IMG/VR virus record: IMGVR_UViG_3300045963_000018
Coordinates: 1-31,754 of that record
Source: a virus
Reading direction: 5' to 3' (one strand)
DNA: 31,754 nucleotides
A program made the position numbers and the translations under genes. The notes beneath the pieces are model-generated. The model saw only the letters and a list, made by a program, of their open reading frames with translations. It had not been told where the DNA came from and searched no databases. Of this stretch, positions 1-31,754 are shown piece after piece; the stretch's first letter is position 1; each line of letters starts with the position of its first letter.

Positions 1-24
1 CTTACGAGAGCATCGAGTTTAATT

Positions 25-411
25 ATGTCTAATACCTATTTTAAAGCTGGTAGCTGGAATGCACATTGTGATGTGTGTGGATTTCGCTTTAAAGCCTACC
101 AACTTAAAAAGAGGTGGGATGGGTTGATGACCTGTGAGAAAGACTTTGAACAGGATCATCCTCAAAAATATTTAAGAGTCTCAGAGCGTAGTCCAGCAGT
201 TCCTTGGGTTCGAAAACAAAGCGACGATACACTAATCGGTCCAGCCTGTGATTTTTGGACTAGCTCTCCTATGGCAGATTTTGGTGTTGCTGATTGTGCT
301 TATGTAGGTGGTAATACTTCTATTGAAAGACTTATTGAAATGTTTAGACCTTTTACTTCTTCTGTAGCAGCTATTGCTATTACAGGGTATTCAATTGCTG
401 GAGTAGTTTAA
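25..411 (+). CDS. Small phage virion-region protein with CxxC motif, function unknown
   Basis: The protein has 128 residues. The N-terminal part has a Cys pair (C15, C18) followed by C37 and H45, which resembles part of a zinc ribbon. The C-terminal half is Gly/Ala-rich, mildly hydrophobic and carries further Cys residues. Proteins of this pattern occur beside tail genes in many podovirus-like phages, but I know no assigned function. The frame is open back to the window edge, so ATG 25 is chosen because the family-like Trp-Asn..Cys segment follows at once; no good Shine-Dalgarno is visible. Its stop overlaps the tailspike 1 start by one base (TAATG), so the two are probably translationally coupled. 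Another frame ends in TAA at 20-22 and may be the end of an upstream gene. Confidence 0.75.
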   Translation: MSNTYFKAGSWNAHCDVCGFRFKAYQLKKRWDGLMTCEKDFEQDHPQKYLRVSERSPAVPWVRKQSDDTLIGPACDFWTSSPMADFGVADCAYVGGNTSIERLIEMFRPFTSSVAAIAITGYSIAGVV

Positions 412-2102
412 TGGCTAGTAAAACTTTTGTTGATAGAGTTACTCCAATTGATGCCGAATGGCTTAATGATACTAATACTATTACATATGGTATCGGTAGT
501 ACGGCTAGCGGTAAAGGCGCATCCCTAATCGGCTACAAATCCACACTGACTGGAGCTAGCACTTCGCGTTCCGTGCAGGACAAGCTGCAAGAGTCAGTAA
601 GCGTCAAAGATTTTGGCGCGGTTTCCGATGGGAACTTTGCTACCGGTTCCGGGACGGACAATCTTGCGGCTTTTAATCTTGCAATCGCCTCGTTATCCAC
701 TGGCGGAGGAGGCTTTGTAAAGATCCCTGCCGGTATTTACAAGCTATCCGCACAACTTCAAATACCGTCTGGCATATCCATAGTCGGGGAGGGATCGTGG
801 TCTTCGATTCTTTTCTGCTCTACTGCATTTACTGACATTACAGGGCTTGTGCGAGTCAATGGAACTGGGGGATACCCAACCAGAATATCCAGTTTGGGGA
901 TACTATCCCAGACTGGAGGATGTACAGGATATGGCCTGGTGTCTGTGAAAAACGGCACATTCATGGATAACTTGTGGGTCAGTGGTTTTGGTGTTGGAAT
1001 AAGCGTCGGACAAACTGACAACTTCCTTGATTCATTTGCAGTTGAGCTATGCACTACCAATATTTATGTCACACAAACCGACGTAAATATTTCAAACGGT
1101 ACAGTTTACCAAGGTGCAATTGGGTTGACGGTAGCAAACGGCGCGGCCAGCGGAAATGGCCGGGTTCATGTAAGCAACGTGCGGGCTACCCAGCAACAGC
1201 AAACTGGGTTCACTGTATCAGCTGGAAAGCAGGTTTTGTTTGAGGGATGTTCAGCGTCTGCTGATACCGCCACATCATTTTTTACAGTCGCGGCAATGCT
1301 TGTCGATACCAGCAGCGATGTGGTAATCAATGGATTTTCTGCCAAGATCGGTGGAACGCCAAGCACGACTGGAACAGGCATAAAGTTCGTTGGCGGGTCA
1401 AGTGACTGTATTGTCAATGGCAGCAAACTCACGGGGTTTGTTGACGGGATTACAGAAACAAGTTGTTCTCGCATTACGGTGGACGGGTGCCAACTTACAG
1501 CCAACGGGCGTTCTGGCATGTACCTCACCAACGGCACTAACATTGTTGCCACTGGCAATCAGTGCTACAACAACGGCACAGGAACAGGCTCCGACTATGG
1601 AATTATTTCTTCAAACGGGGACGCGCTCGGTGTACATACCGTAGTCGGAAATGTTTGCAATCAAGCTGTTGGTGGGAATCAAGACTACGGCATAAGTGCC
1701 ACTGTTTCTGGTTCTGGGTATACAACTATCGTTGGCAATACCGCACTCAACAACAACACATATGATATATACCTAGCAGGAACAACTAGTAGCATCAAAC
1801 TCAGCCAAAATATGGCTGGCACTGTGTTTGACACCGCACCTTCAGTGGCATCTGCTGCAACGGTTACACTTCCTATTAGCGTAGACGTAGTATCTGTAAC
1901 TGGAACCACAACAATAACATCCATTACAGCTGCTGGATGTGCGCGGCGTGTTGTGACGCTCAATTTTGTTGGTGTGCTTACCCTTACTTCTGGAAGTAAT
2001 CTGAAACTGGCAAGCAATTTCGTCACTACAAATGATGACACGATAACCATGTATTGTGATGGGACAAACTGGTTTGAGATTGCTCGCAGTGTCAATGCGT
2101 AA
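411..2102 (+). CDS. Tailspike / receptor-binding protein 1 (right-handed beta-helix)
   Basis: The protein has 563 residues. Residues 1-27 form a short particle-anchor motif (SKTF..., ID, WLND, N, TYG) that recurs at the start of the second tailspike (4424-6307). Around residue 65 begins a pectate-lyase-3-like segment (VKDFGAVSDG, then a Gly-rich FVKIPAGIYKL stretch). A long series of Gly/Asn/Val-rich turns typical of a parallel beta-helix follows. The last ~90 residues resemble a common tail-fibre C-terminal domain. Such proteins bind, and often cleave, surface polysaccharide; the catalytic residues cannot be assigned by eye. Codon use changes near base 500 from AT-rich, like the neighbours, to clearly GC-richer, and returns after about base 2200. 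This suggests a transferred receptor-binding module joined to a resident anchor. Confidence 0.87.
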   Translation: MASKTFVDRVTPIDAEWLNDTNTITYGIGSTASGKGASLIGYKSTLTGASTSRSVQDKLQESVSVKDFGAVSDGNFATGSGTDNLAAFNLAIASLSTGGGGFVKIPAGIYKLSAQLQIPSGISIVGEGSWSSILFCSTAFTDITGLVRVNGTGGYPTRISSLGILSQTGGCTGYGLVSVKNGTFMDNLWVSGFGVGISVGQTDNFLDSFAVELCTTNIYVTQTDVNISNGTVYQGAIGLTVANGAASGNGRVHVSNVRATQQQQTGFTVSAGKQVLFEGCSASADTATSFFTVAAMLVDTSSDVVINGFSAKIGGTPSTTGTGIKFVGGSSDCIVNGSKLTGFVDGITETSCSRITVDGCQLTANGRSGMYLTNGTNIVATGNQCYNNGTGTGSDYGIISSNGDALGVHTVVGNVCNQAVGGNQDYGISATVSGSGYTTIVGNTALNNNTYDIYLAGTTSSIKLSQNMAGTVFDTAPSVASAATVTLPISVDVVSVTGTTTITSITAAGCARRVVTLNFVGVLTLTSGSNLKLASNFVTTNDDTITMYCDGTNWFEIARSVNA

Positions 2103-2122
2103 GCAGGCCATGAAAGAATCAA

Positions 2123-2227
2123 ATGATTGATCAAACAGATATTCAGACCGTCGAGCACACCAGCATCTCCCCCTCAACAGTTCGGGCGGCTGACCGCTCA
2201 AATGGATATTTAAAGGAACTATTTTGA
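2123..2227 (+). CDS. Possible 34-residue ORF coupled to the gp4-like gene
   Basis: The ORF starts at ATG 2123 just after tailspike 1. Its TGA stop at 2225-2227 overlaps the TTG start of the next gene (TTGA). No recognised motif is present and the Shine-Dalgarno is weak. It fills the only gap in this part of the block. Base composition is GC-rich like the preceding tailspike module, so it may be a remnant of the donor DNA, a small tailspike partner, or a leader whose translation couples to the gp4-like gene. Confidence 0.3.
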   Translation: MIDQTDIQTVEHTSISPSTVRAADRSNGYLKELF

Positions 2228-2910
2228 GTACATCTGGAGTTACGAGCTGGGAACTTACCCGCGATGAAATGATCACACAGGCATATGCTAAAATTGGTAT
2301 TCCTGGTGAAGACAATGGTTTAACAACTACACAAATTACTGAGGGGGCTGAACGTCTTAATGGTATTATAGCTCTAGCTGTAACAGACGGAATGCCTCTT
2401 TGGAAACGTACAACCACTTCTGTAACTCCTTCAATTACATCGCAAGTTTACATTGTGGCTGACGCTATTAAAATAGCTGGGGTATTCCTACACGATTCAG
2501 GCGGTGTACGTTATCCACTACGTAATAAAAGTGAATATGACTTCTATAAACTTCCTACAAATTCAATTGGTATTCCAGTTCATTATATGTTCCAACCTTC
2601 TATCCAAGGTGGTACTGTAAGCATCTGGCCCCTAACATCAGATAGTTCTACAGTGTCTACAAAGACTATTGAAATTGTTTATCAAAAAGAATTTGATGGG
2701 GTAGTATCCTCGACGGATACTTTAGACTTTCCAGCTTTTTGGACAATGGGCCTTGTATATAAACTTGCTGTTGCATTAGCTCCTGAATATGGTGTTCCTC
2801 TTATGGATCGTAAGATGCTCCTGGAAGAAGCAAGTATGTATTGGAAACAAGCCTCAGATTATGGTGATGAGGAAGGTAGTTTTATGATCCAACCTGAACG
2901 GCGCTATTAA
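2224..2910 (+). CDS. P22 gp4-like tail accessory / head-tail joining protein
   Basis: The protein has 228 residues. The N-terminal helix pair (RDEMITQAYAKIGI ... GAERLNGIIALAVTDGMPLW) matches the pattern of P22 gp4-type tail accessory factors and related podovirus adaptors. The C-terminal part has a conserved FPAFWTMGLVYKLAVALAPEYG stretch followed by a helix. This class attaches below the portal and begins tail assembly. The start is TTG, supported by AAAGGAA about 6 bases upstream (2212 onward); the next Met is 12 residues further in. The gp10-like gene follows after two bases, which matches the paired gp4/gp10 order in P22-like tail machines. Recognition is by sequence pattern only. Confidence 0.8.
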   Translation: MSTSGVTSWELTRDEMITQAYAKIGIPGEDNGLTTTQITEGAERLNGIIALAVTDGMPLWKRTTTSVTPSITSQVYIVADAIKIAGVFLHDSGGVRYPLRNKSEYDFYKLPTNSIGIPVHYMFQPSIQGGTVSIWPLTSDSSTVSTKTIEIVYQKEFDGVVSSTDTLDFPAFWTMGLVYKLAVALAPEYGVPLMDRKMLLEEASMYWKQASDYGDEEGSFMIQPERRY

Positions 2911-2912
2911 AC

Positions 2913-4421
2913 GTGGCTTACACTAGCTCCCCCGAAATTCAAAGTTATAAGACAGTTCCTATTAAATTTGATGGGAATGCCTACTATCGTGATGGGGATA
3001 TGTCTGTACAGCGAGACATGCAAATCATTAATATGTACTATGATCGTGTCTCTAATGAAAACAAAACTCGTGAGAGTCGTTTAAAGAAACGTCCCGGACT
3101 CACTACTTCTACCTATAATTTAACAAAGACAACATCTAGTGATGTTCTTCGTGGGAGCTTTTATGACTCTGACCAGAACCAATTTTACTGGGCGGTAGGA
3201 ACTAAGGTATACTCTGTCCAACCAGATGTAGGAACTACAGTCAGAACTGTAACTACTTTAGGAACTTCTTCTGGATATGTGGGATTCTGTTCTTATCTGA
3301 AGAGTACTGGTACACGGTATATCATGATCTCTGATGGAACAGATCTTTGGTATGATAACTACCTAACGACTACCTGTACTAATATCACACATGCTGGTAC
3401 ATTTCCTACTCCTCACCAACCTTATCCTATATATTTAGATGGTTATATTTTTCTAATTAAAACCAATACAGGGGATATTTATAACTGTGTTGTAGATGAT
3501 GTTACTACTTGGACTGGTGATCCTATCACTGCTGAAATTAGTAGCGACTATGCTAAAAGACTTATCAAAGTTAAGAACTACATGGTATGTCTTGGTGTTA
3601 ATAGTTCTGAATATTTTTATGATTCTGGAGATCATGTAGCACCTACTAGTCCACTAAGTCGTAATGATTCTCCTGTCCGAAATGTAGGATATGTCACTGG
3701 TCTTAAAACAATTGGGGACACATCATTTTTTGTAGGTAAAGATGGTGAGCAAAATTTATCTGTCTTTGCTATTAATAGTTTTAAAATTGAACGTGTGTCT
3801 AATTCTGTAGTAGATAGGACTCTTCAAAGTTTTGGTTCTACAAGCAATGAAAAAGGAAATGTCTATCTTAATAAAGATGGTTTTTGTATTTCAGTAGATG
3901 GTCATTCTTTCTATGTTATTGTAACTCCACAAACTACTTGGGTGTATGATGTGGACGACAAGTACTGGTATGAGTGGAAAGGTAGCGATGGCACAGGCTT
4001 AAAAATAGAAGCTGTATGGCCGATGTACAACGGAGATATTTATCTAGCCATTGCTGGACAAACCTACGTCTCGATTCTAAGTCCACATATCTATCAAGAT
4101 TTTGCAGCTAATTTTACCTGCCAATACACAACTGAGAATACTACATTTGATACTATGAACTGGAAAGTGTGCCATAGACTTGCTATGGATTGTAACAAGT
4201 ATTCCCACACTGGAACAAGTCTGCTTACAATTATTCGTAGCTTTGATGACTGGGCACCGGGGGCACCTACAATTACAAAGACACTTAACGTCTTTAGTAA
4301 TTCTCCGTATACTACTAGACTAGGTAGATTTAGAAATATTAGTTTGCGTTTTCAATATGCAGACAACTATCCCTTCTTTATGGAAGGTTGTGAACTTGAT
4401 ATTAACGTGATGGGAATATAG
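2913..4421 (+). CDS. P22 gp10-like tail hub / packaged-DNA stabilisation protein
   Basis: The protein has 502 residues and starts with GTG. It contains the features of gp10-like tail hub proteins: an early RLKKRPGL motif, repeated beta-strand blade-like units (FYWAVGTKVYSV, GTRYIMISDGTDLWYDN, YPIYLDGYIFLIKTNTGDIY) and a GKDG..NLSVF..NSF segment near residue 280. In P22, gp10 forms a hexameric hub that closes the portal and receives the tailspikes. It lies between the two tailspike genes here, as expected for a hub to which they attach. The sequence is AT-rich like the other structural genes and looks intact. Confidence 0.85.
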   Translation: MAYTSSPEIQSYKTVPIKFDGNAYYRDGDMSVQRDMQIINMYYDRVSNENKTRESRLKKRPGLTTSTYNLTKTTSSDVLRGSFYDSDQNQFYWAVGTKVYSVQPDVGTTVRTVTTLGTSSGYVGFCSYLKSTGTRYIMISDGTDLWYDNYLTTTCTNITHAGTFPTPHQPYPIYLDGYIFLIKTNTGDIYNCVVDDVTTWTGDPITAEISSDYAKRLIKVKNYMVCLGVNSSEYFYDSGDHVAPTSPLSRNDSPVRNVGYVTGLKTIGDTSFFVGKDGEQNLSVFAINSFKIERVSNSVVDRTLQSFGSTSNEKGNVYLNKDGFCISVDGHSFYVIVTPQTTWVYDVDDKYWYEWKGSDGTGLKIEAVWPMYNGDIYLAIAGQTYVSILSPHIYQDFAANFTCQYTTENTTFDTMNWKVCHRLAMDCNKYSHTGTSLLTIIRSFDDWAPGAPTITKTLNVFSNSPYTTRLGRFRNISLRFQYADNYPFFMEGCELDINVMGI

Positions 4422-4423
4422 GA

Positions 4424-6307
4424 ATGACTTCTAAAACTTTTACTTCTGGCACTGTTATTGATAGTGCTTGGCTGAACGACTCTAACTCTTTGACGTATAG
4501 TAAGACGTTCCCGGATGGGGCGAAGGCGGCCACTACGATAGACCTTTCCAGCTCAGCCAGCGGCAAGGGTGACGCGCTATTGACTGTGTTGACCAGTGCG
4601 TCTGGATCACAAGCAACCACGCAACACCAAGTGAACGATGAGCGGTCAAGCGTTTTCCAGATGATGACTGCTGCGCAGATTGCGGCCATCACTGCAGAAA
4701 CTGGCACCACTTCTGCCATTTGCTCGGCGGCTCTGCAAGCTGGGATTGACGGCCTGGCTCTCAACCAGTTTCCGCATGGCACCTATCAGCTCGACACGCC
4801 GATTTTTATCAAGAGCGGCACGCTTCGAACAACCATTCGCGGAGACAACCGCATCCGCTGCATTCTCCAGCCCAATGCAATCAGCATTTCTGCAGCGCCG
4901 ACAAATGTCAATGCCATGTTTGTTATCCAAGACAACAACGCGCACTTCTGCATGGAGAACCTGCGGCTGACCTCAACCGTGGGCTTTACTGGCGTCGGCA
5001 TCTACAGTGTCGAAGGCGGCGCATCCGATGCGACTGGTCAGTGCTTGTTCTCTGGCTTGTTCCGCAATCTATGGGTGGACTTCTCCAGCACGAACAGCGG
5101 ATTTTTGACAGGGGGCACGCAGAACTGCGCCTTTGACACGATCACCTTTGAGAACATGAAGGGGGTGTTCAACCTTCAGGGGACAGGTGTCGGAGACAAC
5201 TTCTACCGGGCGATCTCGCTTTACAACTGCTACGACCAATTCATTCTTCAGACTACCGATACCAATGGCGCGTTTGCCATGTCGGTCGATGGATTGCACG
5301 CTTACAACCACAACCGTGGGCGGCTTATTGATGTTCAGAACTGGACGGGCGGAAACTTCAACGACTTGATTCTTGAGTCCAAGACCGGAGCAGTGAGCGC
5401 GGATGCCCTCGGTTTGGCGCGGTTCAAAAACTGCACCGGCATCCTAATGTCAAATTTCTACGGGCTGGCCCGCACCGGGGTGCCAGCACTGAACACGGGC
5501 CTGGAGATTGAAGGCGGCTCTGGCAAGTTCATCAATGGCACTGTCAACGCACTGACGGCCGGCCTGACGCTGAACGGCACTTCTGCCGTGGAGCACGAAT
5601 TCGTCAATGTGGATTTCTCAACTGCTGGCACGTCATGCCTGGTAATTGCGGCGGCTCTGACCGGAACCATTCGCACTCGCGGCTGCAAGTTCAACAACGC
5701 GCAACTGCGGTGCATGGTGAACAGCGTGGCAGGCTCCAGCTTTAACTGGTACAGCTACGGCGATGAGTTCATCAACGCCGGCTTAGGCGGCAATGCGGGG
5801 TCTCGAAATCTCGATATCAGCACAAGCGGCACTGTGCGGCTCTACAACCCACGCATCGGCCAAAACAACGTCAGCGCAGCGGCTGGATACTACGTCGCAG
5901 CAGGCAGTACAGGAACTGTTGACATCTATGACCCAGAGTGGATCGGCACCCCACCATCTGGGCTGATTGATCCAGCCAGCACGGCTGTCATCACGATTCA
6001 CAAGACCCAATCCAACGGATTTACTTCGCAAACTGCAGCGACGTACACGGTGCTGGAATCCGACCGGGATTTGATTGCCAATCGCGCAGGCACCGTCACC
6101 TACACGCTTCCAACGCCTTCGGCTGCGAATGTTGGTCGGCGCTTGAATGTGCGGACTATCACCGCGAACACCGCCGTCTCAGCTTCTGCCAATGTGGTGC
6201 CGAGAGCCGGCGGCGCTGCCAGCACGTCCATCCTTGCTGCGACTGCTGGAACCTGGGCTGAGTTAGTGAGCGACGGTTCATCTTGGCAGATCGTCGCTGG
6301 AAGCTGA
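4424..6307 (+). CDS. Tailspike / receptor-binding protein 2
   Basis: The protein has 627 residues. Residues 1-27 repeat the anchor pattern of tailspike 1 (SKTF, ID, WLND, N, LTY). An ASGKG-D/S-LL motif near residue 45 is also shared. The middle is rich in Gly, Asn, Thr and short beta-strand turns, consistent with a beta-helix spike. The final ~90 residues (from about AATYTVLESDRDLIANRAGT to the end) match a widespread tail-fibre C-terminal domain ending in ...DGSSWQIVA. From about base 4500 the gene is markedly GC-richer than its neighbours, and composition reverts after about 6320. The enzymatic or binding specificity of the centre cannot be recognised, and it is unrelated by eye to the centre of tailspike 1. 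Confidence 0.83.
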   Translation: MTSKTFTSGTVIDSAWLNDSNSLTYSKTFPDGAKAATTIDLSSSASGKGDALLTVLTSASGSQATTQHQVNDERSSVFQMMTAAQIAAITAETGTTSAICSAALQAGIDGLALNQFPHGTYQLDTPIFIKSGTLRTTIRGDNRIRCILQPNAISISAAPTNVNAMFVIQDNNAHFCMENLRLTSTVGFTGVGIYSVEGGASDATGQCLFSGLFRNLWVDFSSTNSGFLTGGTQNCAFDTITFENMKGVFNLQGTGVGDNFYRAISLYNCYDQFILQTTDTNGAFAMSVDGLHAYNHNRGRLIDVQNWTGGNFNDLILESKTGAVSADALGLARFKNCTGILMSNFYGLARTGVPALNTGLEIEGGSGKFINGTVNALTAGLTLNGTSAVEHEFVNVDFSTAGTSCLVIAAALTGTIRTRGCKFNNAQLRCMVNSVAGSSFNWYSYGDEFINAGLGGNAGSRNLDISTSGTVRLYNPRIGQNNVSAAAGYYVAAGSTGTVDIYDPEWIGTPPSGLIDPASTAVITIHKTQSNGFTSQTAATYTVLESDRDLIANRAGTVTYTLPTPSAANVGRRLNVRTITANTAVSASANVVPRAGGAASTSILAATAGTWAELVSDGSSWQIVAGS

Positions 6308-6309
6308 CC

Positions 6310-6357
6310 ATGACAGTCGAACAAATGCTGATCTCTAATCTAATTCATTATGGCTGA
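6310..6357 (+). other. 15-codon ORF after tailspike 2, likely remnant or coupling leader
   Basis: A short frame starts at ATG 6310, three bases after the tailspike 2 stop. Its TGA (6355-6357) lies inside the start of the next gene (ATG 6350). The region upstream of 6350 has no Shine-Dalgarno, so ribosomes finishing this short frame could supply initiation there. It may instead be the truncated start of a gene that followed the tailspike in a donor phage. It is too short to assign a function. Confidence 0.25.
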
Positions 6358-6715
6358 CATTCTTCCTCCAGCACCAATTGATGCACCATTTAGTTCTTAT
6401 AATTGGGTAGATTGGTATCGTAAAGTTCGTACTGCTATCAATAATACTGGGTCTGTAACTTGGTCTATTATTACTGGTATTCCCTCAAACGTGACTAATG
6501 CACAATCGACTACACAAAAAGATTCTGCTAGTGGGTATGCTGGACTTAACTCAGTATCACGTACTACCAAAGGCGTTGACACTACGGACGATGTTATCAC
6601 AGACTCTACAGCTAAAGGACCAGTGATGAAAAGTCCTAATGGACATTATTGGCGTGGAAGTATTAGCAATATTGGTGTTGTTACTTGGACCGATCTTGGT
6701 ACAACTAAGCCCTAA
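6350..6715 (+). CDS. Small tail-associated protein, function unknown
   Basis: The protein has 121 residues. The N-terminus is Pro-rich (ILPPAPIDAPF) followed by YNWVDWYRKVRTAI. The C-terminus (GPVMKSPNGHYWRGSISNIGVVTWTDLGTTKP) resembles a short beta domain often found at the ends of phage tail fibres or in small proteins encoded next to them. Position after the tailspikes and before the ejection proteins supports a virion or tail-assembly role. There is no clear Shine-Dalgarno before ATG 6350, so coupling to the short upstream frame is possible. The name is an inference from context. Confidence 0.65.
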   Translation: MADILPPAPIDAPFSSYNWVDWYRKVRTAINNTGSVTWSIITGIPSNVTNAQSTTQKDSASGYAGLNSVSRTTKGVDTTDDVITDSTAKGPVMKSPNGHYWRGSISNIGVVTWTDLGTTKP

Positions 6716-6724
6716 AGGAATCTT

Positions 6725-8182
6725 ATGGCAGACTTGAATAGTATGTTTACTGGCGGTCCTCCTTGGGCAACAAGTACCAGCAATGCCGATCCTGAAAATG
6801 GATTAGGAGGTGGTGTAGATCCTTGGAATGCTTCTGGTAATTTAGCTGGAGCTAGTGGAGTTGATTGGAGTAAACTAGGTTATACTGGCCCTACTACATA
6901 TGCTGCTGCTGCTGGGGATGATAGTACTGGTCCTGGAGTATATCCTGAATTTAAAAACTGGTTAAATAATAATGGGTACACTCCAGGAAGTTATCAATCT
7001 CAACCAGGAAGTGCAGATCGTTATGTTGGTGTTTTAGATAAATCTGGAAAGCCAGTAGAAGGAAGTACCTATCTTAATCATATAGATGATTCCCAGTTTT
7101 GGACTGGGGCTATGTTAGCTGGTGGACTACTTTCCGGAGGAGTTGCAGGTAATTCGGCTTTTGGGGGGCTAGGTTCTGCAGGTTCTGGAGCAGTATCAGG
7201 AGCAACAACTGGATTTGGAAATACTGGTACTATTAAGGGAACTTTAACTGGCGCAGCTACTGGGGGCTTATCTGGGGCTGTAATGCCTAATGTAGCCGAA
7301 TATGCAGGAATTGAAAATCCTACATTAGCTTCAGCCATTAATAGTGGAGTTAAAAGTGGTTTATCAACAGCTCTCCAAGGTGGATCAGGTAGTCAAGTAG
7401 GTACAAGTGCTTTAACAGGGGGAGCCCTCTCAGGTCTTAATTCTTTAGGGACACAAAATCAAATGGATAATTATTCTCCTCTTAATGATATTAACCAGAG
7501 TTCTAATGTCTCTCAGAAACCAGATTGGTACTCTCAAGATATTACCAATGCTCCAGGTGGGCAGAGCTTTGGACAAGGCACGGCTACATATACTCCGTAT
7601 ACACCACAACAGCAGCAAGAACAGCAACCACAATCTTATTTAGACCAAATTAAAAGTATTTTGGGTATGGGTAATGGGCGTGTTGGTGCTGGATTTGGTG
7701 GTGGGCAAGGTATTAAGTATGGTGACCTTGCTGGAGGTTTAATGCAAATGTACCAAGCAGAACGTAGTCGTAAGAATGCTTCTTCTTTGATGGGGTCAAT
7801 CACTGGTAACAATGGTGCCTATATGAAAAATCTTCAGGGGCAACTTATGGCCCGTGATGCTGCTGCTGGGCGGCGTAGTGATGTTGGTGGTCGTGCTGTA
7901 CAACTACAAAGTGCTTTAGCTCAGCTTACTGCCAATCAAGCACCCATGATTAACAACCTACAAAACCAACGTGAGAACGCCTTGTTTAGTGGCTTACAGG
8001 GAATGTACACAATTGGTTCTCGTGGTGGATTCTTTGGCAATGACCAAACCCAACAACAAGCTCCACAAATACAACAACCTCTGCAACAACCTTACCTACC
8101 TAGTACATTCCAACAGCCTAATCAACAGGTAGACTACTCTCTTCCTTACCAACGTAAGGGAATGCTTGGTGGGGGACAATAA
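6725..8182 (+). CDS. Putative internal virion / DNA-ejection protein
   Basis: The protein has 485 residues. After a polar N-terminus, residues ~130-245 are extremely Gly/Ala/Ser-rich with GxxxG-type small-residue spacing, suggesting helices that could line or insert in a membrane. A Gln-rich stretch follows (~290-310). A segment with RDAAAGRRSDVGGRAVQLQSALAQL (~385-410), including the RDAAAGRR motif, is of the type found in podovirus internal virion proteins encoded beside the ejection apparatus. The C-terminus is again Gln/Pro-rich. AAAGGA before the ATG supports the start. It ends with a one-base overlap (TAATG) into the next gene. Of the three consecutive putative ejection genes (6725-13909) this is the first. 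Confidence 0.65.
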   Translation: MADLNSMFTGGPPWATSTSNADPENGLGGGVDPWNASGNLAGASGVDWSKLGYTGPTTYAAAAGDDSTGPGVYPEFKNWLNNNGYTPGSYQSQPGSADRYVGVLDKSGKPVEGSTYLNHIDDSQFWTGAMLAGGLLSGGVAGNSAFGGLGSAGSGAVSGATTGFGNTGTIKGTLTGAATGGLSGAVMPNVAEYAGIENPTLASAINSGVKSGLSTALQGGSGSQVGTSALTGGALSGLNSLGTQNQMDNYSPLNDINQSSNVSQKPDWYSQDITNAPGGQSFGQGTATYTPYTPQQQQEQQPQSYLDQIKSILGMGNGRVGAGFGGGQGIKYGDLAGGLMQMYQAERSRKNASSLMGSITGNNGAYMKNLQGQLMARDAAAGRRSDVGGRAVQLQSALAQLTANQAPMINNLQNQRENALFSGLQGMYTIGSRGGFFGNDQTQQQAPQIQQPLQQPYLPSTFQQPNQQVDYSLPYQRKGMLGGGQ

Positions 8183-9108
8183 TGGCTGGCTACCAACAAG
8201 TTAATACTCTTAATGACCTTGCTGCTTTTGGTAAGGTTCCCCTGTCTTTGACAGGAGACGCTCTCGCGTCTATAGATCGTGGACAACAAGCGGATCAAAG
8301 CAATCTTGCTGATTTGTTTTCACAAAATCAACATATGCAAGCTATGCGGCCAATGCAAGAACAAACACAAGATTTACAAAATCAAACTTCTTTAGCACAA
8401 CTTCCTGGACTTCATGCTCAAAGTGAAATTAGCCAAAGAACCAATGACATGGGTAGGGCTACATTTGGTTTAGATGTAAAAAACAAACTTACAGAAGCTG
8501 CTATGAAGGCCTCTGACGATGAACTTAAACAAGTGGCACAACATGCTCAACAGCTAATGTATAGTACCAATCCTGCTGAAGTAAAAGAAGGTCAGAAACT
8601 TTGGATGGCTAGTCAGCATATGCAAGAAACTAAGTTTAAGGCCGATACAGAAAAAGCAATTGCTAAGATTCGTGGTGACACTGTTATGGCAACCACTGGT
8701 ATGCGTATTGGTTCTAATGAACGCATTGCTGGATCTCGTATTGCTGCCGCTACTGAACATCTAAAAGCCACACTACAATCTAAGAAAGAACTAGATAAAG
8801 CCTCTACAGAACAACTTGCTACTCGTATGGATAGCTTTGCTCGTGAAGCAGAAGCTACTGGTGATTTGGCCGAAGCTAATAAATTCCATGCTGAAGCTAA
8901 TAAATACTGGAAAGCTACACAGCAACTTGCTGCATTACGTGGTTCTGTGGGTAATGAAGCTAAACTAGATGCAGCAGAACTTATTAACAATGGTAAGTTT
9001 GTGACAGTTAATCCATCACGTACTTCTACAGAACCAAAAGATTTAAATCCACAAACTGGTACTGGTCAACTGAAATCAGGTAATAAGTTCCAAATTGTAA
9101 AGGACTAA
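8182..9108 (+). CDS. Putative helical internal virion / ejection protein
   Basis: The protein has 308 residues, rich in Ala, Gln, Lys and Glu, with long predicted helices from about residue 35 to 270 and no membrane segment or Cys. Repeated Ala/Glu/Lys heptad-like stretches suggest coiled coils. Its place between a Gly/Ala-rich internal protein and the giant virion protein matches the three-gene ejection cassettes of podoviruses, but family membership is not directly recognisable. Its first gene is joined by a one-base overlap, and AAGGA precedes the following gene at 9113. Two perfect adjacent hairpins lie in codons ~20-30. Confidence 0.6.
   Translation: MAGYQQVNTLNDLAAFGKVPLSLTGDALASIDRGQQADQSNLADLFSQNQHMQAMRPMQEQTQDLQNQTSLAQLPGLHAQSEISQRTNDMGRATFGLDVKNKLTEAAMKASDDELKQVAQHAQQLMYSTNPAEVKEGQKLWMASQHMQETKFKADTEKAIAKIRGDTVMATTGMRIGSNERIAGSRIAAATEHLKATLQSKKELDKASTEQLATRMDSFAREAEATGDLAEANKFHAEANKYWKATQQLAALRGSVGNEAKLDAAELINNGKFVTVNPSRTSTEPKDLNPQTGTGQLKSGNKFQIVKD
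8241..8271 (+). repeat. Two directly adjacent perfect hairpins inside a coding region
   Basis: CCTGTC/GACAGG (8241-8246 with 8250-8255, loop TTT) is followed with no gap by AGACGC/GCGTCT (8256-8261 with 8266-8271, loop TCTC). Both stems are perfect 6-bp stems in a GC-rich island inside AT-rich coding sequence. They could form in the mRNA of the 8182-9108 gene. No U-tract follows, so this is not an intrinsic terminator; processing or mRNA folding are possible roles. Confidence 0.6.
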
Positions 9109-9112
9109 CCTA

Positions 9113-12100
9113 ATGGGTTATAAAGTAAAGTTTGATACTGGGCATACAGTTCAGTTTGACCATGAGCCCTCTCAAGATGATATTGAAGAGGCTTTTTCCC
9201 ACGTTCAAAAGATTCCAATACAACTAAAAGTAGAGGATATGAAAGCCCCGACTTATATGGGAATTCCTGAAGCAGCTCTTTCTATGGTTTCAGGTATTCC
9301 TAGTCAAATTGCTGGGGGTTTGTATGGGCTAGGTACTCTAGCTTCAGGACAGGGATTAGATAAAGCTGCTGACGCAGCAAAACGAATTCAAGAATCTAAC
9401 TTTGGGTTTGGTTCTTATCAAGGAACTACAGAGCCTGGAAAACGTGCTACACAGAAAGCTGGGGAATTACTTGCTGCTCCTGGTGAAGCTGCTGGAGAAT
9501 ATATTGGTGCTCCAATTGGCAGGGCATTTGGTAATGAAGAACTTGGTCGTCTAAGTGCTAAACTTCCAACAGATGTAGCTATGAATTTTCTTCCTCTACA
9601 TTTAGGGGTAACAGCTCCTTTAAGAGGAATTAGTAAGGCTACTTCTGCTTTAGAAGCACGTAATACTCCAGTACCTTCTACAAAACTAGATGCCCTAAAA
9701 GCACTACAAACTCCGGAACAGCCAGTAGGTCCTTCTTTAATGGCTGGTAAAGAAATGCCTGCTCCAATTGATAGAGAGTTTATGGCTCAACATGCAGCAG
9801 AAGAAGCTGCTCGGGCACATCAAGAAAATATGTCTCGCATTGATGCTTTGATGCAACAACGACAGCTTGAACTTGAACAAGAAGTTAAACGTAATGTTGG
9901 TAAAGCAAAAGCAGATACAATTAATGATGCAAATTTAAAAGCTCTCCAAGAAGAACGTGATAATGCTCAAAGCTTGTTTGAAAATGAACAACAAGCTAAA
10001 GCTGCTGAAGCACAAAGACAACTTCTTTCTACTGGTGAAAATGCTCCTGGAGAAGGAAAGTCTCCAGTACGTGCTATGGCTACAGAAGATTCAGGTGTTA
10101 TGGGCCTTCCAGAAGGCCCTGTAGAGCCTCCTGTGGGCCTTTCTACAGGAGAGGCAGGAGTAGGTACTGGTCCTAGTCCACAACGTCCCCAAGGGCCTTC
10201 TAATCTTATGGGTGTGGAAGCTTCTCCAGTTGTTCCAGAACGTCCAATTGGTTTGTCCACTGGTGAAGGAATGCCTGGAAATGGTAGAGGTGTTTCTCGT
10301 CCACAAACTGTTGGCTCAGGTCTTGAGGGTATTCCTACATCTCCCGCGTATGATCCATTTGGTTCTATTGCTGGAAGACAACGTAAACGTGGGCAAAGTG
10401 GTGCCATTGATGCAGAGTTTTTTAAAACAGGATTTAAAAATGTTAATAAAGCATTATCTCGTTTAACAGATCAACCATGGGTAAGACAAGCATTTCCTTC
10501 TACTAAATTTGAAGCCAATCGTGATGGTACACCTAAAGTTCTTTTACATGGAACCCGTGAAGCTTTTAATGATCAACCTCGTGGGGTTTCTTATGAAGGG
10601 CTACATGCAGGTTATGGTGGTGCGGCAACACTAAAGGCAGCAACAAACTCGAAAGAAGGTAGGGTTGGATATAGAGAAAGCAACCTTTCCTATAACTATA
10701 ATAGAACTAAAGACAATAATAGTGCTATGTATCCTGTTGTTCTTAAAAAGGGAAACTACCCACGACTAGATGGTGATTATGGTAGTTGGGAACCTTTAAA
10801 ATTAACAGAAAGTCGTCAGTTTAAACTAGATTTAGCTAAAGTTACAGAGCATAGTTATTTTGAAATTGATGATATTTTACATAACTTTCAAGAGTCTTTA
10901 AAAACCAAAAACTTATCTGCTGCTGAAGAAAATACTCTTTTTTCAAAACTTCTTAAAGATCATTTTGATATTGACGGATTCTTTTATCCAAATACATATG
11001 AAACTGCTAAAAATAATCTTCGATCTCGTGCGGGATTAACTAAAAATCCACAGAGGGCCCGTAACCTAGCAGAAAAACTGGGTTTAGAAGATTCTGTTGT
11101 TACTTATGATGATAGTAACATGGTTAGTTTGTTTGATAACAAACGTGGGCAAAGAGGTGGTGTTGACATTAATTCTATTATTGAAGAAGCTAAAAAGATT
11201 GGTACAAGCCTATCTAAACTAGGTTCTTCTAAAGTATCTGGACTATCCAAGCCAGAGGAATTGGTGTCTAAAAATCTAGGAGAATCCTACGTCCCAAAAG
11301 GGGACGCCCCGCAAAGCATTATTCAAAACGCTCTCGCTGAAGGTAAAGATGCTCCTAGTGTCTTTAAGAATTGGCAGAGTGGTTTAGGACAATATGGAAC
11401 TAAAGTACAAAGTACTCTAGCCTCTGGAGTTGCTCGTTGGCTTTCGTGGGGTGAAAAAGAAGGAACTAAGGCTTTCCGTGAGAAAGTACAGCCAGTTGAA
11501 AAAGAACTTGGAAGTCTTTCACATGAAGACCTAAAGGATGCTTGGGATGTTCTAAAAGAGGAAATGTTTTCTCGTCAACAATTTACTGAAGAACAAATGA
11601 AAGCTGCGGGTTATTCCGAGGAGGCTATCCATGCTCGTGGCGTTATTCGTGAAGCACAAGAAACAGCTTTAAAAGAACTTAATTCTTCTAGAGCCAAGCT
11701 AGACATGAAGCCCATCACACCAGAAGCTGCTTACCTTAGTTCTATGTGGCAAGGCAACTGGCATATTCCTATTTATGACAAGCAGGGAAAGTTGGTTTGG
11801 TATGTAAAGACAGAATCTAAAGGTGAAGCAAAGAAAGCAGTGAAATGGGTCGGTGAAAATCATGGAGACTCTATTGATGTTTCTAAGCTAGTTCCTGAAT
11901 TTAAGCCTAATGAAATTTCTAAACTTCCTAAAGATGTTACAGATGTTTATTCACAAATGATGGAAGTCTTTAAAGACAGCCCAATTGGTAAGCAGATGGA
12001 ACAACTTATGGCTGACTATAAAACTGAACAGGGCTTTAAGAAGAATGGATTCCAGGTTCACTTTGAAAGTAAGGGAAACATTCGTGGATTCCTTGGTGAT

Positions 12101-13909
12101 CGTCCTTGGCTGTCTGAGAAAGAGAATACCTTACAAGGGATGAAAGCTCAGATTAATTATCTTAAACAAGCACACTCATGGGCTCCCATGCAGGAAGCTA
12201 TTGCTAACATTAAAGAAGTTCTTTCTAATGAGGAACTACAAGCACAGCAGCCAAACAACATGGCAATGGCTAAAGCATATACGGCTCAAAGCCTTGGGCT
12301 TGTAGACAACTTGTTTAAGGGTGCTGAGAATGCTGTAGCTAAGGCGTTTGGTTCTAGTCCTGGTAAGCTAGGTCAATGGACTGGTGGACTGAAGAGTTTG
12401 ACATACTTACAACAGCTGGGTGCTTCAGTAGGCTATTCTATTGCTACACCAGTACAAGCATTCATCCTAGGTCCCTCAAAGCACATGCTTCTTAGTGAGT
12501 CTGGTGTAAAGCACAATCCCATTAAAACTATGATGTATGCTTCTGCTGATACAGCTAGAGTTCTTTTAGCTCATGCAATGGACCAAACATCTAGGCCCAC
12601 TGAAGCAGGGCTCTCTGCCTTTGGTAAAGATGCTCGTAAGTATATGGAAGATAATAACATTATCACAGTAAACCTGTTTGATGAGTATGCCAACTTAGGG
12701 GAAGGTAAAGTAGCAAGTACTGCGAAAACTTACCTAGGATATACTATTTCTATGCCAGAAAAGGTGGCTCGTGTGTCTACATTTATGTCTTTTGCACACC
12801 ACCTAAATGATGGTGGATTCCAAGGGACAAAGCTAGAACTATTCCGTAAAGCAGAAGAACTCACTAACGACACTCTAACCAATATGAATCGTAGTGCTAG
12901 GCCCCTAGCTGTGGGTAAAGCAGGGCTTATGGGGGAGCTTGCCTATACATACAAGAGCCCTATGATTAACTACTATAACAATCTTTCTACACTAGCTCGT
13001 CGTGGTCTGGAGACAAAGAATCCTATGCCCTTCATTATGGCAGCAGTGGCTATGCCCGCTCTCTTAGGTGGGATGATGGATGTTCCCTTGGTACAAGAAC
13101 TTGATGGTGGTATTAGTCTTCTGAAGAAAGCTGTGGCAAAGTGGTATCCACAACACTATGCACATTTAGAAGGATTTGGTATTAAAGAAGCTCTCTTACG
13201 TAGTGGTAGTGATGTTGCTACGTATGGTGTGGTTTCTAAGGCTACTGGTGCCCAAATGGCTTCCCGCTTTAGCAACCAGATTGCTGATCCACAAGATCCT
13301 CTAGGTGGTATTGCTCCAGTGGCTACTGAACTTCGTGAACAGGCTTCTTTGCTTAAAGCAGGAGCTCCTTTGTTAAATGGAGAACTTCCTAACAGCACAG
13401 GACTTACTGAGGCTGCTTGGCAGAATGCACCACCAATGGTTAAAGGTGCCTTAGAAAACTACGATCCTAGATTTCAGACAGGGCCAGAACGCGCTGATGG
13501 AACACAAGGAGTATTTAATCCACATAAAATGAATGAAAAGCTTTATGATAGAACTAAAGCTGATCGAGTCTATAGAAATCTTGGACTAACTTCTTTATCT
13601 GAAGCACGTACTCGTGATGTTCGTTATTTAAATAATACTGAAAGTAGTAATCTGAATACCGCTCGTGTATCAAGTATTGAACATCTTCATGATGCTTTAA
13701 TTCGTGGTAATCAGGGTCAAGTAACTAAGTATGCTAAAAGTTATTTTGATAACTATGGGGATAGTCAGAAGTTTGATGCTGATTTTAACAAGGCTATTGA
13801 AGGGCAGCACATCAGTCCTGAAGAACGTCAGGTTATGAAAGCCAATACTCTTGCTGAGATTATGAATGTCAAGCGTAGGCTAGATATGGAGAACAAACGT
13901 GCAAATTAG
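9113..13909 (+). CDS. Giant virion/ejection protein with ADP-ribosyltransferase-like domain
   Basis: The protein has 1598 residues. The N-terminus (YKVKFDTGHTVQFD...DDIEEAF) is typical of podovirus injection proteins. Residues ~220-300 are helical/coiled; 304-417 are a triplicated 38-residue Gly/Pro-rich linker. Residues ~465-690 resemble the ART domain of phage polyvalent proteins: KVLLHGT (PARP-like His-Gly), a Gly-rich YEGLHAGYGGAA region, MYPVVLKKGNYPRLDG, then FDIDGFFYPN and SVVTYDDSNMVSLFDNKRG near the end. A long helical region follows (~700-1100). The C-terminal third has hydrophobic stretches (for example ~1300-1325, IMAAVAMPALLGGMM). Large proteins of this type are packaged and enter the cell with DNA. 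ART activity is inferred from motif order; the third catalytic residue is not certain. AAGGA lies upstream of the ATG. Confidence 0.78.
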   Translation: MGYKVKFDTGHTVQFDHEPSQDDIEEAFSHVQKIPIQLKVEDMKAPTYMGIPEAALSMVSGIPSQIAGGLYGLGTLASGQGLDKAADAAKRIQESNFGFGSYQGTTEPGKRATQKAGELLAAPGEAAGEYIGAPIGRAFGNEELGRLSAKLPTDVAMNFLPLHLGVTAPLRGISKATSALEARNTPVPSTKLDALKALQTPEQPVGPSLMAGKEMPAPIDREFMAQHAAEEAARAHQENMSRIDALMQQRQLELEQEVKRNVGKAKADTINDANLKALQEERDNAQSLFENEQQAKAAEAQRQLLSTGENAPGEGKSPVRAMATEDSGVMGLPEGPVEPPVGLSTGEAGVGTGPSPQRPQGPSNLMGVEASPVVPERPIGLSTGEGMPGNGRGVSRPQTVGSGLEGIPTSPAYDPFGSIAGRQRKRGQSGAIDAEFFKTGFKNVNKALSRLTDQPWVRQAFPSTKFEANRDGTPKVLLHGTREAFNDQPRGVSYEGLHAGYGGAATLKAATNSKEGRVGYRESNLSYNYNRTKDNNSAMYPVVLKKGNYPRLDGDYGSWEPLKLTESRQFKLDLAKVTEHSYFEIDDILHNFQESLKTKNLSAAEENTLFSKLLKDHFDIDGFFYPNTYETAKNNLRSRAGLTKNPQRARNLAEKLGLEDSVVTYDDSNMVSLFDNKRGQRGGVDINSIIEEAKKIGTSLSKLGSSKVSGLSKPEELVSKNLGESYVPKGDAPQSIIQNALAEGKDAPSVFKNWQSGLGQYGTKVQSTLASGVARWLSWGEKEGTKAFREKVQPVEKELGSLSHEDLKDAWDVLKEEMFSRQQFTEEQMKAAGYSEEAIHARGVIREAQETALKELNSSRAKLDMKPITPEAAYLSSMWQGNWHIPIYDKQGKLVWYVKTESKGEAKKAVKWVGENHGDSIDVSKLVPEFKPNEISKLPKDVTDVYSQMMEVFKDSPIGKQMEQLMADYKTEQGFKKNGFQVHFESKGNIRGFLGDRPWLSEKENTLQGMKAQINYLKQAHSWAPMQEAIANIKEVLSNEELQAQQPNNMAMAKAYTAQSLGLVDNLFKGAENAVAKAFGSSPGKLGQWTGGLKSLTYLQQLGASVGYSIATPVQAFILGPSKHMLLSESGVKHNPIKTMMYASADTARVLLAHAMDQTSRPTEAGLSAFGKDARKYMEDNNIITVNLFDEYANLGEGKVASTAKTYLGYTISMPEKVARVSTFMSFAHHLNDGGFQGTKLELFRKAEELTNDTLTNMNRSARPLAVGKAGLMGELAYTYKSPMINYYNNLSTLARRGLETKNPMPFIMAAVAMPALLGGMMDVPLVQELDGGISLLKKAVAKWYPQHYAHLEGFGIKEALLRSGSDVATYGVVSKATGAQMASRFSNQIADPQDPLGGIAPVATELREQASLLKAGAPLLNGELPNSTGLTEAAWQNAPPMVKGALENYDPRFQTGPERADGTQGVFNPHKMNEKLYDRTKADRVYRNLGLTSLSEARTRDVRYLNNTESSNLNTARVSSIEHLHDALIRGNQGQVTKYAKSYFDNYGDSQKFDADFNKAIEGQHISPEERQVMKANTLAEIMNVKRRLDMENKRAN
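10022..10363 (+). repeat. Three tandem 38-residue linker repeats in the giant protein
   Basis: Residues 304-341, 342-379 and 380-417 of the giant virion protein begin LLSTGE, GLSTGE and GLSTGE at an exact 38-residue period (114 bases). They share Gly at repeat positions 10 and 12, Arg at 17 (17 in all three, with one-residue ambiguity) and a late G-(L/V/I) step. The repeats are Pro/Gly-rich and probably form a flexible spacer before the ADP-ribosyltransferase-like domain. DNA copies have diverged, so this is an old triplication. Confidence 0.7.
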
Positions 13910-14339
13910 TTTTAATGGATTGGAATCCCTCAAAGAACATGAGGGCTTTAGGGACAAAGCCTATCTAGACACTGGTGGTGTCTGGACAATTGGCTATGGA
14001 ACAACTATGTGTTCTGGAAAACCCGTTGAAGCAGGGCAAACTTGTACTAATAAAGAAGCATTAGAGTGGCTTAAACAAGACACAGCTTGGGCTCAAACAG
14101 CAGTTAATCAACTTGTGTCTGTACCTCTAGCTCAGAATATGTATGACGCTCTGGTGTCTTTTGTTTACAATATTGGTGTAACAGCCTTTAGAAATAGCAC
14201 CCTCCTGAAGTTGCTAAACGAAGGAAACTATCGTGGGGCCGCTAACCAATTTACTAGATGGGTATTTGATAATGGTAAGGAAGTTCCTGGGCTTGTCTCC
14301 AGGAGACTTGTAGAACAAAGCATGTTCACACAAAAGTAG
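13899..14339 (+). CDS. Endolysin, GH24 lysozyme (T4/lambdoid type)
   Basis: The protein has 146 residues and hydrolyses the beta-1,4 bonds of peptidoglycan at the end of infection. The catalytic triad E15, D24, T30 has the T4 lysozyme spacing (E-9-D-6-T) in HEGFRDKAYLDTGGVWTIGYG. The C-terminal GVTAFRNSTLLKLLN and RWVFDNG..VPGL..RR motifs are also typical. There is no signal peptide or membrane anchor, so it should need a holin. The GTG start overlaps the giant gene by 11 bases (GTGCAAATTAG) and has GGAG at 13888-13891. No holin or spanin is recognised beside it. Confidence 0.93.
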   Translation: MQISFNGLESLKEHEGFRDKAYLDTGGVWTIGYGTTMCSGKPVEAGQTCTNKEALEWLKQDTAWAQTAVNQLVSVPLAQNMYDALVSFVYNIGVTAFRNSTLLKLLNEGNYRGAANQFTRWVFDNGKEVPGLVSRRLVEQSMFTQK

Positions 14340-14340
14340 T

Positions 14341-14439
14341 AGAGATTTATCTCTATAAAGCCAGTATCTGGGATATCGCTTTATGGCTTATGAGCACTTC
14401 CATATTATAGGAGTGCACTCTTGTTGAGAGTTTCTCAAC
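14341..14439 (+). promoter_or_regulatory. Structured intergenic segment with several inverted repeats
   Basis: The ~110-base gap between endolysin and the next gene holds: AGAGAT/ATCTCT (14341-14354, loop TT); ATAAAGC (14355-14361), which can pair with GCTTTAT (14378-14384) or, as ATAAAGCCA, with TGGCTTAT (14384-14391) through a one-base bulge; the palindrome GAGTGCACTC (14411-14420); and GTTGAGA/TCTCAAC (14423-14439, loop GTT). The last hairpin ends just before AGGAG (14442-14446) of the next gene. The alternative pairings are mutually exclusive. A role in mRNA processing or translation of the following gene is inferred. Confidence 0.5.
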
Positions 14440-14452
14440 TTAGGAGAATGTA

Positions 14453-14857
14453 ATGAGCGATATTGTAACTGATCCCACAGGTAAAACTGTAATTTCTGAT
14501 AATGGTACTAATAACAACGGATATGGTTTTGGACTAGAAGCTAAAGATGTTTCTTATTTGAATGCTAATTTTAGTGCTCAAACAGACCGTCATGTTCTAG
14601 ATGCAATCTGGAGCACTGCAAAGAGTTCTGAGCTTGCTGTAGAGAAAACAGCAGCCGCAACAGCCGTAGCAATTGAAAAGATTGGTGCAGCTTCTGCACT
14701 ACAAGCTGCTATTAACACTGCTGCTGTCCAGGCTGCTATTGCAACAAATAATGCAGAACTAAAAGCTACTATGTTGGAAGTTGAAGCACGAGCAGTTCGT
14801 GATGATCTTGCCCAAGTTAGAGCAGCATTTACTGCCTATAAAGCTGCAAAACCATAA
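14453..14857 (+). CDS. Ala-rich helical protein, probable late/structural protein
   Basis: The protein has 134 residues. The first ~45 are polar with NNNGYGFG. Residues ~50-130 are one long Ala-rich amphipathic helix region with repeating AVEKTAAATAVAIEK-like units, typical of small coiled-coil phage proteins of unknown role. No membrane span is predicted by eye, so it is not an obvious holin. It has a clear AGGAG six bases before ATG. It is the last gene of the plus block and is followed by the terminator at 14874. Confidence 0.7.
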   Translation: MSDIVTDPTGKTVISDNGTNNNGYGFGLEAKDVSYLNANFSAQTDRHVLDAIWSTAKSSELAVEKTAAATAVAIEKIGAASALQAAINTAAVQAAIATNNAELKATMLEVEARAVRDDLAQVRAAFTAYKAAKP

Positions 14858-14873
14858 AGTAATTAGATAGTTG

Positions 14874-14897
14874 AAAGGCCCCTTTCGGGGCCTTTTT
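14874..14897 (+). terminator. Rho-independent terminator between convergent gene blocks
   Basis: AAAGGCCCC (14874-14882), loop TTTC, GGGGCCTTT (14887-14895) followed by a five-T tract (14893-14897). The perfect 9-bp stem includes six G-C pairs. It ends the plus-strand late transcript. On the minus strand the same stem is followed by only three T, so termination there is probably weaker. Confidence 0.93.
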
Positions 14898-14989
14898 CAT
14901 TTACGGGCTTTTATACCATACTCATGCAACAACCTTAAATCGTATGAATCATAATCCTTAGCATCTTTATACTCCACACGAACCACCAT
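14897..14989 (-). CDS. Possible 30-residue ORF after ribonucleotide reductase
   Basis: ATG 14989 opens a frame inside the last codons of nrdJ (23-base overlap) and runs beyond its stop to TGA 14897, at the terminator. The product is Tyr/Asp/Arg-rich with no recognised motif. The Shine-Dalgarno (AGGA) lies too close to ATG to be convincing. A longer 124-codon version of this frame, starting inside nrdJ, is mostly antisense-free overlap and is not favoured. The ORF may be a small real gene or chance. Confidence 0.4.
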   Translation of the reverse strand: MVVRVEYKDAKDYDSYDLRLLHEYGIKARK

Positions 14990-16640
14990 GTCCTGAGATG
15001 TCACAGATGTCGTGTTCTTCAAACACTGTTCCTTGGTGCTTGATGGCATTTTCATAGGAGCACTCTGTAATGGGTTGACCTCCTCGACTTCCGTCTGGAT
15101 AACACGTAAATCCACGTAGTCGTGGTGCATACTCGCTAAGGACTTGAGCAAACTTCCCAACGTCTTGCTCTGAATTACCTTTTGAACCCCAGGAAGGGAG
15201 GTTAATGGTAGAGCTGATTGACATATCAACGTAATCTTGAATGTCTGCTTGGAACTTAATTCGTTGTTCATAGTTGTGACTTAGTTTATATGCTGTATCT
15301 ACTGATTCTGGTGCAACTCCGGTGTCCTTGATGATTCGGTCGGCTGTTGCATCGACGACATACATATACTTCCATTTAGTGCCTTCTGTGAGGAAACGCC
15401 TTTTGTATGCCACTGCAAATAGAGGCTCAATTCCCGTTGTAGTTGACGCAAGGATACCAATTGTACCTGTCGGGGCAATTGCTCGGTAAGCAACCGGACG
15501 TGAGATATAAAATCGGTCACAATGGTCGTTAGCACTTCGTTCGGATTCGTCCCTGTAAACTTTGAGCCATTTATGTAGTTCATCTGTTACCTCGTATTTT
15601 TGTCCTCGTTGAAGGAGCCATTCGTGAATACCCATAAGGCCGAGCCCGAGCCGTCGATTTTTCTCGCGAACCTTATATACTTTTTCGTATGGTAAGTCAG
15701 CTCGCAAAGTTCCGCAGACGAGGAACTTGGACGCCAAACACACGATACTCTTGAACTCCTCCAAATTAGAAATATTACCGAGATTAATACTCCCAAGATT
15801 GCATACGTCGCTGTCATCCTCGGAAGTAACTTCCGTGCAAGCATTCCGTAGGGTTTCATTTTGTTTAAGTCCAAAGTTAAAGGAAAATCCGGGCTCCCCT
15901 GTCTCCATTGCTTGGCGAACATTCTTTAGAAAGATAGGATTGTTTTCTAGATGATTAGTAAATCCAGTATGTTTATCCCATGTTTTTCCCAAAGCAGCAT
16001 CATCATAGTTGACACTAATATTAGTCATATCTAATGGACCAGGAAAATTAAAGTCTTTAGTTTTATTTTCTTTAATTACATCCGACCAATTTTTTGCTCT
16101 AAGGAACAGAGGAATGTCTTCATGTTGCCAATTGAGACTAGCGTAGATTGCACTACGTCGGCTTCCGCCCTGCATAACATTCCGTCCGATTTCATTGATA
16201 GCCGACATAAGGGGGATAGGCCCACTAGCGATGCCACCAGTCCTTGATAGAGGCTTTCCAGATGCGCGTAGTCGTGAATAGTCAATTCCAATTCCACCCC
16301 CAGTCATTAAACAAGACATAGCCCGCCATGTTACGTTGCTCCACTCTTCTCTGGTATCTTCTTCAGCTCGAAGTAAGTAGCAATTGTTGTAAGCTTTATA
16401 GGGCCTTCCTGCGTAATACAGGTATCGTCCGCCCGGGATGAAACGCATTTCTTTAATGTGTTGAGCAAGTTCTTTTCTATCTGAGTCAGACATAAGAACT
16501 GGGAGAGTTCCCCCTCTACTTCCACATACATCTTCAACAAGGCGTTCGGAGAGGGCATCCCAAGTGTCGTTAGGTCCTTGGGCGTATTTGTTTCGGAAAA
16601 TTTGTCGGGCGAATTCTGTCTTAAATCGGTCAATTTGCAT
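14967..16640 (-). CDS. nrdJ: Class II (adenosylcobalamin-dependent) ribonucleotide reductase
   Basis: The protein has 557 residues and reduces ribonucleotides for phage DNA synthesis. Landmarks are NNC (C87), GGGIGIDYSRLR (114-125), the active-site N-A-C-T-E (266-270: radical Cys C268, Glu E270), its redox partner C280 in DVCNLGSINL, and APTGTIGILASTTTGIEPLF. Two Cys near the C-terminus (DIC...SCGV) fit the shuttling pair. There is no small-subunit (nrdB) or activase gene in the window, which supports the B12-dependent class; class assignment remains an inference. It is shorter than the ~740-residue Lactobacillus enzyme. Its ATG overlaps the methyltransferase end by 11 bases (ATGCAAATTGA). 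Confidence 0.9.
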   Translation of the reverse strand: MQIDRFKTEFARQIFRNKYAQGPNDTWDALSERLVEDVCGSRGGTLPVLMSDSDRKELAQHIKEMRFIPGGRYLYYAGRPYKAYNNCYLLRAEEDTREEWSNVTWRAMSCLMTGGGIGIDYSRLRASGKPLSRTGGIASGPIPLMSAINEIGRNVMQGGSRRSAIYASLNWQHEDIPLFLRAKNWSDVIKENKTKDFNFPGPLDMTNISVNYDDAALGKTWDKHTGFTNHLENNPIFLKNVRQAMETGEPGFSFNFGLKQNETLRNACTEVTSEDDSDVCNLGSINLGNISNLEEFKSIVCLASKFLVCGTLRADLPYEKVYKVREKNRRLGLGLMGIHEWLLQRGQKYEVTDELHKWLKVYRDESERSANDHCDRFYISRPVAYRAIAPTGTIGILASTTTGIEPLFAVAYKRRFLTEGTKWKYMYVVDATADRIIKDTGVAPESVDTAYKLSHNYEQRIKFQADIQDYVDMSISSTINLPSWGSKGNSEQDVGKFAQVLSEYAPRLRGFTCYPDGSRGGQPITECSYENAIKHQGTVFEEHDICDISGHGGSCGV

Positions 16641-17148
16641 CTTCTTTAATTGCTTTCAAAATAACTTGTAATGAACCTTCGTTTTCTTGTAGATGAACAG
16701 TTTTGAAATTCCCAGGCCAAACAAAACGATAGTCTGTTCTGGCACTTTCTCCGACTTCTTTATACACATCCTGGTCTAGAAAAGTAAAGGTTTCTCCTGT
16801 TAGTATTCGTGTATGTCCTGGATCACCCCATGCCCAAATACTTTTAGCATCTGGTACAAGGATAAACATATGTCCATTATTCTTTAGAACACGCCAATAT
16901 TCAGTGAATTCCTCAAAGAATGTTTTCCAATCTCCTTGCTTACCTAGATGTTCAAGAACATCGTAGGCATGTACTTCATCAAAGAAATCGTCTTGGAAGG
17001 GTAATGGACGTTGGTTTAAATCATAAAGAATATCTGGACTACTATTGGGGTCTATGTCTACCCTGATTACATTATTCCAGAATGGTTTTTCTTTAAACCA
17101 AAGTCTCTTCTTTAAAAAACTACCACACCCTAGGAGTAGTTCCATCAT
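16630..17148 (-). CDS. Class I SAM-dependent methyltransferase-like protein
   Basis: The protein has 172 residues. LGCG (6-9) is the SAM loop, VIRVDIDP (27-34) carries the acidic ribose-binding residue, PFQDDFFDEVHAYDVLEHL (50-68) is the motif IV region typical of methyltransferase-11-like enzymes, and LKNNGHMFILVPD (88-100) is motif V/VI. The substrate cannot be told; phage copies near nucleotide-metabolism genes are common. There is no DPPY motif, so it is not an obvious DNA adenine methylase. It overlaps the upstream small gene by 29 bases and nrdJ by 11. Confidence 0.8.
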   Translation of the reverse strand: MMELLLGCGSFLKKRLWFKEKPFWNNVIRVDIDPNSSPDILYDLNQRPLPFQDDFFDEVHAYDVLEHLGKQGDWKTFFEEFTEYWRVLKNNGHMFILVPDAKSIWAWGDPGHTRILTGETFTFLDQDVYKEVGESARTDYRFVWPGNFKTVHLQENEGSLQVILKAIKEDAN

Positions 17149-17296
17149 CTTCCTTTAGAAATTCTTTAAGTTCTTCCTGACGTTCTTTATCACTTTGAAT
17201 ACGTAAGCGAAATTTAATACTCTTACTATGGTTAAGACTAAGAGCTTCCTTTTCTTTCTTCTTAGAAAGCTTAGTCTTCTTCTCGGATGAGTGCAT
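17120..17296 (-). CDS. Small Lys/Glu-rich protein, function unknown
   Basis: The product has 58 residues from ATG 17296. A TTG at 17320 in the same frame would add eight residues but lacks a ribosome-binding site. It is strongly charged, with a basic SKKKEKEALSLNHSKS segment then ERQEELKEFLKEDD. It overlaps the 17271-17429 gene by 26 bases and the methyltransferase by 29, in keeping with the compressed organisation of this operon. No family is recognised. Confidence 0.55.
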   Translation of the reverse strand: MHSSEKKTKLSKKKEKEALSLNHSKSIKFRLRIQSDKERQEELKEFLKEDDGTTPRVW

Positions 17297-17429
17297 ACAA
17301 TTTTTCTTGGTTATCTTCAATCTTATCTAGGAAGCTGTCTACTAAGTCTTTACTACTAATCTCTAGGATTTCTACAAGAGTAACCTCATCAAGTGTTCGT
17401 AGGTATTCTAATAATTCGTATTTGTTCAC
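17271..17429 (-). CDS. Small acidic helical protein (52 aa), function unknown
   Basis: A GTG start at 17429 overlaps the MazG-like gene stop by four bases (GTGA), and the frame ends at TAA 17271. The product is Leu/Glu/Asp-rich: N-terminal MNKYELLEYLRTLDEVTLVE, then ILEISSKDLVDSFLDKIEDN. This pattern occurs in small phage proteins near replication genes. It was missed by length-limited ORF calling but sits exactly between two overlapping genes, which supports it. No function is known. Confidence 0.75.
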   Translation of the reverse strand: MNKYELLEYLRTLDEVTLVEILEISSKDLVDSFLDKIEDNQEKLYALIREED

Positions 17430-17740
17430 CTATCACTACCCGTTCCAATAATTAGCCCACGAGTATGACGACTTTCCAGCTTATCTAAATTACCTTGAGC
17501 AACCTCTTCCAAAGTCCACCCGTTATCCAGAGCAATGGCAGATAGATACCAAAGAACGTCTCCCAGTTCTTTATGTAGCTTAGTTACGGCTACATCCGGT
17601 GTGTAGTCACCTCGTAGAAGGCGTTTAAACACCCCTGCAACCTCACCAGCCTCTTCTAGAATACCCATGATACGTTCCTCAGGTGGAGAGGCTGTAATTC
17701 GGTATTTAGAGGACTGTGTTTGATAGTCGTTAAGTAGCAT
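17426..17740 (-). CDS. MazG-like nucleotide pyrophosphohydrolase
   Basis: The protein has 104 residues, the length of a single MazG-like domain. The Mg-binding EExxE (E29, E30, E33 in EEAGEVAG) and ExxD (E58, D61 in KELGDVLWYL) motifs are intact. Such enzymes hydrolyse (d)NTPs to monophosphates, for example removing aberrant nucleotides or lowering (p)ppGpp signalling; the phage substrate is unknown. GAGG lies six bases before ATG. It overlaps DUF3310 by 11 bases (ATGCTACTTAA). Confidence 0.88.
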   Translation of the reverse strand: MLLNDYQTQSSKYRITASPPEERIMGILEEAGEVAGVFKRLLRGDYTPDVAVTKLHKELGDVLWYLSAIALDNGWTLEEVAQGNLDKLESRHTRGLIIGTGSDR

Positions 17741-17954
17741 TTAATACCTCAATAAGTTTTTCAATATAATGGATAGACTTCTTTAGTTCTTGTACTTGTT
17801 CATCTTTCTTCCCCATACGCATTAAATACTTTAATGCCCCATGGCGATAGACACCAATCTGCTGCTCAACAGGCCAAGTATCTGCCACGTCCCACGGCTC
17901 AATTTTCAATTCTTTGTAGTGAGAACCTCCCACCATATAATCTTTAGCACTCAC
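17730..17954 (-). CDS. DUF3310 family protein
   Basis: The protein has 74 residues and shows the full DUF3310 pattern: VGGSHYKELKIEPWDV, a central QQ..YRHGALKYLMRMGKKD, and ELKKSIHYIEKLIE near the end. The family is common in phages, usually beside nucleotide metabolism genes, and is sometimes labelled nucleotide kinase, but no activity is established that I can support from sequence. The GTG start overlaps the phosphoesterase stop by four bases (GTGA). Confidence 0.88.
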   Translation of the reverse strand: MSAKDYMVGGSHYKELKIEPWDVADTWPVEQQIGVYRHGALKYLMRMGKKDEQVQELKKSIHYIEKLIEVLNAT

Positions 17955-18745
17955 AGATACTTTCCTTTTAAATATTTTAATGAAACGGGCATAAGATCGA
18001 ATTCACCATCTTGAACATCATGAAGCATGAGTATACCATGCCAGTGTTTATTACCTTGTGGACCTAAATACTCTTCTTCATGCTCATAGCAAGACCCAGC
18101 AATAACACTTGTAAGGCGCTTTCCATCAGCACGATGACCAGTTGCTATTTGGAGTCCTTGTTGGTGTCCAGCGATACAGGACATATGCTTTTTGCTGAGT
18201 TGCAATGAAGCACTTGGTGCAGGACGCCCGGCAATGCCAGTGGTAAAATAATGAGCATAGGCAACACCATTAACCACAACTGGAACCAAGAATGGATAGA
18301 CTTCCCAACCCTTTTCAGCATATTTTAAATCTTCAAGCCCAATTGTTCCATCAAGTTTCGCATCGTTATTAACTGCTCGGGAGATTCTGTCTTCATGATT
18401 GCCAAGTGTAATGATGTAGCGGGGTACATATGGAGAATGCTTCGCTTTACGGCGAGTTCTGTTGTAACTTTTGATCGGTTCCAACAACACATCCATGCCT
18501 TCTTGTGTTGCTTGAATGTCAGCTTTATATCGTCGTCCCTCAAACGATTTCTTACCCATGTCATAACTAGATAAACTAGGCATATCCGAAAAATCACCAA
18601 TACAAATAATGACATCTGGTTTCTTAGCCACGATGTAATTCCCGATAGCTTTAAGAAAGTCAAGATTGTCTCCTGGTCGTATTTGTACGTCTGGTAGTAT
18701 AAGGTGTTTAATTGAAAAGCTCCCCTTGCTCAGGACCAGAATCAT
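17951..18745 (-). CDS. Calcineurin-like metallophosphoesterase
   Basis: The protein has 264 residues. Metal-site motifs run in order: LPDVQI (D19; the usual DxH is D-V-Q), IGDFSDM (D51), LGNHED (~N115, H116), a later HYF and AGHQQG. This is a two-metal phosphoesterase fold that could act on nucleic acid ends or nucleotides. Phage copies often sit in replication operons. ATG 18745 is supported by GAGGAA just upstream and overlaps the preceding small gene by 38 bases. Confidence 0.85.
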   Translation of the reverse strand: MILVLSKGSFSIKHLILPDVQIRPGDNLDFLKAIGNYIVAKKPDVIICIGDFSDMPSLSSYDMGKKSFEGRRYKADIQATQEGMDVLLEPIKSYNRTRRKAKHSPYVPRYIITLGNHEDRISRAVNNDAKLDGTIGLEDLKYAEKGWEVYPFLVPVVVNGVAYAHYFTTGIAGRPAPSASLQLSKKHMSCIAGHQQGLQIATGHRADGKRLTSVIAGSCYEHEEEYLGPQGNKHWHGILMLHDVQDGEFDLMPVSLKYLKGKYL

Positions 18746-18902
18746 CTAATTCCTCATCATCTAGACCATAGGCTGCTGCCATTCCTGTAGCAATAAGAAA
18801 ATTAACTCCAAATTGTAGAATGGCTTGTGTTTGTTCTGCATTCAATGTTGTGGTATATGTAACACCACCGTCTTCATTTAATACTGGTACGTCTATTTTC
18901 AA
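18708..18902 (-). CDS. Small acidic-tailed phage protein, function unknown
   Basis: The protein has 64 residues. It starts MKIDVPVLNEDG..., has a mildly hydrophobic helix (AILQFGVNFLIATGMAAAYGL, ~28-48) and a strongly acidic tail. The helix is short and Gly/Ala-rich and may be buried rather than transmembrane. Overlaps with both neighbours (29 and 38 bases) indicate a genuine member of the operon. No known function. Confidence 0.7.
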   Translation of the reverse strand: MKIDVPVLNEDGGVTYTTTLNAEQTQAILQFGVNFLIATGMAAAYGLDDEELDDSGPEQGELFN

Positions 18903-19278
18903 GTAGTTGTTCTTTCTCTATTTTAGATTTTTTAGAATGACAGGATTTGCAAAGCACTTGGAGATTGTATTTTTCACAGAACAAACCAGCAATGAATTCG
19001 TCCCAGGTACTGAAACCATGTACACCGGCAACGGGTTGGATGTGATCGACCTCAACCATTTTCTGAGGGTAGTCCGTCTGGCATCCCGCACATCTAAAGT
19101 GCTGCGCAATACGGCCTGTTGCTGTATTAACCTTCTTCTCTGTCTTTGCTTCATTTAGTGTTTCATATTTTGGGGGCCATCTTCGTGAGCCTGAACGTAG
19201 TACAGATACAATAAATGCTTTCCTACGCCCCTCAGTCCATCGTATTGGTTTCTTTGAACGGGTCTTTCCAGATGCCAT
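18874..19278 (-). CDS. HNH endonuclease
   Basis: The protein has 134 residues with a basic N-terminus. The zinc pair C63/C66 is followed by VDHIQPV (D78-H79, the HNH core), then NLQVLCKSCHSKK (N105, C110, C113, H114). It probably cuts DNA; the role may be replication-linked or homing-like. GGGAGG lies just before the ATG, supporting this start although it overlaps the exonuclease by 47 bases. There is no visible intron or intein in the neighbours. Confidence 0.88.
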   Translation of the reverse strand: MASGKTRSKKPIRWTEGRRKAFIVSVLRSGSRRWPPKYETLNEAKTEKKVNTATGRIAQHFRCAGCQTDYPQKMVEVDHIQPVAGVHGFSTWDEFIAGLFCEKYNLQVLCKSCHSKKSKIEKEQLLENRRTSIK

Positions 19279-19945
19279 TAACCTCCCTATGAATCCATAA
19301 ACATTTAGCTGTCATTTCAAATTCTTCATAACATCCGAAGCAAGAAGACACTGCTGTGTAATATTCCGCCTCCGTAGAACATTGTGCCAGAATGTTGGCT
19401 GCCTTTTTAGGTCCGATTCCAGGCACCCCTTTGATACCATCAGCGGTGTCACCAACAAGACACTGATAATAAAAGAACTTAATAGCTTCTTCATTTGTAA
19501 TGTGGTAACGTTCCTTTTTTACAAAGTTGTAATGCCATCCAGGGATCATGTCCAAGTCTTTATCTATGGTACAAATAATGCTAGGGATAAGAGGCATTCC
19601 TTGTTGAGGAGTTTTGCTTAGTTCTACTTGTCTAACCCCCAGCATATCATCTGCTTCACACCCCTGTGACCACTTAGCACCCCATTGGTCTGTTAGATGC
19701 TGCTTAATCTCATGTTCCCATCGTGGGCGTTTAGCAGTGATTCGATTGGCTTTATATTCAGGATAGACAGAATAGCGAAAATTATCAGGGCCACTAAGCC
19801 AGAGTTCTACATCGTTGACACCGAGGAGTGCTTGCATCTCTGAGATCATGCCATCGGCACGAGAACATGCTACCCAACATTCTTCTTCTTCAGCAGAGAA
19901 ACCCGATCTAAATGCTACAATATCTGCATCAATTAAAAGTTTCAT
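19232..19945 (-). CDS. 5'-3' exonuclease (FEN / T7 gp6-like)
   Basis: The protein has 237 residues. Metal-binding acidic residues appear in LLIDADIVAF (D6, D8), CEADD (E97, D99, D100), TIDKD (D128, D130) and VGDTADGIKGVPGIGPKKA (D166, D169, followed by the helix-hairpin-helix motif ~171-184). This is the PIN/FEN-like nuclease that removes RNA primers and degrades host DNA in T7-like phages. It overlaps the deaminase-fold gene by four bases (ATGA). Confidence 0.92.
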   Translation of the reverse strand: MKLLIDADIVAFRSGFSAEEEECWVACSRADGMISEMQALLGVNDVELWLSGPDNFRYSVYPEYKANRITAKRPRWEHEIKQHLTDQWGAKWSQGCEADDMLGVRQVELSKTPQQGMPLIPSIICTIDKDLDMIPGWHYNFVKKERYHITNEEAIKFFYYQCLVGDTADGIKGVPGIGPKKAANILAQCSTEAEYYTAVSSCFGCYEEFEMTAKCLWIHREVNGIWKDPFKETNTMD

Positions 19946-20298
19946 AGTTCCATCACTTCTGTAGAAAAACTAGTACTGTAAAACACCCGACTAATACCGA
20001 CAGATCTCGCAAGATTCTCGCAGGCGAAGCAAGGTCTGCTGAGACCAGTGGCACCACCACGAGTGAACCGAGTAACATACAAATCACTACCAGCCAAAGA
20101 ATGTAGCCGTCCTTCTTTAAGAAGTTTAAGAATTGCATGAGCTTCTGCATGTCGTGTGTTTGTTCCTAGTCTAGCAGACGGTTGTAAAGTATTATAGCCT
20201 GTGGAAAGTACTCTACCTCCTTTCACTATTACTGCCCCCATCCTATGCTGCTTATGAGTGCTTTTAAGAGCTTCTATAGCTGCCCTTCTAATTGTCAT
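19942..20298 (-). CDS. Cytidine/deoxycytidylate deaminase-fold protein
   Basis: The protein has 118 residues. The zinc site is HAE (H50, E52) and PCFAC (C90, C93), the deaminase signature. The small size and the RRAAIEALKSTHKQHRMGAVIVKGGRVLSTGYN start fit the CMP/dCMP deaminase superfamily. With ThyX and the reductase in the same operon, a dCMP deaminase supplying dUMP is the simplest role, but a nucleic acid deaminase is not excluded. Confidence 0.82.
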   Translation of the reverse strand: MTIRRAAIEALKSTHKQHRMGAVIVKGGRVLSTGYNTLQPSARLGTNTRHAEAHAILKLLKEGRLHSLAGSDLYVTRFTRGGATGLSRPCFACENLARSVGISRVFYSTSFSTEVMEL

Positions 20299-20303
20299 TG
20301 CCT

Positions 20304-20570
20304 TCAGTTGTCATAAAGCCTTGTATGTTTAAAAGCAATTAATGTACATTCTACTTCCCACATAGCCTCTGCTACACGAAAAGATTCACAAGAAACTTTC
20401 CATTTTTTACGCCATGCCCATGCATAGGCTGCGTCTAGAAATTTCTTTCGGTCTTTCTTATTTAGAGGAGGGGTTCTAACAAAATCCCCGAGTCTTATAA
20501 GGACTCGGGAAAATTGATAGTAGTCAGATGGGAAAGTGTTAAGCGTTGCTGCCCATCTAACGTGTGTCAT
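20304..20570 (-). CDS. Hypothetical protein between ssb and deaminase
   Basis: The protein has 88 residues, rich in aromatic and basic residues (AYAWAWRKKWKVSC), with no recognised family. It lies three bases after ssb and five before the deaminase gene, on the same strand. A perfect 8-bp hairpin is embedded early in the coding sequence (20487-20509). Function unknown. Confidence 0.65.
   Translation of the reverse strand: MTHVRWAATLNTFPSDYYQFSRVLIRLGDFVRTPPLNKKDRKKFLDAAYAWAWRKKWKVSCESFRVAEAMWEVECTLIAFKHTRLYDN
20487..20509 (-). other. Perfect 8-bp hairpin near the 5' end of the gene after ssb
   Basis: CCCGAGTC (20487-20494) pairs with GACTCGGG (20502-20509) around a 7-base loop. In the minus-strand transcript it lies ~60-85 bases into the 88-residue gene and ~65 bases past the ssb stop, followed by GATTTT. 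It is weak as an intrinsic terminator but could stop RNA degradation from the 3' side and so protect ssb mRNA. The role is inferred. Confidence 0.4.
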
Positions 20571-20573
20571 TGA

Positions 20574-21113
20574 TTAGTAAGGAACGTCATCCGTTTCTAA
20601 ATCATTAGGTTGCTTAAACAAATCTTCTGTTTGATACACGAAATCAACAAATTGTTGTGCAACATCTAGGATTTCATTTACTTTAAATCCCTGACCAGCA
20701 CCATCTTGCTGCTTACAATACTCAATTGCATTACTAATAGAACTTTGTCGAATAATGTAAAGCTGCTTAACCTTGCGTTCTTCAGGAGTTTCGTATGTAC
20801 TCACGTTCGTTCGCGCAGAGCCTACGGCACCCGCCTTCACAGATACCCCTGCGTCAGCAGCGGCCGACGTGGTACTCTCCACGGAGGCCCATTGATTGAA
20901 GCCCTTATCATTCTTAGTAACTTCTACATTATACTCTTCACCAGGCTTCATGGTGCGAACCTTGGCAAAAATACCAGGGTTGCTAAACGACATAATGTTC
21001 TGTGTGCGGTTTTGTCCATTAAAGGAATAAACTACAGCAGCCTTGTCATACTTGTTCTTACCATTACGAACTTCTTCAATGTTGACTTCAACAACCTTAA
21101 TCTTGAACGGCAT
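20574..21113 (-). CDS. Single-stranded DNA-binding protein
   Basis: The protein has 179 residues. The first ~75 form an OB-like beta-rich domain (FKIKVVEVNIEEVR..., with FNGQNRTQNIMSF). A disordered Ala/Ser/Gly linker follows (~80-110), then a helical region. The C-terminus is acidic and ends in an aromatic residue (DLETDDVPY), as in SSB tails that recruit replication proteins. It follows the polymerase with a 17-base overlap. The linker DNA is locally GC-rich (~20800-20890). Identification rests on the pattern and on operon position. Confidence 0.78.
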   Translation of the reverse strand: MPFKIKVVEVNIEEVRNGKNKYDKAAVVYSFNGQNRTQNIMSFSNPGIFAKVRTMKPGEEYNVEVTKNDKGFNQWASVESTTSAAADAGVSVKAGAVGSARTNVSTYETPEERKVKQLYIIRQSSISNAIEYCKQQDGAGQGFKVNEILDVAQQFVDFVYQTEDLFKQPNDLETDDVPY

Positions 21114-21840
21114 ATTCTTTCATGTCCTTTTTGTTGGGGCCAACCTGAACTTCACAGGTTAGCGGAAGAGAAAAATCGTAACCAAAATGCTTACGACATA
21201 AATCTGGTACACTCTCTACAGCTTTTTTCAAGAGCATACTAATAGTATAACAGTTTTCTGCTGGTGTGTCAATTACTAAACTGTCGTGGATGGTTCCTAC
21301 AAACTTATATTCCAGGCCGGATTCTTTAAGGAGTCTTACTGCTTCAATTCTGGCAAGCATAACCAAGTCTGCTCCGAATCCCTGTACTGGGTAATTCTTG
21401 ATGCAGGTAAGGGGCCACTTCCAGGCTCCGCCATCCCAGGACTGGCGGAATTCTGGAGTAAAGGCATAAAAGCGTCCAGAAGGGATTGTAAGGTACCCAT
21501 CACGCTTAACGATGTCGAGTAGTTTGTCATGCCATTGTTTAATCCCTGAGTACTTGGTGTAGTAGTCGTCAATTACTTGTTGCCAGAACTTTTGAGAAGA
21601 GCTAACTCCAGTGAAATCGGGATCGTTAGCATAGCTGTACGCGCTTCCTCCATAGATGAGTCTGAATTTAAAAATCTTGGCAACCAGTCGTCCTGGCTTT
21701 CCTTCTCCAAGTCTGAAGGCAACTCTATTTGTGTCATGTATATCTACCTTATCAATAATTTCTTTGCGTAATACTTTGTCGCCGGACAGTTCCGCAGCGA
21801 CAACAACCTCAAGACCTTTTACATCACAGTTAATTAGCAT
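21097..21840 (-). CDS. Family A DNA polymerase, polymerase-domain fragment (palm/fingers)
   Basis: The protein has 247 residues. Motif A is at the extreme N-terminus (CDVKGLEVVVAAELS, D6), motif B is RLVAKIFKFRLIYGG (R51, K55, F59, Y63, G64), and motif C is VGTIHDSLVID. All catalytic motifs are intact. The start ATG overlaps the upstream 3'-5' exonuclease/thumb ORF by 11 bases (ATGCTAATTAA), in the +1 frame. No Shine-Dalgarno lies within 20 bases; the nearest, GAGG, is ~25 upstream. It may be a separate subunit made by coupled reinitiation, part of a +1 frameshift product, or the result of an indel. Confidence 0.9.
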   Translation of the reverse strand: MLINCDVKGLEVVVAAELSGDKVLRKEIIDKVDIHDTNRVAFRLGEGKPGRLVAKIFKFRLIYGGSAYSYANDPDFTGVSSSQKFWQQVIDDYYTKYSGIKQWHDKLLDIVKRDGYLTIPSGRFYAFTPEFRQSWDGGAWKWPLTCIKNYPVQGFGADLVMLARIEAVRLLKESGLEYKFVGTIHDSLVIDTPAENCYTISMLLKKAVESVPDLCRKHFGYDFSLPLTCEVQVGPNKKDMKEYAVQD

Positions 21841-23035
21841 AACGTGAGATAAAAAACTGCTCTACCTCAGGAGGTTGGTTCTGCATGTTTGGTGCAGAAC
21901 TACTTAGACGGCCAGTGACTGCAACATTTTGGTTAAATTGCCCATGAATCAAATTGTCTGTCCATTGCTTGTCGTTAAATTGTTTAAAAAGGCTCTCCAG
22001 CATTTCACAAACCTTCTGTGTTTCACTGCGCTTTTGTAGCGTAGTGAGGACGTTCTTAGCAGTCTTATTTCCCTTTAAGGAAGCTAGAGTCGGGGCATCC
22101 GTCTGATAAATCCTCGTGGGCACCGTTTTGTCCTTAGTCTTTTTAGTCTCAGTGCCGTCAATCGGGCTGAATAATGTAGGAAAAACAATCTTTTCGATAT
22201 GCCACGAATTCTTCGTATATTGCTCACCCCTTTTAGGGCCACTTTTATACACCGCCTGTGCGGGAATGGCATAATCAAACTCTATCGTACCGCCATATAA
22301 GAAGCAACTGAGATGATCGCCAGAATCCCAATTAAAAGTTCCGTGGGAAATAGTAGGAAGAAGGCTGGCAAGTTGTAGCTCCAATAAACCAACTTGTTCT
22401 TTACTTGCTGTAAGATATTTTCCAGCCTTGTCAGAGTCAAATAAAAGACCATTATGCTCAATATTTGCCAATACCTTGAGGTCTTCCCCCAAGAGGTATA
22501 CAAGTCGTTTTTGTTCATCGCTTAAAAGCTCCTGCTGAACCAGGAAGAGTTTCTCAGTTTGTATAACGTCCCATTCATTGTACTCTTGAAGAATTGGAAT
22601 TGGAATATCATCTGTTTGAGTGCCTGCTTCCCAAAGTTCTTTAACGAGATCAATTTTAGTTTCAAGTCCATATTTAATTAAACATTCATTAAGAGAAATA
22701 AATTGGGCCTTCTGGCCGGTGTAGATGTGTTCTGCTAGTTGGCAGTCCCACACAGGATTACTTAGCCCACTAGGAAATAGCCAATGGTAATCAAATTTAA
22801 AATTAAAACCAACACAGACACTGGTATGGCCCAATCCTCGTAGGAATGAAGTGAAGTCAGGATCAGAAAAGTATTTGAAAGTAACAGCAGAGCCGTTGTG
22901 TTTGATAGCATATGATACTAGTTTATTTCTAGGGTCAAAGGGATGGCCCTTGTTATATGTTTGGGTTTCACAGTCCAAAACGGTGTAGGGTGCTTCCGTG
23001 TGGGATTCAAACCCACTACTGTCCGTGTTATCCAC
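21830..23035 (-). CDS. Family A DNA polymerase, 3'-5' exonuclease and thumb fragment
   Basis: The protein has 401 residues. Proofreading motifs are complete: Exo I VLDCET (D21, E23), Exo II NFKFD (N78, D82), Exo III YNEWD (Y152, D156). The C-terminal part is the thumb and pre-palm region and ends TGRLSSSAPNMQNQPP...FFISRYAN, just before where motif A should follow; that motif begins the next ORF in the +1 frame. The start is GTG 23035 with AAGGA at 23044-23048, eight bases upstream. Both lie in a tRNA-like fold (22992-23062). Together with 21097-21840 it gives a full-length T7-like polymerase. Confidence 0.9.
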   Translation of the reverse strand: MDNTDSSGFESHTEAPYTVLDCETQTYNKGHPFDPRNKLVSYAIKHNGSAVTFKYFSDPDFTSFLRGLGHTSVCVGFNFKFDYHWLFPSGLSNPVWDCQLAEHIYTGQKAQFISLNECLIKYGLETKIDLVKELWEAGTQTDDIPIPILQEYNEWDVIQTEKLFLVQQELLSDEQKRLVYLLGEDLKVLANIEHNGLLFDSDKAGKYLTASKEQVGLLELQLASLLPTISHGTFNWDSGDHLSCFLYGGTIEFDYAIPAQAVYKSGPKRGEQYTKNSWHIEKIVFPTLFSPIDGTETKKTKDKTVPTRIYQTDAPTLASLKGNKTAKNVLTTLQKRSETQKVCEMLESLFKQFNDKQWTDNLIHGQFNQNVAVTGRLSSSAPNMQNQPPEVEQFFISRYAN

Positions 23036-23062
23036 TACCCTTATCCTTTGGGTTACGGAAGC
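22992..23062 (-). other. tRNA-like fold overlapping the DNA polymerase start
   Basis: In transcript direction GCTTCCGT (23062-23055) pairs with ACGGAAGC (22999-22992), a perfect 8-bp acceptor-like stem. Inside it are ACCC/GGGT closing a 9-base loop AAAGGATAA (D-arm-like, 23053-23037) and GTGGG/CCCAC closing the 7-base loop TTTGAAT (T-arm-like, 23016-23000). ACC follows the 3' stem. No anticodon stem is found in the 20 bases between the two arms, the T-loop has U in place of invariant C56, and total length is 71. The D-like loop contains the polymerase Shine-Dalgarno. It is a decayed tRNA or a translational operator rather than a working tRNA. Confidence 0.45.
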
Positions 23063-23205
23063 GTTGCATAAAAGCTCTTAATTAACTTCTCGATTTCAGT
23101 AGCAGAGGTTTCAATTAAAAACTGACCTCTATCGTCGTCATACCACCCACTCATATTATCCCATAAATAAGAAGCTAAATACCGGGCAATTTCTGAATCA
23201 TCCAT
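23053..23205 (-). CDS. Small acidic protein (50 aa) between helicase and polymerase
   Basis: ATG 23205 to TAA 23053 encodes MDDSEIARYL... with WDNMSGWYDDD and a helical C-terminus (TEIEKLIKSFYATLP). It starts 13 bases after the helicase stop and fills the space before the polymerase. The Shine-Dalgarno is weak. No family is recognised; the compact position supports a real gene. Confidence 0.65.
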   Translation of the reverse strand: MDDSEIARYLASYLWDNMSGWYDDDRGQFLIETSATEIEKLIKSFYATLP

Positions 23206-23218
23206 AGTAATTTTAGGT

Positions 23219-24460
23219 TCAGTCAAAGTGTATTACATCCCTATAGCGTGCTACAGTGGGTTCTATGAGTACTTCAAATCGTCCATGACGGAGCTCTTGT
23301 CTGCTGTCAGCATCCCCAAGTAGTTTGTTCTTAGAAATATTCAAGAACCTAGCTGATGCTAGCTCTTGATCGGCAGCCTTACCGATGCCAAGAATGAAGT
23401 CCGCTTCTGCTTGCTTAGCTGTCTTAGCATTTGCCACATGCTCCATAGTGAGATACCGAACACCCTCTGCATGGCCGTCAGCTTGGCAAACTCCAAGGGA
23501 GGCATGACTTCCCTTAGCCAATTCTCTTGCCCATTGGTAAATGCTTCCAAGTCGCAAGTCTTCTCGGTCATTAGCAAATCCTTTAATTTTATCAATTTGG
23601 TCGTATACTACCAAGGATGGATTCAGTTGCTCTACAAGTCGTTCAACATCGCGCCGGCCAATTGTCGCGCTGTCAAACAATCGAAACTTAGTACCAACTT
23701 GCTCCTTAAATTCATCACGAAACCGCTTGACATTGGAAAGAATTACATCACTACTGACACCGAAGTAGGCACAATAAACACGAAGCATTACTTTCCATCC
23801 GTCTTCCTCGTTATTGAGCCAGCATACTGTTGCTGTGCTCTGGGTAAGGAATTGCGTAATCTCACTTGCAAGGAAGGTAGTTTTGCCGGTCTCGGGGCGC
23901 GCAAAGATGAATCCAAAATCTCCCTTGCGGAGACTTCCCAAGCTTTTATTAAGGCAGTCAAGTCTCCATCGAAGTCCTTGATCGTAAACATGATTTGATA
24001 GGAGTTCTTCAAGATCGGTGTTAACCTCGTTAATTGAGAAATGATCGACCTGTTCTGCTTTAGGAGACTCAGCTAAAAACTGGTCTAAGTCGTCCTGTTC
24101 CTTCAACCCCTGACTAACCTGAAAGGCTAGCTCAGACAGCTTTAAAGCACGCTTGCGGGCAATGGTTTGCTTAACAATGTCCAGACCTACATCTGGTGTA
24201 ATTGAAGCCTCTGAAAGGATTTTGAATAGAGATGAATATATTTCATTGTCTACATTGGGATAGCTTGCATAGAAGCTTGCTATAAGGTCATCAATAGTTA
24301 AGTCATGTTGATACTTTTCATGTAGAGATATTAGTGTTTGATATAGAAAACTTAGTTCTCTATGTGTTTCTTTAAGGTATTTTAAATCTATATATTCTTT
24401 ATATAATATATAAGATTCTTTATTAAATAATACCTTTATTAAAAGTAGTTCATATTGTAT
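23219..24460 (-). CDS. DnaB-like replicative helicase with unusual or missing start codon
   Basis: The RecA-like core has Walker A FARPETGKTTFL, Walker B-like LVVYDQIDKI and a helicase motif region AKGSHASLGVCQADG. It unwinds the fork with the polymerase and the separate primase (25622). The first ATG/GTG/TTG in frame is TTG 24106, which would give 295 residues and remove the N-terminal domain. The frame stays open for 118 more codons through very AT-rich DNA and reads like that domain (KEYIDLKYL..., LHEKYQHDLTIDDLIASFYASYP). It begins beside AAAGGAG (24468-24474), with ATA at 24460 best spaced (7 bases), then ATA 24463 and ATT 24466. ATG 24453 is out of frame and stops after four codons, unless a one-base shift occurs. 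The 413-residue length fits the family. Confidence 0.85.
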   Translation of the reverse strand: MQYELLLIKVLFNKESYILYKEYIDLKYLKETHRELSFLYQTLISLHEKYQHDLTIDDLIASFYASYPNVDNEIYSSLFKILSEASITPDVGLDIVKQTIARKRALKLSELAFQVSQGLKEQDDLDQFLAESPKAEQVDHFSINEVNTDLEELLSNHVYDQGLRWRLDCLNKSLGSLRKGDFGFIFARPETGKTTFLASEITQFLTQSTATVCWLNNEEDGWKVMLRVYCAYFGVSSDVILSNVKRFRDEFKEQVGTKFRLFDSATIGRRDVERLVEQLNPSLVVYDQIDKIKGFANDREDLRLGSIYQWARELAKGSHASLGVCQADGHAEGVRYLTMEHVANAKTAKQAEADFILGIGKAADQELASARFLNISKNKLLGDADSRQELRHGRFEVLIEPTVARYRDVIHFD

Positions 24461-24467
24461 TATAATT

Positions 24468-24474
24468 CTCCTTT
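24468..24474 (-). promoter_or_regulatory. Shine-Dalgarno AAAGGAG of the helicase
   Basis: AAAGGAG lies only a few bases after the predicted transcription start (~24477) and directly before in-frame ATT, ATA, ATA codons. An out-of-frame ATG is 14 bases further on. The site indicates that helicase translation begins here, about 354 bases upstream of the first conventional in-frame start. Confidence 0.65.
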
Positions 24475-24483
24475 AATACAATT

Positions 24484-24512
24484 ATTCTACCAGAAGATTT
24501 AAGTATTGTCAA
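24484..24512 (-). promoter_or_regulatory. Strong sigma70-type promoter for the helicase-polymerase operon
   Basis: TTGACA (24512-24507), 17-base spacer, TAGAAT (24489-24484), with TG just upstream of the -10 (extended -10). The -35 lies in the last codons of the membrane protein gene. A second perfect TATAAT (24464-24459) sits downstream but lacks a -35. Predicted start is ~24477, giving a leader of only a few bases before AAAGGAG. This is the only near-consensus promoter I found in the minus block. Confidence 0.85.
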
Positions 24513-24804
24513 GTCTTTTATTAAATCCTTCCACTTCCTTCTTTGGAAGCTGTGTAAGCGGAGCACATTGTACAGCCCGTCCTTCTTCATCCACAATGAA
24601 TCCTCCAACATTATAGCACATGCTATGATAAAGTTCAACTCCTTCTGTAGTTCCTACTTTTTTGCCTTGATAGTAACCAGCGCCTGTGAAGATTGCTAGC
24701 ACAGATAGGGCAAGAAGGGCCTTAATCGGGCGATAGAGCCTGTTTCCAGACCACCGAGCTAGGGTGGTAGCCATAGCCCACCTGAGGGCGTTAAATTGGC
24801 TCAT
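24499..24804 (-). CDS. Single-span membrane protein, function unknown
   Basis: The protein has 101 residues. A basic N-terminus (RWSGNRLYRPIK) precedes a hydrophobic helix at ~29-46 (ALLALSVLAIFTGAGYY), so the C-terminal half, with two Cys, probably faces the periplasm. The start overlaps the thyX stop by four bases (ATGA). It is the only clear membrane protein in the window; a holin or host-takeover role is possible but not shown. The helicase promoter begins inside its last codons. Confidence 0.7.
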   Translation of the reverse strand: MSQFNALRWAMATTLARWSGNRLYRPIKALLALSVLAIFTGAGYYQGKKVGTTEGVELYHSMCYNVGGFIVDEEGRAVQCAPLTQLPKKEVEGFNKRLDNT

Positions 24805-25484
24805 TTCAACAAAGCCTGCAAAGCATTAGGGAAAGAAGGAAGTAATTGGTTGTACATTTCTTGTGCAATATCCTGTGTTTCTTTCTGCGTGTGAGGATCT
24901 AAACGCAACTTAAAGATGCGGCTCCATGCAGCAAGGGAGCCTGTCCACCACCACTCTGTCATCATGTTTTGTGGAAGAATCATACGGGCTTGTTCAGGGG
25001 CTACACCACCCTCTAGGAGCATGTTATATGTCATTAGACTTTCTTTAACAGAATTATGAAAATGTATAGAAAGCTCATTAGCAAATACTCCTGTAACTAC
25101 CCCATCAGATCCTTGCTTAGCATTTACCGGCTTACCTCGCCATCCATCCGGATAGAAAAACTCTGGTTCGTCATCGACATAGCGCCGACTAACTTCATTC
25201 CACACAAGTCCCACTTGATGCTTTCCAAGCTGACGTGCTACAAAAATAGGAGCTTTAATTACAAAGGTAGCATTGACGTGCCCAAATGGTGTCCAATGTC
25301 CATGAGAAGCAAGATAATTAATTAGATTAATATCCTTTCCAGCTAGAGCATCAAATTCACAATCTAAGTGGATATGATGGTTCCAAGTGCTTTCTTTATG
25401 AAAACTTACACGAGCAGCATTGACAATGTCAAGTTCTGTACCATCTACTTTACGTAGAGTTACTTCACAGTTACTTATCTTCAT
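24801..25484 (-). CDS. thyX: Flavin-dependent thymidylate synthase
   Basis: The protein has 227 residues and makes dTMP from dUMP using methylene-tetrahydrofolate, FAD and NADPH. N-terminal IVNAARVSF and HWTPFGHV are typical. The ThyX signature appears as KHQVGLVWNEVSRRYV (88-103), with KHQ where most ThyX have RHR, and S99-R100-R101 in place. C-terminal EQARMILPQNMMTEWWWTGSLAAW is also characteristic. ATG 25484 is preferred over TTG 25490 because GAGG lies six bases upstream. It overlaps the small gene before it by 14 bases. Confidence 0.93.
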   Translation of the reverse strand: MKISNCEVTLRKVDGTELDIVNAARVSFHKESTWNHHIHLDCEFDALAGKDINLINYLASHGHWTPFGHVNATFVIKAPIFVARQLGKHQVGLVWNEVSRRYVDDEPEFFYPDGWRGKPVNAKQGSDGVVTGVFANELSIHFHNSVKESLMTYNMLLEGGVAPEQARMILPQNMMTEWWWTGSLAAWSRIFKLRLDPHTQKETQDIAQEMYNQLLPSFPNALQALLK

Positions 25485-25650
25485 TAACAACCTCTACTTC
25501 TGTACTAGCACTCAAGTGAATAGGTTCGCCGTTTAGATAACAAAGAGAATACATACCATCAATATGCTTAAAATCAATCAAATATTTTATTTCACTTTCT
25601 GAATCTGTATAAATAATCTTGCTATTCCTGGGAACTTCGTAGAGCTTCAT
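25471..25650 (-). CDS. Small phage protein (59 aa), function unknown
   Basis: ATG 25650 to TAA 25471. The product begins MKLYEVPRNSKI, has LIDFKHIDGMYSLC in the middle and ends IHLSASTEVEVV.., a pattern seen in small proteins beside phage primase and replication genes. It overlaps primase by 29 bases and thyX by 14, which supports expression as part of the operon. No function is known. Confidence 0.78.
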   Translation of the reverse strand: MKLYEVPRNSKIIYTDSESEIKYLIDFKHIDGMYSLCYLNGEPIHLSASTEVEVVNEDK

Positions 25651-26359
25651 TAATTTCCTTTATGGGTAATTCTTTAGGGTCATTCTTGGTAGATATAAAC
25701 TGAACTGGAAGCCCTGTCAAGCCCTGTAACCAAGCTGCTTTACGTGTGATCGTCCCTCTTTGATCCGCATCCAGCCACAACACAATAGGTTTTTGCTGTG
25801 CCATTAAATATTTTATATGACAGGGATGTATCTGTGTACCAAATAGAGGTAATGTGGGCACGACTTGTCCGACCTTGTGGGAGGAAATCCAATCTTCTAC
25901 TAGAACTATTATCGAAGAGGGGGCCAAGGCCAGGAAATTGTGGATAGGGAAGGCTTGCTTGTGGCTGTCTCCCCAGACATACCATTTCCTTTGTTTGTCC
26001 TTCCCCACATACCGTCCAATAGAGAAGGCTGTTGGGTTTCCAGGCAAGCTGGGGTTTCCCACGGTGAATATGAGGCGCTCTTGTCCAGGAGAATAGCCAA
26101 CTGAGTCTTTCCAATAGCTCCAGGGTAGTCCATATTGCAAGAGCCATTTGAAGGCTGATGCTGGAACTTCTCTGGTGAAGTCACTAGGTAGCATAGCTTT
26201 TGAGACATCATTCTTTACCTCAGGTTTTACATAGTGTTTAGGAAACTCATGATAGCTACATGAGAAACAGTGGTAATGACCATTATTAAAATTAACAAGG
26301 TTGTCCCCTGCCCTATCATTACCAATAGAGCGGCAACGAGGACATGGGGAAGTTTTCAT
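25622..26359 (-). CDS. DNA primase (zinc-binding and Toprim domains)
   Basis: The protein has 245 residues. Cys pairs C6/C9 and C31/C34 form the zinc ribbon that reads template. The Toprim domain shows IIVLVEDWISS (E155) and VLWLDADQRG (D197, D199). It makes RNA primers and, unlike T7 gp4, is not fused to the helicase, which is encoded separately at 23219. The ATG overlaps the zinc-ribbon gene stop by four bases (ATGA). Confidence 0.87.
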   Translation of the reverse strand: MKTSPCPRCRSIGNDRAGDNLVNFNNGHYHCFSCSYHEFPKHYVKPEVKNDVSKAMLPSDFTREVPASAFKWLLQYGLPWSYWKDSVGYSPGQERLIFTVGNPSLPGNPTAFSIGRYVGKDKQRKWYVWGDSHKQAFPIHNFLALAPSSIIVLVEDWISSHKVGQVVPTLPLFGTQIHPCHIKYLMAQQKPIVLWLDADQRGTITRKAAWLQGLTGLPVQFISTKNDPKELPIKEINEALRSSQE

Positions 26360-26565
26360 TCTTCTTCGTCGTTACTAGGGTCCATTAGAAATTCAATATC
26401 CCCATCCTCCACATTATCAAATGGATTGAGGTCTTCTCGTCCAATGGTGGCAATAGGAATATCTTTCAGACATTTCTGGCAGATGTCAACAAATTCATTA
26501 TTGTCAGCACGACGTAGTGTACTTTCATAATCAGAAAGAAATCGGTTACAACATTGACAACGCAT
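26356..26565 (-). CDS. Small zinc-ribbon-like protein
   Basis: The protein has 69 residues. CQCC near the start and CQKC at ~32-35 form two Cys pairs, consistent with a zinc ribbon. The rest is acidic, ending SNDEEE. The MRCQCC...LSDYE start matches a phage small-protein family of unknown function. ATG 26565 is taken; GTG 26568 is an alternative that adds one residue. It lies between the ATP-grasp and primase genes. Confidence 0.75.
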   Translation of the reverse strand: MRCQCCNRFLSDYESTLRRADNNEFVDICQKCLKDIPIATIGREDLNPFDNVEDGDIEFLMDPSNDEEE

Positions 26566-27293
26566 CACTTCACCCTTTTAGTCAAATTAAAAGCCTTAAT
26601 CAAGGCTTCACTATATCGCTGCAAAGTTGTACCCATTAGCCCAGGCCGAGAATTCACTTCAAGAACAAAACACTGATTACGTTTCTCATTGTAGACAATA
26701 TCGACAGCACCATATTGATAACCCACAGCAGCAACTGCTGCAATAGCGAGGCTATGAATGCCGTCAGGAGGAAGAATAGCATCCCGAGTGTAGCAATAGC
26801 CGTTAGCACAATTACGAACACGTGTGTCCCTATCCCCGTCAAATCCACGCTTCTTTTTCTTTTGTTGAATGTCAATTACTTCTCCATTGAAGACATGGAC
26901 TCGATATTCTGCTTTCTTTGGGATGTATTCAGTATAAAGTGGAGCCCTCGGATATATATCTGAGGACGACTCAAACTCGATAATGCCTCGCCCATTAGTG
27001 GAGTTAATGAGGGTTCTAGCAAAGAGAGTTTTGCAATTAAGATTTCTTGCTCCTCCGATAGTGACAGCAGCCTTTGGACAAGAGATATTGTTTTGTTGGA
27101 ATTTGACAAACTGCTCTATCTTATTAAGAGTTTTAGGAACCACTTGAAAAGCCGCCCGTGATCGACCGCCCTTAAGTTTTTTAATTGTACTACGCCTATA
27201 AATCTGATTAACTACTTCTTCTCGAAGCTGCTGCTGTAGTGCCCGTGCAAATTTACTTGCTACAGGGTTTACAACAATATCAAGTTTCTTCAT
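26565..27293 (-). CDS. ATP-grasp ligase
   Basis: The protein has 242 residues, a compact RimK-like ATP-grasp domain. FARTLINSTNGRGI (91-104) is the ATP loop, LYTEYIPKKAEYRVHVFNGEVID (119-141) holds the nucleotide-gripping strands, and GAVDIVY (195-201) and FVLEVNSRPGL (209-219, E212 and N214) are metal-binding. Such enzymes activate a carboxylate by phosphorylation and join it to an amine. AAGGAA precedes ATG. It is the downstream end of the amide-ligase island. Confidence 0.88.
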   Translation of the reverse strand: MKKLDIVVNPVASKFARALQQQLREEVVNQIYRRSTIKKLKGGRSRAAFQVVPKTLNKIEQFVKFQQNNISCPKAAVTIGGARNLNCKTLFARTLINSTNGRGIIEFESSSDIYPRAPLYTEYIPKKAEYRVHVFNGEVIDIQQKKKKRGFDGDRDTRVRNCANGYCYTRDAILPPDGIHSLAIAAVAAVGYQYGAVDIVYNEKRNQCFVLEVNSRPGLMGTTLQRYSEALIKAFNLTKRVK

Positions 27294-27302
27294 ATAAGTT
27301 CC

Positions 27303-28580
27303 TTAATGTGGAATGAGTGTCTCAGTGTAAAAAGGTTTTACATTTGTCATCAAGCAGGTAACAACCATATGCCCAGGAGACGCTGTAAGAGTTCTAACTG
27401 CTACAATGTTTGCAGTATACCACTCATTTTCTAGATAGTCAAGCATTTGTTCTGATGTTTTGTTATAGACAAACCAGTGAAATGTAACCCTATCCATCTT
27501 ACCATCTGGCGTAGTAGTCGATGCTGACATATGCCATGTAGTACAGTTTGGATGTTTATTGGCAGGAATATAGTCATTAAGTTCAATAAAGATTTCCTTG
27601 GAATGATCTCCAGTGCGAAGAGTTTCAGCAATCTCTAGTGCATCACCAATAGACAAGAATAGTTCAGGACTTTCAGAAGCAATAATTTCAATAAGTGCCC
27701 TATCTACCTGTTCTGCTTGAGGACGAGTATATGGAAATCTAGTTACATTCTCATGGTGTCCCTGATACGAAACAGTTTCGTCCACCATGTAATCCCAGTC
27801 AGGTAGGTCAACTCGGCGGTTATCGGTGTAGACGTTTGTTGCATTGGAGTGACAAAAGGGAGCCTCATAAGCACACTGGAGCTTTTCATCCCCCCGTTCC
27901 CAAGAATGAGCCTTCAATGAAAGTGTTACAAGAACATTAGCTTCTAGCATATAGCTTTGCTGTGTGTATTTCAAGCCATGCCTATCTGCGGCATTCTCCA
28001 TAAATCCGGGCTCACTAGCCCACATCAATCCACCACTAGTAAGCTCAAGCAACCATAGGGGCCGCTCAGGATTACGAATCATATGTAGCTTACCAGTCTC
28101 AGCGTTAAACCACACCAAAGCATATGCTGCATTAATTTTCTTAAGGGCTGTGGTAATATCCTCATTCTCTGAGATAACATGAGCTACTGCCTCAGTGTCA
28201 ACCTCAGTGTCTTTATGATGCTTATGGCTGCCCTTGTATGTGCCATTTTGCACCAAAACAATTTTATCATCCACTACAAAGGGATGGGCATTTTTGTCTG
28301 TGATCGTCCCCCGTGTAGCTGCCCTGTTATGCCCCACTGCAAACACTCCGGCCCTAATTAGGGCCTGTTTATATTCATTAAATTCAGGACGACGAATAAA
28401 AGAGCCACCATCAGATGCTTCCTTCCAAATCCCCACATTTTTATGCTTGTCTACGCCAAAGACACCAGTAGAATCCCACCCCCGAAGGGTATCAAAGAAT
28501 AGCATGTCAGCAAAAGCATCAACCTCTTGCTTACTAAAACCACCCATGTATGCCGAAGCAAAGCCCACAATTCCACACAT
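27303..28580 (-). CDS. Class II glutamine amidotransferase (Ntn hydrolase)
   Basis: The protein has 425 residues. The catalytic Cys is residue 2 (MCGIVGF), exposed after Met removal. Glutamine-site motifs are complete: RGWDSTG (33-39), GHNRAATRG (83-91), NAHPF (98-102), QNGTY (111-115), DTEAV (128-132). It releases ammonia from glutamine. The C-terminal ~200 residues are not a sugar isomerase or asparagine synthetase domain that I recognise, so the ammonia acceptor is probably supplied by partner ligases. Start and amidoligase stop overlap by one base (TAATG). Confidence 0.9.
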   Translation of the reverse strand: MCGIVGFASAYMGGFSKQEVDAFADMLFFDTLRGWDSTGVFGVDKHKNVGIWKEASDGGSFIRRPEFNEYKQALIRAGVFAVGHNRAATRGTITDKNAHPFVVDDKIVLVQNGTYKGSHKHHKDTEVDTEAVAHVISENEDITTALKKINAAYALVWFNAETGKLHMIRNPERPLWLLELTSGGLMWASEPGFMENAADRHGLKYTQQSYMLEANVLVTLSLKAHSWERGDEKLQCAYEAPFCHSNATNVYTDNRRVDLPDWDYMVDETVSYQGHHENVTRFPYTRPQAEQVDRALIEIIASESPELFLSIGDALEIAETLRTGDHSKEIFIELNDYIPANKHPNCTTWHMSASTTTPDGKMDRVTFHWFVYNKTSEQMLDYLENEWYTANIVAVRTLTASPGHMVVTCLMTNVKPFYTETLIPH

Positions 28581-29575
28581 TATTCTTCCTCCTCTTCTTC
28601 ATTCTCTTCATTAGCTTCTGCAAGCCTATCAAGTTCTTCATTGTCAAGCTCCCTTGGTACTGGACCTTCTTCAAAATATTCTAAAGGTGCTTCACGAGCA
28701 AAACGATAACGATTAATTCGCGGGTCAAGAGCATTATCTAGCCAGGAATGGGAAATACTCTCAGAACTTTTCATTAATGCAAACTTAATATCAAGAACAC
28801 CAAGTTCAAGTAGTTGCTCAAATTGTGGAATTTTCAAAAATTCTATTGTGTGTTCCTCAAATACATTAAATAGAATGTTCTGATATAGAGAATTGGTATT
28901 GAGACTACAAATCTCTTCTTTAATTTCGTTAAGAGTTTTAATGCGGGCATATCGGTAAATTGCCCCAATCAAACGACACCATAGAAGGATAAGGGGGACA
29001 TTCCCATGTCCATGCATATGTCGCCACTCAATTGTGCCTTGAGTAAACAAAGGAAGTAGATTAAGTCCTGTATATTTTTGCCATCTCTTAAATCTCATAA
29101 TGTCCTCAGGATTATTTAGAATAGAGTATGTCAAATTAGTTTGATGCCACGGAACACAAAAGATATTGTCTTTCCTGCCATTCCCTACAAACTCATACAA
29201 TAGGCGCTCGAACACTTGGTATAGGATGATGATCGACTGTACTTGTTCAATCTCCAAATCTTGACAGTTGGTGTGCACATGAATGGAACACCGATCAGAA
29301 TAGTTTTCCTTGGAAACATTTGCAAGCTTAAAGAATTTATCTAGACAGTATGCTAGAGTGCTATAAGGCATTGGGGCAGTGATGAATTCACGCCCATTAT
29401 TACGAAGAGAACCATCCTCAGTAACAGTAATGCCCCAACTTTGCCAGTCCTGTGTACGTTCAATCTCAAGTTCTAGTCCATAAAATAATGCTGGATCAGG
29501 ACATAGCAGCAATGGGGCTGATTTAAGAGACTTAATCCCTACAGGAGCCAAACCAAGAAGTTCTTTAATATTCAT
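28580..29575 (-). CDS. Amidoligase (Amidoligase_2-type, glutamine synthetase-like fold)
   Basis: The protein has 331 residues. Motifs in order are YGLELEIE (32-39), TEDGSL..NGREFITAPM (52-69), SIHVHTN (97-103) and GTIEWRHMHGHGN (180-192), the metal and ATP residues of the COOH-NH2 ligase superfamily. It should form an amide bond from a carboxylate and an amine with ATP. The C-terminus is a Glu-rich tail. AGGTGA precedes ATG, and 11 bases overlap the preceding gene (ATGAATATTAA). Substrate unknown. Confidence 0.87.
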   Translation of the reverse strand: MNIKELLGLAPVGIKSLKSAPLLLCPDPALFYGLELEIERTQDWQSWGITVTEDGSLRNNGREFITAPMPYSTLAYCLDKFFKLANVSKENYSDRCSIHVHTNCQDLEIEQVQSIIILYQVFERLLYEFVGNGRKDNIFCVPWHQTNLTYSILNNPEDIMRFKRWQKYTGLNLLPLFTQGTIEWRHMHGHGNVPLILLWCRLIGAIYRYARIKTLNEIKEEICSLNTNSLYQNILFNVFEEHTIEFLKIPQFEQLLELGVLDIKFALMKSSESISHSWLDNALDPRINRYRFAREAPLEYFEEGPVPRELDNEELDRLAEANEENEEEEEE

Positions 29576-30137
29576 AAGTCACCTCGTATGAATCACCATC
29601 TCGACGAATAAAATCAGAAAGTTCTTGTCTAAGAAGAGGAGTAGTGAGTTTAATTTTATTTCCTTCTACAACACCAATCTGTTTATCATAGAAGAACACC
29701 TTAGATTCTGTCACCAAGAAAAGATGATGGAAATGTTTTCCAACAGTGGGCATTGGGGGACTGATAAAGACATCATAAAGGATTTCTAAAGAAATATCCA
29801 GGTGTTGAAGACCATTATATGGATGATCTTTAGTACAGCTAGTATTAGATTTACTAATACCACGATTGTATTGCTTCACGGGAGTCCGTTGTAGAAGTAC
29901 CCATCCTTCTCGTGTAAAGAACCAGCCACGAGTAATAGGAAGGAACTCAAACTCAACACCAACGTCCCAATAAACAAAGAAATTCTTACCTGCAATAGTG
30001 TCAAAATGTACCTTATCATCAACTTTAGAAATATAGCAAAGCGTTTTCTTTTTCTGAGCACCTAGCAAATAGCCATATGTTCGTTGATAGCGCTGGCGAA
30101 AATCATTCACACAGTCACTAGTGAGGGATTCAATCAT
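29565..30137 (-). CDS. Unknown protein of the amide-ligase island
   Basis: The protein has 190 residues, with mixed alpha/beta character and many aromatics (GKNFFVYWDVGVEFEFL, RGWFFTREGWVLLQRTP). I recognise no family and no transmembrane helix. Overlaps of 1 and 11 bases with the two ligase genes on either side show it belongs to the same functional unit; it could be an acceptor, scaffold or regulator of the ligases. Confidence 0.75.
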   Translation of the reverse strand: MIESLTSDCVNDFRQRYQRTYGYLLGAQKKKTLCYISKVDDKVHFDTIAGKNFFVYWDVGVEFEFLPITRGWFFTREGWVLLQRTPVKQYNRGISKSNTSCTKDHPYNGLQHLDISLEILYDVFISPPMPTVGKHFHHLFLVTESKVFFYDKQIGVVEGNKIKLTTPLLRQELSDFIRRDGDSYEVTYEY

Positions 30138-30925
30138 TACACCACCATAGGAATGTTAAATTTATTAATCAATTCTTGTGCAACTTGTTTGTTATTACCA
30201 TTAATTGCTTCGAGAATTTGGGTCTGTTCTTTGTCAACGTCAAGGGACATTGATTCCAATGCCAGTTGTGTATTTTCCCAAATCCAGCGAGTCAACTTAG
30301 GAGTAAAAATCCAATAGTTACTCAGCACACGATATTCAAAACCATAAGGCTTAGGACGGAATGCACCAGCCTTCCCATAGAGTTGCTTACGAAGATCACC
30401 AGAATCCATCAATGTACTGGGCACACCAAGGAACAAGTCCATAAGCTTAACTGCTTTGGCCTTATCGGAGATATGATCGACCCCAACATGGACATGCCCC
30501 CCACAGCTACGCAAGGATGCATCAGACGCGGCCGGACGAGGATTAATAGAATTAGTCCAAGCATTAAAGTCGGGCTCACATCCGAACTCCTTAGCCATGG
30601 GATCAAGGAGTTGATCTTCCGGAAAGTAGGCCGCACTGAGAGTGCTAAAGGCCAGCCCTTTCTCTGCTACCATACCACCAAGATGAGCCATAGCAAGGCC
30701 AATGTTCTTAACAAGAGCATCAGCACTCTTGCTGGCAGGAATGTTGTACTCCAACGCAACATTGTCTTCCTGGACAGCAAATCCCTTACCAATTGGAAGA
30801 GGAAGTGGGTCGTATTTCGATCCCCCAATCTTGCCAATGGAGGAAATCAAATTAGCAGAATTAAATGCATCAACCAAAAAAATCTCTGGATCAGCACCAA
30901 TAGACAGCTTCAGTTTCTTGCTCAT
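30137..30925 (-). CDS. phiEco32-type COOH-NH2 ligase (type 2)
   Basis: The protein has 262 residues. GADPEIF (10-16), GKIGGSK (31-37), QEDNVALEYNIP (52-63), GCEPDF.AW (115-123), CGGHVHVG (141-148) and YGFEYRVLSN (194-203) together match the phage phiEco32-like COOH-NH2 ligase family, a glutamine synthetase-fold ATP-dependent amide ligase. It is the clearest indicator of the island's chemistry. AAGGA precedes ATG at 7 bases. It overlaps the next gene by one base (TAATG). Confidence 0.9.
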   Translation of the reverse strand: MSKKLKLSIGADPEIFLVDAFNSANLISSIGKIGGSKYDPLPLPIGKGFAVQEDNVALEYNIPASKSADALVKNIGLAMAHLGGMVAEKGLAFSTLSAAYFPEDQLLDPMAKEFGCEPDFNAWTNSINPRPAASDASLRSCGGHVHVGVDHISDKAKAVKLMDLFLGVPSTLMDSGDLRKQLYGKAGAFRPKPYGFEYRVLSNYWIFTPKLTRWIWENTQLALESMSLDVDKEQTQILEAINGNNKQVAQELINKFNIPMVV

Positions 30926-30934
30926 ACTATGTCC

Positions 30935-31183
30935 TTACGATTTACAGATGATAATGAAAGACGAGGGGGCGGCGCGCTCTTGATGAGCCTTAGTATAGAA
31001 ATTTGGCCCCTGATAAACAATCTTATCAAATAAACTAACACTCTTAAGCCAGTCTTTCCAATCACTGGTGCGAGAAAGACTAATCGAGAAAATATGGTAT
31101 TCATTTGGCCGAAGATGGTCTATAAAATATTGCTTGTTTCTTGGCGCATGATACCATTGTATTTCGTGTTGATGAACTTTCAT
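30935..31183 (-). CDS. Small protein of the amide-ligase island, unknown
   Basis: The protein has 82 residues: HQHEIQWYHAPRNKQYFIDHLRPNEYHIF, then FDKIVYQGPNFYTKAHQERAAPSSFIIICKS. It is His/Tyr-rich at the N-terminus. The pattern recurs in phages with similar ligase genes, but no activity is known to me. It lies nine bases before the COOH-NH2 ligase. Confidence 0.7.
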   Translation of the reverse strand: MKVHQHEIQWYHAPRNKQYFIDHLRPNEYHIFSISLSRTSDWKDWLKSVSLFDKIVYQGPNFYTKAHQERAAPSSFIIICKS

Positions 31184-31192
31184 ACTGTACTC

Positions 31193-31522
31193 TCAATCCC
31201 AAAGATGGTTACGATTTCTATAGAAGTCATCTGAGAGCACATATCGAAAAGCAATTGTGTCTCTACCCATTTTAAAAATATCCACCTGTGTGTGGGGGAA
31301 TTCTTTAATTTCTTCGCGCTTCGGATTTACTATAACCGTAACCCCAATTATATTATTAAGATTATTAAATTCTTCCATTGAGGTAACATACTGCGCTCCA
31401 CAATTACCAGTAAAGTGGTAGTATGGATTATGCCTAAGTTCTCCAATGTAACTACCCCAACTAAAATTATGGGTTGGAGTCTTTTCCTTGGTAAACCCCA
31501 CTTGAATATCTTTAATAGGCAT
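31193..31522 (-). CDS. Unknown protein beside the class I amidotransferase
   Basis: The protein has 109 residues with Cys in HFTGNCGAQYVTSMEEF and a beta-rich middle (IIGVTVIVNP). No family recognised. The start ATG overlaps the amidotransferase stop by 11 bases (ATGCCTATTAA) and has GGAG seven bases upstream, so the two are co-translated. Confidence 0.7.
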   Translation of the reverse strand: MPIKDIQVGFTKEKTPTHNFSWGSYIGELRHNPYYHFTGNCGAQYVTSMEEFNNLNNIIGVTVIVNPKREEIKEFPHTQVDIFKMGRDTIAFRYVLSDDFYRNRNHLWD

Positions 31523-31754
31523 TTACAGTCTCCAAATGTTTGCTCATAAACTCTTCAATATATTTAGTACTTGGAATGTCTCGCTCCAAATATTCTGGAT
31601 GCCATTGAACAGCAAATCCATTAATTTCATTAAAGAAAATAAACTCGGGCTCCTGGTTATGATCGACCTGCTTATTCCCATCGATATAGATATTGCTACG
31701 CAATTCTTCAAGAGGAACTTCAGCAATTATCTCATGAACAACAGGTTCATTTGT
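31512..31754 (-). CDS. Class I glutamine amidotransferase, C-terminal part (cut by window edge)
   Basis: Eighty residues are visible. FAVQWHPEYL carries the His and Glu of the Cys-His-Glu triad of class I (gamma-glutamyl hydrolase / PuuD-like) amidotransferases; the Cys lies beyond the window. The frame is open to the edge at 31754. It would cleave gamma-glutamyl amides or feed ammonia to the ligases. Identification of the subfamily needs the missing N-terminus. Confidence 0.78.
   Translation of the reverse strand, partial: TNEPVVHEIIAEVPLEELRSNIYIDGNKQVDHNQEPEFIFFNEINGFAVQWHPEYLERDIPSTKYIEEFMSKHLETVNAY

Follow-up and report, generated by a model that had tools for sequence, protein, structure and literature searches.

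A conserved phage amide-bond cassette and a proposed gamma-glutamyl pathway

The window, the whole stretch of 31,754 nucleotides of IMG/VR virus record IMGVR_UViG_3300045963_000018 analysed here, raises the question of what a phage might make with three ATP-dependent ligases and a glutamine-dependent amidotransferase encoded side by side. The original prediction described positions 26565-31754 as an operon holding these enzymes, a second amidotransferase and three interleaved unknown proteins. All eight ORFs were confirmed on the minus strand by their coordinates, and a Pfam/PHROG profile search upheld the three ligases and the class II amidotransferase. The ORFs and the primase next to them are:

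31512..31754, minus strand, Peptidase_C26 (class I-fold gamma-glutamyl hydrolase-type protein; C26), C-terminal 80 aa, cut by the window edge; PF07722 on the complete protein
31193..31522, minus strand, 109-aa ORF inside the operon; zero blastp relatives outside this virus among 113 loci
30935..31183, minus strand, 82-aa ORF inside the operon; one weak relative only (E=6e-4, L045) among 113 loci
30137..30925, minus strand, COOH-NH2 ligase (CNL), predicted GS-fold, 262 aa; PF14395 E=8.9e-13, phrog_3815 E=1.4e-74
29565..30137, minus strand, conserved core protein without a Pfam family (U190), 190 aa; HMM matches in 98 of 108 distinct loci, PHROG 11055/4877 in relatives
28580..29575, minus strand, Amidoligase_2 ligase (AM2), 331 aa; PF12224 E=7e-6, phrog_7469 E=6e-30
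27303..28580, minus strand, class II (Ntn) glutamine amidotransferase with Cys2 (GT2), 425 aa; GATase_6 E=3e-12, phrog_4736 E=7e-58
26565..27293, minus strand, RimK-like ATP-grasp ligase (GRASP), 242 aa; RimK PF08443 E=1e-4, phrog_2599 E=2e-41
25622..26359, minus strand, primase; phrog_47 E=1e-20, conserved order ...GRASP>PRIM>DNAB

The COOH-NH2 ligase, Amidoligase_2, class II GATase and ATP-grasp ligase are adjacent on one strand and tightly packed: by coordinates, CNL and U190 share 1 base, U190 and AM2 overlap by 11 bp, AM2 and GT2 share 1 base, GT2 and GRASP are separated by a gap of 9 bp and GRASP overlaps the next gene by 4 bp. The cassette sits in the replication arm, beside the primase and DnaB (23219-24106), and in most relatives it is immediately upstream of the replication genes. 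The locus belongs to the phiEco32/LUZ24/RIO-1-type phage amide-bond cassettes, a kind of cluster that is already described in phages and is carried by some 300 other bacteriophages (roughly 300 of 50,697 phage records). The cluster corresponds to the "seven-gene peptidoglycan modification cassette" described for phiEco32, RIO-1, LUZ24, PaP3, tf, PA11, CW02 and HP1 (PMC5498523), and the novelty first claimed for the operon was overstated, as both the cassette and a cell-wall hypothesis for it were already in the literature (PMC5498523, PMC6256558, PMC10580990, PMC11945000).

The proposal that the genes are inherited as a single operon is borne out in related phages, which keep the set together in 108 distinct loci despite reshuffled gene order (CNL in 108, GT2 in 106, AM2 in 105, GRASP in 103 and U190 in 98). 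Pairwise distances of the cassette proteins inter-correlate with r of 0.46-0.76, versus only 0.18-0.43 against the helicase. Carriers include phages of Escherichia, Pseudomonas, Vibrio and Rhizobium, together with crAss-like and cyanobacterial phages. The Pseudoalteromonas phages HP1 and RIO-1 and related podoviruses (PMC5498523) resemble the window in their ligases, amidotransferase, gamma-glutamyl-cleaving enzyme, position beside replication genes and same-slot U190, although HP1 encodes GGCT and no C26, whereas the virus of the window encodes C26, and a search of a near-identical longer contig (IMGVR_UViG_3300046018_000035, L002; matching 11,615 bp of the window at 100% identity) turned up no GGCT. 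LUZ24, PaP3, tf and UFV-P2 (Bruynoghevirus, Krylovvirus) share the order CNL>U190>AM2>GT2>GRASP adjoining primase/helicase, but they carry GGCT downstream of GRASP rather than C26 upstream of CNL, and their primase and helicase are fused. In ctOsX528 (MW202697), C26 lies directly upstream of CNL, followed by U190, AM2, GT2 and GRASP, as in the window, although identity is only about 43% for CNL and 33% for AM2.

The three interleaved unknowns had been counted as members of one pathway, which stands for one of them and fails for two. On sequence grounds, U190 is a conserved cassette component, its slot in the 108 loci being nearly always between CNL and AM2; it is either absent or escaped detection where the arrangement is crAss-like, cyanophage or similar (L018, L019, L073, L097, L098, L102, L106, L107, L112). 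A structure search with its model (pLDDT 94.3) brings up the proteins that occupy this slot in Vp_R1 and CW02, as well as one RIO-1 protein, and residues 7-68 give weak matches to Sm/SH3-like barrels (best Foldseek E 0.06, best Z 6.2). No enzyme match was returned in the fold search with this confident model, an absence that rules nothing out. The ORFs at 31193 and 30935 are orphans and probably lie outside the pathway.

The second amidotransferase did not survive closer inspection. In its complete form (221 aa, L002:8749-9414), the protein at the window edge matches PF07722 with E=8.3e-19 and 68.7 bits (curated cut-off 20.5), against a weaker GATase match (E=6e-8, 33 bits). Judged by these profile scores, the "class I amidotransferase" is Peptidase_C26, of the gamma-glutamyl hydrolase family, and a class I ammonia donor is rejected on this difference and on the replacement of the protein by GGCT in other phages. 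Catalytic Cys90, His193 and Glu195 are kept in 93-94 of 94 relatives, and the closest PDB chains are 3fij, 7d4r, 7d50 and 7d53. C26 is a family of polyamine- and folate-gamma-glutamyl hydrolases. C26 and GGCT (gamma-glutamyl cyclotransferase) are unrelated enzymes, and GGCT is not an amidotransferase.

All 61 whole records checked for both enzymes encode C26, GGCT or both, including two C26 genes cut by a contig end. Among the C26-less GenBank phages (C26 in 0 of 11), GGCT is present in 11 of 11, at the locus in ten and elsewhere in the genome in SE131. Fifty further whole records hold C26 in 46 cases and GGCT in 15; the other four gave no C26 match: two of them encode GGCT, while in L066 and L103 the C26 gene is truncated at the contig end. 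The background is low, with 152 of the 50,697 phage records matching the GGCT query and 66 the C26 query (tblastn).

The remaining enzymes fit their assigned families, and the catalytic residues, predicted to be intact, are conserved in alignments of 16-20 relatives per family. The AlphaFold model of CNL (pLDDT 96.3) has the fold of GS, YbdK, glutamate-cysteine ligase (GCL) and Dop at Z 13-14.2, matching GS (VIA Z 14.2; Foldseek E=8e-6), YbdK (VIA Z 14.1; 13.9 for 1r8g) and plant GCL (Z 13.3). Residues D12, E14, D54, E59, H144, H146, R179, R190, E197 and R199 are invariant in 65 sequences. The modelled catalytic fold and the conserved acidic and histidine metal ligands suggest a GS-fold gamma-carboxylate ligase like GS, YbdK and GCL. 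AM2 has G33, E35, E37, E39, E63, H99, H101, R134, E183 and R185 invariant in 18 sequences; a search by sequence for solved relatives of CNL and AM2 found none. The GT2 profile matches PurF and GlmS with E down to 1e-20, with C2 at least 90% conserved and R86, N112, G113 and D128 invariant. GRASP is RimK-like by its PF08443 score (22.4 bits, cut-off 21), its profile matches the alpha-L-glutamate ligase 7qyr (E=4e-10) and also RimK 5zct/4iwx, and K58, E129, R131, K145, D198, E212 and N214 are invariant, with the ATP-grasp Lys, Asp and ExN motif present (D198, E212, N214). An R2K clade assignment for GRASP was rejected, the R2K_2 profile scoring 19 bits, below its cut-off of 26.2. The Zn-ribbon protein at 26356-26568 was likewise rejected as a LysW-type amino-group carrier, its relatives having variable C-termini with no fixed C-terminal Glu and lying up to 2 kb from the ligase. 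A role as a defence system was also rejected, PADLOC giving no hits.

Since C26 or GGCT occurs in all 61 records and the CNL model has the GS fold, making and removing a gamma-glutamyl bond is likely the core chemistry. We propose, with a probability of about 0.5, that the cassette encodes a soluble intracellular gamma-glutamyl pathway, produced during the replication phase, in which the gamma-glutamyl group is a removable handle. What follows on reaction steps and their order, and on substrate and benefit, we infer. CNL, probably together with the related AM2, would couple glutamate by its gamma-carboxyl, or a comparable carboxylate, to an amine at the expense of ATP; GT2 would supply ammonia from glutamine for an amidation; GRASP would attach an amino acid by an ordinary amide bond; and C26 here, or GGCT in other phages, would then take the gamma-glutamyl group off. 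U190 may be a non-catalytic core subunit. The target would most likely be a small amine or peptide of the cytoplasm, and it may be a precursor of the cell envelope. In PuuA/PuuD gamma-glutamyl-putrescine metabolism and in butirosin biosynthesis (BtrJ/BtrG), a GS-fold or ATP-grasp ligase attaches a removable gamma-glutamyl group that a C26 or GGCT enzyme removes; by analogy, the group may be a temporary handle in the phages, although their cassette, unlike these systems, is without an oxidoreductase or carrier protein. The strongest 19-residue Kyte-Doolittle mean is 1.67, below the level that suggests a membrane protein. The PaP3 cassette lies within ORF32-48, whose transcripts peak at 10-30 min together with replication genes (PMC4707531), and the ATP-grasp, glutamine amidotransferase and YtfP/UPF0131 proteins of SU10 were found by mass spectrometry (PMC4281155). 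Counting against the proposal, glutamate is not an obligatory substrate of GS-fold or Amidoligase_2 enzymes, and the roles of C26 and GGCT could be distinct. More tentatively, the cassette might make a phage natural product, a small gamma-glutamyl peptide or amide of non-ribosomal origin, whose handle is removed by C26 or GGCT and of whose machinery U190 is an unrecognised core subunit.

A competing possibility, to which we give well under even odds, is that peptidoglycan is modified to exclude superinfection, with amidation or extension of the stem peptide in cytoplasmic wall precursors keeping other phages from entering. It has been put forward in papers on HP1, phiM6, OM43 phages and U17, the literature naming Iyer and colleagues, along with Hardies 2013, as its source, and class II amidotransferases are reported to amidate bacterial peptidoglycan (AsnB of Listeria). 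Hosts named in cassette phage records are bacteria throughout, with no archaeal record among 11 genome-contig matches. However, the cassette is common to hosts with very different envelopes and has no wall-specific domain, the papers examined present no muropeptide data, and co-expression with replication genes and constant primase/helicase linkage are not wall-directed. A peptidoglycan role is at present a guess.

Protein tagging, in which the RimK-like ligase and the amidoligases would put Glu/Gln or peptide tags on a host or phage protein, for example a ribosomal or replication protein, appears unlikely. The nearest solved relatives of GRASP fit such a role, and peptide tagging is a predicted activity of further ATP-grasp enzymes of phages (PMC4431377), but RimK acts alone, the cassette has no target gene accompanying it, with the possible exception of U190, and two GS-type ligases, the amidotransferase and the gamma-glutamyl-cleaving enzyme are left unexplained. 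Slightly less probable still is a role in amine or cofactor metabolism, by nitrogen salvage or by altering a gamma-glutamylated polyamine, folate or glutathione-like cofactor, in support of replication. The substrates of the C26 family, the proximity of C26 to 7d4r/7d50/7d53 and the middle expression of the PaP3 cassette alongside replication genes agree with it; ThyX lies near the cassette, but rarely (5 of 108 loci), no Puu-pathway oxidase, aminotransferase or dehydrogenase was seen, and a set of three ligases plus an amidotransferase looks more like a synthetic route than a degradative one. Hypermodification of DNA or nucleotides as a shield against restriction is very improbable: the constant place beside primase/helicase/DNA polymerase and the remarkable restriction-modification resistance, by no known pathway, of cassette-bearing Gordonclarkvirinae (LAMP; PMC11990801) would suit it, but the cassette has no known base-activating enzyme and digests of related phages, namely tf (virion DNA cut by RsaI, HpaI, EcoRV, SmaI and HaeIII, with blunt-end fragments cloned; PMC3517423), LUZ24-like phages (cut by EcoRI, HindIII, Sau3A and AluI; PMC3634792) and Bruynoghevirus U17 (cut by 11 of 16 enzymes; PMC11945000), argue against bulk DNA modification and direct effort away from it.

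For the gamma-glutamyl pathway, the rule that either C26 or GGCT is present, together with the GS-fold match, turns a vague 'peptide-bond cassette' into a testable proposal, and U190, a hypothetical gene, belongs in any reconstitution of the cassette.

The window is a linear virus record of 31,754 bases in IMG/VR. The operon on its minus strand (26565-31754) is real and conserved by sequence comparison and, as judged from residue conservation, catalytically intact. Rechecking of the coordinates placed all eight ORFs of the original prediction at their positions and on the minus strand, tightly packed with overlaps of 1-11 bp or gaps of 9 bp. Four of them were assigned by both Pfam and PHROGs.

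Cassette enzymes assigned by Pfam and PHROGs
30137-30925, minus strand: CNL, COOH-NH2 ligase
28580-29575, minus strand: AM2, Amidoligase_2
27303-28580, minus strand: GT2, class II amidotransferase
26565-27293, minus strand: GRASP, RimK-like ATP-grasp ligase

In profile comparisons with solved structures, GT2 was similar to PurF and GlmS, and GRASP to alpha-L-glutamate ligases and RimK. Catalytic positions were judged from alignments with annotated phage relatives, in which the invariant or near-invariant residues were D12, E14, D54, E59, H144, H146, R179, R190, E197 and R199 of CNL; E35, E37, E39, E63, H99, H101, R134, E183 and R185 of AM2; C2, R86, N112, G113 and D128 of GT2; and K58, E129, R131, K145, D198, E212 and N214 of GRASP. 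Intact motifs, as had been predicted, were thus borne out for these four enzymes and for the Peptidase_C26 protein (C26) described below, with no loss of catalytic residues. GRASP is also strongly basic (net charge +21; median of its relatives +10). Most of the other enzymes in the cassette are not, and its substrate may thus be acidic.

The cassette is already known, and the operon adds another member to it. Under the name 'peptidoglycan modification cassette' it was described, with seven genes, from HP1, RIO-1, phiEco32, 7-11, PA11, tf, MR299-2, LUZ24, PaP3 and CW02 (PMC5498523), as seven peptide-bond ORFs in phiM6 (PMC6256558), and was published for UFV-P2 (PMC3890496), U17 (PMC11945000) and OM43 phages (PMC10580990); where these reports give it a cell-wall role, this is a prediction, nowhere a result. 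By tblastn, of 50,697 phage records, 312 held relatives of CNL, 296 of AM2, 313 of GT2 and 251 of GRASP.

We compared 21 annotated regions and 90 viral-contig loci, a few contigs having been fetched twice, by scanning with iterated HMMs; an exclusion list left 108 distinct loci, which may still include a few cases of one contig represented by overlapping segments. CNL was found in 108, GT2 in 106, AM2 in 105, GRASP in 103 and U190, the 190-residue protein encoded at 29565..30137 (minus strand), in 98. The most frequent order, C26>CNL>U190>AM2>GT2>GRASP>primase>DnaB helicase, is that of the window, which carries an additional ThyX gene. GT2, C26 and GRASP change position between lineages and the set still stays together, which is strong evidence, at the level of gene order, that the cassette genes form one pathway, as originally proposed. 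Pairwise-distance correlations were 0.46-0.76 among cassette genes vs. 0.18-0.43 with the helicase.

A second arrangement, with U190 undetectable and the primase neighbour absent, occurs in nine loci from crAss-like, cyanobacterial and larger phages (L018, L019, L073, L097, L098, L102, L106, L107, L112). In L019, L020 and L021, genes for NAD salvage (nicotinate/nicotinamide phosphoribosyltransferase and PRPP synthetase) lie within ~8 kb of the cassette. Cassette-type ligases also occur in metagenome-assembled genomes (L113-L123; two from the candidate-phyla bacteria Dojkabacteria and Patescibacteria), where they may lie on phage contigs or in prophages.

Three interleaved proteins had been counted in the pathway, and only U190 is retained. 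The ORFs 31193 and 30935 had no blastp relatives among other cassettes, one weak match excepted, and are excluded on that ground. U190 is recognised as a core member, homologous to same-slot proteins elsewhere by chained significant blastp matches, HMM and structure. It belongs to no Pfam family, and its members matched, one stray match aside, only the unnamed PHROGs 11055 and 4877. Its model (pLDDT 94.3) recovered the slot proteins of Vp_R1 and CW02 and one RIO-1 protein, with residues 7-68 weakly resembling Sm/SH3-like barrels (Z up to 6.2). The most conserved feature is a basic motif, R-x-P-x-R-Q-W-x-R-G; because a catalytic signature is absent, we infer a non-catalytic subunit.

The family A DNA polymerase of the window (21097-23035, minus strand) consists of two overlapping ORFs of 401 and 247 residues. 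It is likewise divided in L003, L042, L045, L046 and L111, where a gap often separates the two parts; since relatives share it, the split is read from these sequences as a lineage trait, not a sequencing error. ThyX, the flavin-dependent thymidylate synthase (24801-25490, minus strand), lies between primase and helicase and is near the cassette in only 5/108 loci. A small acidic Zn-ribbon protein (26356-26568, minus strand), between the GRASP and primase genes, is frequent in the lineage with a variable tail; many other phages carry a Zn-ribbon motif at the C-terminus of GT2, in place of or besides it.

Cassette proteins are produced in infection, as follows from PaP3 transcription together with SU10 mass spectrometry. 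In PaP3, transcripts of ORFs 32-48 reach their maximum at 10-30 min, alongside replication genes (PMC4707531); ORF40 is primase/helicase, and ORFs 43, 47 and 48 are GRASP, U190 and CNL, respectively, via UFV-P2 and tf annotations. Three SU10 proteins, an ATP-grasp enzyme, a glutamine amidotransferase and a YtfP/UPF0131 protein of gamma-glutamyl cyclotransferase (GGCT) type, were found in phage that was PEG-concentrated, not CsCl-purified (PMC4281155); detection in such material need not mean virion association.

Modification of phage DNA is an unlikely reading of the cassette, suggested by the Gordonclarkvirinae, which carry it and are remarkably resistant to restriction-modification with no known pathway (PMC11990801). 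However, in published digests tf virion DNA was cleaved by RsaI, HpaI, EcoRV, SmaI and HaeIII, LUZ24-like DNAs by EcoRI, HindIII, Sau3A and AluI, and U17 DNA by 11/16 enzymes, and full base replacement in these phages is unlikely; a sparse modification, or one in Kuravirus alone, could still occur.

The edge-cut protein (31512..31754), originally called a class I amidotransferase, is complete (221 residues) in L002 (IMGVR_UViG_3300046018_000035), a contig that shares 11.6 kb with the window at 100% identity, and matches Peptidase_C26 better than GATase (68.7 vs. 33 bits, Pfam). Its nearest solved structures are 3fij and 7d4r/7d50/7d53, the latter three being SpuA of P. aeruginosa, which hydrolyses gamma-glutamyl-polyamines; 93-94 of 94 relatives retain the Cys-His-Glu triad. 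Family match, structures and triad together make a gamma-glutamyl hydrolase more likely than an ammonia donor.

Within the fetched stretches, C26 was counted in 91 and GGCT in 28 of the 108 loci. All 11 GenBank cassette phages lacking C26 genome-wide carry GGCT, 10 at the locus and SE131 elsewhere in its genome. Among 50 further whole records, C26 occurs in 46 and GGCT in 15; the four in which C26 was not matched comprise two with GGCT and two (L066, L103) whose contig ends within the C26 gene. Counting these two, every whole record (11 + 50) has C26 and/or GGCT. Both genes are rare across phages at large: single-query tblastn found GGCT in 152/50,697 records and C26 in 66/50,697, many being cassette phages.

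With the predicted CNL model (pLDDT 96.3), Foldseek retrieved glutamine synthetases at E-values as low as 8e-6, confirming, for the model, a glutamine synthetase fold. VIA-align gave Z of 14.2 for glutamine synthetase, 14.1 for a predicted Salmonella glutathione synthase (1tt4), 13.9 for YbdK (1r8g), 13.7 for bifunctional glutathione synthetase and 13.3 each for plant glutamate-cysteine ligase and Dop, where rows up to 1 Z apart are tied. In enzymes of the glutamine synthetase, YbdK, glutathione synthetase, glutamate-cysteine ligase and Dop types, the substrate group is a gamma-carboxylate or gamma-carboxamide.

The C26/GGCT rule, the CNL fold, U190 as a core member and the removal of two of the interleaved ORFs from the pathway are the main additions to what was known of the cassette. 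The swapping of C26 and GGCT, unrelated enzymes that both cleave gamma-glutamyl bonds, beside a ligase of this fold suggests that cassette chemistry makes a gamma-glutamyl bond and later removes it.
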